From contig NZ_LJCP01000008.1 of the NCBI RefSeq assembly GCF_001399755.1, positions 124,001 to 188,000 on the forward strand: DNA of 64,000 nucleotides, given 5' to 3'. The notes under the pieces are model-generated. The model saw nothing but the letters and a program-made list of their open reading frames with translations, searched no databases and had not been told where the DNA came from. Below are positions 1 to 64,000 of this stretch, one piece after another. The number at the start of each line of letters is the position of its first letter. Position 1 is the stretch's first letter. Source of the stretch: Thiohalorhabdus denitrificans (GTDB taxonomy: Bacteria > Pseudomonadota > Gammaproteobacteria > Thiohalorhabdales > Thiohalorhabdaceae). Both the position numbers and the translations under genes were made by a program.

Positions 1-24
1 TTCCTCCCCGCAAAGCCTGCCCCG

Positions 25-50
25 ACCCGTTCGGGACGGGTTCCTTTTTG
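25..50 (+). terminator. Possible Rho-independent terminator of a gene left of the window
   Basis: Arms ACCCGT and ACGGGT enclose a 5-nt loop, and the hairpin is followed by TCCTTTTTG. It would end a plus-strand gene lying outside the window and faces the end of proB. The stem is only 6-7 bp, so the call is tentative. Confidence 0.4.
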
Positions 51-134
51 CGTCCGCAGGCCGGACCAGCCTGTTTTGTGCACGGGCGTAGCGGGCGATG
101 AGAGAACCGACCGTGGGACCCCACCCGCCGGGGC

Positions 135-2653
<2,519 letters not shown>

Positions 2654-2696
2654 GCCTCACACTCCGTATTGCTCTAGGCGTCACCGGCGGGGGCCG

Positions 2697-3008
2697 CTAG
2701 CCCTCGATGCCGGTGATCTCCAGCTCGGTGTAGTCCTGCCGGTGACCCTGGCGCTTGGTGTAGCCCTTGCGCCGCTTCTTCTTGAAGATGCGGATCTTCT
2801 CGCCGCGGCCGTGCTCCTTGATGGTGGCCTTGACGCTGCCGCCGTCCACCACGGGACGGCCCACCTTCACGTCGCCGCCGTCCGCCACCATCAGCACGCG
2901 GTCGATCGTGACATCGTTGCCCGGCTCGCCATCCAGCTTCTCCACGCGAATGGTGTCGCCCTGCTTGACCTTGTACTGTTTCCCACCCGTCTCGATGACC
3001 GCGAACAT
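2697..3008 (-). CDS. rplU: 50S ribosomal protein L21
   Basis: Large-subunit protein that binds 23S rRNA. The 103-residue product starts MFAVIETGGKQYKVKQGD and carries the C-terminal L21 signature around KKKRRKGYTKRQGHRQ. It is the first gene of the rplU-rpmA-obgE-proB transcript, about 45 nt downstream of a near-consensus sigma-70 promoter. Confidence 0.98.
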   Translation of the reverse strand: MFAVIETGGKQYKVKQGDTIRVEKLDGEPGNDVTIDRVLMVADGGDVKVGRPVVDGGSVKATIKEHGRGEKIRIFKKKRRKGYTKRQGHRQDYTELEITGIEG

Positions 3009-3052
3009 TGACCGTCTCTCCGTGCCGATGACATCTCTCGCGAAAGCGGAAA

Positions 3053-3082
3053 ATTATACGGCGGTTCCGCCCCCGAAGTCAA
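3053..3082 (-). promoter_or_regulatory. Sigma-70 promoter of the rplU operon
   Basis: On the minus strand TTGACT (3077-3082) and TATAAT (3053-3058) are separated by 18 bp, giving 11 of 12 consensus bases. Transcription would start near 3046, about 38 nt before rplU. The TGA stop codon of the upstream gene dapF is part of the -35 hexamer. Confidence 0.85.
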
Positions 3083-3957
3083 AAAGGGCCCGTCCCCTTC
3101 TCCGCCGTGGCCGGCCGGGGATCCGGCCAGCGCGCCAGGCGCCCCCGGAACACGGTGACCGCCGGCCCCGTCATCCGCACCGGGCTGCCGCGACCCGCCC
3201 ACTGGATGACCAGTTCCCCGCCATCCAGAACCACGGTCACCTCCTCCCCCACCCGGCCCCACAGCCGCGCCGCCACCACCGCCGCGCAGGCGCCGGTGCC
3301 GCAGGCCAGCGTCACGCCGGCGCCCCGCTCCCAGACCCGCACCCGCAGCCGGTCCGGGGCCTCCACCGCCACGAACTCCACGTTGGCGCGGTTGGGGAAC
3401 AGGGGATGGTGCTCCAGGGCCGGCCCCAAGACCTCCAGGGGGGCGGCGCCGGCATCGGGTACCTCCAGGACACAGTGGGGGTTGCCGACGGAGACGGCGG
3501 TGATGCGGTGCTCCTCCCCGTCCACCGCCAGCGGCGCCCGCACCCATTCTCCGGGCTCGGTGAGCGGGATCTCCGCCCCGTCCAGGCGCGGCACACCCAT
3601 GTCCACCGTGACCCGGCCGTCGGCCAGGATTTCCGGTTCGATTTCCCCACCCAGGGTGGTCAGCCGCAGGAGGTCCCTGTCCGTCAGCCCCGTCTCCCGG
3701 GCGAAGGCCGCCACGCAGCGGGCGCCGTTGCCGCACTGCTCCACCTCGCCGCCGTCGGCGTTGTAGATGCGGTAGGCGAAGTCCACCCCGGCGCGCTCGG
3801 AGGGCTCCAGCACCAGCACCTGGTCGCAGCCGACGCCGAAGCGCCGGTCGGCAAGGGCGCGGATGCGCTCGGGGGTCAGGTCCACGGTCTGGCGCACACC
3901 GTCGAAGACGACGAAGTCGTTGCCCAGGCCGTGCATCTTGGCGAATTCGAGGTTCAT
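3079..3957 (-). CDS. dapF: Diaminopimelate epimerase (DapF)
   Basis: Interconverts LL- and meso-diaminopimelate for peptidoglycan and lysine. The 292-residue protein starts MNLEFAKMHGLGNDF, the family N-terminus, so the open frame upstream (to 4023) is not used. Both catalytic cysteines are present: Cys75 in EQCGNGARC and a second in LACGTGAC near 220. It follows lysA, with an inverted repeat in the 79-bp gap. Its stop codon lies inside the rplU promoter. Confidence 0.96.
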   Translation of the reverse strand: MNLEFAKMHGLGNDFVVFDGVRQTVDLTPERIRALADRRFGVGCDQVLVLEPSERAGVDFAYRIYNADGGEVEQCGNGARCVAAFARETGLTDRDLLRLTTLGGEIEPEILADGRVTVDMGVPRLDGAEIPLTEPGEWVRAPLAVDGEEHRITAVSVGNPHCVLEVPDAGAAPLEVLGPALEHHPLFPNRANVEFVAVEAPDRLRVRVWERGAGVTLACGTGACAAVVAARLWGRVGEEVTVVLDGGELVIQWAGRGSPVRMTGPAVTVFRGRLARWPDPRPATAEKGTGPF

Positions 3958-3972
3958 GCCAACGGTTCCCCC

Positions 3973-4037
3973 ACCGCAGAGACGCAGAACGCGCAGAGCA
4001 ACAATTTGGCTCTCCGCGACCACTGCGCCTCTGCGGT
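3973..4037. repeat. Inverted repeat of the ACCRCRGAG type between lysA and dapF
   Basis: Arms ACCGCAGAGACGCAG (3973-3987) and its near-perfect complement (4023-4037) flank 35 bp, with one mismatch. The right arm touches the lysA stop codon. A degenerate relative lies at 7018-7115, so this looks like a dispersed intergenic element. On RNA it would fold between the lysA and dapF messages. Confidence 0.5.
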
Positions 4038-5308
4038 TATCCCATCTGTTCGAACCATCCCCCGGCGGGAATGGACTCCGGCGCGTAGAGCTCCTCGACG
4101 GTCTCGCGGCGGCGCACCACCTCGAACCGGTCGCCGCTCACCAGCACCTCCGGGGCGCGCGGCCGGGTGTTGTAGTTGGAGGCCATGGTGGCGCCGTAGG
4201 CGCCGGCGCTCATCACCGCCAGCAGGTCCCCCTGCGCCAGCCGCGGCAGCGCGCGGTCCTTGCCGAGGAAGTCGCCGGACTCGCAGATGGGGCCCACCAC
4301 GTCCACCGCCTCGGTTTCCCCGCCACCCTCCCGGACCGGGCGGATCTCCTGCTCGGCGCCGTACAGGGCCGGGCGCATGAGGTCGTTCATGGCGCCGTCC
4401 ACCACGGCGAAGCGCTTCTCGGGCTGATCCTTGGTGTAGAGCACCGCCGAGACGAACACCCCCGCGTTGCCGGCGATCACCCGGCCCGGCTCGAAGATGA
4501 GCTTGCCGGCCCAGTCGCCGAGCTGGTCGTTGATGGCCCGGCCGAAGTCCTCGGGATGGGGCGGCGCCTCGTCCAGGTAGGAGATGCCCAGGCCGCCCCC
4601 CAGGTCCAGATGCTGGATCCGGTGGCCGTCCTCGGCCAGGGCGGACATGAGGGCCTGGAGCCGCTGCAGCGCCTCCACGAAGGGGGCCACGGAGGTGAGC
4701 TGGGAGCCGATGTGGCAGTCCACCCCCACCACCTCGATGCCCGGCATGGCCGCGGCGCGGTTGTAGAGGTCGCGGGCCTCGCCGATGGGCACGCCAAACT
4801 TGGTGGCGCGCAGGCCGGTGGCGATGTAGGGATGGGTGAGCGGGTCCACGTCCGGGTTGACCCGCAAGCTCACCGGGGCCCGCTGCCCCCGCGCGCCGGC
4901 CACGGCGTCGAGCAGCTCCAGCTCGCCCACGGACTCCACGTTGAAGGCCAGGATCCCGGCGTCGAGGGCCGCCTCCAGCTCGTCGCGGCGCTTGCCCACC
5001 CCGGAGAACACCATGCGCTCCGCCGGGATGCCGGCGGCCAGGCCGCGCGCCATCTCGCCGCGGGAGACGATGTCCAGGCCGCTGCCCTCGCGGCCGAGCA
5101 GATGCAGCACCGCCAGGTTGGAGTTGGCCTTGGCGGAGAACGCGACGAGGTGGTCACGGTGGGCGAAGGGTTCGCGGAACACCCGGAAGTGGTGGCGCAG
5201 GGTGGCCGCCGAGTAGCAATAGAACGGCGTGCCCACGGCCTCCGCGATGGCGGGCAGGGGCACCTCCTCGGCATGCAGCACGCCGTCCCGGTAGTGGAAA
5301 TGGTGCAC
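4037..5308 (-). CDS. lysA: Diaminopimelate decarboxylase (LysA)
   Basis: PLP enzyme that converts meso-diaminopimelate to lysine. The 423-residue protein has the fold-III barrel with the PLP lysine in FSAKANSNLAVL (about residue 50-60). It also has the glycine-rich phosphate loop LGGGLGISY, EPGRVIAGNAG, and the second-subunit cysteine motif CESGDFL near 330. The C-terminal barrel motif AGAYGATMASNYN is typical. It lies 15 bp downstream of lptM and upstream of dapF on the same strand, the common lptM-lysA-dapF order. Confidence 0.96.
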   Translation of the reverse strand: MHHFHYRDGVLHAEEVPLPAIAEAVGTPFYCYSAATLRHHFRVFREPFAHRDHLVAFSAKANSNLAVLHLLGREGSGLDIVSRGEMARGLAAGIPAERMVFSGVGKRRDELEAALDAGILAFNVESVGELELLDAVAGARGQRAPVSLRVNPDVDPLTHPYIATGLRATKFGVPIGEARDLYNRAAAMPGIEVVGVDCHIGSQLTSVAPFVEALQRLQALMSALAEDGHRIQHLDLGGGLGISYLDEAPPHPEDFGRAINDQLGDWAGKLIFEPGRVIAGNAGVFVSAVLYTKDQPEKRFAVVDGAMNDLMRPALYGAEQEIRPVREGGGETEAVDVVGPICESGDFLGKDRALPRLAQGDLLAVMSAGAYGATMASNYNTRPRAPEVLVSGDRFEVVRRRETVEELYAPESIPAGGWFEQMG

Positions 5309-5323
5309 GGGGGATCTCCGGAT

Positions 5324-5587
5324 TCAGTCCGCGTTATGTTGGAGGGATGCGGGGGCCGGCTCGGGGGACGCGAGGTCCTGCGCGGGCTCGGGCCGGTAGA
5401 GGGGGCCCTTCTGGCCGCAGCCGCTCAGGACCAGGACGAGGGCAACAAGCACTGCAGGAGCGGCCGTCCCGGCCGCGACCGGATGGGCCCGTACCGTGTA
5501 GGCGCCGCCTCCCGCCTGTGCGGCGGGATACGGCGCATCGCGGCCGGGACGGCCGCTCCTACACAGGCTTCGGGGGAACCGAGCCAT
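5324..5587 (-). CDS. lptM: LptM-type lipoprotein with an in-frame REP insertion
   Basis: LptM (formerly YifL) is a small outer-membrane lipoprotein that helps LptD form its native disulfides. The mature part here is canonical: lipobox LSGC followed by GQKGPLYRP. The start is ATG 5587, overlapping the argH stop as TGATG with a GGGAGGGG ribosome site. Codons 9-45 are exactly a 111-bp pair of inverted REP hairpins. Without them the protein would be 50 residues and begin [20 protein letters not shown], a textbook lipoprotein signal. With them the n-region is about 45 residues, rich in Arg, Gly, Pro and Ala. The frame stays open. Whether the product is still exported is unknown; a rescue GTG at 5452 would give too short a signal. 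Confidence 0.75.
   Translation of the reverse strand: MARFPRSLCRSGRPGRDAPYPAAQAGGGAYTVRAHPVAAGTAAPAVLVALVLVLSGCGQKGPLYRPEPAQDLASPEPAPASLQHNAD
5453..5563. repeat. BIME-like pair of inverted REP hairpins inside lptM
   Basis: Two 26-bp units, 5453-5478 (plus) and 5538-5563 (minus), are identical except for one base. Each begins GYAGGAGCGG and folds through GCGGCCG-TCC-CGGCCGC. The 59-bp spacer holds another hairpin (CCCGCC/GGCGGG). GTAG at the foot of a hairpin is the feature recognised by REP-associated tyrosine transposases (RAYTs). A third unit lies at 49675 and a RAYT-family gene at 54240. The element is 111 bp, exactly 37 codons. Confidence 0.8.
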
Positions 5588-6972
5588 CACCCCTCCCCCT
5601 CCATCCGCCGCCGGGCCCGCTCCACCGCCGCCCGCACCTGGTCCGGGGCGGTGCCGCCGATGTGGTCGCGGGCACTCACAGAGCCCTCCAGGGTCAGCAC
5701 CTCGTAGACGTCTTCGCCGATCACTCCGGAGAAGCCCTGCAGGGTGGCAAGGTCCATGTCGGGCAGCTCCAGGCCGTGGTCGATGCAGTGGCGCACTGCC
5801 TTGCCCACCACCTCGTGGGCCTCGCGGAAGGGCAGGCCCTTGCGCACCAGGTAGTCGGCCAGGTCGGTGGCGGTGGCGAAGCCGGCGCTCGCCGCCTTGC
5901 GCAGGGCGTCGCGGTGGAAAGCGATACCCGGGACCATGTCCGCCATGACCTTCAGGGAGCCGCGCACCGTATCCAGGGCGTCGAACAGGGGCTCCTTGTC
6001 CTCCTGCATGTCCTTGTTGTAGGCGAGCGGCTGGCCCTTGAGCAGGGTGAGCAAGCTCATGAGGTCGCCGTTGACCCGACCGGTCTTGCCGCGCACCAGC
6101 TCGGGGACGTCCGGGTTGATCTTCTGCGGCATGATGGAGCTACCGGTGCAGAAGCTCTGCGGCAGGGTTGCGAAGCCGAACTGCGGCGAGGCCCACATCA
6201 CCAGCTCCTCGGCCAGGCGCGACAGGTGCGCCATCACCAGCGAGCAGGCCGAGGCGGTCTCCACGGCGAAGTCCCGGTCGGAGACCGAATCCAGGGAGTT
6301 TTCGGTGACGCCGTCGAAGCCCAGCTCCTGCGCCACCCATTCCCGGTCGATGGGGAAGGTGGTTCCGGCCAGGGCGCCGCTGCCCAGGGGCAGGAGGTTG
6401 ACCCGCCTGCGGGCATCCCGGAGCCGGCCTGCGTCCCGCTCGGCCATCTCCTGGTAGGCCAGTAGGTGGTGACCGAGGGTTACCGGCTGCGCCGCCTGCA
6501 GGTGGGTGAAGCCGGGCATCACCGTATCCGCCTCGCGCTCGGCGGTGTCCACCAGGGCGGCGCGGAAGCGGGCCAGCTTCGCCAGGATGGCGTCGATCTC
6601 GTCGCGCACGTAGAGGCGGAAGTCCGTGGCCACCTGGTCGTTGCGCGAACGGCCGGTGTGCAGGCGCTTGCCAGCGTCGCCGATGCGCTCGGTAAGGCGG
6701 GCCTCGATGTTCATGTGGATGTCCTCGAGGGCCACGGAGTACGGGAACTCGCCGGCCTCGATCTCCTCGCGCACCGCCTCCAGGCCGTCCAGGATGGCCT
6801 CCACGTCCGCTTCCGACAGGATCCCCTGCCGGCCTAGCATGCGGGCATGGGCCCGGGAGCCCGCGATGTCCTGCAGGGCGAGCCGCTTGTCGAAGTCGAT
6901 GGAGGCCGTGAAGGCCTCCACGAACTCGTCGGTGGGCTGGGTGAAAGCGCCGCTCCAGGGCTTCTCGCTCAC
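5587..6972 (-). CDS. argH: Argininosuccinate lyase (ArgH)
   Basis: Splits argininosuccinate into arginine and fumarate, the last step of arginine synthesis. The 461-residue protein is full length, with the superfamily signature [12 protein letters not shown] near 285, [13 protein letters not shown] near 107, and the catalytic histidine region [12 protein letters not shown] near 155. Its TGA stop overlaps the ATG of lptM, so the two are translationally coupled. No regulatory site is clear upstream. Confidence 0.97.
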
Positions 6973-7017
6973 ATTCGTATCCTTTTTGGCGGCCGGGACT
7001 TGTGGGCAGGAACCGTT

Positions 7018-7115
7018 ACCACGGAGGCCACGGAGGAAACCATCACGGCCTGACTTGCTTGAAGGCCCGCCCGCTCTAACGTCAATACGGCGCCGTTCTC
7101 TGTGCCCTACGCGGT
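7018..7115. repeat. Degenerate ACCRCRGAG inverted repeat between gloA and argH
   Basis: The left arm starts ACCACGGAGGCCACGGAGG (7018). The right arm (7093-7115) is its imperfect complement, matching at about 15 of 19 positions. It resembles the element at 3973-4037. It fills most of the gap between gloA and argH. Confidence 0.4.
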
Positions 7116-7144
7116 CAGCATCCCCGGTTAAAGGGCCCCGGCGT

Positions 7145-7528
7145 CTACGCTTGCTCTGGCGCCTCGATCAGCTCGATCTTGTAGCCCGTGGGGTCCACGG
7201 CGAAGGCGATGCGGGTGCCGTTCTTCATGGTCTTGGGCTCGAGGGAGAAGGAAACCCCCTTGGCCCGCCATTCCTCGAAGGTCTCGTCGACGCTTTCCAC
7301 GTAGAAGGCGATGTGGCCGAAGGCGTCGCCGAGGTCGTAGTCGCGGCCATCGTGGTTGTAGGTCAGCTCGATCTCGTGGCCCGACTTGGGATCCCGGATG
7401 AAGGCCAGATCGGCCTCGGCGCCGGGCAGCTCCTTGTGGGAGCGCAGCTCCAGGCCGAGCTTGTTGGTGTAGAAATCCAGGGACTCGTCCATGGACTTCA
7501 CGCGGAGCATGGTGTGGGCGATGCGCAC
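7145..7528 (-). CDS. gloA: Lactoylglutathione lyase (glyoxalase I)
   Basis: Isomerises the methylglyoxal-glutathione hemithioacetal to S-lactoylglutathione, a cytoplasmic detoxification step. The 127-residue protein starts at GTG 7528, with AGGAGG 5 nt upstream; the longer open frame is not used. The four metal ligands of the Ni-type enzyme are visible: His5 (RIAHTMLRV), Glu in HEIELTYN, His in FGHIAFYV and Glu in YKIELIE. It stands alone between argH and the dynamin-like gene. Confidence 0.95.
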
Positions 7529-7715
7529 GCTTTCCTCCTGTCTCCTGTGCTCGCGGGCTGGCCGCCCGGGGAACGGGAACGGCGGGCCGGGACCGGAGGC
7601 CGGGACGGGCCGCCGTCCCCGAGGACGGGATTCCGGTGAGCGGGAACAGGGAAGGATACCAAAACGGGCGGGCAAAAACCGAGGGGACGCCTTGCCTCGG
7701 CCCTGGGGGCGGAGG

Positions 7716-7755
7716 AAAGGCGCCCCGGACGCCCTTGGACGGAACGCCCGGGGCG
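7716..7755 (-). terminator. Possible terminator of the dynamin-like gene
   Basis: CGCCCCGG (7721-7728) pairs with CCGGGGCG (7748-7755). On the minus strand the hairpin is followed by CCTTTCC. The stem is strong but the T-run is short. Confidence 0.35.
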
Positions 7756-7780
7756 GTACGGCCGAGGCCGGCGAAAGCCC

Positions 7781-9382
7781 CTATTCGGCGGGCCGGGGCG
7801 CCGCCTCGCGCCCCAGCGGGGCCTGCTCCGGCCGCTGGCCTTTGTCGTCCTCCCGGGGGCTGGATTCCGCCGCCCCGCCCGGGCCGCCTTCTGAGCCCTG
7901 GGCGGGGGCCGCCTCGGCGCCGGCCCCGGACCCCGTGGCCCCGGAGGGACTGGCGAAGCGGTCGTTGAGCTTCTGCACGTAGCCGTCGGCCGTCTCCATC
8001 AGGCCCTTGAGGCGCTTGCGGGCGCCCCGGCCCCACCCCGCGGGGGTGGTGGTGAGGGCGGGACGCCAGGGGCGCGTGCTGCGGGCGAAGGCGCGCTTGA
8101 GCTGATCCTGCACGGGGTTGGCGGGATGGTTCGCCTCGATCCAGCGGACCACCTTGCGGGCCGACCAGCGGCGCACGGCGAAATGGCCCCAAAGCAGGCC
8201 GACCACCACCACCGCCGCCACGGAGATGGCCCCCACCGTGCTGTCCAGCAGGCCGGCCAGCCACGCCGGCGGCTCGAAGCGCAGGCCGTCCCAGTAGCCC
8301 GCCCACGCCGTGGCGCCGCCCAGGAGGACCAGGGCGGCCCCCAGGATCAGGCCGTCCCGCACCCAAACCCCCTGCACCCAGCGCCGCAGGGCCTCTCGAA
8401 GCTGGGGCACGCGCTCCTCCTCGATCTCCCGGGCCGTGCGCTCCAGGTCGCCGATGATGCGGTAGGCCCGCTCCACCCCCACCCGGCGCATGCGCTGGTG
8501 GATCTCCTCGAGGTCCGCGTCGCGCTTGGACTCGAAGCGCCGGCGCTTGGCCTCGTCCTCCATGGGCACGGCCGCATCGGGGTTGTAGATGGTGTAGAAC
8601 CGCCCCGCGGTCAGGCCTTCCTGGGCCAGGGCGCGCTGCCAGGAAGACACCACGTCCTCGGGATTGTCCTCGGCGGCGGCGCTGTCGATCTGGTTGAGGA
8701 TGTAGAGGAACTTGCTGGAGTCGCTGCGGGTGTTGGTGTTGGCCACCAGGTGGCTGAGGGTGTCCTGCATGGCCCCCGGCTCGGGATGGCGGGCGTCGAA
8801 GAACACCAGCACCAGGTCAGAGAGGTCGATGATGTAGTCGGTGATCCGCAGGGTGGAGGTGCGCTGGGCGTCCGCGTCGAAGCCGGGGGAGTCGATGAGG
8901 ATCTGGCCCTTGAGCTCGGGGGCGGGGCAGGTCTTCAGGCGCAGATAGGAATCCAGCAGCTCCCCCTCCCCCGGCGCCACCTTATTCAGCTCCTCGCTCA
9001 TCTGGTAGAAGGGGAAACGGGCGTCGGAGTTCAGGGAGATGCCGGGCAGCTCCCGGACCTGCTCGTCGCTGGCGTAGCACAGGACCGTGAACTTGTCGTC
9101 CACGGCCTGGGTGCCCGTCCGCTGCACCGGATACTGCAGGTAATGGTTGATGAAGCTCGACTTCCCCGCCGAGAACGTGCCCAGGACCGAGATCAAAGGC
9201 CACCAGGGGATGAACATGGCGTAGGACTCGTCCCGGCTCAGGAGCCCCATGCGGTAGCCCACCCGGTCGAGCCTGCGGAAGCTCCGTACCACATCCACCA
9301 GGATGGGGTTCTCTTCCTGGAGGTGGTGCTCCAGGTTGGATAGCTGCTGCTTGATGTAGCTGGAAGCCTGGGAACGGAACAC
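7781..9382 (-). CDS. Membrane-anchored dynamin-like GTPase
   Basis: Predicted large GTPase of the bacterial dynamin/EHD type, 533 residues from GTG 9382, which has AGGAGG 5 nt upstream. An ATG 7 codons earlier lacks a good ribosome site. The G domain has P-loop GTFSAGKSS near 68-76, a G3-like DSPGFDAD near 165 and a G4-like NQID near 234. A helical stalk with charged segments follows. Two hydrophobic segments (GLILGAALVLLGGATAWAG and AISVAAVVVVGLLWGHFAV, about 340-405) probably form a membrane paddle or anchor. The C-terminus is low-complexity Gly/Ala/Pro/Glu. Such proteins remodel or protect the inner membrane, but the exact role here is unknown. It is a lone gene with no partner dynamin next to it. 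Confidence 0.75.
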   Translation of the reverse strand: MFRSQASSYIKQQLSNLEHHLQEENPILVDVVRSFRRLDRVGYRMGLLSRDESYAMFIPWWPLISVLGTFSAGKSSFINHYLQYPVQRTGTQAVDDKFTVLCYASDEQVRELPGISLNSDARFPFYQMSEELNKVAPGEGELLDSYLRLKTCPAPELKGQILIDSPGFDADAQRTSTLRITDYIIDLSDLVLVFFDARHPEPGAMQDTLSHLVANTNTRSDSSKFLYILNQIDSAAAEDNPEDVVSSWQRALAQEGLTAGRFYTIYNPDAAVPMEDEAKRRRFESKRDADLEEIHQRMRRVGVERAYRIIGDLERTAREIEEERVPQLREALRRWVQGVWVRDGLILGAALVLLGGATAWAGYWDGLRFEPPAWLAGLLDSTVGAISVAAVVVVGLLWGHFAVRRWSARKVVRWIEANHPANPVQDQLKRAFARSTRPWRPALTTTPAGWGRGARKRLKGLMETADGYVQKLNDRFASPSGATGSGAGAEAAPAQGSEGGPGGAAESSPREDDKGQRPEQAPLGREAAPRPAE

Positions 9383-9830
9383 GGCGCCCTCCTCTGGAAA
9401 CATGGCGAACTGGACTCCCGGGGATCCGCCGCCCCGCCAAACGGCGGGCCCGCTCGGCCTGGCCTCGACCCCCGAGCGCCGGGCCTAATGTTAGCACTCA
9501 CATACTCCGGGTACATGCCCAACCGGCCCCGCAGGACCGGGGGCTTGCGCCTCCGCCCCCCCTTGCGGCCGTGTCCGGCAAAACCCCGGAAACCGGACAA
9601 GCCTTCCTTCATTAGTGGGAACAGCAATCTGGTGGGGTCAAGCCCCCGCGGGGCCCGCGGGAGAGCCCGGAGAGGCCGCCGGTACCGGCCACGGTGGCGG
9701 ATTGGGGGTACGTGGGGTCCAGCCAGCCCCCGGTACGCCCCCGCCCGGCCTTTAATCGCGGGCGCTGATGGGGCATAAAAGGCGCTTTCTGCCTGCCATT
9801 TGACCTTGGCCAAAGAAAGGGCGATTACCC
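9383..9830. other. Divergent intergenic region, dynamin-like gene / nfo
   Basis: 448 bp with no convincing gene. Open frames here look like GC-rich shadows. A moderate sigma-70-like pair TTTAAT (9751-9756), 17 bp, CATAAA (9774-9779) precedes nfo by about 50 bp. The rest is GC-rich with short palindromes. Confidence 0.35.
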
Positions 9831-10769
9831 GTGCCTTCCACATCCGCAGCCTCCGACAACCGGCTCCTGCAGGTGGGGGCCCACCTCTCCACGCAGGGCG
9901 GACTGGAGCAGGCCCTGGTGCGCGGGGCCGCCATCGGCGCGGACTGCATCCAGATCTTCACCCGCAACCAGCGGCAATGGCATCCCAGGGGGCTGGAGGA
10001 AAGGGAGGTGGAGGCCTTCCGGCGCCTCCGGGGGGAAACGGGCATCCGCACGGTGATGAGCCACGGCTCCTACCTGGTGAACCTCGCCGCCCCCGACCCG
10101 GACAAGCACGCCCAGTCCTTCGGGGCCATGGAGGCGGAGCTCGAGCGGTGCCACCGGCTCGGCGTGGAGCTGCTCAACTTCCATCCCGGCGCCCACATGA
10201 AAGCGGGGCGGGAGGCCGGCATCGAGCGCATCGCCGACACCCTGAATGCGGTGTGCGCGCGGCACCCGGACAAAAAGGGGGTGCGCCTGGTACTGGAGAA
10301 CGTGGCCGGACAAGGCACCACGGTTGGCCGGAACTTCGGGGAGCTGGCCGCCATCCTCGAAAGGTTGGAGGAGCCCGAGCGGTTCGCCGTGTGCGTGGAC
10401 ACGGCCCACGCCTTCGCGGCCGGCTACGATCTGCGTAGCGCGGAGGGGTGGGAGGCTACGTGGGCGGAGCTCGACCGGAAGCTGGGCATGGACCGGCTGG
10501 CGGCCGTCCACGTCAACGACTCCGCGGTCCCCTTCGCCTCCCAAAAGGATCGCCACGCCAACCTGGGCCAAGGGGAGATAGGAGCGGAGCCGTTCCGCCG
10601 CCTGGTTACCGACCCCCGCACACGCCGGGTGCCCCTGTTCCTGGAAACGCCCGGCGGGACCGCCGCCTGGGAGGAGGAGATCGCCTGGCTGCGCACCGAG
10701 GCCGTCGCACCGCCCAGGACAGGGGCGCCTTCCGCCGTCCGTGACAAAGGGGCGGATCCCGGTCGATAG
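9831..10769 (+). CDS. nfo: Endonuclease IV (AP endonuclease)
   Basis: Cleaves DNA 5' of abasic sites in base-excision repair. The 312-residue TIM-barrel protein from GTG 9831 has the trinuclear-zinc ligand motifs in order: NFHPGAH near 110, VLENVAGQG near 160, CVDTAHAFAAGYD near 190, VHVNDS near 225, DRHANLGQGEIG near 240 and FLETPGG near 273. The N-terminus is about 10 residues longer than usual before the barrel start LLQVGAHLS. It is monocistronic and divergent from the dynamin-like gene. Confidence 0.95.
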   Translation: MPSTSAASDNRLLQVGAHLSTQGGLEQALVRGAAIGADCIQIFTRNQRQWHPRGLEEREVEAFRRLRGETGIRTVMSHGSYLVNLAAPDPDKHAQSFGAMEAELERCHRLGVELLNFHPGAHMKAGREAGIERIADTLNAVCARHPDKKGVRLVLENVAGQGTTVGRNFGELAAILERLEEPERFAVCVDTAHAFAAGYDLRSAEGWEATWAELDRKLGMDRLAAVHVNDSAVPFASQKDRHANLGQGEIGAEPFRRLVTDPRTRRVPLFLETPGGTAAWEEEIAWLRTEAVAPPRTGAPSAVRDKGADPGR

Positions 10770-10906
10770 AGGCCTAAAGGCCGACGTCGTCCGGCCCTTT
10801 TACGGCCCTTTTCGGACAGAAATCTCCCCGGCACGTCGCCGGACCCCTTCTGTCCCCCTCACATCCCTTCTCCGTCCAGAACGGCATCCGGACAAAGCCG
10901 TTAGCG

Positions 10907-10918
10907 CCCTTTACAGGG
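10907..10918. promoter_or_regulatory. Candidate activator site CCCTTTACAGGG
   Basis: A 12-bp dyad ends 57 bp before the -24 element of the sigma-54 promoter at 10976. The same 12-mer with one change is found at 51979-51990, 60 bp before the second sigma-54 promoter. It may be an enhancer-binding-protein site. The region between it and the promoter is unusually AT-rich. Confidence 0.35.
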
Positions 10919-10975
10919 ACCGCGCAAAGCTTCTTGCCTCGATTTTTTATCCTTTGAAAACAACAAAATAAAAAC

Positions 10976-10991
10976 TGGCACGGGCCTTGCC
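10976..10991 (+). promoter_or_regulatory. Sigma-54 promoter of the PEP-CTERM-like gene
   Basis: TGGCAC-GGGCC-TTGCC matches the RpoN consensus TGGCACN5TTGCW except at the last base, with GG and GC in the required spacing. The start of transcription would be near 11002, giving a leader of about 60 nt. An AT-rich stretch (10941-10974) just upstream could bend or bind IHF. Confidence 0.8.
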
Positions 10992-11062
10992 TAGGGAATG
11001 GGGAACGCCCATTACGGGCGACGACTCCCAACCAACTACCTACCTTTTTAAGGAGGATTCCC

Positions 11063-11860
11063 ATGGAAATTCCCGGCAAACAACCCGCGAAGGGCTGCCT
11101 GTTCCTGGTCCTGCCCGGTCTGCTCCTCTTTTCCGGCAGCTCCCTGGCGGAAATCTACGGCGAGGAGGCCGACCTCACCGGCACCCGCGACACCTTCGAC
11201 GTGGGCGGCCTGGAGGCGGCCAACGCGTGGAGCGATTCCGACATACTCCTCAGCTGGGAAATCACCCCGGACGGGGACAATTGGGACTACGCCTACACCT
11301 GGACCATCCCCGAAGGCGCCCGGGACATCAGCCACTTCGACCTGGACGTGACCGACGACGCCCACAACGACCCCAACGCCATCACCGACGCCAACGCCCC
11401 CTACGAGTGGGTGGACATGCTGGCGGAGGATCCGGGCGGGTCGCCGGACGGCTACGAGAACCTGGGGGTCAAGTTCGACGAGGAACGGGCCGAGTACACC
11501 TTCACCTCCAACCGTTCCCCGGTTTGGGGCGATCTCTGCCTGAAAGACGGCGGGGGCCCCGATACCTGCGGGGACCTGACGGATATGGATGCGGACGACT
11601 TCCTCACCGCGGAGGAGTACGACGGCGATACGGCCCTGGTCTGGAACACCGGGTACGGCAACCGGGACTCCGAGGAGGCGCTCCACTACATTGCCCGCCC
11701 CGACGCCATCAACGGCGGGAACGGGGGCAATGGGGGCAATGGGGGCAATGGCGGAAACGGGGATAACGGCAACGATATCCCCATCCCCGGAACCCTGGCC
11801 CTGCTGGCCGTGGGCACCCTGGGAGCCGGACTCTCCTTCCGCCGGCGCAAGGAGGGCTGA
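11063..11860 (+). CDS. Secreted PEP-CTERM-like sorting-domain protein
   Basis: 265-residue exported protein. It has a signal peptide (about 1-29, ending SSLA), then an acidic Asp/Glu/Trp-rich middle region of unknown fold. A (GGN)n linker runs at about 218-235. The C-terminal tail IPIPGTLALLAVGTLGAG is followed by FRRRKEG. That tail has the tripartite PEP-CTERM design (PxPGTLALL motif, hydrophobic helix, Arg cluster), with Ile in place of the usual Glu. Such tails are cut by an exosortase during export in exopolysaccharide producers. The start has AAGGAGG 6-7 nt upstream. A sigma-54 promoter lies 70 bp upstream and a terminator follows. No exosortase gene is in the window. The function of the middle region is not recognised. 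Confidence 0.75.
   Translation: MEIPGKQPAKGCLFLVLPGLLLFSGSSLAEIYGEEADLTGTRDTFDVGGLEAANAWSDSDILLSWEITPDGDNWDYAYTWTIPEGARDISHFDLDVTDDAHNDPNAITDANAPYEWVDMLAEDPGGSPDGYENLGVKFDEERAEYTFTSNRSPVWGDLCLKDGGGPDTCGDLTDMDADDFLTAEEYDGDTALVWNTGYGNRDSEEALHYIARPDAINGGNGGNGGNGGNGGNGDNGNDIPIPGTLALLAVGTLGAGLSFRRRKEG
11714..11767 (+). repeat. Six 9-bp in-frame repeats coding (GGN)n
   Basis: Nine-base units of the type GGNGGNAAY run in tandem, three of them identical GGGGGCAAT copies (11723-11749). They encode the Gly-Gly-Asn linker before the sorting tail. Copy number could change without breaking the frame. Confidence 0.7.
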
Positions 11861-11939
11861 GTCTCACCCGGGTTCGCCGCCTGCCGTTCTGGTGCGGGAG
11901 CGTTCCTCCCCCCACACCCGCCTCGCGGCCGGCGGCGAG

Positions 11940-11964
11940 GGCCCCCTTCCGAGGGGGCCTTTTT
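11940..11964 (+). terminator. Rho-independent terminator of the PEP-CTERM-like gene
   Basis: GGCCCCC pairs with GGGGGCC around a 6-nt loop, followed by five T. It also separates this gene from convergent pcm. Confidence 0.85.
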
Positions 11965-11975
11965 GCGTGCCGCAT

Positions 11976-12641
11976 CTACCCCGTCCGCACCCTGGGCCGA
12001 ACCAGGGGGACGAAGGCCACGGGGAGCACGGGCTCGCTGACCACCTCTCCTTCCTCCTCCTTGGTAACCAGGAGGAGGTCCTGCCCGGCCTGGGGACCGT
12101 CCACGGGAATGACCATGCGGCCCCCGGGCGCCAGCTGGGCAACCAGGGCCTCGGGAACGGCATCGGCGGCCGCGGTCACGAGGATTCCGTCGAAAGGAGC
12201 GGCCTCCGGCCACCCCTCGCCGCCGTCGCCGATGCGCACCGCCACGTTGTCGTAGCCGAGCCGCCGCAGCCGCGCATCGGAGGCCTCACCGAGGTCCCGC
12301 ACCACCTCCACGGTGTAGACCTCGGCCACCAGCTCGGCGAGCACCGCCGCCTGGTAGCCGCAGCCCGTTCCCACCTCCAGGACCCGCTGGGCCGGTTCGG
12401 GGTCAAGGAGGTCGGTCATCAGGGCGACGATGTAGGGTTGGGAGATGGTCTGCCCGTGCCCGATGGGCAGGGGTACGTTGCCGTAGGCGTCCTCCGCCAG
12501 CTCGAGGGGCACGAACTCCTCGCGGGGAACGGCGGCCAGGGCCTCCCGCACGGCGGGGCTCAGTCGGCGGCGCCCGGTGTACCCCGCCGTGGCGCGGAAT
12601 TCCTCCTCGATCTCCCGGAGCAGTCTCGCTGTTTCCTCCAT
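11976..12641 (-). CDS. pcm: Protein-L-isoaspartate O-methyltransferase
   Basis: SAM-dependent methylation of isoaspartyl residues starts repair of aged proteins in the cytoplasm. The 221-residue protein has the PCMT features: YGNVPLPIGHGQTISQPYIVALM (about 53-75) covering the substrate site, SAM motif I VLEVGTGCGYQAAVLAEL near 89, and ILVTAAADAVP near 152. In many gammaproteobacteria pcm lies by surE and nlpD; here it is isolated, convergent with the PEP-CTERM-like gene. Confidence 0.92.
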   Translation of the reverse strand: MEETARLLREIEEEFRATAGYTGRRRLSPAVREALAAVPREEFVPLELAEDAYGNVPLPIGHGQTISQPYIVALMTDLLDPEPAQRVLEVGTGCGYQAAVLAELVAEVYTVEVVRDLGEASDARLRRLGYDNVAVRIGDGGEGWPEAAPFDGILVTAAADAVPEALVAQLAPGGRMVIPVDGPQAGQDLLLVTKEEEGEVVSEPVLPVAFVPLVRPRVRTG

Positions 12642-12950
12642 GCCTGCCCTCCCGGGCTCGGGGGCCTGTGGCGGAACATTCCTTCATAGTCTTTGGACCC
12701 TGCCGGGCGTCCACGATTCGGCAGGGAGGTCCCCGAGGAATCCAGGGAAGGGATTGGGACACTCCCGGAGATCCGTCCTACGGAAAAAAAATGGGGAGAG
12801 ACACGGAAAATTTGGAAGAAAACCGTATGGCACGGGAGGAAGGACAGTCAGGAGGACCTGCGCTCAAACTTCGCGAGTCACCCGGTTTAAAGGTACAATA
12901 TAAGGGAAACTACTTATGCTTATACTCCTACCCGGGAGGATACGACCCCC
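12642..12950. other. Divergent intergenic region pcm / globin
   Basis: 309 bp, more AT-rich than the surroundings near the right end (12885-12930), where a TACAAT and a TATACT occur without good -35 partners. The plus-strand open frame 12668-12961 has no recognisable protein. No clear NsrR or FNR box was seen. Confidence 0.3.
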
Positions 12951-13364
12951 ATGCCCAGTGACACCACCGAGGCCGTGAAGAAGAGCCTGGGCCGCTGTCT
13001 CCATCACGGTGATGTCTTCGGTACCTTCTACCAGATCTTCCTGCAGCAGGATCCCCGCATCCCGGAGCTATTCGCCAACACGGACATGGAAGAGCAGAAG
13101 AAGCTCCTGCGCAACGGCGTCAACAACGTCATCGCCTTCTACGACCAAAGCTTTACCGCCAAATCGGTCCTGGAGCGGATCCGGTACACCCACGGCCGGT
13201 CCCGTCTGAACATTCCCCCGGAGCTGTACAGCCATTGGGTGGAGGCCATGATCCAGGCCGTCGGCCAGTTCGACCCGGATTTCGACCCCCTGCTGGAGGA
13301 GAGGTGGCGGAACGTGCTGAATAACGGGACCGAGTTCGTCATGGCCGGATACCACGAGGACTGA
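12951..13364 (+). CDS. Single-domain globin-like protein
   Basis: 137 residues, the size of one globin domain with no reductase attached. Helix A/B reads VFGTFYQIFLQQDPRI, Phe41 in LFANTDM fits the CD1 phenylalanine, and His81 in RYTHGRSRLNI fits the proximal F8 histidine. ELYSHWVEAMIQAV and WRNVLNNGTEFVMAGY match helices G and H. It probably binds haem and handles O2 or NO in the cytoplasm; the ligand is not predictable. GGGAGG lies about 14 nt before the ATG, a loose spacing. It is monocistronic. Confidence 0.75.
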   Translation: MPSDTTEAVKKSLGRCLHHGDVFGTFYQIFLQQDPRIPELFANTDMEEQKKLLRNGVNNVIAFYDQSFTAKSVLERIRYTHGRSRLNIPPELYSHWVEAMIQAVGQFDPDFDPLLEERWRNVLNNGTEFVMAGYHED

Positions 13365-13380
13365 CGGGCCCTTCGCTTCC

Positions 13381-13592
13381 TACGGGTCCACCCGGAATCC
13401 CAGCCTTCCGGGAAGCCCACCGACCTGCCCTGTTGGCGGGGCAGATCCCGTGCACGGTAATCCCCACCTTGGCCAGGGCCCGGAAGGGCACCACGCTCTC
13501 GTAGCCCTCGCCGTAGTCCCCACGAGCCGCCGAATCCGTTTGGCCGCTAGGGCTGCCTCCTCCTTGCCGGACAGGGCCTTCCCTGCTAGCAA
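13381..13592 (-). pseudogene. Remnant of a DJ-1/PfpI-family gene
   Basis: On the minus strand one frame gives AAKRIRRLVG (to 13518). The next frame continues DYGEGYESVVPFRALAKVG and then ITVHGICP. Together they match the conserved N-terminus of DJ-1/PfpI (YhbO-like) proteins, where GD(F/Y)xExYExxVPFxAL...VGxxVxxxCP is typical. The two halves are joined by a one-base frame change at 13518, and similarity ends soon after CPANRAG, so about two thirds of the gene is gone. Confidence 0.6.
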
Positions 13593-13618
13593 AGGCCCAC
13601 GGGACGGCCCATTACAAA

Positions 13619-13653
13619 GGAAGCCCCCGGCCCAAGGCCGGGGGCTTCCTTTT
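13619..13653. terminator. Strong bidirectional terminator
   Basis: Perfect 14-bp stem GGAAGCCCCCGGCC / GGCCGGGGGCTTCC with a 3-nt loop, TTTT on the plus side and CCTTTG on the minus side. It ends the gatCAB transcript, whose stop is at 13686, and blocks read-through from the globin side. Confidence 0.85.
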
Positions 13654-13685
13654 CCGATCCTACCGGTCGGGTCGACGCCTGGCCC

Positions 13686-15131
13686 CTACCCCTTCCTGGC
13701 GTCCAGCTTCTCCTTGACGATCTGGTTCACCTGCTGGGGGTTGGCCTTGCCGCCGGTCTTCTTCATGACTTGGCCGACGAAGAAGCCGAGCACCTTGTCC
13801 TTGCCGTCGAGGTACTGCTGGACCTGGCCCTCGTTCTCGCCGATCACCTCGTCCACCACCGCCTCGATGGCGGAGGTATCGGTGATCTGCTTAAGCCCTT
13901 CACGCTCGATGACCGTGTCGGGATCGATGCCCTCGGCGTACATGGGCTCGAAGACCTGCTTGGCGATCTTGCCGGAGATGGTCTCGTCCTCGATGCGCTG
14001 CACGAGGACGCCGAGGTTCTCGGCGCTGATGGGGGATTCCGTGATGTCGCGGCCGTCCTTATTCAGGGCACCCAGCAGCTCCACCATGGTCCAGTTGGCC
14101 GCCAGCTTGGCGTCGGCACCAGTGGCCACGACCCGCTCGTAGTAGCCGGCCAGCTCCCGGCTGGTGGTGAGCACGGAGGCGTCGTAGTCCTTGAGCCCGA
14201 ACTCGGTCATGAAACGCTCGCGCTTGGCGTCGGGCAGCTCGGGCAGAGAGCCCCGGGCCTCCTCCACCAGAGTCTCGGGGACGTCGAGGGGCAGCAGGTC
14301 CGGGCAGGGGAAGTAGCGGTAGTCGTTGGCCTCTTCCTTGGTCCGCATGGAGCGGGTCTCGCCCTTGTCGGCGTCCCACAGGCGGGTCTCCTGCGTGATG
14401 TGGCCGCCGTCCTCGAGCACCTCCTGCTGGCGGGCCATCTCGAAGGTGATGGCGCGCTCCACGTTACGGAAGGAGTTGAGGTTCTTCAGCTCCGTGCGGG
14501 TGCCGAACTCCTCGCTGCCCATGGGCCGGATGGAGACGTTGGCGTCGCAGCGGAAGGAGCCCTCCTGCATGTTGCCGTCGCAGATCTCCAGGTAGCGCAC
14601 GATGGAGTGCAGCTTCTTGAGGTAGGCGACGGCCTCTTGCGGCGAGCGCATGTCCGGCTCCGAAACGATCTCGATGAGCGGCGTGCCGGTGCGGTTCAGG
14701 TCGATGGCGGTGACGCCTTCGCCGAAGCCCTCGTGGAGGGACTTGCCGGCGTCCTCCTCCATGTGGATGCGGGTGATGCCCACCACCTTGGGCTCGCCGT
14801 CCTCGGGCTCGGTGCGCAGCCGGCCGTGCTCGATGAGCGGCAGCTCGTACTGGGAGGTCTGGTAGCCCTTGGGGAGGTCCGGATAGAAGTAGTTCTTGCG
14901 GGCGAACACGGACCGCGGCCGCACCTCGGCCTCCACCGCCAGCCCCATCATCACCGCCATGCGCACCGCCTCGCGGTTGAGCACCGGCAGGGTGCCAGGC
15001 ATGCCCAGGCACACAGGGCAGGTCTGGGTGTTGGCCTCCGCCCCGTACTGGGTGGAGCAGCCGCAGAACAGCTTGGACTTGGTGGAAAGCTGCGCGTGGA
15101 CCTCGAGTCCGATGACCGGTTCGAATTCCAT
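13686..15131 (-). CDS. gatB: Asp/Glu-tRNA amidotransferase subunit B (GatB)
   Basis: Kinase/tRNA-binding subunit of GatCAB, which converts Glu-tRNA(Gln) or Asp-tRNA(Asn) to the amide form. The 481-residue protein starts [20 protein letters not shown]. The zinc-type cysteines are visible in LFCGCS and [13 protein letters not shown], with [16 protein letters not shown] after them. A C-terminal YqeY-like tail ends in [16 protein letters not shown]. The open frame runs much further upstream through gatA but has no family sequence there. It lies 26 bp downstream of gatA. Confidence 0.97.
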
Positions 15132-15157
15132 GATTGGTGCCTGCTCCGCTTGCCGGG

Positions 15158-16615
<1,458 letters not shown>

Positions 16616-16696
16616 GACAACCCCTTATTCGGTGATTGTTCAGCGGGCGGACCGCGCCCCGGGCGGGCGCGGCGTGCGGCGGGAAGCGGGGACGGG

Positions 16697-16984
16697 CTAT
16701 TCCACCGAGCGGGGCACCCGGTAGTAGCCCTCCACCACGTCAGGGGCGCTCTTCTGAAGCTCTTCCCGGTTCCAGTCGCTGGTGACCGCGTCCTCCCGCA
16801 GGGGCTGGGAGAGATCCAGCGGGTGGGCGAGCGGGGTCACTTCCGAGGTGTCCACCTGCTCGATCTGGTCGATCAGGTCCAGGACCCGGGACAGATCCTC
16901 GGCCACGTCCGCCGCCTGCTCGGGAGCCAGGCGCAGACGGGCGAGATGGGCGACTTGTTCGGCGGTATCCCGATCCAGGGCCAT
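16697..16984 (-). CDS. gatC: Asp/Glu-tRNA amidotransferase subunit C (GatC)
   Basis: Small clamp subunit that stabilises GatA-GatB. The 95-residue protein MALDRDTAEQVAHLARLRL has the usual length. AGGAGG lies 7 nt upstream of ATG 16984, so the longer open frame is rejected. It is the first gene of gatC-gatA-gatB and divergent from mreB. Confidence 0.95.
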   Translation of the reverse strand: MALDRDTAEQVAHLARLRLAPEQAADVAEDLSRVLDLIDQIEQVDTSEVTPLAHPLDLSQPLREDAVTSDWNREELQKSAPDVVEGYYRVPRSVE

Positions 16985-18375
<1,391 letters not shown>

Positions 18376-18414
18376 CGCCTCCGGCCCTTCGGGAACCGGC
18401 AACACAGGTCGCCG

Positions 18415-19290
18415 ATGGGATTCCATGCCTCCACCCGCCAATCCAGGCCCGGCGTGGCCGCCACCGTGCTGGCGGCCCTGGCGGTCCTGCTCATGGGCGC
18501 GGACAGCCGGCTGGACTGGACGGAAGGCATCCGCAGCGCCCTGCTTTCGGCCCTCTACCCCGTGCAGCGGGTGGTGAGCGCCCCCATTCTCCTCACCCAG
18601 GCGGTGACCGACGAGGTGGAGAGCCACTTCCAGGTGCACCGCAAGAACGAGGTCCTGCGGAAACGGCTTGAGCACCTGGAGGCGGAGAACCAGGAGCTCG
18701 GGGCCCTCCGCCGCGAAAACGAGCGGCTTCGTCAGCTTCTCAACGAGGCCCAGCGTCTCAAGCGCTCGGTGAGCGCGGCCCAGATCATCGCCGAGAGCCC
18801 GGACCCCTTCCACCACACGGTGACCGTCAGCCGCGGCCAGCGCCATGGGGTCCACCCCGGACAGCCCGTCCTGAGCGCACAAGGGGTGGTGGGGCAGGTA
18901 AGCAGCCGTTCCCCCCTCAGCGCGCAGGTCATTCTCCTGACCGACCCCAACAGCGGCATCCCCGTCCTGGTACGGGACTCGCGTGTCCGGGGCATCCTCG
19001 CGGGCACGGGGAGCAAGGACAAGCTGGAGCTGCGCTATGTCCCCTCCAGCGCCCGGGTGAAGACCGGGGACATTCTGGTAACCTCTGGGCTCGGGGGAGT
19101 TTTCCCCAAGGGAATCAAGGCGGCCCGGGTCGAGGAGGTGGTTCGGGACCCCCATTCCCCCTTTGCCGAGATCACTGCGCGTCCCACCGTGCCCGTCTCC
19201 CGGCTGGAGGACGTGCTGCTGCTCGAGCAGGACACCCAGGAACCGCCGGAACAGGCACGGACGGGGAACTCGGACAAGGAGGCGTCTTGA
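18415..19290 (+). CDS. mreC: Rod-shape protein MreC
   Basis: Bitopic inner-membrane protein that activates PBP2 in the elongasome. The 291-residue product has one N-terminal transmembrane segment (about 13-25), a periplasmic coiled coil (about 65-120, rich in Leu/Glu/Arg heptads) and the beta-barrel MreC core containing VSRGQRHGVHPGQPV and GILAGTG. Its TGA overlaps the TTG start of mreD. Confidence 0.95.
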   Translation: MGFHASTRQSRPGVAATVLAALAVLLMGADSRLDWTEGIRSALLSALYPVQRVVSAPILLTQAVTDEVESHFQVHRKNEVLRKRLEHLEAENQELGALRRENERLRQLLNEAQRLKRSVSAAQIIAESPDPFHHTVTVSRGQRHGVHPGQPVLSAQGVVGQVSSRSPLSAQVILLTDPNSGIPVLVRDSRVRGILAGTGSKDKLELRYVPSSARVKTGDILVTSGLGGVFPKGIKAARVEEVVRDPHSPFAEITARPTVPVSRLEDVLLLEQDTQEPPEQARTGNSDKEAS

Positions 19291-19766
19291 ACCTAAGGGG
19301 GCATCTGGTAGTCGCTTCGAGCATCGCGCTGGCCCTTGGCCTCGGGGGGCTGCCGCTGGCGCCGTCCATCGCCTACCTCTGGCCCGACTGGGTGCTGCTG
19401 ACCATCTCCTACTGGGGCCTGGCCGCCCCCCACCGCTACGGGCTGGGGGTCGCCTTCGCCGCGGGGCTGCTGCAGGACGTCTCCGCGACCACCCTGCTGG
19501 GCCTCCACGCGCTGATCTACGTGCTGGCCATGTACCTGATCATCGAGAACCACCTTCGTCTCCGCCTCCTCCATCTCTGGGGGCAGACCCTGGTCCTCTT
19601 CTTACTGGCCCTGTTCAGCGTGCTGTTTCAGATCTGGGTGGAAGGACCGACGGAGGAGCTCGGGCCCAACCTCTGGGCGGCGGTCCCGGCCGTGACCACC
19701 GCCCTGTTCTGGTCACCGGTATTCCTCCTCCTGCGCAGCCTCCGGCAGCGCTTCGCCATCGCCTGA
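19287..19766 (+). CDS. mreD: Rod-shape protein MreD
   Basis: Polytopic inner-membrane component of the elongasome, 159 residues with five to six hydrophobic helices, including APSIAYLWPDWVLLTISYW and LIYVLAMYLII. The TTG start at 19287 overlaps the mreC stop and has AAGGAGG about 5 nt upstream, a strong ribosome site that makes up for the weak start codon. Confidence 0.92.
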   Translation: MNLRGHLVVASSIALALGLGGLPLAPSIAYLWPDWVLLTISYWGLAAPHRYGLGVAFAAGLLQDVSATTLLGLHALIYVLAMYLIIENHLRLRLLHLWGQTLVLFLLALFSVLFQIWVEGPTEELGPNLWAAVPAVTTALFWSPVFLLLRSLRQRFAIA

Positions 19767-19772
19767 CCTGCC

Positions 19773-21653
19773 ATGGGCCGCCCCTCTCCCCTCGGACGCC
19801 GCGGTTCGGTCTCCACCCCACTCTCCTCCCGGATGCGGCAGTTCTCCCATTTCGAGAGCCGCACCCGACTGGTGGGCCTGGGGCTGCTGGGCCTCGGCCT
19901 CCTCCTTATGGGGAGGCTGTTCTACCTGCAGATCGAGCAGTTCTTCCACTACCGCACCCTGGCGGATGAGAACCGCATCACCGTCCGCCCGGTCCCTCCC
20001 CCGCGCGGGCTAATTTACGATCGCCGCGGGAGGCTGCTGGTGGAGAACCAGCCGGCCTTCGCCCTGGAGCTGTACCCCGAGAAGGTGGACGAACCCTCCC
20101 GCGTTTTCGACCGCTTGGTGGAGGTGCTGCCCGCGGCGTCCGCCCACCGGGAGCAAATGAAGAAGCGGCTCGCCGAGAGCCCCCGCTATCAGCCCGCGGT
20201 CATTCTGAATAAGCTGACCACCGAGCAGGTTTCCAAATTCGCCGCGCAGCAGCATCGCTTCCCCAGCATCCGGATACGGGCCCGCTCCCAGCGCAACTAC
20301 CTGAAGGGGGCGCGGACGGCCCATGTCCTGGGCTACCTGGGCAGCCCGAACCGGGGGGACTTCCGGGAGTTCGACCCGGACCTGTACCCCCACGGGGCCC
20401 GGCTGGGCAAGATGGGTCTGGAACGGGAGTACGAGAAACTCCTGCACGGCGCCCCGGGCCTGCGGGAGGTGGAGACCGACGCCTTCGGCCGGGTGGTGCG
20501 GGAGCTTTCCACCGAGTCCCCCGAGCCCGGCAAGAACCTGATCCTGACACTCGACCAGGATCTGCAGGCGGCCGCGCACGAGGCCCTGGCCCCGTACAAG
20601 GAGGCCTCCGCGGTGGCCCTGGACCCGGATACGGGCGGCATTCTGGCCATGGCCAGCCGCCCTACCTTCAATCCCAACGAGTTCATCGGCGGCTTCACCT
20701 CCGCAACCTGGGACAAGCTCCGTCAGGACCCCGACGAACCCCTGGTGAACCGCGCCATCCAGGGACTCTACCCACCCGCCTCCACCATCAAGCCGGTCCT
20801 CGCGCTGGCGGGGCTCCGGGAGGAGGCGGTGGACCCTTCCACGGAACTCACCTGCAACGGTACCTTCAATACCGGCCAGGACGACCACACCTTCCACTGC
20901 TGGAAAACCCGCGGCCACGGCCCCATGACCGTGGACCAGGCGGTGGTGGAATCCTGCGACGTCTATTTCTACAAGCTGGCGGACCGCCTCGGTATCGACC
21001 CCATCCACGAGGCTTTGGATGCCTTTGGCCTGGGTGCCCCGACGGGGGTCGACCTCCCGGGGGAGCGCCGGGGGCTCAACCCGGACCCACAGTGGAAGCG
21101 CCGCAACCGCGGAACCGTCTGGTATCCCGGTGAGACCATCATGACCTCCATTGGCCAGGGCTACATGCAGGCCACCCCGCTGCAGCTGGGCACCCTCACC
21201 GCGGCCCTCGCCAACGGGGGGCACCGGGTTACGCCGCATCTGGTCCACGGGATCCAGGACCCCGTCACCAGGAAGGTGGACTACCGGGAGCCGGAGAAGA
21301 CCCCCATCGACCTGGTGGACGAGGAATCCCTTCAATTGGTTCGGGACTCCATGCGCCGGGTGGTGGGCTCCCTCCATGGCACGGCCCACTCCATCGCCGG
21401 GGGCTGGATCCCGGTGGCCGGCAAGACGGGCACCGCCCAGGTGGTCCGCATTGATCGGGACAGAGAGGAACAGCTGGACCCCGAGGAGAAGGCGCGCAAG
21501 CTACGGGACCACGCCTTGTTCCTGGCCTTCGCCCCGGTGGAAGATCCGCAGATCGCCGTGGCGGTGGTGGTGGAGCACGGCATCAGCGGCGGCAAGTCGG
21601 CCGCACGGGTGGCCCGGTACATCATCGACAGCTACTTCGGCGGGAAACCCTGA
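19773..21653 (+). CDS. mrdA: Penicillin-binding protein 2 (elongation transpeptidase)
   Basis: Class B PBP that cross-links lateral wall with RodA. The 626-residue protein has a transmembrane helix (about 30-50, LVGLGLLGLGLLLMGRLFYL), then a pedestal domain. The transpeptidase domain carries the active serine in STIK near 337, SCD near 392 and GKTGTAQ near 550. ATG 19773 leaves a basic 25-residue cytoplasmic tail; ATG 19833 is a possible shorter start. Six bp separate it from mreD, and its stop overlaps rodA. Confidence 0.95.
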   Translation: MGRPSPLGRRGSVSTPLSSRMRQFSHFESRTRLVGLGLLGLGLLLMGRLFYLQIEQFFHYRTLADENRITVRPVPPPRGLIYDRRGRLLVENQPAFALELYPEKVDEPSRVFDRLVEVLPAASAHREQMKKRLAESPRYQPAVILNKLTTEQVSKFAAQQHRFPSIRIRARSQRNYLKGARTAHVLGYLGSPNRGDFREFDPDLYPHGARLGKMGLEREYEKLLHGAPGLREVETDAFGRVVRELSTESPEPGKNLILTLDQDLQAAAHEALAPYKEASAVALDPDTGGILAMASRPTFNPNEFIGGFTSATWDKLRQDPDEPLVNRAIQGLYPPASTIKPVLALAGLREEAVDPSTELTCNGTFNTGQDDHTFHCWKTRGHGPMTVDQAVVESCDVYFYKLADRLGIDPIHEALDAFGLGAPTGVDLPGERRGLNPDPQWKRRNRGTVWYPGETIMTSIGQGYMQATPLQLGTLTAALANGGHRVTPHLVHGIQDPVTRKVDYREPEKTPIDLVDEESLQLVRDSMRRVVGSLHGTAHSIAGGWIPVAGKTGTAQVVRIDRDREEQLDPEEKARKLRDHALFLAFAPVEDPQIAVAVVVEHGISGGKSAARVARYIIDSYFGGKP

Positions 21654-22738
21654 TGGCCCTTCTGAGCCCGGACAGCCCTTGGCGGCGCTTCGACTGGCCC
21701 TACTTCCTGCCCATCCTGGGCCTGGCCATCATCAGCCTGATCGTCCTCTACAGCGCCGGCGAACGGGATGCGGGGCTGGTGCTGGGGCAGAGCGCCCGCA
21801 TGTCCATCGCCTTCGGCGCCTTCTTCCTCGCCGCCGCCATTCCCCCGCGCCTGTTCGCCCTGCTGGCCCCGTACCTGTACGCGGGCACCCTGTTGCTGCT
21901 GGTACTGGTGCCTCTCATCGGCAGTTCCGGCATGGGGGCCCAGCGCTGGATCGAGCTGGGGCCGGTCACCATCCAGCCCTCGGAGATCATGAAGCTCGTC
22001 CTGCCCATGGCCCTGGCCGCCTTCCTGAGCCACCAGGACTATCCCCCGAAACCGACGGTGCTGGCCGCCTGCCTGGCCATAATCCTGCTCCCCACCGGTC
22101 TGGTCATGATGCAGCCCGACCTCGGCACCTCCGTGCTTATCGGGGCGTCGGGCCTGGTGATCCTGTTCCTCGCTGGCGCCCATTGGGGCTATTTCGCCGG
22201 CCTGGCGGCCCTGGTCCTGGCGGCCCTGCCCCCCGCCTGGTACATGCTCCACGACTACCAGCGCCAGCGGGTGCTCGGCTTCCTGAACCCGGAGGCGGAC
22301 CCCCATGGATCCGGGTACCACATCATCCAGAGCAAGATCGCCATCGGCTCCGGGGGGATGACCGGCAAGGGATGGCTCAACGGTACCCAGGCCCAGCTGG
22401 ACTTCCTGCCCGAGCGCCACACCGATTTCATCTTCGCCGTGTTGTCCGAGGAGTTCGGCCTGATCGGGGGGGTGGCCCTGCTGAGCCTGTACCTGCTGCT
22501 CACCATGCGGGGACTGGTGATCGCCTTCCGCAGCCGGGACATCTACAGCCGCCTGGTGGCCGGCGGCATCTCCACCATCTTCTTCTTCTACGTGGTCATC
22601 AACATCGGCATGACCACGGGCCTCATGCCGGTGGTGGGTGTGCCGCTGCCCCTGGTGAGCTTTGGTGGCTCCTCCCTCCTGGCCCTGCTGGGCGGCCTGG
22701 GCCTGGTGATGGGCGTCAGCATGCGCCGGGGACGATGA
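21653..22738 (+). CDS. rodA: SEDS peptidoglycan glycosyltransferase RodA
   Basis: Polymerises lipid II for elongation together with PBP2. The 361-residue protein has about ten transmembrane helices and the SEDS signature near the end, GLMPVVGVPLPLVSFGGSS. The periplasmic-loop motif RVLGFLNPEADPHGSGYHI is also present. Its ATG overlaps the mrdA TGA by one base, so synthesis of the pair is coupled. Confidence 0.97.
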   Translation: MALLSPDSPWRRFDWPYFLPILGLAIISLIVLYSAGERDAGLVLGQSARMSIAFGAFFLAAAIPPRLFALLAPYLYAGTLLLLVLVPLIGSSGMGAQRWIELGPVTIQPSEIMKLVLPMALAAFLSHQDYPPKPTVLAACLAIILLPTGLVMMQPDLGTSVLIGASGLVILFLAGAHWGYFAGLAALVLAALPPAWYMLHDYQRQRVLGFLNPEADPHGSGYHIIQSKIAIGSGGMTGKGWLNGTQAQLDFLPERHTDFIFAVLSEEFGLIGGVALLSLYLLLTMRGLVIAFRSRDIYSRLVAGGISTIFFFYVVINIGMTTGLMPVVGVPLPLVSFGGSSLLALLGGLGLVMGVSMRRGR

Positions 22739-22828
22739 AGGGGGGCACGGGCCGTGGTACTATTTTTGTCATCCGGCGTCTGTCGCCGCTTGTCCACCAG
22801 TCAGCCAAGGATCCTGCGCGTCCCGAAC

Positions 22829-23635
22829 ATGGCCGCCCTGCCATCGCCTTGCATCCCCACCTCCGGACCCCCGAGGATCGGTGGCCGATCGGGGGTCTCC
22901 TTGCTGGGGGCCCTTCTGGCCTTCCTGGTCGCCGGCTGCGCCACCCATCCCGGGGAGGGGCATGGGCCGAGCGGCGCCACATCCGGAGGGAACAAGACCA
23001 GCCCCTACAAGGTGAACGGCGACTGGTATCACCCCCTCCGAACCGCCCGGGGGTATCAGGAGGAGGGGCTCGCTTCCTGGTACGGCGACAAGTTCCACGG
23101 CCGCCCTACCGCCAACGGCGAGGTATTCGACATGCACCTGCCCACGGCGGCGCACAGGACGCTCCCCTTACCCACGCTCGTCCGCGTCACCAATTTGGAG
23201 AACGGCCGCTCCACGCAGGTGCGGGTGAACGACCGGGGGCCCTTCGTGGATACCCGGGAACGGATCATCGACCTGTCCTATGCCGCGGCCAAGCGCCTGG
23301 GCATGAACAAGCAGGGAGTGGCGCGGGTGCAGGTGGAGGCCATTGGCGGCCCCGGGTTGGAGGGCCCTGCACGCGCCCGGAACGGGGCCGACGGCGGCGG
23401 GGACCGGGTCTACCTGCAGGTGGGAGCCTTCCGGGAGGAGGGCAACGCCGAGCGGCTAAGGCGGCGCCTCCGGGACCTGGACCTGGATCCGGTGGAGATT
23501 GCCAACGCCCGTCAAGACGGCGCCCCCCTGTTCCGCGTCCGGATCGGTCCTCTGCCCGGCGTGGGCCGGGCGGACGACCTGGCCCAGCACCTCCACCGGC
23601 AGGGGCTGCCCACGGGGCACCTGGTCCGGGACTAA
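22829..23635 (+). CDS. rlpA: Rare lipoprotein A with SPOR domain
   Basis: Outer-membrane lipoprotein; homologues are lytic transglycosylases acting on denuded glycan at septa. From ATG 22829 the protein is 268 residues: basic n-region, hydrophobic segment, lipobox VAGC, and a double-psi barrel with GLASWYGDKFHGRPTANGE and VRVNDRGPFVDTRERIIDLS. The C-terminal SPOR domain is VYLQVGAFREEGNAERLRRR to the end. The frame is open from GTG 22754, but that start would bury the signal peptide. Same strand as rodA and dacA. Confidence 0.9.
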   Translation: MAALPSPCIPTSGPPRIGGRSGVSLLGALLAFLVAGCATHPGEGHGPSGATSGGNKTSPYKVNGDWYHPLRTARGYQEEGLASWYGDKFHGRPTANGEVFDMHLPTAAHRTLPLPTLVRVTNLENGRSTQVRVNDRGPFVDTRERIIDLSYAAAKRLGMNKQGVARVQVEAIGGPGLEGPARARNGADGGGDRVYLQVGAFREEGNAERLRRRLRDLDLDPVEIANARQDGAPLFRVRIGPLPGVGRADDLAQHLHRQGLPTGHLVRD

Positions 23636-23846
23636 CCCCGCCCCAGCCCCCCGGCCCCCACACCGGACCCCTTGAACGGGCCCCCGGCCTGCCCCGGTTG
23701 CCCTTCGCAGGAATACCGAGCAATCCCGCAAGGCGAAAGGGCGGGCGCCCGTCGCTGGGATACTGCGTAGGCCGCTCCGGAAGGGAGCGCATTTCCGCGG
23801 CGGTACACTGGCCGTGCAACAACAACCCGACGGAACCGATGTGCCG

Positions 23847-24992
23847 ATGATCCATTGTCCAACCCCATTCCGCTGGCTGCTGCCGGCCCTTTTGCTCCTT
23901 GCTCTGCCCGCCGCCGGGTCCGCGGTCCCCGAGCCGCCGTCGGTGGAAGGGCATTCCGCCTTCCTGATGGACCTCCGCTCCGAGCGGGTGCTGGCCAGCC
24001 AGGCGGAGACAGAGGCTTGGCACCCGGCCAGCCTGGCCAAGCTTATGACCCTCTATACCGCCTTCACCGCCCTGGAGGAGGGGCTCATTTCCCCCGACGA
24101 CAAGGTCCGGGTGAGCAAGGAGGCCTGGCGCACCAAGGGCTCCCGCATGTTCCTGGAAGCGGGGAGCGAGGTGCCCCTGCAGCGGATCCTGAAGGGCATC
24201 GCGGTGCAGAGCGGCAACGACGCCTGCGTCGCCCTGGCCGAGCACGTGGCGGGCTCCGAACAGGCCTTCGTGGAGCTCATGAATGAGCACGCCCGGGAGC
24301 TGGGCCTGGAGGATACCCGCTTTGCCAACGCCACCGGCCTGCCCACCGAGGGGATGCAGACCACCGCGCGGGACATGGCCCACCTGTCGGCGGCCCTGAT
24401 CCGGGAGTTCCAGGACCGCTACCCCATGTTCGCCGTCCGCAAGATGACCCACAACGAGGTCACCCAGTACAATCGCAACCGCCTCCTATGGTGGGACGAG
24501 TCAGTGGACGGCCTGAAGACGGGCCATACCGAGGCGGCGGGGTACTCTTTGGTGGCCTCTGCGGAGCGGGAGGGTATGCGCCTGGTCTCGGTGGTCATGG
24601 GCACCGACAGCGAGCGGGCGCGGGCCAAGGAGTCGCAAGAGCTGCTGGACTACGGCTTCCGGCACTTCCGCACCTTCAAGCTGTACAAAGCCGGGGAACC
24701 CCTGCACGAGGTCCGGGTCTGGAAGGGCGACCGGGATAACGTCCGGGTGACCCTGCCGCAGGATCTGTACGTCACCCTGCCCCGCAACCAACGGGACCGG
24801 CTGGAGGTGACCCTCGACTTCAGCACGCCCCTGACGGCGCCGGTGGCGCAGGGGGCGGATGTGGGCCGCCTTACGGCCAGCCTGGAGGACCGCACCCTGG
24901 CCACCGCACCCCTGACCACCCTGGAGGAGGTTCCCACCGGGGGCTTCTTCCGGCGTACCCTCGATACCTTCCGGGCCTGGTTCACGGAGTAG
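23847..24992 (+). CDS. dacA: D-Ala-D-Ala carboxypeptidase (PBP5/6 type)
   Basis: Trims the terminal D-Ala of peptidoglycan stem peptides in the periplasm. A signal peptide (LLPALLLLALPAAGSA) precedes the domain. Active-site motifs are SLAK (PASLAKLMT), SGN (VQSGNDACVALAE) and KTG (GLKTGHTEAAGYS). The C-terminal beta domain ends with an amphipathic anchor, FFRRTLDTFRAWF. Start choice is ATG 23847 or GTG 23841. A 178-bp gap follows rlpA, and the next gene starts 4 bp downstream. Confidence 0.94.
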   Translation: MIHCPTPFRWLLPALLLLALPAAGSAVPEPPSVEGHSAFLMDLRSERVLASQAETEAWHPASLAKLMTLYTAFTALEEGLISPDDKVRVSKEAWRTKGSRMFLEAGSEVPLQRILKGIAVQSGNDACVALAEHVAGSEQAFVELMNEHARELGLEDTRFANATGLPTEGMQTTARDMAHLSAALIREFQDRYPMFAVRKMTHNEVTQYNRNRLLWWDESVDGLKTGHTEAAGYSLVASAEREGMRLVSVVMGTDSERARAKESQELLDYGFRHFRTFKLYKAGEPLHEVRVWKGDRDNVRVTLPQDLYVTLPRNQRDRLEVTLDFSTPLTAPVAQGADVGRLTASLEDRTLATAPLTTLEEVPTGGFFRRTLDTFRAWFTE

Positions 24993-24996
24993 CGTT

Positions 24997-25878
24997 TTGT
25001 CCGAGCCCACACCCATCGCCTATGTGAACGGGACGTTCCTGCCCCTTTCGGAAGCCCGGGTTTCCATCCTGGACCGGGGCTTCCAGTTCGCCGACGGCGT
25101 CTACGAGGTCATCCCCGTCTATGGCGGCAGGCCCTTTCGCCTGGACGCCCATCTGGGGAGGCTGGAGCGCTCCCTGCGGGAGATCGGCATGGCGCCCCCC
25201 ATGGACCGGGAGGCCCTGGGGGAGCAGGTGCGGGAGCTCATCGCGCGCAACGAGGGACGGGACTGCCAGGCCTACATCCAGGTCACCCGCGGGGAGGCGC
25301 CCCGGAACCATCCCTTTCCCGACGCGGTCCACCCCACCGTGGTCATGACCTGCACGCCGGTGACCCCGGTGCCCGAGGAATGGATCCGCGAAGGGGTCTC
25401 CGTGATAACGGCGGAGGACATCCGCTGGGCGCGCTGCGACATCAAGTCCATCGCCCTGCTCCCCAACGTAATGATGCGCCAGAAGGCGGCCGAATCCGGG
25501 GCCTTCGAGGCCCTCTGGGTCCACCAGGGGCAAGTCATGGAGGGCGCGGCCTCGAACATCTTCGCCGTGTTCGGCGGGCGGGCCGTGACCCCGCCCGACG
25601 GCTCGCGGGTTTTGCCCGGGATCACCCGCGACGTGGTCCTGGAGCTGGCCGCCGAGCAGGATCTCCCGGTGGCTTCCGGGGAGATCGACGCGGCGGACCT
25701 GCCGCATGCGGAGGAGATCTGGGTCACCTCCAGCACCAAGGAGGTGCTGCCGGTGACCCGGCTGGACGGCGAGCCCGTGGGCAAGGGGCGCCCCGGGCCC
25801 CTCTTCCGCACCGTGCTGGACGCCTACCGGGCCCGCATCCGGGAGCTGCGGGCCCGAGCCGAGGAGGAACAGCCATGA
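24997..25878 (+). CDS. dat: D-amino-acid aminotransferase
   Basis: PLP fold-type IV enzyme, 293 residues, that interconverts D-alanine and D-glutamate with their keto acids. The PLP lysine is Lys150 in CDIKSIALLPNVM. The D-specific carboxylate trap RGxxxRxH is present as TRGEAPRNH (98-105), which separates it from branched-chain aminotransferases. TTG start with GGAG 9 nt upstream. It sits between dacA, which releases D-Ala, and ybeD, and overlaps ybeD by ATGA. Recycling of D-Ala released by the carboxypeptidase is a plausible role. Confidence 0.88.
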   Translation: MSEPTPIAYVNGTFLPLSEARVSILDRGFQFADGVYEVIPVYGGRPFRLDAHLGRLERSLREIGMAPPMDREALGEQVRELIARNEGRDCQAYIQVTRGEAPRNHPFPDAVHPTVVMTCTPVTPVPEEWIREGVSVITAEDIRWARCDIKSIALLPNVMMRQKAAESGAFEALWVHQGQVMEGAASNIFAVFGGRAVTPPDGSRVLPGITRDVVLELAAEQDLPVASGEIDAADLPHAEEIWVTSSTKEVLPVTRLDGEPVGKGRPGPLFRTVLDAYRARIRELRARAEEEQP

Positions 25879-26150
25879 GCGAGCAATGCCCGCTCGGTGG
25901 GGCCCAGGTGGAGTACCCCATCCCCTACACCGTCAAGGCCTTCGGCGCCAACGCCGCCGGCTTCCCGGAGCGGGTGCGGAAGGCGGTGGAACAGCACGCC
26001 GCCCTCGGCACCCACGCGGTGCACACCCGCGAGAGCCGCAACGGCCGCTACATCAGCGTCTCCTGCGCCTTCCAGGCCGAGAGCCGGGAGCAGTTGGATG
26101 CCATCTATGCCGACCTCCAGTCCGATCCCGACGTCCTCGCCGCCCTCTGA
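25875..26150 (+). CDS. ybeD: DUF493/YbeD-family protein
   Basis: Small ACT-like regulatory-fold protein of unknown molecular role, 91 residues (IPYTVKAFGANAAGFPERVRKAVEQH). ATG overlaps the dat stop, and its end overlaps lipB. Its fixed position between dacA and lipB across gammaproteobacteria suggests a link to lipoate or wall metabolism, but nothing in the sequence proves it. Confidence 0.9.
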   Translation: MSEQCPLGGAQVEYPIPYTVKAFGANAAGFPERVRKAVEQHAALGTHAVHTRESRNGRYISVSCAFQAESREQLDAIYADLQSDPDVLAAL

Positions 26151-26799
26151 AGACGAGGGGGAGCCCCGGCTCCGCGACCTTGGCCACCGGGAGTACGGCT
26201 TGGTCTGGGAGGCCATGCGCGCCTTCACCGCGGAGCGGACGGCCGAGACCCCGGACGAGCTGTGGCTGGTGGAGCACCCCCCCGTGTTCACCCAGGGCCG
26301 CAACGGGCGCCCGGAGCATCTGCTGAACATCACCGGCATCCCCGTGGTGGAGACCGACCGGGGCGGCCAGGTCACCTACCACGGCCCCGGGCAGGTGGTG
26401 GCCTACCCGCTGCTGGATCTGCGCCGACGCGGCTGGGGGGTGCGGCACTACGTAGCGGCCCTGGAGCAGGCGGTGATCGACCTGCTCGCCGACTACGGAC
26501 TGGCCGGGGTGCGCAAGGAAGGCGCGCCGGGGGTCTACCTGGATCGCCCCGGCCTGCCCAAGATCGCGGCCATCGGGCTTCGGGTCCGGGGCGGCTGCAC
26601 GTACCACGGGGTGAGCCTGAACCTGACCAACGACCTCGAGCCGTTCACCATGATCAACCCCTGCGGATACGCGGGCATGGCCGTCACCCGCATCGGCGAC
26701 CACGTTCCCGGGCTGGACGCGGAGGCCGCCAAACGGGCCTTCACGTCCGCCCTTCTGCACCAATTCCGTCCATCGCAGGAGTCCGTCCATGGCCGATAG
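26098..26799 (+). CDS. lipB: Octanoyl-ACP:protein N-octanoyltransferase (LipB)
   Basis: Transfers octanoate from ACP to lipoyl domains. The 233-residue protein carries [21 protein letters not shown], the catalytic Lys in GLPKIAAIG and the catalytic Cys in [12 protein letters not shown] 26098 has GGGAG 7 nt upstream and overlaps ybeD by 53 bp; ATG 26107 is an alternative. The first 18 residues (Ser/Pro-rich) are likely unstructured. It overlaps lipA by 11 bp. Confidence 0.93.
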
Positions 26800-27778
26800 C
26801 CGCCGGGACGCCGAAGCCGCCCCCGGGGAGGAGGCCGCCAATCCCCACCCCGGCAAGGGCGAGTACAAGATGCGCAAGGCGCGCTTCGACCGCACCCAGG
26901 AGGACCTGGGCCGCAAGCCGCGCTGGCTGCGCGTACGCTCCCCCTCCGATCCCCGCGTCCACGAGATCAAGGACATCCTGCGCAGCCACGAGCTGCACAC
27001 CGTCTGCGAGGAGGCCTCCTGCCCCAACCTTGGGGAATGCTTCGGCGGGGGAACGGCCACCTTCATGATCCTCGGCGAGGTGTGCACGCGGCGCTGCTCC
27101 TTCTGCGACGTGGCCACGGGGCGGCCCGCGCCGCCCGACCCGCTGGAGCCCGCCCACCTGGCCGCCGCCGTGGCGGAGATGGGTCTCGACTTCGCGGTGA
27201 TTACCTCCGTGGACCGCGACGACCTCACGGATGGCGGCGCCGGCCAGTTCGCCGAGGTGATCCGCCTGCTGCGGGACCAGTGCCCGGACACGGGCATCGA
27301 GATCCTCACCCCCGATTTCCGCGGCTGCGAGGAGGAGGCCCTGGCCCGCCTGGCGGAGCATCCCCCCACCGTCTTCAACCACAACGTGGAGACGGTGCCG
27401 GAGCTGTACTACACCGTGCGCCCCAGCGCCGACTACGGCCGCTCCCTGGGCCTGCTGCGCCGCTTCCGCGAGGTGGTTCCGGACGTGCCCACCAAGTCGG
27501 GGCTCATGCTGGGCCTCGGCGAGGAGCTGGATCAGGTGCGCCGGGTCATGTCCGACCTGCGCGCCCACGGGGTGGACATCCTCACCTTGGGCCAGTACCT
27601 GGCGCCGAGCGGCCACCACCACCCGGTGCGCGCCTACATCCACCCCGACACCTTCAAACGGCTGGAGGAGGAAGCCCTGGAGCTCGGCTTCCTGAGCGTC
27701 AACGCCGGCCCCCTGGTGCGCTCCTCCTACCACGCGGGAGATCACATTCCCGGGCGGCCCTCGCCGCTTCCCGATTGA
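26789..27778 (+). CDS. lipA: Lipoyl synthase (LipA)
   Basis: Radical-SAM enzyme that inserts two sulfurs into octanoyl-lysine. The 329-residue protein has the auxiliary-cluster cysteines Cys73/78/84 ([12 protein letters not shown]), the radical-SAM cysteines Cys99/103/106 (CTRRCSFC) and the C-terminal serine ligand motif VRSSYHA. AGGAG lies 8 nt upstream of the ATG. Its TGA stop is part of the -35 hexamer of the next promoter. Confidence 0.97.
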
Positions 27779-27803
27779 CAGTCCGCCGCTTCCGCCTGAT
27801 ACG
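27775..27803 (+). promoter_or_regulatory. Probable sigma-70 promoter for the Gln-rich protein gene
   Basis: A perfect TTGACA (27775-27780), then 17 bp and GATACG (27798-27803), 3 of 6 in the -10. The TGA of lipA lies within TTGACA. This would give a leader of about 65 nt. Confidence 0.5.
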
Positions 27804-27874
27804 CTGAAGCTCCAACTTTTATAACTGCCTGCGGGCAAAGAGCGCCCGGGGCAAACCGCGCGAAGGAAAGGTTC

Positions 27875-28564
27875 ATGGAAAACCGCATAACCGTACCTGC
27901 CCACCGAACCGGCCTGCGGGCAATGCTGATCATGGCCATGACGGGGGCCCTGTTCGCCGGCTCCGCCGTCGCCCAGATGGGCCCAGGGGGCGGAGGCGGA
28001 GCTCCCGGGGGGGGACAGCCTTCCATGAGCGAGGAGGACCGCCAGGAGCTCCAACAGGCCCAGCAGCAGGTACAGAAGCTCCAGCAGCGGCTCGGCGAGA
28101 TCCAGCAGCAGGCTCTGGATAACAACCCCGAGCTGCAGGAGCAGCAGAAGGAGCTGGAGGCCCTGCTCAAGGAGAAGATGCAGGACAAGGGCACCAGCCC
28201 GGACAAGGATCTCGACCGCATGAAGGAGATCCGCAAGGATCTGAACGAGAACCAGGACATGGCGGAGGAAGAACGCCGGCAGCTCATGCAGGAGTTCCAG
28301 CAGAAGGCCCAAGGCTTCCAGCAGGCCCAGCAGCAGGCCATGCAGGACCCCGAGGTCCAGGAGGCCCGGGAGCAATTCCGCGATGACCTGCTTGCCGCCA
28401 TGGAAGAGGAGGATGCCAAGGCCGAGCAGCTCATCCAGGATCTGGAGCAGGCCCAGAAGGAGTTCCAGCAGCTGATGTCCGAGCGCTTCTCCGGCCCGGG
28501 TGGCGGCCAGGGCGCCCCGCAGGGCGGCGGCGGCCAGGGCGGCGGCGCCGGCCAGATGCAGTAG
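27875..28564 (+). CDS. Exported Gln/Glu-rich coiled-coil protein
   Basis: 229 residues, not recognised as a named family. A signal peptide (about 1-33, MLIMAMTGALFAGSAVAQ) and a Gly/Pro-rich linker (35-49) come first. A long charged, Gln-rich coiled coil with heptads such as LQQAQQQVQKLQQRLGEIQQ fills about 52-205, and a Gly/Gln tail GGGQGAPQGGGGQGGG ends the protein. It is periplasmic or outer-surface. It has its own promoter and a strong terminator, so it is a single-gene unit between lipA and lptD. Possible roles (chaperone-like, envelope spacer, metal binding) are guesses. Confidence 0.7.
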   Translation: MENRITVPAHRTGLRAMLIMAMTGALFAGSAVAQMGPGGGGGAPGGGQPSMSEEDRQELQQAQQQVQKLQQRLGEIQQQALDNNPELQEQQKELEALLKEKMQDKGTSPDKDLDRMKEIRKDLNENQDMAEEERRQLMQEFQQKAQGFQQAQQQAMQDPEVQEAREQFRDDLLAAMEEEDAKAEQLIQDLEQAQKEFQQLMSERFSGPGGGQGAPQGGGGQGGGAGQMQ

Positions 28565-28591
28565 GCCGGCCCCACAGCCGGACCTTCCCTT

Positions 28592-28625
28592 ACCGCCCCC
28601 GGGCCTTCCCCGGGGGCGGTTTTTT
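28592..28625 (+). terminator. Rho-independent terminator
   Basis: Perfect 12-bp stem ACCGCCCCCGGG / CCCGGGGGCGGT with a 5-nt loop and six T. It ends the Gln-rich protein gene before lptD. Confidence 0.92.
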
Positions 28626-28703
28626 GTGTAATCCTTCGACCTTCCGGACACTCCGGGAGGCCTCCTCGGCCTGCCGGCCCCAGCCCGCCCTTCGCGAGGT
28701 CCG

Positions 28704-30872
28704 ATGAAGCGGTCCCCTCAACGGCTCCTTCTCGCCATCGTCGCACTCCCGGCCATGGCCGCCCCGGCCCCGGCCCAGGAGACCGAGGAGGGCCCGGTCA
28801 CCATGGAGGCGGATCGCATCTCCCTGGACGGCAACCGGGTCCAGGCCTGCGGCAACGTCCAGACCCGGCGGGACGGCACCCGGATGGAGGCGGACCGCGT
28901 CACCTACCGGCGGGACACCGGCTGGGTGGACCTGGAGGGCGATATCCGCGTCCGGGACGCCGGCTACGAGGCCACCGCCCCCTCCGCCCGCCTGAACCAG
29001 GAGACGGGGCTGGGGGAGATCCGGGAGCCACGCCTGCACCTCCTGGACAGCGATGCCTGGATCCTGGGGGAGCGCCTGGACCGCTACGCCCCCGAGCGGT
29101 TCCGCATGGACAGCGCCATGTACACCGCCTGCGCCCCCGACGCCCCGCCCTGGGCACTGCGCTCCGGCACCATCTACGTGAACCAGGAATCGTCCTTCGC
29201 CCATCACTGGAACACCCGCCTGGAGCTGGCGGGGATCCCCGTGCTCTATACCCCCTACTTCGGCCACTACACCGACGAGGAGCGGCACACAGGCTTTCTC
29301 TATCCCTCCGTCGAATTCTCCGGCAGCCGCGGAACCGACATCACGGTGCCCTTCTACTGGAATATCGCCCCCCAGATGGACGCCACCCTGGGCCTGCGCA
29401 ACATGACGGCCCACGGCCTCATGCCCCAGCTGGAGCTCCGCCACCTGGGAAAGGACGTGGAAACCCGCGTGTACGGTGAGCACTTGGCCGACGACAAGGC
29501 GACCGGCGACGACCGCTACTACTACGCGGCGGAGCAGCGGGGGACCCTGCCGGGCGATGTGGGCTATCTGCTGGATGCGGAGCGGGTAAGCGACCCGGAA
29601 TACCTATCCCTGTTCGGCCGCGACCTGGAGCGCGGCTCCCAGCGCTACCTGACCTCGGTGCTCTCCCTGTCCCGGGGGTGGGGGAACTACCGGGCGGACG
29701 CTAGCTTCACCTACCTGCAGGACCTGCAGGACTTTAACGCCCCGGACACCCTGCAGGCGCTCCCTCGGCTGAGCCTGCAGGGGGACCAGCCCCTGTTCGG
29801 GGCCTTCCCCGGCTATCTGGAGCTGGAGGGAGAGTACGTGCATTTCTACCGCGAGGAGGGGGATCGGTACCACCGCTCTTTCGTGGACCCCTCCCTGAGC
29901 CTTCCCCTGGACACCCGCTACGGCTCCATCGAGCCCCGGGCGGGCGTCCACGCCACCGCCTACCGGCGTTCCGGGGGCACCCCCGGAACGGGCGACCGGG
30001 ACCAGACACGCACGCTGCCCCATTTCAGCCTGCGGGCGGACAGTCGGATCCACCGCATCTGGGACTTCGGCGGCGGGGCCGTTCGCCACTCCATCGAGCC
30101 CGAGCTGTTCTACCTCTACATTCCCTATGAGGACCAGGACGACCTGCCGGTCCTGGACACCAAGGCCTCGCCCCTGCGCTTCGACGACCTGTTCGAGATG
30201 AACCGCTTCTCCGGCATCGACCGCATCAACGACGCCAACCAGCTCACCACCGCCCTGACCAACCGCGTGGACGCCAAGCGGGGGCAGCGGCACTGGGAGG
30301 CGGGCCTCCTGCGCCTGGGGCAGATCCACTATTTCCGGGACCGCCGGGTCACCCTGGATCCGGGTACGGAGCGGACGACCAGCGCCACCTCCAACTACTT
30401 CGCGGAGTTCGGCCTTCGGCCCATTCCCGAGGTCGCCCTTCGGGGGGCCCTGGAGTATGATCCGGACCGGCCGGCCTTCGCCCTGAACCAAATGGACTAT
30501 TTCCAGTCCCAGCTGACAGCGTCGCACCCGTCCGGCCACCGGTTCAGCGCCCGGTACCTGGTCCGGAACGCCTTTGCCGATGGCTCCCCCGAAACCGTTA
30601 CCGAGGAATACCGCACCGCCGCCCAGGTGGACCTCGGACCCAGCTGGGACGCCTTCGGCCGGTATCGGTATTCGGCCTTGTTCCGGGAGCCGTTGGAGCG
30701 AGAAATCGGGTTGGACTATCATGCCGGATGCTGGGGCGTTCGCCTCGCCTACCAGGACCGCCTATTGCGCCGGAGCGAGGCGGGCGAGCGCGACACCACC
30801 GTGTACCTGACGGTCCGCCTACGGACCCTCGGGGAGTTCGAGTTCGGCACCGACCCCAGCGACCTCCAATAG
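28704..30872 (+). CDS. lptD: LPS-assembly protein LptD
   Basis: Outer-membrane beta-barrel that inserts lipopolysaccharide into the outer leaflet with LptE. The 722-residue protein has a signal peptide (about 1-24), the OstA/LptA-like beta-jellyroll (VTMEADRISLDGNRVQACGNV...), then the barrel (LYTPYFGHYTDEERHTGFLYPS is typical). Only three cysteines are seen: about 50, about 149 and one near the C-terminus (HAGCWGVRLAY), where E. coli has an adjacent CC pair. It is the first gene of lptD-surA-S4 protein-pdxA-rsmA. Confidence 0.95.
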   Translation: MKRSPQRLLLAIVALPAMAAPAPAQETEEGPVTMEADRISLDGNRVQACGNVQTRRDGTRMEADRVTYRRDTGWVDLEGDIRVRDAGYEATAPSARLNQETGLGEIREPRLHLLDSDAWILGERLDRYAPERFRMDSAMYTACAPDAPPWALRSGTIYVNQESSFAHHWNTRLELAGIPVLYTPYFGHYTDEERHTGFLYPSVEFSGSRGTDITVPFYWNIAPQMDATLGLRNMTAHGLMPQLELRHLGKDVETRVYGEHLADDKATGDDRYYYAAEQRGTLPGDVGYLLDAERVSDPEYLSLFGRDLERGSQRYLTSVLSLSRGWGNYRADASFTYLQDLQDFNAPDTLQALPRLSLQGDQPLFGAFPGYLELEGEYVHFYREEGDRYHRSFVDPSLSLPLDTRYGSIEPRAGVHATAYRRSGGTPGTGDRDQTRTLPHFSLRADSRIHRIWDFGGGAVRHSIEPELFYLYIPYEDQDDLPVLDTKASPLRFDDLFEMNRFSGIDRINDANQLTTALTNRVDAKRGQRHWEAGLLRLGQIHYFRDRRVTLDPGTERTTSATSNYFAEFGLRPIPEVALRGALEYDPDRPAFALNQMDYFQSQLTASHPSGHRFSARYLVRNAFADGSPETVTEEYRTAAQVDLGPSWDAFGRYRYSALFREPLEREIGLDYHAGCWGVRLAYQDRLLRRSEAGERDTTVYLTVRLRTLGEFEFGTDPSDLQ

Positions 30873-30916
30873 ACCACTTCACCGATCTGACAGCCAGCTT
30901 GCGGGAGCCCGACCAG

Positions 30917-32257
30917 TTGCCAAACACGCCAGCGAACCCCCGTTTCCGGATCCGCCGCCTGGGCCGATCCCTGTTCCTGACGCTCGCCCTGGGGGCGGCG
31001 TTCTTGGCGTCCTCCCCCGCTCCCGCCGCCCAGCTCGTGGACCGGATCGTAGCGGTGGTCAACGACGAGGCCATAACCGCCACCGAGCTGGAGCAGGCCC
31101 TCCAGCAATCCATCTCCAACCTCCGCCAGCGCATGGGCCCCGGGAACCTGCCGCCCCGACAGGTGCTGCGCCGCCAGCTCCTGGACCGTCTGATCATCGA
31201 CCGCATCCAGCTGCAGCGAGCCCGGGAGCGGGGCATTCAGGTATCCGCCCAGGAGGTGGACCAGGCCATCAGCCGGGTCGCCCGGCAGAACAACATGGCC
31301 CCCGGGCAGTTCCGCCAGGCCCTGCGCCGCCAGGGCATCGACTTCGGCCAGTACCGGGAGCGCCTGGAGGAGCAGATCCTGCGCAGCCGCCTTCAGGACC
31401 GGGAGGTGCGCTCCAAGGTGCACGTGACCGACGAGGAGGTGGAAAGCTACCTGGCCCGGAAGGGTCAGGGCGGCCGCCAGCGCTACGAATACGAGCTGCA
31501 GCACATCCTGGTGGAGGTGCCGGAGCAGGCCTCCCCGGAGGAGACCGACCGCCTGCGGACCAAGGCCGAAGGGCTCCGGGAACGCATTCGCGGCGGCGAG
31601 CAGTTCGGCAAAGTGGCCGCCGCCGAGTCGGACGGCCAGAACGCCCTGGAGGGCGGCGCGCTGGGCTGGTTCCAGCCCGGCGAGCTTCCGGCGCCGGTGC
31701 TGGCGGAGGTAGAGGCCGTGGAGCCCGGGCACCTGTCCCGGGTGGTGCGGACGCCCAGCGGCTTCCACCTGTTCAAGGTCACCGACCGGCGGGCCGAGGA
31801 ATCCGCGCAGGAGACCCAGGTGAAGGCCCGCCACATCCTCCTGCGCACCGACAGCGGTCGCAGTGAGCGCGAGGCCCGCCGCCTGGCGGGGGACCTGCTG
31901 CAGCGCGTGCGCAGCGGGCAGGGAGACTTCGCGGCGCTGGCCCGGCAGTTCTCCGACGGGCCCTCGGCCCGGGACGGCGGGGCGCTGGGCTGGATCAGCC
32001 GCGGCGAGATGGTGCAGCCCTTCGAGGAACTGGTGTTCTCCCTGGAGCCGGGCACCTACGGCGGACCCGTGCGGACCCAGCACGGGATCCACATCGTCGA
32101 GGTCCAGGAGGAGCGGCAGAAGACCATCGACCCCGAGGACCGCCAGAAGGCCGCCCAGAACGCCCTGCGCACCCGCAAGACCCGGGAGCGCATGGACCAG
32201 TGGCTCCGCCAACTGCGGGCCCAGGCCTACGTGGACATTCGCCTCGATGAGCGATGA
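30917..32257 (+). CDS. surA: Periplasmic chaperone / prolyl isomerase SurA
   Basis: Escorts outer-membrane proteins such as LptD. From TTG 30917 the protein is 446 residues: signal peptide ending SSPAPAA, the N-terminal chaperone domain (LVDRIVAVVNDEAITATELEQ), two parvulin domains (YELQHILVEVP near 195 and VKARHILLRTD near 305), and the C-terminal helix. GGGAG lies about 10 nt upstream. ATG is absent from this stretch, so the rare start is needed. It lies 44 bp after lptD. Confidence 0.93.
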   Translation: MPNTPANPRFRIRRLGRSLFLTLALGAAFLASSPAPAAQLVDRIVAVVNDEAITATELEQALQQSISNLRQRMGPGNLPPRQVLRRQLLDRLIIDRIQLQRARERGIQVSAQEVDQAISRVARQNNMAPGQFRQALRRQGIDFGQYRERLEEQILRSRLQDREVRSKVHVTDEEVESYLARKGQGGRQRYEYELQHILVEVPEQASPEETDRLRTKAEGLRERIRGGEQFGKVAAAESDGQNALEGGALGWFQPGELPAPVLAEVEAVEPGHLSRVVRTPSGFHLFKVTDRRAEESAQETQVKARHILLRTDSGRSEREARRLAGDLLQRVRSGQGDFAALARQFSDGPSARDGGALGWISRGEMVQPFEELVFSLEPGTYGGPVRTQHGIHIVEVQEERQKTIDPEDRQKAAQNALRTRKTRERMDQWLRQLRAQAYVDIRLDER

Positions 32258-32368
32258 TCCCAGGCACAAAACCGGCGGCGCGGCGGTGGCCCCGGGTGCA
32301 GCTCCCGTTTTCCCGGGCATTCTTGACCGTACCGGCGGTTTTCCCACCGCATGCCGATTAGGGGTGTC

Positions 32369-32638
32369 ATGCGACTCGACCTGTTCCTGAAGACCACCCG
32401 CCTGATCAAGCGCCGCCCCCTGGCCAAGGAGGCGGCGGAGGCCGGCTGCATCAGGCGCAACGGCCGCCCGGCCAAGGCCGGTGACGAGGTCAAGGCGGGG
32501 GACCGTCTGGTCATCGACCTCGCCAACCGGCATGTTGAAGTGGAGGTCCTTGCCGAACCGCCCAAGCAGGTGCGCAAGGACGAGGTGGACCGGTACATCC
32601 GGGTCCTTTCCGCCAACGAAGGGAGCTCCGGAGCATGA
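32369..32638 (+). CDS. S4-domain RNA-binding protein, RqcP-like
   Basis: 89-residue protein that is essentially one S4 domain: MRLDLFLKTTRLIKRRPLAK, then EAAEAGCIRRNGRPAKAGDE and VKAGDRLVI. The spacing and the motif RLIKRR...AKEA...NGRPAKAG are closer to Firmicute RqcP (YabO, ribosome quality control) than to the longer enterobacterial Hsp15. ATG 32369 gives this family N-terminus; ATG 32351 is the longer option. It lies between surA and pdxA, a place empty in E. coli, and overlaps pdxA by ATGA. The role in stalled-ribosome handling is inferred. Confidence 0.75.
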   Translation: MRLDLFLKTTRLIKRRPLAKEAAEAGCIRRNGRPAKAGDEVKAGDRLVIDLANRHVEVEVLAEPPKQVRKDEVDRYIRVLSANEGSSGA

Positions 32639-33639
32639 CCACCCGACCCATGGCCGTTACCCCCGGCGACCCCGCCGGGATCGGGCCCGACCTGGTCCTC
32701 CAGGCCGCGGCCGACGCCGCCTGGCCGGGCGGCCTGGCCGTCTTCGCCGACCCCGAGGCCCTGGCCCGCCGGGCGCGGGAGCTGGGGCTGGTGGTGGGCC
32801 TCCACGAGTGGCACCCCGGGGAGTCGCTGCCCTGCACGGGCCTCGCGGTGCACCCGGTCCCCCTGGCGCAGCGCGCCGAGCCCGGCCGGCCGGACCCGGC
32901 CAACGCCCCCGCCACCCTGGCCGCCCTGGACCGGGCGGTGACGGCGGTCATGGAGGGACACTGTCAGGGCCTGGTCACCGGCCCCATCAGCAAGGCCGTG
33001 ATCAGCGAGGGGACCTCCCTGCCCTTCTCCGGCCACACGGAATACCTGGCCGAGCGCGCCGGGGCCTCCCACCCCGTCATGATGCTCGTGGGGGGCAACC
33101 TGCGCGTGGCCCTGGTCACCACCCACCTTCCCCTGCGCGCCGTGCCCGACGCCGTCACCCCGGAGCGGGTCAAGCGGACCGTGCGCACCGTGGCCGAGGC
33201 GCTGGCCAACGATTTCGCCGTGCTCGAGCCCCACATCCTGGTGACGGGGCTCAACCCCCACGCCGGCGAGGGCGGCCACCTGGGGGACGAGGAGCAGCGG
33301 ATCATCGGACCGGCCCTCGACGCCGTGCGTGCCGAACTGGGGGCCAGCGCCCAGGTGGAAGGCCCCGTCCCCGGGGACACCGCCTTCACTCCGCGCTGCC
33401 TGCGCGAGGCGGACGCGGTGATCTGCATGTACCACGATCAGGGGCTGGGCCCGCTCAAGCAGCAGGCCTTCGGCGGGGCGGTGAACGTCTCCCTGGGGCT
33501 GCCCTTCGTGCGCACCTCCGTGGACCACGGCACCGCCTTCGATCTGGCGGGAAGCGGCAACGCCGGCGGTGGCAGCTTCCGCGAGGCCATCGCCCTGGCC
33601 CGTACCCTGTCGGCGAACCGCGCCCGCGCCAACGAGTAG
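32635..33639 (+). CDS. pdxA: 4-hydroxythreonine-4-phosphate dehydrogenase (PdxA)
   Basis: NAD-dependent step of DXP-dependent pyridoxal phosphate synthesis. The 334-residue protein starts with MAVTPGDPAGIGPDL. Substrate and metal motifs are seen in order: GPISKAVI near 120, FSGHTEYLAE near 135 (metal His) and MYHDQGLGPLK near 265 (metal His), followed by VNVSLGLPFVRTSVDHGTA. Its ATG overlaps the S4-protein stop. Confidence 0.96.
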   Translation: MTTRPMAVTPGDPAGIGPDLVLQAAADAAWPGGLAVFADPEALARRARELGLVVGLHEWHPGESLPCTGLAVHPVPLAQRAEPGRPDPANAPATLAALDRAVTAVMEGHCQGLVTGPISKAVISEGTSLPFSGHTEYLAERAGASHPVMMLVGGNLRVALVTTHLPLRAVPDAVTPERVKRTVRTVAEALANDFAVLEPHILVTGLNPHAGEGGHLGDEEQRIIGPALDAVRAELGASAQVEGPVPGDTAFTPRCLREADAVICMYHDQGLGPLKQQAFGGAVNVSLGLPFVRTSVDHGTAFDLAGSGNAGGGSFREAIALARTLSANRARANE

Positions 33640-33646
33640 GCGGGCC

Positions 33647-34453
33647 ATGGAAAAGCACCGCCCCCGCAAGCGCTTCGGCCAGAACTTCCTGCGCGACGGC
33701 AACATCGCGCGCAAGATCCTGGACGCCCTGGACCCGGACCCCGCCGACGCGGTGGTGGAGATCGGCCCCGGCGAAGGCGCCCTGACCCGGCTGCTGCTGG
33801 AGCGGCTCGACCGTCTCGACGCCATCGAGCTGGACCGCGACCTCATCCCCGCCCTGGAGGGCCTCGCCGGGGGCGACCGGCTGCGCGTCCAGGCCGCCGA
33901 CGCCCTGGCCTTCGACTTCCGGGCCCTGGCGGCGGAGCGCGGCAGGCGCCTGCGGGTGGTGGGCAACCTGCCCTATAACATCTCCACCCCGCTGCTGTTC
34001 CACCTCCTGGACCAACGCGACGCCCTTTCGGACATGCACTTCATGCTGCAGCGCGAGGTGGTGGACCGGCTGGCGGCGCAGCCCGGTACCAAGACCTACG
34101 GCCGGCTGTCCGTTATGGCCCAGCTGGACTGCGCGGTTACCTCTTTATTTCGGGTGCCACCGGGTGCATTCTATCCCGTACCGCAGGTGGAATCGGCCGT
34201 GGTTCGCCTCCGCCTGCGGCCGGAAGACGCCCCCCGCCCCCGGGATCGGACCCGCTTTGCGGAGGTGGTGACCCGTGCCTTCCAGGCCCGGCGCAAGACC
34301 CTGCGCAACGCGCTCCGCGGCCTTTGCGACCCCTCCTGCCTTGAAGCGGCGGACATCGATCCCCATCTACGGGCGGAATCGCTCGCGGTGGACGACTTCA
34401 TCCGGCTGGCGGACCGCGTTACCGAAGGCGCGGGGAGGCCGGCGGAATCTTGA
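33647..34453 (+). CDS. rsmA: 16S rRNA dimethyladenosine transferase (RsmA/KsgA)
   Basis: Dimethylates two adjacent adenines near the 3' end of 16S rRNA late in 30S assembly. The 268-residue protein starts [15 protein letters not shown], with SAM motif [10 protein letters not shown] near 39 and the adenine-specific NLPYNIS near 106. It follows pdxA by 7 bp. apaG and apaH, its usual followers in E. coli, are absent; clpS follows instead. Confidence 0.97.
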
Positions 34454-34506
34454 ACCGACCCCATGGTCAAACCGAAGGGTTCCTTGATGCAGGCAGGGAG
34501 CAAGGG

Positions 34507-34827
34507 ATGAGCACCGAGGACCCATCGACCCTGACGGATAACCCGGTCGAGCCCGAGGAAGAGGAGGAGGTCGGCAGACCCTCCCTTTACAAGGTGCTCC
34601 TACTCAACGACGATTTCACCCCGATGGAATTCGTGGTGGAAGTTCTGCAACGATTCTTCGGAAAGGACCGCGAAACGGCCACCCGGATCATGTTGCAGGT
34701 GCACCATCACGGTAAGGGTGTCTGCGGGGTCTACCCCTACGACATCGCCGAGACCAAAGTGAACCAGGTTGTGGATTACGCCCGCAGCAACGAGCATCCC
34801 CTCCAGTGCACGATGGAAAAGGAATAG
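34507..34827 (+). CDS. clpS: ClpA adaptor protein ClpS
   Basis: Delivers N-degron substrates to ClpAP. The 106-residue protein from ATG 34507 (GGGAG upstream) has a flexible acidic tail and the core [20 protein letters not shown]. The N-degron pocket residues are seen in [10 protein letters not shown] and [14 protein letters not shown]. The frame is open from TTG 34450, overlapping rsmA, but that start lacks support. It lies 6 bp before clpA. Confidence 0.96.
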
Positions 34828-34833
34828 GCTGCG

Positions 34834-37104
<2,271 letters not shown>

Positions 37105-37120
37105 GGCCACCGGCAAGGCA

Positions 37121-37151
37121 AGGGCGGACCCCCGGCGGGCCCGCCCTTTTT
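37121..37151 (+). terminator. Rho-independent terminator of clpSA
   Basis: AGGGCGG pairs with CCGCCCT (extended by CCC/GGG after a mismatch), followed by five T. It lies 17 bp after the clpA stop. Confidence 0.75.
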
Positions 37152-37187
37152 GTCTCCGGGCATACCCTTCAGCCGAGGGAGGGAGCC

Positions 37188-37919
37188 GTGTACCTCCTGG
37201 ACCCCAACGCACCCTTCCCCACCTTCCCCGACCCGCGGCACGCTTCCAGCCCCGAGGGCATCGTCGCCATCGGCGGGGACCTGGGGGTGGACCGCCTGAT
37301 TCAGGCCTACCGCCAGGGCATCTTCCCCTGGTACAACGAGTACGAGCCCATCCTCTGGTGGAGCCCGGACCCCCGTCTGGTGCTCTATCCGGAACGGCTG
37401 CACGTCAGCCGCAGCCTGCGCAAGGCCTTCCGCCGCGGCGACCTGACCTTCACCTTCGACCGGGACTTCTCCGGGGTAATGCGAGGCTGCGCGGAACCGC
37501 GGGGCACCACCCCGGAATCCGCGGGAACCTGGCTGAACGGGGAGATGATCGCCGCCTACGAGCGCCTCCACGCCCACGGCCTGGCCCATTCCACCGAGGC
37601 CTGGGACCGGGAGGGGCGGCTGGTGGGGGGACTGTACGGCGTGGCGCTGGGCCGCGCCTTCTTCGGGGAATCCATGTTCACCCGGGTGACGGACGCCTCC
37701 AAGATGGCCTTCGTCCATACGGTGCAGGCCCTGGGGGAGGCCGGCTACCGGCTCGTCGACTGCCAAGTGTACTCCGACCACCTGGCCCAATTCGGCGCTC
37801 GGGAGATCGCCCGGAACCGGTTCCTCGCCGAGCTCGACCGCTGTCTGGCCGGACCCGAGCCCGCTGGCCCCTGGCCCCATCCCGGCGACGCGGTGGGGGC
37901 ATCCTCCGGAGGCACCTAG
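37188..37919 (+). CDS. aat: Leucyl/phenylalanyl-tRNA-protein transferase
   Basis: Adds Leu or Phe to proteins with N-terminal Lys/Arg, creating N-degrons read by ClpS-ClpAP. The 243-residue protein has the family signature GGDLGVDRLIQAYRQGIFPW near 28, WWSPDPRLVLYP and FFGESMFTRVTDASK near 155. The GTG start has GGGAGGGAG close upstream. Its position right after clpSA fits the shared pathway; the infA gene found between them in E. coli is missing. Confidence 0.96.
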   Translation: MYLLDPNAPFPTFPDPRHASSPEGIVAIGGDLGVDRLIQAYRQGIFPWYNEYEPILWWSPDPRLVLYPERLHVSRSLRKAFRRGDLTFTFDRDFSGVMRGCAEPRGTTPESAGTWLNGEMIAAYERLHAHGLAHSTEAWDREGRLVGGLYGVALGRAFFGESMFTRVTDASKMAFVHTVQALGEAGYRLVDCQVYSDHLAQFGAREIARNRFLAELDRCLAGPEPAGPWPHPGDAVGASSGGT

Positions 37920-37947
37920 GTCCCCTCCCGGACCGCGTGGCCCGGGT

Positions 37948-38772
37948 TCAAAGGCAGGCCGCCCGGCCTCCCTCCCCCGGCTCCCGCTCCACGGCCGTGA
38001 GCCGGGCGGTCACCGAGCCGATACCGATCCGGGACTCCATGCGCACCGGCAGGTGGCGGCGGTCGTCGGTGAACCACACCCATAGCCCCCCTTCCCGCGC
38101 GAAGATGCCGTCCGTCTCCAGGCGCGGGCGAACCTTCACCGTCGGCGTATCCGGGCCGAGCACGGTGTCCAGCCGCTCCCGGCCCACCACCTTCACCGTC
38201 AGCTCGTAGCCGCGCCCGTCGTCGAACACCGGGATGCGGAACCGCTCCCCCGCCTCGAGCCCCCGGGCGCGTGTGGCGTACAGGGCGGTCACCACGTCCA
38301 TGGTGGCCGGGTCCACGGGAAAGTAATCGGTCCGGCCCGACTCCAGATCCTCCGTGTAGACCACGCCGTGCCGGGCGAAGCGGGCCCTCCGGGCTTCCCG
38401 CTCCTCCCCCTCCCGGCGCCGCACCTTGTAGCTCAGCGCCCGGACGCCCCCGCCGGTCAGTCGGGTCCGGGCCGTTATGCGGTCGCGCACCTTGTAGACA
38501 CCGTCCACGAGTGCGTTGGTGCAGGCCTCGATGCGAAGCTCGGCCCGTCCGGCATCCGCTTCCCGGGCCTGAATGACCGCCCTTCCGGCCGGGAACTGCG
38601 CCCAATCCACCCGGAATTGCAGCCGCTCGAAGCCCCCGTCCCAGCCGTATTCCGACGCCGAGGCCAGCCCGGGCAGCAGCAGGGCCGCGACCCCCAGGAG
38701 CAGAGCGGTGGACCACAGGGGTCGCGCAAAAACCTTGATTGTTTTATGGTTGAACGGCTTCGGACCTTCCAT
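37948..38772 (-). CDS. DUF3108-family exported protein
   Basis: 274 residues from ATG 38772. A signal peptide (about 1-39, STALLLGVAALLLPGLASA) is followed by the all-beta DUF3108 domain: FRVDWAQFPAGRAVIQARE, MDVVTALYATR and WVWFTDDRRHLPVRMES near the C-terminus. Proteins of this family are periplasmic and of unknown function, with folds like lipoprotein carriers. It is divergent from the diguanylate cyclase gene. The frame extends 39 codons upstream, but that would hide the signal peptide. Confidence 0.8.
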   Translation of the reverse strand: MEGPKPFNHKTIKVFARPLWSTALLLGVAALLLPGLASASEYGWDGGFERLQFRVDWAQFPAGRAVIQAREADAGRAELRIEACTNALVDGVYKVRDRITARTRLTGGGVRALSYKVRRREGEEREARRARFARHGVVYTEDLESGRTDYFPVDPATMDVVTALYATRARGLEAGERFRIPVFDDGRGYELTVKVVGRERLDTVLGPDTPTVKVRPRLETDGIFAREGGLWVWFTDDRRHLPVRMESRIGIGSVTARLTAVEREPGEGGRAACL

Positions 38773-38851
38773 GCTTCCGGCCCGCGGTGCGCGCGTGTGT
38801 CCTGATGTGGCCCCCATGGAATACGTCCCCCCAACGTGAAAAGAGCGCCCT

Positions 38852-40051
38852 ATGTCCCAGCCCCCCACCCCGGAGCGGACCAGCCGCATCCCGGACCTGG
38901 TGCGCAGCTTCCGGCTGGAGGATCTGCTGACCGCCCGTCAGCATTCCCGGGACTTCACCTTCTACCGCTCCGATTACCTCCTGGTGCGGGTGAAATTGTT
39001 CGCCCTGCTGTTCGGCGTGGCAACCCCCCTCTGGCTTCCGGTGGACATGTGGCTGCTGCCGCCGGAGAGCCTGGCGGCCATGGGCGGGCTGCGGGCCCTG
39101 ACCGGCTTCCTCTTCCTGCTCCTGGCCCTGGTGGGCACACGCCGACGCAGCCTGGCCCGCGCACGGACGGCCCTAGTGGGCCTGATCGTCATCCCCGCCC
39201 TCTTCTACCTCGCCTCACGGATCATCCTGGGGGAGGAAGCCATGCAGGGGGCGCTGGTGGGCTACACCTTCCTGCCCTTCGTGCTTCTGGCCGGCGGCGC
39301 CCTGTTCCCGTTGACCTTCCTGGAGGGCGGGGGGATCCTCGTGGTGGTGTACCTGTCCGTGCTCGCGGTGGGCTGGCACGCCGGCACCCTGTTCACGCTC
39401 CCCTTCCTCGGCACCCTGTGGCTCCTGGTGCTCCTGTCGGGCATCGCCCTGTGGGCCCAGTCGGCCCAGCTGCACATGCTGCTTGGCCTCTACCGCCAGG
39501 CCACCCGGGACCCGCTTACGGGCCTGTTCAACCGTCGGGCCCTGTTCCGCCAGGGCGAGGCGGAGTTGGCGCGGGCCCGCCGCCAAGGGGCCCCGGTCTC
39601 CCTGCTGCTGCTGGACATCGACCGCTTCAAGCGCATCAACGACCACTGGGGCCACCGGGTGGGCGACGCCGTCCTCCGCCATCTCGCGGACATCCTCCAG
39701 CGCGAGTTCCGGGCCGGGGACCTGCCGGGGCGCTACGGCGGCGAGGAGTTCGTGGTGCTCGCCATGGGTGCCGACTATGACGGCGCCACGGCCCTGGCGG
39801 AGCGGATCCGTCTGGCGGTGGCCGACAGCCCGGCCCCCGTGCCCGAGGGCAGCCTCCCCTATTCGGTAAGCATCGGGGTGGGCAGCGGCCGGGCCGACGA
39901 GCCCCTGGAGGAGCTCCTTCAGCGGGCCGACGAGGCCCTGCTGCAGGCCAAGGAGGCGGGGCGCGACCGGGTGGTTGCCCTGGCGGGGACCTCCTCAGCC
40001 CCCGCCCCCGGATGGGCCGCCGATCTTTCCCCCTCCGGAGGGAACGGTTAG
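38852..40051 (+). CDS. Membrane diguanylate cyclase (GGDEF)
   Basis: Makes cyclic di-GMP from GTP. The 399-residue protein has about six transmembrane helices (45-205, no recognised ligand domain) and a GGDEF domain (about 215-375) starting DPLTGLFNRR. The active loop is GGEEF at 296-300. The inhibitory site RAGD (287-290) lies five residues before it, so product feedback is expected. It stands upstream of a permease gene; a long hairpin starts right at its stop codon. In exopolysaccharide producers c-di-GMP often switches polymer export, but no direct link is shown here. Confidence 0.92.
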   Translation: MSQPPTPERTSRIPDLVRSFRLEDLLTARQHSRDFTFYRSDYLLVRVKLFALLFGVATPLWLPVDMWLLPPESLAAMGGLRALTGFLFLLLALVGTRRRSLARARTALVGLIVIPALFYLASRIILGEEAMQGALVGYTFLPFVLLAGGALFPLTFLEGGGILVVVYLSVLAVGWHAGTLFTLPFLGTLWLLVLLSGIALWAQSAQLHMLLGLYRQATRDPLTGLFNRRALFRQGEAELARARRQGAPVSLLLLDIDRFKRINDHWGHRVGDAVLRHLADILQREFRAGDLPGRYGGEEFVVLAMGADYDGATALAERIRLAVADSPAPVPEGSLPYSVSIGVGSGRADEPLEELLQRADEALLQAKEAGRDRVVALAGTSSAPAPGWAADLSPSGGNG

Positions 40052-40102
40052 CCTAGTGTCATGCCTCGGAATTGCATCGAATTTCTGAGGCATGACACTA
40101 GG
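40052..40102. repeat. Perfect 16-bp inverted repeat (hairpin or MITE-like)
   Basis: Arms CCTAGTGTCATGCCTC (40052-40067) and GAGGCATGACACTAGG (40087-40102) are perfectly complementary. About four more pairs extend into the 19-nt loop. It begins at the base after the cyclase stop codon. There is no T-run, and both ends carry CTAG, a rare tetranucleotide in bacteria. Its AT content differs from the surroundings. It may be a tiny mobile element, a pair of abutted insertion-sequence ends, or a Rho-assisted mRNA end. Confidence 0.7.
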
Positions 40103-40136
40103 TTGTCCGTAGGTAACCAACACCCGGGGGAAAAGC

Positions 40137-41198
40137 GTGACAAACGGTGCGGAGGGTGCACCCCTGTCCTTCGCCCAGCGAGTGGCCGCCCTGGTCAGCC
40201 TGGGCATCCTGCTGGTGGGGGCCTACCTGGTGCTGCAGCCGTTCCTGGTTCCCATCCTGTGGGCCGCCATCCTGGTCTATGCCACCTCCCCCATCTACCG
40301 CTGGTTGACGGCCCGTTTCCCCAACCGGCCCATCCTCAACAGCCTGGCCATGACCCTGGGGCTGATCCTGCTGCTGTTCGGGCCCGCAGCCATCATCAGC
40401 CTGTCCCTGGCGGCGGAGTCCGCCACCGTGGTGGAGGCGCTGCGGGAGTTCTCCCGGCAGGACCATACCCCCCTGATGGAATTCCTGGTCGGCATCCCGC
40501 TGGTGGGGCCGACGGCGGCCGGGGAGCTGGAGACCCTGATCCAGAACCCGGAGATCCTGACGGAGACCCTGCTGGAATGGGCCCAGCGATCCTCCGGCAT
40601 GCTGCAGGAATGGGCGGGGGATGTGGCCCGGAACATCGCCAAGCTCGGCATCGCCCTGCTCACGGTGTTCTTCTTCTACCTGCACGGCCAGACCCTGGTG
40701 GAGCAGACCCGGCGTGCGGGGCTCCGCCTCGGCTTCGACCGCCTCTGGGAGTACCTGCCGGCGGTCACCCGGACCCTCAACGCGGTGCTGTTCGGGCTGA
40801 TCCTTACCGCCCTCGCCCAGGGCCTGCTCGCCGGCATCGCCTACGCCGTGGTGGGCCTGCCGGTACCGGCCCTGCTGGGCACGGCCACCGCCCTGCTGGC
40901 CCTGCTCCCCTTCGGCGCGCCCATCATCTGGGTCCCCGCCGGTGTCGTCCTGATCGGCCAGGGCGACTGGATGGGCGGGATCGGCCTTCTGCTGTGGGGG
41001 ATGCTGGTAGTGAGCTGGGTGGACAACCTCATCCGCCCCATGGTGATATCGGCGTCCACCCGTATCCCCTTCCTTCTGGTATTTTTCGGGGTGATCGGGG
41101 GCGGCTTGGCCTTCGGCCTCATCGGCCTGTTCATCGGCCCCATCATCCTCTCCGTCCTCATGACCGTTTGGCGAGAATGGACCGAAGCCCCCCAATGA
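40137..41198 (+). CDS. PerM/AI-2E-family permease
   Basis: 353-residue inner-membrane protein of the AI-2E transporter (PerM, UPF0118) family, with about eight helices and the C-terminal family block LLWGMLVVSWVDNLIRPMVI followed by FFGVIGGGLAFGLIGLFIGP. Members include Na+/H+ antiporters and unassigned exporters; only one is tied to autoinducer-2, so the substrate is unknown. The GTG start is 35 bp after the palindrome. Its TGA overlaps the ATG of the next gene. Confidence 0.85.
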   Translation: MTNGAEGAPLSFAQRVAALVSLGILLVGAYLVLQPFLVPILWAAILVYATSPIYRWLTARFPNRPILNSLAMTLGLILLLFGPAAIISLSLAAESATVVEALREFSRQDHTPLMEFLVGIPLVGPTAAGELETLIQNPEILTETLLEWAQRSSGMLQEWAGDVARNIAKLGIALLTVFFFYLHGQTLVEQTRRAGLRLGFDRLWEYLPAVTRTLNAVLFGLILTALAQGLLAGIAYAVVGLPVPALLGTATALLALLPFGAPIIWVPAGVVLIGQGDWMGGIGLLLWGMLVVSWVDNLIRPMVISASTRIPFLLVFFGVIGGGLAFGLIGLFIGPIILSVLMTVWREWTEAPQ

Positions 41199-41770
41199 GC
41201 GCACACGCACTTGCCGGTTTCCTGCTCGCCCTGGTGACCGCCCTCTGGACCGGACCCGCCGCGGCCGAGTCCGAGATCGGGGGCGTCTACAGCCTGGAGC
41301 TCGGTCAGAGCCGGGAGCGGGCCGAGCAGGCCCTGGCCGACGACGAGCACTTCCGCCGCATCGCCGCCCGGCATTTCGAGGGCTTCCCCCTCTACGAGGT
41401 CACCCTGGGCAGCCACGAATTCCACGTGCATCCCCGTTTCCGGGACGACCGCCTCGCGGAGATCACCCTGCAGTTCCAGGAGAAGGCCTCCTCCAACGAC
41501 GTGGACCCCCTGATCCACGAGCAGCTGGCCTTCGGTCTCTCGACCTTCCGCACCCGCTTCGGGGAACCGGACCAGGTCTTCCTCGAGCCCCGGGAAGTGG
41601 CGCCCCGGGATTTCGAGGAGGACGACCGGGTCGTAACCCACCAATGGACGCAGGGAGAGCGGGTGGCGCAGCTCCTGCTTTGGCGGGAGGGCTTCACCTA
41701 CGGGGCGGAGATCCTGCTCGCCGAGCAGTCGGCCCGGGAGCCGGAGGGATCCCCCGCCGAGGCCTTCTAG
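41195..41770 (+). CDS. Exported protein of unknown function
   Basis: 191 residues, not recognised. A signal peptide ends near residue 24 (LWTGPAAAE). The mature part alternates charged beta-like strands: GVYSLELGQSRERAEQAL, then EVTLGSHEFHVHPRFRDDRLAEI, then STFRTRFGEPDQVF. The layout LGQSREEVE...L...F...G.P resembles small periplasmic lipoprotein-like domains, but no family can be named. ATGA overlap with the PerM-like gene suggests the two act together in the envelope. Confidence 0.6.
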   Translation: MSAHALAGFLLALVTALWTGPAAAESEIGGVYSLELGQSRERAEQALADDEHFRRIAARHFEGFPLYEVTLGSHEFHVHPRFRDDRLAEITLQFQEKASSNDVDPLIHEQLAFGLSTFRTRFGEPDQVFLEPREVAPRDFEEDDRVVTHQWTQGERVAQLLLWREGFTYGAEILLAEQSAREPEGSPAEAF

Positions 41771-41774
41771 GGAC

Positions 41775-42647
41775 TCACTCTCCCAGGGCGGCCCGGAGCC
41801 GCTCCAGGGTCCGTCTTCCGGCCGGGTGGTCCCGGCTGCGAATCACCGCCACGCGGCCGTTGGCGGGGCGCCCCGTGCCATCCAGGTCCAGGGCCACGGT
41901 TACGCCCTCCTCGCCCGCGTCCGGGACCGCGCCCAGATCCAGGCCCACCTTCTCCCCGTGTCGGCTGAACAGCGAAAACAGGTAGCCGCCGGGCAGAGGG
42001 CCCGGATCGCGCCAGACGCCCTCGTCCACCAGGGCCGCCCAGGCGGGGACGAACCCCGGTCCGTAGAAATCGAAGAAACCGTTGGAGCCGCGCAGGTGGG
42101 CCTCGATGAGGGTGGCGCCGATCAGCTCGAAGTTGCAGATACCCGTATAGCCGGGGAGGTTGGCGGCCACCCACTCGCTGAGGATCCGCTCGTTGGCCGG
42201 GCGCTCCACCCCGATGCGCCAGTACACCGGCCGGCCGTCCACCCACTCGTCGCCGGCCACAGTGTGGGCGAACCAGACCACCTCGCCGTCGCGCACCAGG
42301 CAGTCGGTGCTGCTCTGCTCCCCCTCCAGGTACCGGCACCAGAAGGTGCCCGGAACGTGGGCCACCCCGCCCGCCTGCGCCTTGTGGGCGCCGATGGCCA
42401 TGCCCGCCAGGTTGGTGATGGGGCGCACGAACACCGGCTCCCCGGCCCCCAGGCCCAGCTCGGCGGGCTCCACCCCGGCCGGGGCGGCCACCAGGCCCTG
42501 GGACAGGGCCAGCTCCAGCTTGTTGTAGACCCAGCGATGCGCCGGGTTGAGCCGCCACGCCGCGCCATCGCTGACGCCGATGTCGGCGGCGGGCTCGGCG
42601 GCGTCGAACAGGAACCGGCGTTCCGGAAGGACTCCGTGGAAGGGCAT
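41775..42647 (-). CDS. Putative ATP-grasp-like protein
   Basis: 290 residues. Weak ATP-grasp features are visible: VYNKLELALSQGLVAAPAG (about 40-58), VFVRPITNLAGMAIGAHK (about 72-89, a nucleotide-lysine strand and Gly loop), WCRYLEGEQSSTDCLV (about 103-118), and NFELIGATLIEAHLRGSNGF (about 171-190), which is placed like the metal-binding E-x-N/E-x-R/N end of the fold. The substrate is unknown. AAGGAG lies 7 nt before the start. It is 19 bp downstream of the molybdopterin enzyme, so they are probably cotranscribed. The fold call needs structural confirmation. Confidence 0.45.
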   Translation of the reverse strand: MPFHGVLPERRFLFDAAEPAADIGVSDGAAWRLNPAHRWVYNKLELALSQGLVAAPAGVEPAELGLGAGEPVFVRPITNLAGMAIGAHKAQAGGVAHVPGTFWCRYLEGEQSSTDCLVRDGEVVWFAHTVAGDEWVDGRPVYWRIGVERPANERILSEWVAANLPGYTGICNFELIGATLIEAHLRGSNGFFDFYGPGFVPAWAALVDEGVWRDPGPLPGGYLFSLFSRHGEKVGLDLGAVPDAGEEGVTVALDLDGTGRPANGRVAVIRSRDHPAGRRTLERLRAALGE

Positions 42648-42666
42648 CGGCCGCTCCTTTGCGGGC

Positions 42667-44766
42667 TTACTCCCCGGCGGGCGCCACGTTGCACAGCCCG
42701 GACTTGAAGGGCGGGAAGCCGCTGATGGGATCGGGGTGGGCGTGGTCGGTGAGGCGGTTTACGTCCGCCCCGGCCCAGCCGTGGAAGCAGTGCACCACCC
42801 CGGGCTTCACCGCGTCGGTCACCTCGGCGGTGAAGGTCACTGCCCCGCGGGGCGTGTGCACCTCCACCGGCGCGCCGTCGGCGATCTCCAGCGGCTCGGC
42901 GTCCCAGGGATGGAGCTGGGCCCGCGGAACCGGATCCCGGGCGGCCAGGGAGGGGAAGCGCTGCTGCTGGGAGTGGGTGAAGTACTTGCTGCGCCCGCCG
43001 CTGGTGAGCACGAAGGGGTGCTCCCGGGCCAGTTCGGGGGTGGACGCGGGGCTCTCCGCCGGCTCGCGGTACACCGGCAGCCCGTCGTAGCCCGCCGCCC
43101 GCAGCTCCTGGGAGTCAAACTCCACCTTGCCGCTGGCGGTGGGGAAGCCCCGCACCTCGTAGAGCCGCTCGCCCTCGAAGGCCTCCTCGTCCAGGGCGTC
43201 CGCGAAGACCATGGCCCCGTCCGGGTCCTCGTAGGCCTGGCGGCGCACCTCCGGGGCCAGCCCCTCGGCGGCCTCCGCCCAGGACGCCGCCAGGTCGCCG
43301 TGCCAGAAGCGCTCCGCCATGCCCAGGCGCACCCCCAGGTCCAGGGCAACCTGGGCATCGGGCCGGGCCTCGCCGCGCGGCTCCAGCACGGAGTGGCGGT
43401 AGCGCACCTCGCCGCGGAACTGGCAGCCCGGGTAGGCCACCAGCGCTTCGCGCTCCAGGTTGGTGGCCGCGGGCAGCACGATGTCCGCCCGCTTGGCCGT
43501 CTCGGTGAGAAAGAAGTCGGAGCAGGCGAAGAACTCCAGGGCCTCCAGGGCGGCGAGCATGCGGCCGCTGTTGGGCCACATGGAGGCGTTGATGCCGATG
43601 GCGAAGAGCCCCCGGATGGGCTGGGGCTCCCCGGTGAGGATGGCGTCGGGCAGCAGCATGCTCTGGCCCGCCGGCCAGTAGCGGGTCCAGATGGGGTAGG
43701 TCTCCTCGCCGAGCCGGGGGGGAAGATCGTCGATGGTCTCGCGGAACAGGTCGATGGGCTTGGGCCGGACCTTGTCCAGGAAGAAGCGGTTGCCGCCGGG
43801 AATGTCCAGATTGCCGGTGGTGGCCGCCAGCAGAATGATGGCCCGGTGGTTCTGGAAGCCGTTGCTGTGCTGGACGGTGGCGGTGGGCGACAGGGCGATC
43901 TGGGCCGGACCGGAGGTGGCGTACAGCTCCGCGGCACGGCGAATGGCCCCGGCGTCCACCCCGCAGATGCGGGCCACCCGCTCCGGCGGGAATTCCCGCG
44001 CGTAGTCGCGGAGGCTGTTCCAGCCCAGGGCCCAGCGCTTGAGGAAGGCCTCGTCCGCCCAGCCGTTCTCGAAGATGACGTGGTGGAAGGCCAGCGCCAG
44101 GGCGCCGTCGGTGCCGGGTCGAATCTGCAGGTGGATGTCCGCCGCCTCGGCGGTCCTGGTTCGCCGCGGGTCCACCACCACCATGGCCCGTCCTTCCCGG
44201 CGCTGCGCCGCGTGATGCTCCTCGAAGGGCACCACCGAGGCCGGCGGGTTGGTGGACCACACGAGCAGGCAGCGGGTCTGCTCGGCCTCCAGCAGGCTGG
44301 CGGACTTGAGGCGGTAGCCCAGCGTCAGCTTCTCCGCCGCCAGGGTGGCCGAGAAGCAGCAGCCCGACTCGGTGAGGTAGTTGGGCGAGCCGAAGGCGTG
44401 GGCCAGGCGCTGCAGCTGCGGCCGCGCCTCCTTGGTGTAGCCGGCGAAGAAGGCCGCCTGCTCGGCCCCGTGGCGCTCGCGGATCTCCGCCAGCCGGGCG
44501 GCGATGGTGTCCAGGGCCTCGTCCCAGGAGATGGGCTCGAAGCGGTCGCTCCCCCTGGGGCCCACCCTCCGGAGCGGCTGGAGCAGCCGCTCCGGGTGGT
44601 ACTGCCGCTCCAGCTGGGCGGCGCCCCGGGGACAGTCGGGGCCGCTCAGGTCCACGGCCCGGCCGGCGCCGTCGACGGCTACGTCGAAGGCGCAGTTGGC
44701 GTCGCATTCGTAGCAGGTGGTGCGCTTCCAGGTGGTGCCTTCCGCCGCCATGGACTCCCTTTCCAT
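42667..44766 (-). CDS. Molybdopterin-dependent oxidoreductase (DMSO-reductase family)
   Basis: Cytoplasmic bis-MGD enzyme, 699 residues, without a Tat signal. An N-terminal 4Fe-4S motif CYECDANC (18-25) has its fourth ligand at Cys45 in PDCPRG. The Mo-ligand region near FGSPNYLTESGCC (125-137) offers Cys136 or Cys137. MPT domains follow (VWSTNPPAS, VVVDPRRTRTAEAADIHLQIRPGTD), and the C-terminal cap ends near HCFHGWAGADVN. The residue after the second Fe-S cysteine is Asp, as in acetylene hydratase, but acidic residues there are common in this subgroup. No electron-transfer subunit is adjacent. ATG 44751 with AAAGGGAG upstream may be the true start. The substrate is unknown. Confidence 0.85.
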   Translation of the reverse strand: MERESMAAEGTTWKRTTCYECDANCAFDVAVDGAGRAVDLSGPDCPRGAAQLERQYHPERLLQPLRRVGPRGSDRFEPISWDEALDTIAARLAEIRERHGAEQAAFFAGYTKEARPQLQRLAHAFGSPNYLTESGCCFSATLAAEKLTLGYRLKSASLLEAEQTRCLLVWSTNPPASVVPFEEHHAAQRREGRAMVVVDPRRTRTAEAADIHLQIRPGTDGALALAFHHVIFENGWADEAFLKRWALGWNSLRDYAREFPPERVARICGVDAGAIRRAAELYATSGPAQIALSPTATVQHSNGFQNHRAIILLAATTGNLDIPGGNRFFLDKVRPKPIDLFRETIDDLPPRLGEETYPIWTRYWPAGQSMLLPDAILTGEPQPIRGLFAIGINASMWPNSGRMLAALEALEFFACSDFFLTETAKRADIVLPAATNLEREALVAYPGCQFRGEVRYRHSVLEPRGEARPDAQVALDLGVRLGMAERFWHGDLAASWAEAAEGLAPEVRRQAYEDPDGAMVFADALDEEAFEGERLYEVRGFPTASGKVEFDSQELRAAGYDGLPVYREPAESPASTPELAREHPFVLTSGGRSKYFTHSQQQRFPSLAARDPVPRAQLHPWDAEPLEIADGAPVEVHTPRGAVTFTAEVTDAVKPGVVHCFHGWAGADVNRLTDHAHPDPISGFPPFKSGLCNVAPAGE

Positions 44767-44886
44767 GCCCCCCCTGATCGGAGGGGACGCCGTTTGCCCG
44801 ACTCAAAAAGGCGGGCATTCTGGCATATTCGGGCGGCCGATGGAGAGGGCGACGCGAGCCGGAACCGGAAGGAGTCGAGGGGCGCC

Positions 44887-46083
44887 TCAGGCTGGTCCCT
44901 CCGCGCCGCGCCACAGGCACCGCCCGAACCAGAGGCCGAACAGGGGGCCGGCGGCGAGCGGCAGCAGGAGGTAGGCCGGCGGCAGGGCGTAGCGGACGGC
45001 CGCCAGCAGGGCGAGGCTGGCGACCGTCACGGCGAAGCCGATGGAGTTGGCCAGGGTCAGGGCGGAGCCCACCAACGCACGGGGGGCATGGCGGGCGTTC
45101 AGGGCGGAGAACTGCGGCGAGTCTCCCGCCACCGTCACCCCCCAGACCAACAGGAAGGGCACGAGCAGGCCTTCCGGGGCCGCGAAGGCCAGCGGTGAGG
45201 CCAGGCAGCACAGCCCGGACACCGCCAGCTGCCCCAGGGCCACCGGGCCGCTGCCCAGGCGCCGGGCCAGGAGGCCGCCGCCGGCACAGCCCAGGGCCCC
45301 GGCGGCGATCACGCCGAAGGTGAGCAGGGCCGTCTCGTCCACCGGGAAGCCCCGGGCCAGCAGCCACACCGGCACGAAGGCCCAGAAGGCGTAGAGCTCC
45401 CACATGTGGCCGAAGTAGCCCAGGACCGCGGCGCGGAAGCGGGGCCGCCGGAAGGCCCCGAGCACGCCACCGAAACGCACCGGGCCGCCCCGCGCCAGGT
45501 AGGGCCCCTCCGGAACGCGCCCGACCAGGAGGCCGCCGAGGACCGCCGCCAGCGAGGAGGTCCCCAGAACCAGCCGCCAGTCCCAGGCCGCGCCAAGGGC
45601 ACCTACCAGATGCGCCGAGGCCGTACCCAGCACCAGCGCCCCCACCAGGAAGCCCAGGGCCAGGCCGAGCCCGCCCCGATACCAGCCCGCGGCGATCTTC
45701 ATGCCCACCGGATAGACCCCGGCAAGGAAGAAGCCGGTAAGAAAGCGGACGGCCAGCACCGCCTCCAGCGAGCCCGGCACCGCGGCCACCGCCAGATTGG
45801 CCGCCGCCGCGATCAGTGCGGAGCCCAGGAAGACCCGACCGGGATGGAGGCGGTCCGCCACGCCCAGCAGGGCGAACACCAGGGTGCCGCTTATGAAGCC
45901 GAGCTGCACCGCCGCGGTTACCAACCCCTCCCCGCCGGCCAGCCCCCAGCGGGCCTGCAGCTCCGGTATCACGGCGTTGGCGGCGAACCAGACGGAGGTG
46001 GCCAGGACCTGACCCAGGACGATGGCGGGCAGAATCCAGCGGGGGACGGCTTCCGGCTCGGCGGGATGGTCGTCGGCTTGCAC
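44887..46083 (-). CDS. MFS transporter
   Basis: 398 residues with twelve predicted transmembrane helices and the MFS loop motif ADRLHPGRVFLG between helices 2 and 3. The layout (VWFAANAVIPELQ at the first helix, GMKIAAGWYRGGLGLALG after the fourth) resembles the CynX/NimT-like or anion transporter group of MFS. It lies 120 bp upstream of the molybdopterin enzyme on the same strand. Import of the enzyme's substrate, or export of a product, is a reasonable inference. Confidence 0.85.
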   Translation of the reverse strand: MQADDHPAEPEAVPRWILPAIVLGQVLATSVWFAANAVIPELQARWGLAGGEGLVTAAVQLGFISGTLVFALLGVADRLHPGRVFLGSALIAAAANLAVAAVPGSLEAVLAVRFLTGFFLAGVYPVGMKIAAGWYRGGLGLALGFLVGALVLGTASAHLVGALGAAWDWRLVLGTSSLAAVLGGLLVGRVPEGPYLARGGPVRFGGVLGAFRRPRFRAAVLGYFGHMWELYAFWAFVPVWLLARGFPVDETALLTFGVIAAGALGCAGGGLLARRLGSGPVALGQLAVSGLCCLASPLAFAAPEGLLVPFLLVWGVTVAGDSPQFSALNARHAPRALVGSALTLANSIGFAVTVASLALLAAVRYALPPAYLLLPLAAGPLFGLWFGRCLWRGAEGPA

Positions 46084-46174
46084 CGGGCTCGGCTCCGGGA
46101 GGGGTTCATGGCCTCCAGCAATGGTACCCTCTCCGCCCTCCGGGAACAGAGGCCCGAACCAGTCGGAGGAAGGC

Positions 46175-47350
46175 GTGGCCCACTACGACGTGGTCATCAT
46201 CGGCGCCGGCGCCGCCGGGCTCATGTGCGCCGCCACCGCCGGGCAGCGCGGCCGGCGGGTGCTGGTGGTGGAGCACGCCGGCAAGGTGGGCAAGAAGATC
46301 CTCATGTCCGGCGGCGGGCGCTGCAACTTCACCAACCTCCACACCGGCCCCGAGCACTTCCTCTCCGCCAACCCCCACTTCATGAAATCGGCCCTGGCCC
46401 GCTACACCCAGTGGGACTTCCTCGCCCTGGTGGAGCGCCACCGCATCCCCTACCACGAGAAGAAGGCCGGCCAGCTGTTCTGCGACCGCAAGGCCAAGGA
46501 CATCCTCGGTATGCTGCTGGAGGAATGCCGGGCTGGCGGGGTGACCATCCGCACCAAGTGCGCCGTGCGGGACCTCACCGTGGACTCCCCCCACCGGATC
46601 GCCACCGACCTGGGGGAGTTCACCGCCGACTCCCTGGTGATCGCCACCGGCGGGCTGTCCATCCCGCGCATGGGCGCCACAGCCTTCGGCCTGGAGCTGG
46701 CGGAGCGGCTGGGCCTGGCCATCCAGCGGCCACGGCCCGCCCTGGTGCCCTTCACCCTGCCCCGGGGGCAGCGCGAGGAGCTGGCCGAACTGTCCGGGAT
46801 CTCCCTGGAGGCGGAGGTACGCTGCGGGGACGCGGCCTTCCGCGAGGCGGTGCTGTTCACGCACCAGGGCCTGTCCGGCCCGGCCGTCCTCCAGGCCTCC
46901 TCCTACTGGACGCCCGGAACACCGGTAACCATCGACCTCCTGCCGGACCTGGACCTGGAGGAGACCGTGGCCGCGGCCCGGCGCAACCACCCCAACCTCC
47001 ACCTGAAGAACCTGCTGACCGACTTCCTGCCCCGGCGGGTGGCCCAGCGCTGGTGCGCCCAGCGGGTGCCCGACAGGCCCCTGGGCCAGCTCTCCCGGGC
47101 GGACCTGCAGCGGGCCGCCGAGCACCTGCACCGCTGGACCTTCACGCCCGCCGGCACCGAGGGCTACGCCACGGCGGAGGTGACCCGGGGCGGCGTGGAC
47201 ACCGGGGAGCTCTCCTCGCGGACCATGGAGGCGAAACGGTATCCGGGGCTCTACTTCATCGGCGAGGTGGTGGACGTCACCGGCCATCTGGGCGGGCACA
47301 ACTTCCAGTGGGCCTGGGCCTCCGGTCACGCCACGGGGGAGGCGGTCTAG
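46175..47350 (+). CDS. HI0933/YhiN-family flavoprotein
   Basis: 391-residue NAD(P)/FAD-dependent oxidoreductase. It begins with the FAD dinucleotide fold YDVVIIGAGAAGLMCAATAG, then the family block GKVGKKILMSGGGRCNFTN. ATGGLSIPRMGATAFG near 176 and the C-terminal FAD motif GEVVDVTGHLGGHNFQWAWA follow. GTG 46175 with GGAGGA 5 nt upstream is preferred. The family is related to BaiN-type reductases; the cellular substrate is unknown. Divergent from the MFS gene and convergent with the HAD gene. Confidence 0.9.
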   Translation: MAHYDVVIIGAGAAGLMCAATAGQRGRRVLVVEHAGKVGKKILMSGGGRCNFTNLHTGPEHFLSANPHFMKSALARYTQWDFLALVERHRIPYHEKKAGQLFCDRKAKDILGMLLEECRAGGVTIRTKCAVRDLTVDSPHRIATDLGEFTADSLVIATGGLSIPRMGATAFGLELAERLGLAIQRPRPALVPFTLPRGQREELAELSGISLEAEVRCGDAAFREAVLFTHQGLSGPAVLQASSYWTPGTPVTIDLLPDLDLEETVAAARRNHPNLHLKNLLTDFLPRRVAQRWCAQRVPDRPLGQLSRADLQRAAEHLHRWTFTPAGTEGYATAEVTRGGVDTGELSSRTMEAKRYPGLYFIGEVVDVTGHLGGHNFQWAWASGHATGEAV

Positions 47351-47363
47351 CGCCGGCGGGAGG

Positions 47364-48062
47364 TCAAGCGCCCCCGTCCTCCAGGAGGGCGGGCAGCCCG
47401 CGCAGGCAGGGAAGCTCGTGGTGGGGCCGGGCCAGGCCATCGGGCCAGGAGGCCGCGGCCCGGTTGATCCAGACGGTCCGGGCGCCGAGATCCCGCGCCG
47501 CCTGGACATCCCGTACCGGATCGTCCCCCATGTGCACCAGGGCGGTGGCGGGAAGGCCCAGCTCGCCGCAGGCGGCCCGGAACATGGCCGGATGGGGCTT
47601 GGGGGCGCCCACGTCCCCGGCGGACAGGACCAAGTCGAACATCCCGGCCAGGGGGGTGTGAGGGACGTGGGCGTTGCCGTTGGTCAGGGCCACCAGGGGG
47701 AAGCGGGCGCCCAGCCGCTCCAGAATCCCCGGTACCTCCTCGAAGGGGGTGACGCGGTTGCGCTCGGCGAGAAAGACCTCCATGGCGGCCTCGGCCACGC
47801 CGGGGGCATAGCCCGCCCGCTCCGCGTGCCAGCGCAGGGAGGCCACGCGCAGGGCGGTCATATCGGCCGCCAGGTCGGGATGGCGCTCGGCCATCTCCAG
47901 GCGGATGGCCCGCATCTCCTCCTGGCCGTATTCGGCGGTGATCCGCGGGCAGTGGGTGGCCAGCCAGCGGTACACCGCCCCCTCCGCCCGGGCGATCACG
48001 TCCTCGCAGGGCCAGAGGGTCTCGTCGAGATCGAAGGTCAGTGCGCGTTGTGGCTGTTCCAT
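47364..48062 (-). CDS. HAD-family phosphatase (YigB-like)
   Basis: 232 residues. HAD motif I is DLDETLW (Asp11, Asp13), motif II is ALTNGN near 125, Lys of motif III lies in GAPKPHPAMF near 155, and motif IV is GDDPVRD near 178, with a helical C1 cap between I and II. E. coli YigB acts on a flavin-synthesis intermediate and other phosphates; the same activity here is likely but not proven. It is a lone gene convergent with the flavoprotein gene. Confidence 0.82.
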   Translation of the reverse strand: MEQPQRALTFDLDETLWPCEDVIARAEGAVYRWLATHCPRITAEYGQEEMRAIRLEMAERHPDLAADMTALRVASLRWHAERAGYAPGVAEAAMEVFLAERNRVTPFEEVPGILERLGARFPLVALTNGNAHVPHTPLAGMFDLVLSAGDVGAPKPHPAMFRAACGELGLPATALVHMGDDPVRDVQAARDLGARTVWINRAAASWPDGLARPHHELPCLRGLPALLEDGGA

Positions 48063-48238
48063 GAATCCGCTTTAGGGGTCTTCCGGGCTGCTCCTTGGAG
48101 GGATCACGTGCCAGGGGGTTCCCCAGTCCGGGAGGAGACCCCGCTCTTTCCCCAATTCCCTCCCCGGCCTTGCCATGCTTTAAAGGGGGAGGCTCCCCGG
48201 CCCAGCCCGCCGGGGCCCCCTCGCGCTCGGAGTCGCTG

Positions 48239-49120
48239 ATGCGGTTCTGGCTGCTGACCAACCCCCATTCCGGAGCGGCCGAACGGCTGGCCGGTCTCGA
48301 TGCGGACCTCCGGCGGCAGGACGTCGAGGTCTTCACCCCCGACGGCCCGGAGGAGCTGCGCCGCCTCCTCGTAGCGGCCCGGGAGCAGTGCGACCGCCTG
48401 ATCATCGCCGGCGGCGACGGCACGGTCCACCGGGTCGTCAACGGCATGGCCGGGGACTTCCGCCACCCGGCCCTGGCCCTCCTGCCCCTCGGGACGGGGA
48501 ACGACCTGGCCCGCACCCTCGCCCTCCCCGGAGACCCGCAGGCGGCGCTGGAGCTGGCGCTCACCGCCACCCCCCGGCCCCTGGACCTCCTGGAAGTGAC
48601 CTCCCCAACCGAGACCTGGTACGGGGTCAACGTCTGCGCCGGCGGCTTCAGCGCCGAGGTCACGGAGGCCGTGGACAGCGAAAACAAGCAGGCCTGGGGG
48701 CCCCTGGCCTATCTGCGCCAGGCCGCCGGCACCGTCACCGAGCTGCCCAGCCACGAGATCGCCCTGCGCTTCGACAACGAGCGCCCCCGACGGTACGACG
48801 CCCTGAACCTGATCGTCGCCAACGGCCGGACCGCCGGCGGCGGCATCACGGTGGCCCCGCGGGCCGATCCCCGCGACGGCCTGCTGGAGGTGGTCACGGT
48901 CCAGAACGCCCCGCGGCCCGATCTCGCCCCCCTGGTGCTCCGCCTGCTGGCCGGTGACTACACCAACAGCGACCTGGTGGCGACCCGCAGCGCCCGCTCC
49001 GTGGAGGTAACCAGCGACCGGGAGATCCTGTTCAGCACCGACGGCGAGCTCCGCCGGATGCAGGAGGTCCGCTTCCGGGCGCGGCCCGGGGCCCTACGCT
49101 TCGTGGCCGGACCCTCGTGA
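48239..49120 (+). CDS. Diacylglycerol-kinase-family lipid kinase (YegS-like)
   Basis: 293 residues from ATG 48239 (GGAG 8 nt upstream). It has the NAD-kinase-like fold: LLTNPHSG at the start, the nucleotide loop IIAGGDGTVHRVVNG near 60 and LLPLGTGNDLARTL near 85, then a beta-sandwich domain with FSTDGELRRMQEVRF. Homologues phosphorylate phosphatidylglycerol or diacylglycerol at the membrane. The longer open frame to 48095 has no family sequence. Confidence 0.88.
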   Translation: MRFWLLTNPHSGAAERLAGLDADLRRQDVEVFTPDGPEELRRLLVAAREQCDRLIIAGGDGTVHRVVNGMAGDFRHPALALLPLGTGNDLARTLALPGDPQAALELALTATPRPLDLLEVTSPTETWYGVNVCAGGFSAEVTEAVDSENKQAWGPLAYLRQAAGTVTELPSHEIALRFDNERPRRYDALNLIVANGRTAGGGITVAPRADPRDGLLEVVTVQNAPRPDLAPLVLRLLAGDYTNSDLVATRSARSVEVTSDREILFSTDGELRRMQEVRFRARPGALRFVAGPS

Positions 49121-49198
49121 GCCGAGCCGTCAGTGGGATCCTGTCCGGTTTTTGCGGCCTGCTAGAATGGCGGCGCCCATACCCAGCAGAGCACCTCG

Positions 49199-49651
49199 AT
49201 GACCATCTGGATCGACGCCGACGGCTGCCCCACCGACATCCGCCAGATCGTCCTGCGCGCCAGCCGGCGCACGGAGACCCCGGTGGTGCTGGTGGCCAAC
49301 CGCGACCTGCCCGAGCCCAAGGCGCCCCAGGCCTCCACAGTACGGGTGGGAGCGGGGGCCGACGTGGCCGACAACTACATCGCCCAGCACATGGCGCGGG
49401 GGGATCTGGTGGTGACGGCCGACCTGCCCCTGGCGGCCGATGTGGTGGACAACGGCGGCACCGCCCTGTCGCCCCGCGGCGAGACCTACACCGCCGAGGG
49501 GGTCCGTCAAAAGCTCTCCATGCGCGATTTCATGGAGCAGATGCGCGGTGCCGGCCTCGCCGGCGGCGGCCCCGCCCCGCAGAGCAACCGGGACCGGCAG
49601 GCCTTCGCCAACGCCCTGGACCGCTGGCTGGCCCAGCAAAGTCCGGACTGA
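49199..49651 (+). CDS. yaiI: DUF188/YaiI-family protein
   Basis: 150 residues of the UPF0178 (YaiI/YqxD) family, a PIN-like fold of unknown activity. Diagnostic parts are IWIDADGCPTDIRQIVLRAS at the start, GADVADNYIAQH near 53, DLVVTADLPLAADVV near 68 and LSPRGETYTAEGV near 92. The acidic residues Asp6, Asp8, Asp55 and Asp74 could form a metal site. It follows the lipid kinase on the same strand. Confidence 0.9.
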   Translation: MTIWIDADGCPTDIRQIVLRASRRTETPVVLVANRDLPEPKAPQASTVRVGAGADVADNYIAQHMARGDLVVTADLPLAADVVDNGGTALSPRGETYTAEGVRQKLSMRDFMEQMRGAGLAGGGPAPQSNRDRQAFANALDRWLAQQSPD

Positions 49652-49674
49652 CCCGCCCCCGTATACAGGTACCC

Positions 49675-49700
49675 GTAGGAGCGGCGGTCCCCGCCGCGAC
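49675..49700 (+). repeat. Single REP hairpin of the GTAG type
   Basis: GTAGGAGCGG followed by CGGTCCCCGCCGCGAC folds as GCGGCGG-TCC-CCGCCGC. It matches the REP units in lptM (5453 and 5538) in the GTAGGAGCGG foot, stem length and GCCGCGA end, with compensatory changes in the stem. It lies between convergent yaiI and uup. Confidence 0.7.
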
Positions 49701-49706
49701 CTCCCG

Positions 49707-49734
49707 AAAAGCCCCCTACCCCCTCGTAGGGGGC
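49707..49734 (-). terminator. Rho-independent terminator of uup
   Basis: On the minus strand GCCCCCTAC and GTAGGGGGC pair around a 6-nt loop and are followed by TTTT. It begins 2 bp after the uup stop codon. Confidence 0.88.
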
Positions 49735-49736
49735 GT

Positions 49737-51632
<1,896 letters not shown>

Positions 51633-51978
51633 GAAGCAATACCGTTGTGCAGCCAGAGAAACGGAAGGCGCCCCTCCCGGAGGCAGGGGCCGCCAGGGAG
51701 GTGCGCCGGGGAAGGCATGGTAACCGCTTTTCCCGGAATCGCCGAAGCCGGGCCGAAGCGGGGACGACCATTGTCAGAATTTACATGTCCCGCAGCGGGA
51801 GCGGCCGCCCGGAACATCTCCTGTCCATGGCGTAATAATCGGTTTTTGGAAACAAAAATAACCAGACCCACCCGGCCGCCGAACCGGACGTCGCCCACCC
51901 TCCAGGGTCCACCCTCCGGGGCATTTTTTTACAGGACGCCCGCACCAACCCACCCTCGGCGTTCCGCCGGTCCGCCTC

Positions 51979-51990
51979 CCCTTTTCAGGG
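51979..51990. promoter_or_regulatory. Candidate activator site CCCTTTTCAGGG
   Basis: This differs by one base from 10907-10918 and ends 60 bp before the -24 box of the rmlBA promoter. It is also the centre of a larger dyad (CCTCCCC/GGGGAGG), so a plain hairpin is an alternative reading. Confidence 0.35.
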
Positions 51991-52050
51991 GGAGGAGCTA
52001 GCCCTTGAGAATAGGGGATTTATCGCTCCCGCCTTGTAGGCCTCGGACCT

Positions 52051-52066
52051 TGGCACCCTTCTTGCG
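52051..52066 (+). promoter_or_regulatory. Sigma-54 promoter of rmlBA
   Basis: TGGCAC-CCTTC-TTGCG has the exact RpoN spacing and differs from consensus only at the last base. Transcription would start near 52078, about 115 nt before rmlB. It requires RpoN and an AAA+ activator; no activator gene lies in the window. Confidence 0.75.
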
Positions 52067-52193
52067 GTTCCCCCGGTAACGACCGGGACAATCGGGCCTA
52101 CGGAGCCTGTGGACCACCGAGCCCGGTCCGGCGCGCCGCCCGGATGTCCGCCCGGGCGGAGGTACATGCTCCACCAGCCGAAAGAGGCCTGAC

Positions 52194-53267
52194 ATGCGGA
52201 TCATGGTAACCGGCGGCGCGGGCTTCATCGGCTCCGCCCTCGTCCGCCAGCTGGTGACCGAGACGGACAATACCGTCATAAACGTTGACAAGCTCACCTA
52301 TGCGGGAAACCTCGAATCCCTTGCCGGGGTCCGCTTCCATCCGCGGCATACCTTCGAGCGCACGGATATCTGCGAGCCGGAGGAGGTGCGGCACCTGCTC
52401 GAAAAGCACCGCCCGGACGCCTTGATCCACCTGGCGGCGGAATCCCATGTGGACCGCTCCATCGCCGGCCCCGGGGCCTTCATCCGGACCAACATCCAGG
52501 GCACCTTCAACCTGCTGGAGGCCGCCCGGGCCCACTGGGAAGGGCTGACCGGACCGGAGCGGGAGCGCTTCCGCTTCCTGCACGTCTCCACCGACGAGGT
52601 GTTCGGCGATCTGGCGCCCGAGGATCCGCCCTTCACGGAGCACACCGCCTACACCCCGAGCTCGCCCTACTCCGCCTCCAAGGCCTCCAGCGACCACCTC
52701 GTCCAGGCCTGGCACCGCACCTACGGGCTGCCCGTTCTGCTCACCAATTGCTCCAACAACTACGGGCCCTACCAGTATCCCGAGAAGCTCATGCCCCTGG
52801 TGATCCTGAAGGCCCTGCGGGGCGATCCTCTGCCCGTCTACGGGACAGGCGAGCAGAGCCGGGACTGGCTGTACGTGGAGGACCACGCCCGTGCCCTTCG
52901 CCACATCCTGGACAGGGGGCGGCCGGGCCGGAGCTACAACATCAGCGGGGCCTGCGAGCGAACCAACCTGGAGGTGGTACACGCCCTGTGCGCCCAGCTG
53001 AACCGGTTGGCCCCGCATCCGGAATATTCCTACGAGCGCCTCATCCGGTTCGTTCCCGACCGGCCCGGCCACGACCGGCGCTACGCCCTGGACGCCACCC
53101 GGCTCTTCCAAGAGCTGGGTTGGCGTCCCGCCGAGAGCTTCGAGTCGGGCCTGGCCAAGACCGTGCGGTGGTACCTGGACCACCGGGACTGGATGGAGCG
53201 GGTTCTGCACGGCTCCCCCGCCCATTGGGCGGCCGGGGAGGCCTACGGCCGGGAGGCCACCGGCTGA
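52194..53267 (+). CDS. rmlB: dTDP-glucose 4,6-dehydratase (RmlB)
   Basis: Second step of dTDP-L-rhamnose synthesis. The 357-residue extended SDR protein has the NAD loop TGGAGFIGS (5-13), [11 protein letters not shown] near 82, the catalytic STDEVFGD near 131 (Thr-Asp-Glu), and [10 protein letters not shown] (YxxxK) near 160. It is first in rmlB-rmlA, 66 bp apart. rmlC and rmlD are not in the window. The sigma-54 promoter implies supply of sugar for an exopolysaccharide rather than a housekeeping polymer. Confidence 0.95.
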
Positions 53268-53333
53268 GGACGACCGGACCCGTTCGGCGCGAGCCGGACG
53301 GCCTCAATGCACCGAGCCGGGAGAAGCGGCACC

Positions 53334-54215
53334 ATGGAACGCAAGGGCATCATCCTGGCCGGCGGCAGCGGCACACGGCTCTTTCCGGTGACCCGTTCGG
53401 TCTCCAAGCAGCTGCTGCCGGTGTTCGACAAGCCGATGATCTACTACCCCCTGTCCACGCTGATGCTCACCGGCATCCGGGACATCCTGATCATATCCAC
53501 CCCGGAGCACACCCCCCTGTTCCGGAACCTGCTGGGCGACGGCAGCCAGTGGGGAATCCGCCTGCACTACACGGTGCAGAAGGAGCCCAACGGCCTCGCC
53601 GAGGCCTTTATGGTTGGCGAGGACTTCCTCGACGGCCATCCCAGCGCCCTGATGCTCGGGGACAACATCTTCCACGGCAACGACCTGCGCCCCATGATCC
53701 GCCGGGCCGCGGAGCAGCCCGAGGGGGCCACGGTCTTCGCCTACCCGGTAAGCGACCCGGAGCGCTACGGCGTGGTCTCCTTCGACGAGGAGGGTCGCGC
53801 GGTGAGCCTGGAAGAGAAGCCTGCGGTCCCCCGCTCCCGCTACGCGGTGACCGGCCTGTATTTCTACGACGCCGACGCCGTGGAGCTGGCCCGGGAGATC
53901 GAGCCGTCGGAGCGGGGCGAGGTGGAGATCACGGACCTCAACCGCGCCTACCTGGAACGGGACAGCCTGCGGGTGGAGGCGCTGGGGCGGGGCACCACCT
54001 GGCTGGACACGGGGACCCACGAGTCCCTCATGCGGGCCAGCACCTTCATCGAAACCCTGGAGAAGCGCCAGGGGCTCAAGGTCTGCGCCCCCGAGGAGAC
54101 CGCGTACCGCATGGGGTACATCGACGCCGAGCAGGTCCGGGAGCTGGCCCGGCCCCTGGGGAAGACGGGCTACGGTCGCTACCTCCTGGACATCGTCGAG
54201 GAGCGGATCTTCTAG
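53334..54215 (+). CDS. rmlA: Glucose-1-phosphate thymidylyltransferase (RmlA)
   Basis: Makes dTDP-glucose from glucose 1-phosphate and dTTP, the first rhamnose step. The 293-residue protein has the nucleotidyltransferase signature [17 protein letters not shown] (4-20), [15 protein letters not shown] near 24, [11 protein letters not shown] near 107 and [10 protein letters not shown] near 223. ATG 53334 gives the family N-terminus. The gene ends 24 bp from the convergent RAYT gene. Confidence 0.96.
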
Positions 54216-54239
54216 CCCGTTATCCGGCGGGGGCCAGGC

Positions 54240-55196
54240 TCAGGCCTCCTCCCCCGTGGCCTGGTGAAGGTGCTCCCGGAGGCGGTCCACCTCCTCGGCG
54301 AACCCCGGGTCGAAGGCCAGCCGGCCCCGCAGTCGCCCTACGGCGTTGCTCATGGTGGCCACGTCCCGGTTCATGCGCTCCGCCGCCTCGCTCAGGGTGG
54401 AGGCCCCGGTCTCGATGGCCAGGTAGGCCACCACCGCCCTTGCCCGGCTGGCCAGATGGCCCCGGTCGCCCGAGCGCAAGCGATCCACGGACAGGCCGAA
54501 GTATCCGGCCACGGCTGCCTCCACGGCGCTTATGCACCCCGCCAGGGGGCTCCGGGACTCCGGGGAATCGCCCTGGCGGGCCCGGAAGTCCTCACCCCCC
54601 AGGCACCCGTCCTGCGCCGCCTCCAGGGGCGACCAGGAGCGCTGGGGCTCCGCCAGGCCCTCGTCGACGAAGCGCGCGTACTCCCGCCGGGCACGCCCCG
54701 GCCGTTCCGCCAGATCCGCGAGCACCCGCTCCCGGGTCAGCCACCACACCTGCTCCTCGTCCAGGTAGGTCCGATGTCCGCTCCAGGGATAGGAGGCCGG
54801 TTCCGGGGCCAGGCCCGCGGTTGCCGGACGCGCGTGGATGTAGCGGGCCACCTCCAGGAGGTAGGCTTCCGGGTCCAGCAGCAGGGCCTTGTACCGGCCC
54901 TGGAACAAGTGGCCGGAGCGGCCGCGGTGCTTGTTCGCCCTGCGGGTATAGCGGAAGGATAGATTCTGCATGATCTTGGAGAGGGGAACCTCGTCCACCT
55001 CCAGGAGCAGGTGGAGCCGGCACGGCTCCCAACAGTAGGCGTGGATCCGGTGCCCGAAGCGGTAGATGCCCTCGCCCACCAGATCCTCCAGGTGGGCGCG
55101 CTCCCCCTCGTCGGCCACCACGGTCTGCTCCCCGTTGCCGAGAAGCGTGACGTAGTAGAACCCACCCGGAACGTGGATGCGGGGTGTCCTGGCCAT
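54240..55196 (-). CDS. RAYT-type Y1 transposase with DnaA-C-like domain
   Basis: 318 residues. The Y1/HUH domain (about 1-140) contains GGFYYVTLLGNG, HLFQGRYKALLLDPEAYLLE and RYIHARPATAGLA with the likely nucleophile Tyr119. The HUH motif reads CRLHLLLEV, so the first His is Arg60 while His62 remains. YPWSGHRTYLD follows. The C-terminal part (about 225-318, VEAAVAGYFGLSVDRLRSGD, then ASRARAVVAYLAIE) resembles DnaA domain IV, a DNA-binding helix-turn-helix. Such proteins nick REP hairpins at a GTAG-type foot, and matching hairpins lie at 5453-5563 and 49675. Loss of one metal ligand suggests reduced or lost nuclease activity. Confidence 0.8.
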   Translation of the reverse strand: MARTPRIHVPGGFYYVTLLGNGEQTVVADEGERAHLEDLVGEGIYRFGHRIHAYCWEPCRLHLLLEVDEVPLSKIMQNLSFRYTRRANKHRGRSGHLFQGRYKALLLDPEAYLLEVARYIHARPATAGLAPEPASYPWSGHRTYLDEEQVWWLTRERVLADLAERPGRARREYARFVDEGLAEPQRSWSPLEAAQDGCLGGEDFRARQGDSPESRSPLAGCISAVEAAVAGYFGLSVDRLRSGDRGHLASRARAVVAYLAIETGASTLSEAAERMNRDVATMSNAVGRLRGRLAFDPGFAEEVDRLREHLHQATGEEA

Positions 55197-55339
55197 AAAC
55201 CCAAGCTAGCAGGGCCGTAAGCGGCCCGTAAAAGCGCGAGGTCAAGACCCTGGCTGGCGGTTCGGGCGGGAAATCCGGTACATTAGGGCGGCCCCTAACC
55301 CCAGTACCGAAGAACCCCATCAGGAGCCCGCCGGGGACC

Positions 55340-55939
55340 ATGCAGACGAAGCCGACGCCCCTTACCGAGTCCATCCGGTTCTTCTCCCGGTTCGCCACCG
55401 ATCCGTCGGCCGTGGGCGCCGTGGCTCCCAGCTCCTCCGCCCTGGCGCGGGCCATGGTGACGTGGATCGACTGGTCCGAGGTGGACCGGGTGGCGGAGTA
55501 CGGGCCGGGGACCGGGGCCTTCACCCCCCAGATCCTGGCCCACCTGGGGGAGGAGGACCGCTTCTTCGCCGTGGAGCGGGATGCCGGGCTGGCGCGGCGG
55601 TTCCGGGCGCGCTTCCCCGGCACCTCCCTCTACCAGGACTCGGTGGAGAACATCGCGGCCCTCTGCGAGCGGGAGGGCCTGGAGGGGCTCGACGCGGTCA
55701 TCTGTGGCCTGCCCTGGGCCAGTTTCACCCCCGACCTGCAGCGGCGCCTCCTGGAACAGACCGCCGGGGTTCTCCGCGAGGGCGGCTACTTCGCCACCTT
55801 CGCCTACGTGAGCGGCTTCGCCGTGCCCGGAGCGCACCGCTTCCAGCGCCTGCTTCCCGAGCACTTCTCCCGGGTGGAGCGCAGCCCCGTGGTGTGGCGC
55901 AACCTGCCCCCGGCCTTTGTCTACCGCTGCCGGCGCTAG
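55340..55939 (+). CDS. SAM-dependent methyltransferase (phospholipid N-methyltransferase-like)
   Basis: 199 residues of the KsgA-like class I fold. The N-terminal block FFSRFATDPSAVGAVAPSSSALARAM matches PmtA-type phosphatidylethanolamine methyltransferases and their relatives. The SAM motif is EYGPGTGAFTPQIL (about 53-66), and CGLPWASF takes the place of the NPPY/NLPY motif. It acts at the membrane if it is a lipid methylase; the substrate is not proven. It is divergent from the RAYT gene and precedes the GIY-YIG gene, which starts 46 bp later. Confidence 0.75.
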   Translation: MQTKPTPLTESIRFFSRFATDPSAVGAVAPSSSALARAMVTWIDWSEVDRVAEYGPGTGAFTPQILAHLGEEDRFFAVERDAGLARRFRARFPGTSLYQDSVENIAALCEREGLEGLDAVICGLPWASFTPDLQRRLLEQTAGVLREGGYFATFAYVSGFAVPGAHRFQRLLPEHFSRVERSPVVWRNLPPAFVYRCRR

Positions 55940-55985
55940 GCGCTCCCTCCGCCGACGGCCCGGCCGCGCCTTCCTGGAGCTGGCT

Positions 55986-56282
55986 GTGAGCGGGGAATGG
56001 GTGGTCTACATGCTCGAGACACGCGCCGGCAGCCTCTACACCGGGGTGACCAAGGACCTGGAGGCCCGCTACCGGGCCCATGCGGCCGGGACGGGGGCCC
56101 GGGCGGTCCGTCTGGCGGGAGGGCCCCGCCGGGTCCTCTGGCACCGGGAGGGCCTGGCCAAGGCCGATGCCTTCCGCCTCGAGCGGGCCATCAAGCTCCT
56201 GCCCCGGGAACGCAAGGACCAGCTCGTGGCCCGGGGCCTGGCGGCGGTGGGCCTGGGGCCCGACGGCCATCCCGACGGCTGA
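55986..56282 (+). CDS. GIY-YIG domain protein (YhbQ/UPF0213)
   Basis: 98 residues from GTG 55986 (GGAG 8 nt upstream). The GIY-YIG core reads VVYMLETRAGSLYTGVTKDLEARYRAH, with Tyr, Tyr and Arg in the expected places. A-A-x-E equivalents lie in AKADAFRLERAIKLLPRERK, with Glu as the likely metal ligand. Such small proteins are putative structure-specific nucleases in DNA repair; biological roles are largely unknown. The frame is also open from ATG 55917, overlapping the methyltransferase gene. Confidence 0.85.
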   Translation: MSGEWVVYMLETRAGSLYTGVTKDLEARYRAHAAGTGARAVRLAGGPRRVLWHREGLAKADAFRLERAIKLLPRERKDQLVARGLAAVGLGPDGHPDG

Positions 56283-56455
56283 CCCCCAGCCCTGGACGCC
56301 TCAGGCCGGAGCCTTCTCCGCCGACAACCCTTTTCCCACGCATCGATCTCGGGAGCCGGCGAGGGGTTGTCCCACCCGCCCTAATCCCGCAAAATTTTTA
56401 CGGAAAAGACCGGCCTGGGAGCCGGGAATCCTTCCCCACCCGAGAGGAGGTTCCT

Positions 56456-56569
56456 ATGGGCTACCTGATGATCGGCGCCTGCCTGGTGCTCGGCGTGGTG
56501 GGATTGGGCCTTGCCCTGATGGTGATCGGGACCACCGCCAGTGGGCCCACGCCGTCGGTGAACGACTGA
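56456..56569 (+). CDS. 37-residue small membrane protein
   Basis: A single hydrophobic helix (GYLMIGACLVLGVVGLGLAL, then MVIG) with a short polar tail TTASGPTPSVND. GAGGAGG lies 5 nt before the ATG, a very strong ribosome site, which argues for real translation despite the size. No family recognised. It stands alone, convergent with the BON protein gene. Confidence 0.6.
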   Translation: MGYLMIGACLVLGVVGLGLALMVIGTTASGPTPSVND

Positions 56570-56613
56570 CCGCGCCGGCAAGCGGGCCCGGGACGGGAGG
56601 CGGCCGGTGGGGC

Positions 56614-57336
56614 TCACGGCGCCACCGTGCGATTCTCCACCTCCCGGGTCCCTTCCACGTACCACGCGTCGTGCTCGGCCAGGGCTCGCTCCCGCTCGCT
56701 GTGGACCGTCCCGCCGAGCACTACCGTGCCGTCCCGCGCCTGGACGTTGATCAGGCCGGCATCCAGCCAGGTGTCCTTTTCCAGGGCCAGCCGCACGGCC
56801 TCCGAAAGCTCCCCGGCGTCGTCCTGCTCGGCGGGGACTACCGTCAGCCCATCCACCACGTCGCGCGTACCCGGGATCCACCAGGCCAACAAGGCCGCCA
56901 TACGGCGATGGGAGTGGCTGTTCACGGTGCCCTCGAGGCTCACGTGGCCCTCCGCCACGCTGAAGCGGATGTCCCCCTGGGCCTCCTCCGGATCCCGCAG
57001 TATCACCTCCTTCCCCGTCTGGTCGATCATGCGCAAGGCATGCTCCCCGAACACCGGCTCCCCCAGCAGGGCCGTGCGCACCTGGTCCAGGATCTCCCCA
57101 TCGGTCTGGGGCTCGTCGGGGCGGACCGTGAGCTCGTCCACCACCTCCGCCACGCCCTCCACGCCCGCGGCGATCCGCGGGGCCCGGCGCTTGTGGGCGA
57201 TATCCGCCACCTCACCCTCCAGGTGGACCGTGGATCCCTCCGGCCGTACCTGCAGGGTGGCGTCGTGCAGGTTGACGCCCGGATCGAATTCCAGGGCCGC
57301 CCGCACGGCCTGCTCCAATCCTTCGTTGCCGCTCAT
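56614..57336 (-). CDS. Triple BON-domain protein
   Basis: 240 residues from ATG 57336, with GAGGAGGG just upstream. Three BON domains are visible by their repeated pattern VxLxGxVxxxxxRxxA: VHLEGEVADIAHKRRAPRIA near 40, VSLEGTVNSHSHRRMAALLA near 130 and VVLGGTVHSERERALAEHDA near 205. There is no signal peptide, unlike OsmY, so it may be cytoplasmic or exported by another route. BON domains bind phospholipid surfaces. Induction by envelope or osmotic stress is plausible. Confidence 0.82.
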   Translation of the reverse strand: MSGNEGLEQAVRAALEFDPGVNLHDATLQVRPEGSTVHLEGEVADIAHKRRAPRIAAGVEGVAEVVDELTVRPDEPQTDGEILDQVRTALLGEPVFGEHALRMIDQTGKEVILRDPEEAQGDIRFSVAEGHVSLEGTVNSHSHRRMAALLAWWIPGTRDVVDGLTVVPAEQDDAGELSEAVRLALEKDTWLDAGLINVQARDGTVVLGGTVHSERERALAEHDAWYVEGTREVENRTVAP

Positions 57337-57626
57337 TGTTCCCTCCTCGGCGCTATGGGGCCTGACGCCCCGGACCCTCCCAATGTAGGCACAGTCCAGG
57401 GCCGGGGTGGCAAGCAGAGCGGCGTTAGGTGGTCTCCCCACGCGGGCATCCCCTACCCGGAGGCACACCCGCCTGGATTGTTCACCAAAACCCGGAGAAT
57501 CTGTCCCCCGATGACGACAGTTTGGAGACAACTATGTCCTTGGGGTGGCAATGATCAGTGGTTTCTGATAAACGGGGTGCAGCCAGAAGCACGGGCTCTT
57601 CATACCGCAAGAGGGGAGAATCCATC

Positions 57627-58142
57627 ATGAGCCAACCGGAGCGTCTGCTTCATGTCGGCGCGCTAGTCCTGGGGACCGCACTCGTGGCCTCCGGCTGCGC
57701 CAGTCAGCCCAAGGCGGAACAGCCCGCCGAACCCGAGCAGGAGGAACAACCGGAACCGACCGTCCAGGAGCGGGAGGCCCCCGAGCCTGAGCCGCAGGCC
57801 ACCGCCGTGGAGCCGGAGGAGAAGCGGGTCGCCAACGGCATGCTGCGGGCCGTCCCCGGCGAAGATCAGGGCACCTACACCGTGGGCCAGGGGGACACCC
57901 TCTGGGACATCGCCGCGGCCGAGGCCATCTACGGCGACGCCTTCGCCTGGCCCCTGATCTACAAGCACAACAGCGACAAGATCGAGGACGCCGACCTCAT
58001 CTACCCCGATCAGGAATTCCTGATCCAGTGGGAGGTGGGATCCACGGCCTACGACGCGGCGGTCCGCCACGCCAAGACCCGTGGTTCCTGGAGCCTCGGC
58101 CGGACCGAGCGCTCCGACCTGGAGTACCTGGAGGCCAACTAG
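57627..58142 (+). CDS. LysM lipoprotein
   Basis: 171 residues. A lipoprotein signal with lipobox VASGC near residue 24 is followed by a long acidic Pro/Glu linker (30-65). One LysM domain (TYTVGQGDTLWDIAAAEAIYGDAF...LIYPDQEFLI, about 87-140) and a short tail follow. It likely tethers a membrane leaflet to peptidoglycan. GGGGAG lies about 10 nt before the ATG. Single-gene unit with a strong terminator. Confidence 0.85.
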   Translation: MSQPERLLHVGALVLGTALVASGCASQPKAEQPAEPEQEEQPEPTVQEREAPEPEPQATAVEPEEKRVANGMLRAVPGEDQGTYTVGQGDTLWDIAAAEAIYGDAFAWPLIYKHNSDKIEDADLIYPDQEFLIQWEVGSTAYDAAVRHAKTRGSWSLGRTERSDLEYLEAN

Positions 58143-58165
58143 CCTCCTGCGAACCGCGGAAGAGC

Positions 58166-58194
58166 AACGGCGGCCCGCGGGCCGCCGTTTTTTT
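58166..58194 (+). terminator. Rho-independent terminator of the LysM gene
   Basis: A perfect palindrome AACGGCGGCCCG / CGGGCCGCCGTT is followed by a run of seven T counting the last arm bases. Confidence 0.92.
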
Positions 58195-58287
58195 GCGCTG
58201 TCACGCGGCTCCCTGGGGGCATGGACGTCTCCCCGCTTTTGGGCGAGGATGCCGGGGAGTCCCCAACCCGAGTTCCGGCCCGTTCCC

Positions 58288-59406
58288 ATGGCCCCACCCG
58301 CCCATCGGACATCGACCGCGGCATGTGGCCCCCTGCGGGGAGCGACCCCCTGGGCCTGGCTCGCCGCCCTGCTTGTCCTCCTGCCCCACCCTGGAACGGC
58401 CCAGGATGCGCCCCCCGTTGAGATACAGCCCGCGGAGACAGCCCCCATCGTAGAGGAGGTGCGCGTCACCGGTACGGTGACCTCCCCCAGGGTGGCGCAG
58501 GTCTCTACATCGGTGGGCGGGCTGGTGGAGGAGATGCACGTGGACAGCGGCCACTGGGTGGAAGCGGGGGAGCCTCTGCTGGAGCTGGACCGGGAGCTGG
58601 AGGCCTTGCAGCTGCGCCAGGAGCAGGCCGCGGTGAAGGAGGCCCGGGAGGAGCTCGCCGACGCCCGCCGGCGCCTCTCCGAGGCCGAGCGGCTGGCCCG
58701 CGACCAGAACCTCCCCGAATCCGAGCTGCGCGCCCGGGAGGCGGAGGTGCGGGTGGCCACCGCCACCGTGGAGCGCCTGCAGGCCCGCGCCGACCACCAG
58801 GCGGAACGGCTGGAGCGTCACCGGGTGGAAGCGCCCTTCACCGGCGTGGTGGCCCGCAAGCGTACCGCCGCCGGCGAATGGGTGGAGCCCGGCACCCCGG
58901 TGGTGGAGCTGGTGGCCCTGGAGGAGCTGCGCCTGGACTTCCAGGCCCCCCAGGCCCATTACCCCCGCATCGACGAGCAGACCCCGGTACGGGTTCACCT
59001 GGAGACGGCTCCGGACAACCCGCTGAAGGGCGAGGTGGCGGCCACCATCCCGGTGAGCGATCCGGAGGCGCGCACCTTCACCGTGCGGGTCCACGTGGAC
59101 CGCGACGCGGCGCCCATCACCCCCGGCATGGCCGCCAGCGCCACCCTGCTGCTGGAAACCGACCGGACCGGGGTAGTGGTGCTGCGGGATGCCCTGCTGC
59201 GCCACCCCGACGGCCGGGAGACCGTCTGGGTGGCCCGGGAAGAGGACGGCAAGCTAACGGTGCGGGAGCGCCGGGTGGAGACCGGCCTGACCTTCGACGG
59301 ACAGGTGGAGATCCGCTCCGGCCTCGAGGACGGGGACCGGGTGGTCACCCGGGGCAACGAGTCCCTGCAGGAGGGCCAGGAGGTGCGCCCGGTCGATGAC
59401 GGCTAG
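58288..59406 (+). CDS. RND efflux periplasmic adaptor
   Basis: 372-residue membrane-fusion protein. A signal sequence ends HPGTAQ with no lipobox, so it is soluble or anchored by its uncleaved helix. A barrel-sandwich half (VSTSVGGLVEEMHVDSGHWV) leads into the alpha-hairpin coiled coil (about 105-185), the second half (VEAPFTGVVARKRTAAGEWVEPGTP), a beta-barrel, and the membrane-proximal domain (LEDGDRVVTRGNESLQEGQEV). It lies 33 bp upstream of the RND pump. No outer-membrane channel gene is adjacent. Confidence 0.9.
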   Translation: MAPPAHRTSTAACGPLRGATPWAWLAALLVLLPHPGTAQDAPPVEIQPAETAPIVEEVRVTGTVTSPRVAQVSTSVGGLVEEMHVDSGHWVEAGEPLLELDRELEALQLRQEQAAVKEAREELADARRRLSEAERLARDQNLPESELRAREAEVRVATATVERLQARADHQAERLERHRVEAPFTGVVARKRTAAGEWVEPGTPVVELVALEELRLDFQAPQAHYPRIDEQTPVRVHLETAPDNPLKGEVAATIPVSDPEARTFTVRVHVDRDAAPITPGMAASATLLLETDRTGVVVLRDALLRHPDGRETVWVAREEDGKLTVRERRVETGLTFDGQVEIRSGLEDGDRVVTRGNESLQEGQEVRPVDDG

Positions 59407-59439
59407 CGTATCCCGGCATACGGCGGAGGGGTCCGGCCC

Positions 59440-62400
59440 ATGTTCGAGGGGCTGATCCGCCACGGCATCCTCACCACGGTGGTGGTGCTGATCGTCACCG
59501 TCCTAGGCCTCGTCGCCGCCCTGCGCATCCCGGTGCAGATGATCCCGGACCTGGAGGTGCGCACCGTAACCGTCGAGACCACCTGGCCGGGCGCCACGCC
59601 CCAGGACATCGAGAAAGAGATCCTCATCGAGCAGGAGGAGTACCTCCGCAACCTGCCCAACCTGCACCGCATGATCGCCCGGGCCTCCAGCGGCGAGGCG
59701 GAGATCGAGCTGGAGTTCCCCTACGGGGTGGACATGAACGAGACCCTCATCCGGGTCAACAACGCCCTCAGCCAGGTCCCCTCCTACCCCGAGAACGTCG
59801 ATCAGCCGCGCATCTACTCGGCCTCCTTCTCGCAGAACTCCTTCATGTACCTGCGCGTCGCCCCTCTGCCGGGCAACCCGCGCGACCTGGACATGAACAT
59901 GATGCGCGACTTCATCGAGGACAACGTGCGCACGCGCATGGAGAGCGTCCAGGGGGTGTCGCAGGTGGACGTGGGCGGCGGCGCCGAGCGTCAGATCCAG
60001 ATCCGCCTGGACGCGGCCCGGCTGGCGGAGCGCAACCTCTCCGTGGCCGAGGTGCGCGAGGCCATCCGGGACCGCAACCAGGATGTCTCCGGCGGCGACG
60101 TGGAGTCGGGCAAGCGCCGCTACCTGCTGCGCACCATCGGCCGCTTCGAGGATTTGGCAGACCTGCGCCGTATGGTCCTGGTGCGTCGCGGCGATTCCGT
60201 GATCCGCCTCGGCGAGGTGGCGGAAGTCGAGCTGGGCCACTTCGAGCTGCGCGAGCACTCCTACGTCAACGGCGAGCCGGTGATCCGGCTCTCGGTGAAC
60301 CGGGAGACGGGCTCCAACGTCATCGACATCAAGGAGGCCCTTCTCCCCAAGATCGACGTCATCAACCGCGAGGTGCTGGAGCCCGCGGGCATGGAGATGA
60401 CGCTCACCACCGACGACGTGCGCTACGTCACCGCCTCGCTGGCCAACGTCTGGAAGAATCTGGCCCTCGGCGCGGCCTTCGCCACCCTGGTGATGTTCCT
60501 GTTCCTGCGCTCCGGCCGGGCCACCGCCATCGGCGTCATGGGCATCCCCATCTGCGCCATCGCCGCCTTCCTCGGCCTGTTGCTCACCGGACGCACAATC
60601 AATGTGGTCTCCCTGGCCGGGGTGGCCTTCGCCATCGGCATGACCCTGGACAACAGCATCGTGGTGCTGGAGAGCATCGAGCTGGAGCGGCGCAAGGGCA
60701 AGGGCCGCTTCGACGCCGCGGTGGCGGGCGTGCAGCGGGTGTGGCCGGCGGTGCTGGCCTCTACCATGACCACGGTGCTGGTGTTCGTGCCCATCCTGTT
60801 CATCGAGGAGGAGGCCGGCCAGCTATACTCGGACGTGGCCATCGCCATCGCCGCCTCCATCCTGGCCTCCATGCTGGTGGCCATCACCGTGCTCCCCACC
60901 GCCAGCGCCCGGCTGGCCTTCGGCGGCGGGACGGGGGCCGGCGGGACGGGCCTGCGGGAGGGCATCCTGCGGGGCGTGGCGGCTTTCACCGCCGCGCCCT
61001 GGCGCCGAGTGGCCACCATGGCGGTGGCGGGGGCGGTGGGCTTCAGCATCTGGTACTGGTTGACGCCGCCCGCCGAGTATCTTCCCGAGGGCGAGGAGGC
61101 CAAGACCTTCGCCGCCATGAACGCCCCGCCCGGCTACAACCTGGAGACCATGGCGGAGATCGGCGAGGAGCTGCACGCCGAGTTCCTGCCCCACCTCGAC
61201 GCCGACCCCGCCGCCTTCGAGCGCGGCGAGGCCGAGATCCCGGCGCTGGCCTACTTCATCATGTTCGTGCGGCCCCAGCAGATCTTCGTCATCACCGAGT
61301 CCAAGGATCCGGACCACATCTTCGCCCTCATGGACGTCCTCCAGGAGAAATACGCCGAATACCCCGGCATGCGCGCCTTCGCCTCCCGCGGCTCCATCAT
61401 CACCAGCAACGAGGGCGGCACGCGCAGCATCAACCTCGACATATCCGGCGCGGAACTGGCGCCCATCTACGAAGCCGCCCTGGCCGCCTATCGGCGATCC
61501 GAGGAGGTCTTCGACGACCCCCGCATCCAGGCCAACCCGTCCACCCTGTCGCTGTCCCAGCCCATGCTGGAGGTCCACCCCGACTGGGACCGCGCCAGCG
61601 AGCTGGGCATGACCGCCGGGGACCTGGGCTTCACCGTGGCGGCTTTAACCGACGGCGCCTTCGTGGACGAGTTCTTCCTCGCCGACGACAAGATCGACAT
61701 CTTCCTCTACAGCAGCGCCGGCCAGGAGGCCACCGTGGACGGCCTCGGCCAGCTGCCCGTCCACACGCCCCAAGGCACGGTCCTGCCCCTCGCCGCCATG
61801 GCGGAGGTGCGTGAGACCGTGGACACCAGCAACGTGCGCCGCGTGGACAGCCGACGCACCGTGAGCCTGAACGTCATCCCGCCCCGCGACGTGGCCCTGG
61901 AGACGGGGGTGGAGCGGGTGCGCGAGGAGGTAATCGGCCACTTGCGCCGGCAGGGGGAGATCCCCGCCAAGGTCTCGGTGGACATCACCGGCGCCAGCGA
62001 CCAGCTGCGGAAGACCCGCGAGGCCCTGTCCGCCAACTACCTGGTGGCCGGGGCCCTCATCTACCTGCTCATGGTGGCCATCTTCCGCCACTGGGGGTAT
62101 CCGCTGCTGATCATGACCGCCATCCCGCTCGGCGTCTCCGGGGGCATCCTGGGGCTGCGCCTGCTCAACTGGGCCGGCGCCGCCCTGCCCCTCGTGGGGC
62201 TCAACGCCGTGCACCAGCCCTTCGACATGATCGCCATGCTCGGCTTCCTGATCCTCATGGGCACGGTGGTCAACAACCCCATCCTCATCGTCCACCGCGC
62301 CGTGGAGAACGCCCGCGAGGCCGGCATGGCCGCGCGCGAGGCGGTGATGGAGGCGGTGGAGTCGCGCCTCCGCCCCATCGCCATGTCCACCATCACCACC

Positions 62401-62601
62401 ATCTGCGGACTGGCGCCGCTGGTGCTCCTGCCCGGCGAGGGCACGGAGCTCTACCGCGGCGTGGGGGCCATCGTCCTGTTCGGCATTCTGGGCGCGGCGA
62501 TCGTCTCCCTCACCTTCCTCCCCGCCCTGACCATGACCGTGCTGGGCTGGCGCACCCGCCTCGCCGGCACGGGCGACGGACGTCCGGGGGAGGCCTCCTG
62601 A
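59440..62601 (+). CDS. RND-family efflux permease
   Basis: 1053-residue inner-membrane proton-driven pump with twelve transmembrane helices and two large periplasmic loops. The N-terminus FPYGVDMNETLIRVNNALSQ and the TM4 motif LAGVAFAIGMTLDNSIVVLESIE carry the Asp of the proton relay. The second half has PFDMIAMLGFLILMGTVVNN, where Asn replaces the usual acidic partner. The overall type is the HAE-1/uncharacterised AcrB-like group. It pairs with the adaptor upstream. The substrate is unknown, and no local regulator is seen except the histidine kinase on the opposite strand. Confidence 0.92.
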   Translation: MFEGLIRHGILTTVVVLIVTVLGLVAALRIPVQMIPDLEVRTVTVETTWPGATPQDIEKEILIEQEEYLRNLPNLHRMIARASSGEAEIELEFPYGVDMNETLIRVNNALSQVPSYPENVDQPRIYSASFSQNSFMYLRVAPLPGNPRDLDMNMMRDFIEDNVRTRMESVQGVSQVDVGGGAERQIQIRLDAARLAERNLSVAEVREAIRDRNQDVSGGDVESGKRRYLLRTIGRFEDLADLRRMVLVRRGDSVIRLGEVAEVELGHFELREHSYVNGEPVIRLSVNRETGSNVIDIKEALLPKIDVINREVLEPAGMEMTLTTDDVRYVTASLANVWKNLALGAAFATLVMFLFLRSGRATAIGVMGIPICAIAAFLGLLLTGRTINVVSLAGVAFAIGMTLDNSIVVLESIELERRKGKGRFDAAVAGVQRVWPAVLASTMTTVLVFVPILFIEEEAGQLYSDVAIAIAASILASMLVAITVLPTASARLAFGGGTGAGGTGLREGILRGVAAFTAAPWRRVATMAVAGAVGFSIWYWLTPPAEYLPEGEEAKTFAAMNAPPGYNLETMAEIGEELHAEFLPHLDADPAAFERGEAEIPALAYFIMFVRPQQIFVITESKDPDHIFALMDVLQEKYAEYPGMRAFASRGSIITSNEGGTRSINLDISGAELAPIYEAALAAYRRSEEVFDDPRIQANPSTLSLSQPMLEVHPDWDRASELGMTAGDLGFTVAALTDGAFVDEFFLADDKIDIFLYSSAGQEATVDGLGQLPVHTPQGTVLPLAAMAEVRETVDTSNVRRVDSRRTVSLNVIPPRDVALETGVERVREEVIGHLRRQGEIPAKVSVDITGASDQLRKTREALSANYLVAGALIYLLMVAIFRHWGYPLLIMTAIPLGVSGGILGLRLLNWAGAALPLVGLNAVHQPFDMIAMLGFLILMGTVVNNPILIVHRAVENAREAGMAAREAVMEAVESRLRPIAMSTITTICGLAPLVLLPGEGTELYRGVGAIVLFGILGAAIVSLTFLPALTMTVLGWRTRLAGTGDGRPGEAS

Positions 62602-62647
62602 TCCCGGGCGGGCGCCGGCCGTTCCGGCCGGGCCCCGGCCCGGGGGC

Positions 62648-64000
62648 TCAACCTCCCCCGATGCGGGCCAGGATATGGCGGAGGCTGTCAGCGGTGGGGG
62701 GCTTCACCAGGTAGTCGTCGAAGACATCGGTGGGCTGGTCGGGAAACTGGGAGGGGGGGTGGCCCGAAAGGGCCACCAAGGGCGTGGCGCCAAGCTGCTC
62801 GCGGAGCCGCCGGGCCACCTCGAAGCCGGACTGGTCGGGCAGCCCGATGTCGATCAGCGCCAGGGCGGGCCGCACGCTGGGCGCCAATTCGAAGGCCTGC
62901 TCCCCGGTGGCGGCGTGGCGCCATTCGTAGCCCAGGACCTCCAGCAGGAAGCCCAGCGAGGAGGCCACGTCCGGGTTGTCCTCCACCAGCAGGACGACGC
63001 CCGATCCCTCCGGGGAAGCGCCGGCCTCTTCCCCGGACGCCTCCTCCGACAGGCCCACGGCCGGCAGGCGCACGCGGAATTCGCTCCCCTGGCCCGATCC
63101 GTGGCTGGTGGCCTTTACCTCCCCGCCGTGGAGCTCCACCAGGTTGCGCACCAGGGACAGCCCCAGGCCCAGACCCTGGCAGGCTAGCTGGTCGGGCTGC
63201 CCCCGCTCGAAGATCTCGAACAGGTGCGGAAGGTGCTCCGGGGCGATCCCCTGGCCCGTGTCCTGCACCACCACCTCCGCCTGGTCGTCCCTTGCCGACA
63301 CGTTCAGCCGCACCGTCCCCTCCTCCGGGGTGTACTTTACGGCGTTGTCCAGCAGATTGCCCAGCACTTGGACCAGCCGGACCGGATCCCCCCGCACGCC
63401 CGCGGGCTGGTCCGGAAGCTCCACCTCCAGCCGCTGCCCCTTCCGCTCCGCCTCCGCGGCCACCGACTCCACGGCCTGCTGGGCCACTTGGCGCAGGTCC
63501 AGCTCCTCGTCGCGCAGGCTGATCCGCCCGGTCTTGACCCGGTTCAGGTCCAGCAGGTCCTCGGTGATCCGCGCCAGGTGGGCGCTCTGACGGGAGATGG
63601 TGGCCGCGGCCTCGCGCAGCCGCGGCGGATCCACCCGCTCGCAGTTGTCCTCCAGGTACTCGGCCGTGGTGGCGATGGGCGTCAGGGGATTGCGCAGCTC
63701 ATGGCCGAGGGTAGCGAGGAACACGTCCCGACGGCGGTCCGCCTCGGCCAGGGCGTCCTGCGCCTCACGGCGCCGGGTGATGTCCTCGATGATGCCGATC
63801 ACGCGCTTCGGGCGGCCCTCCCGGTCGGGCACCGAGGTGTCGGTGGCCTGGACCCAGACCGTGCGGCCATCCTCGCGCCGGTAGCGCTTCTCCAGGGTGA
63901 CGGCCGGCACTTCACCCGAGCGGAGCTTCTCCAGGGCCGCCGCCGTCTCTTCCCGATCCTCGGGATGGGTCAGGTCCGCGACGGATACCCCCTGCTCCAC
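62648..64000 (-). CDS. Hybrid sensor histidine kinase (5' part outside window)
   Basis: The visible C-terminal 450 residues show the end of a PAS/PAC domain (YRREDGRTVWVQATDTSV...GIIEDITRRREAQ), then HisKA with His100 in GHELRNPLTP and HATPase (N box NLLDNAVKYT, G1 DTGQGIAPEHL, G2 GLGLGLSLV). A C-terminal receiver follows, starting VVLLVEDNPD with the phospho-Asp in ALIDIGLPDQSG and the Lys in YLVKPP. The true start lies beyond the right edge. No output regulator is seen. Convergent with the RND gene across a 46-bp GC-rich gap. Confidence 0.92.
   Translation of the reverse strand: MEQGVSVADLTHPEDREETAAALEKLRSGEVPAVTLEKRYRREDGRTVWVQATDTSVPDREGRPKRVIGIIEDITRRREAQDALAEADRRRDVFLATLGHELRNPLTPIATTAEYLEDNCERVDPPRLREAAATISRQSAHLARITEDLLDLNRVKTGRISLRDEELDLRQVAQQAVESVAAEAERKGQRLEVELPDQPAGVRGDPVRLVQVLGNLLDNAVKYTPEEGTVRLNVSARDDQAEVVVQDTGQGIAPEHLPHLFEIFERGQPDQLACQGLGLGLSLVRNLVELHGGEVKATSHGSGQGSEFRVRLPAVGLSEEASGEEAGASPEGSGVVLLVEDNPDVASSLGFLLEVLGYEWRHAATGEQAFELAPSVRPALALIDIGLPDQSGFEVARRLREQLGATPLVALSGHPPSQFPDQPTDVFDDYLVKPPTADSLRHILARIGGG

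Follow-up and report, generated by a model that had tools for sequence, protein, structure and literature searches.

The window (the whole 64-kb stretch of DNA analysed here) contains a short operon of two genes, rmlB and rmlA, preceded by a long intergenic region (Table 1). The identities that an earlier note on this DNA had given to the two genes are borne out, with both products scoring above the cut-offs of their families, TIGR01181 and TIGR01207; we note that the rmlA reading frame opens at 53307, with the MERKG start at 53334. Because the next gene, for a Y1-transposase protein, lies on the opposite strand, the rmlBA unit ends after rmlA and no rmlC or rmlD follows; the search for these genes downstream that the note had advised found none in the window or within the next 18 kb. 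By the established pathway, RmlA and RmlB together yield dTDP-4-keto-6-deoxy-D-glucose.

Table 1. Features of the rmlBA locus and of the PEP-CTERM promoter region in the window.
Feature	Coordinates	Strand	Evidence
Weak PrsR-box-like site CATTGTCAGAATTTACATGT	51769..51788	+	matrix score 10.2
Conserved box ATTTTTTTACA, candidate enhancer-binding-protein site	51923..51933	+	10-nt word shared with sister species G001
Sigma-54 promoter TGGCACCCTTCTTGC, TGGCAC-CCTTC-TTGC(G)	52051..52066	+	exact match; -24 TGGCAC, -12 TTGC(G); orthologous site in G001
rmlB, dTDP-glucose 4,6-dehydratase, 357 aa	52194..53267	+	TIGR01181 479 bits, cut-off 365
rmlA, glucose-1-phosphate thymidylyltransferase	53334..54215	+	TIGR01207 485 bits, cut-off 361
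Y1 (IS200-like) transposase-domain protein	54240..55196	-	PF01797 and PF08299 over cut-off
Canonical PEP-CTERM box (PrsR-type motif 1) CGTTAGCGCCCTTTACA	10899..10915	+	60 nt before -24; spacing as in PMC1569441
Sigma-54 site TGGCACGGGCCTTGC	10976..10990	+	exact; 87 bp before PEP-CTERM gene
PEP-CTERM protein gene	11063..11860	+	TIGR02595 19.1 bits, cut-off 16

The sigma-54 site that had been claimed upstream of rmlB is an exact match to TGGCAC-N5-TTGC (52051-52065, with the last G at 52066). Sigma-54 promoters require a GG at -24 and a GC at -12 that are 10 nt apart, and the GG at 52052-52053 and the GC at 52064-52065 have this spacing (GG-N10-GC). The distance from the site to the rmlB ATG (52194), previously put at about 140 bp, is 143 bp, and the gene-free region is indeed 561 bp long, separating rmlB from a divergent ABC-F gene (minus strand, start 51632). 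There are only two exact TGGCACN5TTGC sites in the window, this one and that at 10976. Transcription of rmlB would be predicted to start near 52077, ~12 nt past the GC, which would leave about 117 nt of 5′ UTR. Scanning 51600-54400 turned up no sigma-70 consensus promoter, and no Rfam RNA, riboswitches included, was detected in 51500-54500.

The site is conserved in a sister species of the same genus (G001; a draft assembly, 99% complete), in which rmlBA is syntenic with the window, with HAD, DUF188-type, and ABC-F genes before it and a methyltransferase-like gene after it. The G001 rmlB has TGGCACCCGATTTGC at -133, a perfect site that aligns with that of the window with a positional shift of no more than 10 bp, while the remainder of the gap has diverged; the probability that 31 nt would contain an exact site by chance is about 4e-5. 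The window genome (G000) has a second rmlB, which is excluded as the orthologue of the G001 gene by synteny, although the protein identities are close (70.6 versus 67.2%). Conservation at the syntenic locus is the strongest support for the proposal of a sigma-54 promoter for rmlBA, and, judged from its sequence, the 52051 site is almost certainly a real one.

The window genome encodes one rpoN and 13 full sigma-54 activators (enhancer-binding proteins), and its 2.87 Mb contain 13 exact TGGCACN5TTGC sites, versus one for a reversed-pattern control. At least 10 of these 13 sites have the start of a gene in the right orientation no more than about 210 bp downstream, among them those before rmlB, PEP-CTERM genes, the hyp genes, a gene for a type IV pilin, and a DsrE-type gene; two sites (L013 and L017) fall within coding sequence. 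Two of the sites, L018 (C7:342233) and L019 (C7:382840), lie upstream of genes for a Tll0287-domain protein and a DsrE-like protein, with sigma-54 activator genes nearby at C7:341146 and C7:383379 respectively, and are probable local regulator-target pairs. The protein encoded downstream of the exact site at C11:285380 (L014:5083-6042) has a C-terminal IPEPGVLSLLAMGMLAFLGGFGRRFGRLRG tail and is PEP-CTERM-like, scoring below the Pfam cut-off and being missed by TIGR02595.

Sigma-54 control of rmlB is not widespread. In the class, 369 genomes were searched for the exact site pattern with the rmlB codons for GGAGFIG following within a fixed range of similar spacing; two had the arrangement, both of this genus. 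Nor was there a strong, comparably placed site at any of the about 108 other rmlB loci scanned or rescanned upstream (89 rmlB loci were scanned, and minus-strand loci were rescanned, among which L030 was not resolved); outside the genus these scans gave a single weak and distant site (L118, at -386). As a target of this known type of promoter, rmlB is new.

The other exact site in the window belongs to a described class of promoters. The PEP-CTERM box is a 17-nt motif ending in TTTACA that lies about 63 nt (32-92) upstream of a sigma-54 site (Haft 2006, PMC1569441) and for which PrsR is the presumed activator (PMC1569441); RpoN dependence has been reported for one gene with such a box, Aquincola pepA (PMC9850573). 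The site noted earlier at 10976 is upstream of a PEP-CTERM gene as stated, and has a canonical box at 60 nt. Rebuilding the motif from the DNA upstream of PEP-CTERM genes in G000 and G001 (15 regions) gave TGTCGAAAAACTTTACA, which is mostly positioned 53-74 nt upstream of the sigma-54 site. PrsK, PrsR, and PrsT are all encoded in the window genome (TIGR02916, TIGR02915, and TIGR02917, each above cut-off) and adjoin EPS genes, with EpsB_2 also confirmed. PrsR and PEP-CTERM genes are present in both G000 and G001; in a further genome, G002 (82% complete), neither these nor, at the threshold used, rmlB were found.

The proposal that rmlBA and PEP-CTERM proteins share a regulon stands only in part: PrsK, PrsR, PrsT, and the 10976 box are in place, but rmlB has no canonical PrsR box. 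The 17-nt motif 1 was not found in the interval 32-92 nt upstream of its sigma-54 site, and membership of rmlB in the PrsR regulon is for that reason unproven. The intergenic region does contain the TTTTTTTACA box, ending 117 nt upstream of the -24 element in G000 and 116 nt upstream in G001; a shared 10-nt word at the promoter's offset arose in 3 of 2000 shuffled pairs. This box includes TTTACA, the 3′ half of motif 1, with a full motif-1 matrix score of 1.2. The CATTGTCAGAATTTACATGT site is farther from the -24 element, at 265 nt (253 nt for its G001 counterpart), and we regard it as weak because the expectation for motif-1-like sites in 560 nt of intergenic DNA is about 0.125. From these matches PrsR control of rmlB is plausible and a link of rmlBA to PEP-CTERM proteins possible, and PrsR is, tentatively, our first candidate for the activator of this promoter, with another of the 13 activators about as likely.

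A genuine sigma-54 promoter that answers to one of those other activators (of NtrC or stress type, for example) and has no relation to PEP-CTERM proteins is a serious alternative, to which we would give a little less than an even chance. It accounts readily for the missing box at 32-92 nt and is in keeping with the other exact sites, which serve hyp, pilin, and DsrE-type genes and in some cases adjoin their own activator genes, but against it stand the PrsR half-motif TTTACA in the conserved box and the joint absence of PrsR, PEP-CTERM genes, and rmlB from G002, a genome that is only 82% complete.

As for the product of the operon, the earlier note had named dTDP-rhamnose, and here the evidence points elsewhere. 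The second rml set that it suggested looking for does exist in the window genome, as a complete rmlBDAC set within a Wza/Wzc exopolysaccharide cluster on contig C11, separate from rmlBA; the rmlB of that set lacks a sigma-54 site. In the G001 genome there is no rmlC (PF00908) and no rmlD (TIGR01214), an absence that is strong if, in a draft, not absolute, and only one rmlB at E values up to 1e-100. RmlC and RmlD are thus missing both at the locus and from the sister species, and in G000 are encoded only on C11. Since G001 lacks both enzymes, the standard pathway to dTDP-L-rhamnose is not available to the sigma-54-driven rmlBA there, and rhamnose is unlikely to be the conserved purpose of a promoter that G001 retains. 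One could still suppose that rmlBA, when activated through sigma-54 and PrsR, provides dTDP-L-rhamnose for an exopolysaccharide made alongside PEP-CTERM proteins, with the G000 RmlC and RmlD acting in trans from their own contig; the presence of PrsK, PrsR, PrsT, and EpsB_2 and of two weak PrsR-like sites upstream of rmlB in both species would fit. We consider this improbable, given the sister species, the absence of a canonical PrsR box at rmlB, and the fact that the G000 RmlC and RmlD are accompanied by an RmlB and RmlA of their own.

By elimination, dTDP-4-amino-4,6-dideoxyhexose is a better candidate for a product common to both species. In DesI/VioA/WecE-type pathways RmlA and RmlB act first, followed by a DegT-family 4-aminotransferase, an N-acyl or N-formyl transferase, and a GT56 (WecF family) protein. 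The two species share a cluster (G000 C9:45406-50435; G001 C5:41568-46480) that encodes a GT56 protein (PF07429, WecF family, tested on the G000 protein), an ATP-grasp protein (tested on the G001 protein), a DegT-family DesI-like aminotransferase, and a divergently oriented formyltransferase, and it is because the aminotransferase, formyltransferase, and GT56 protein are common to both that we favor this sugar. The best solved relative of the aminotransferase (G000 C9:47816-48907) is 2po3 (E 1.4e-59; the next is at 6.7e-41), which carries the table label '4-dehydrase' and which we take to be DesI; its best NCBIfam match is likewise DesI (TIGR04427), but the score of 271 bits falls short of the 650-bit cut-off, so that the substrate is not certain. 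No FdtA/QdtA-type isomerase was found. Candidate genes for the steps of the known pathways are present here, but unlike in those pathways the genes are scattered over the genome and the enzymes fall below curated family cut-offs; the shared cluster is on a different contig from rmlBA and has no sigma-54 site before it.

Several other observations concern these genes. The strongest PrsR-box-like match that we saw, TGTAGAAAAATTTTACGGTT (score 25.1; G000 C9:49027-49046, L209:1027-1046), was not part of the training set; it sits where the genes for the DesI-like aminotransferase and the formyltransferase diverge, with no accompanying sigma-54 site, and its G001 counterpart scores 12.8. G000 has just one more DegT protein, which is encoded between an oxidoreductase gene and lpxB and looks lipid-A related. 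This adjacency of a Gfo/Idh-type oxidoreductase, a DegT aminotransferase, and lpxB (G000 C5:144066-145097, L196) recurs in G001 and G002 where the contig reaches, and the first two may be a GnnA/GnnB-type amino-lipid-A pair. An 18-kb contig of G001 (C17:2438-9295, L212) carries PseB-like, PseC-like, and two NeuB-like genes of nonulosonic acid synthesis.

The explanation we favor, and think probable as a whole, is that the 52051 site is a working -24/-12 promoter that makes rmlBA transcription dependent on RpoN and an enhancer-binding protein, with the TTTTTTTACA box about 117 nt upstream as the candidate activator-binding site. RmlA and RmlB would then supply dTDP-4-keto-6-deoxy-D-glucose, and its conserved use is most likely the DesI-like 4-aminotransferase route (aminotransferase, formyltransferase, ATP-grasp protein, and GT56 protein), because G001 keeps this promoter and operon yet lacks both RmlC and RmlD; the end product is predicted to be a dTDP-4-amino-4,6-dideoxyhexose destined for a glycan of the cell surface. 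For the window species, the RmlC and RmlD encoded elsewhere could also draw on the intermediate. This arrangement is known from two species only. That the 52051 site is a chance match and an unrecognised sigma-70 promoter drives rmlBA is very improbable, for although the DNA just upstream is not AT-rich, unlike that at the 10976 promoter, we reject a chance match on the strength of the orthologous G001 site and the genome-wide excess of sites, and no sigma-70 consensus was found. A more speculative extension, which we hold to be possible at best and on present sequence evidence rather doubtful, treats the rmlB promoter as a variant PrsR promoter with its box ~117 nt upstream: PrsR and RpoN would co-induce PEP-CTERM proteins and the supply of dTDP-4-keto-6-deoxyglucose, such that a 4-amino-4,6-dideoxyhexose glycan, either an EPS unit or protein-linked, is made only during PEP-CTERM export.

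In several respects the locus resembles the PEP-CTERM box/PrsK-PrsR regulon (PMC1569441; PMC9850573), having a sigma-54 site in a long gap and an upstream box containing TTTACA, in a genome with PrsK, PrsR, PrsT, and EPS genes. It differs in that its target is a nucleotide-sugar operon rather than a PEP-CTERM gene, and in that the rmlB box is 117 rather than about 63 nt upstream and has only the TTTACA half. Sigma-54 control of the bacterial exterior has been described in general (Francke 2011, PMC3162934) and for the Desulfovibrio vulgaris regulome (PMC4641369), with sigma-54 and an enhancer-binding protein acting over surface-polymer genes as proposed here; searches of these two papers returned neither rhamnose nor dTDP. 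In Pseudomonas aeruginosa, as cited in PMC4074388, a sigma-54 promoter has been proposed for PA1131-rhlC, and a complete rmlBDAC is mainly under RhlR and sigma-S. To the extent of these citations rml transcription is regulated there too, but in the present case it is a lone rmlBA that carries a sigma-54 site of its own.

If our explanation is correct, a sigma-54 regulon of exported PEP-CTERM proteins, or of other genes of the envelope, would also take in the supply of a sugar-nucleotide precursor, and one small operon with one promoter would offer a handle on which glycan accompanies PEP-CTERM proteins. The presence of rmlBA alone should not be read as evidence for rhamnose.
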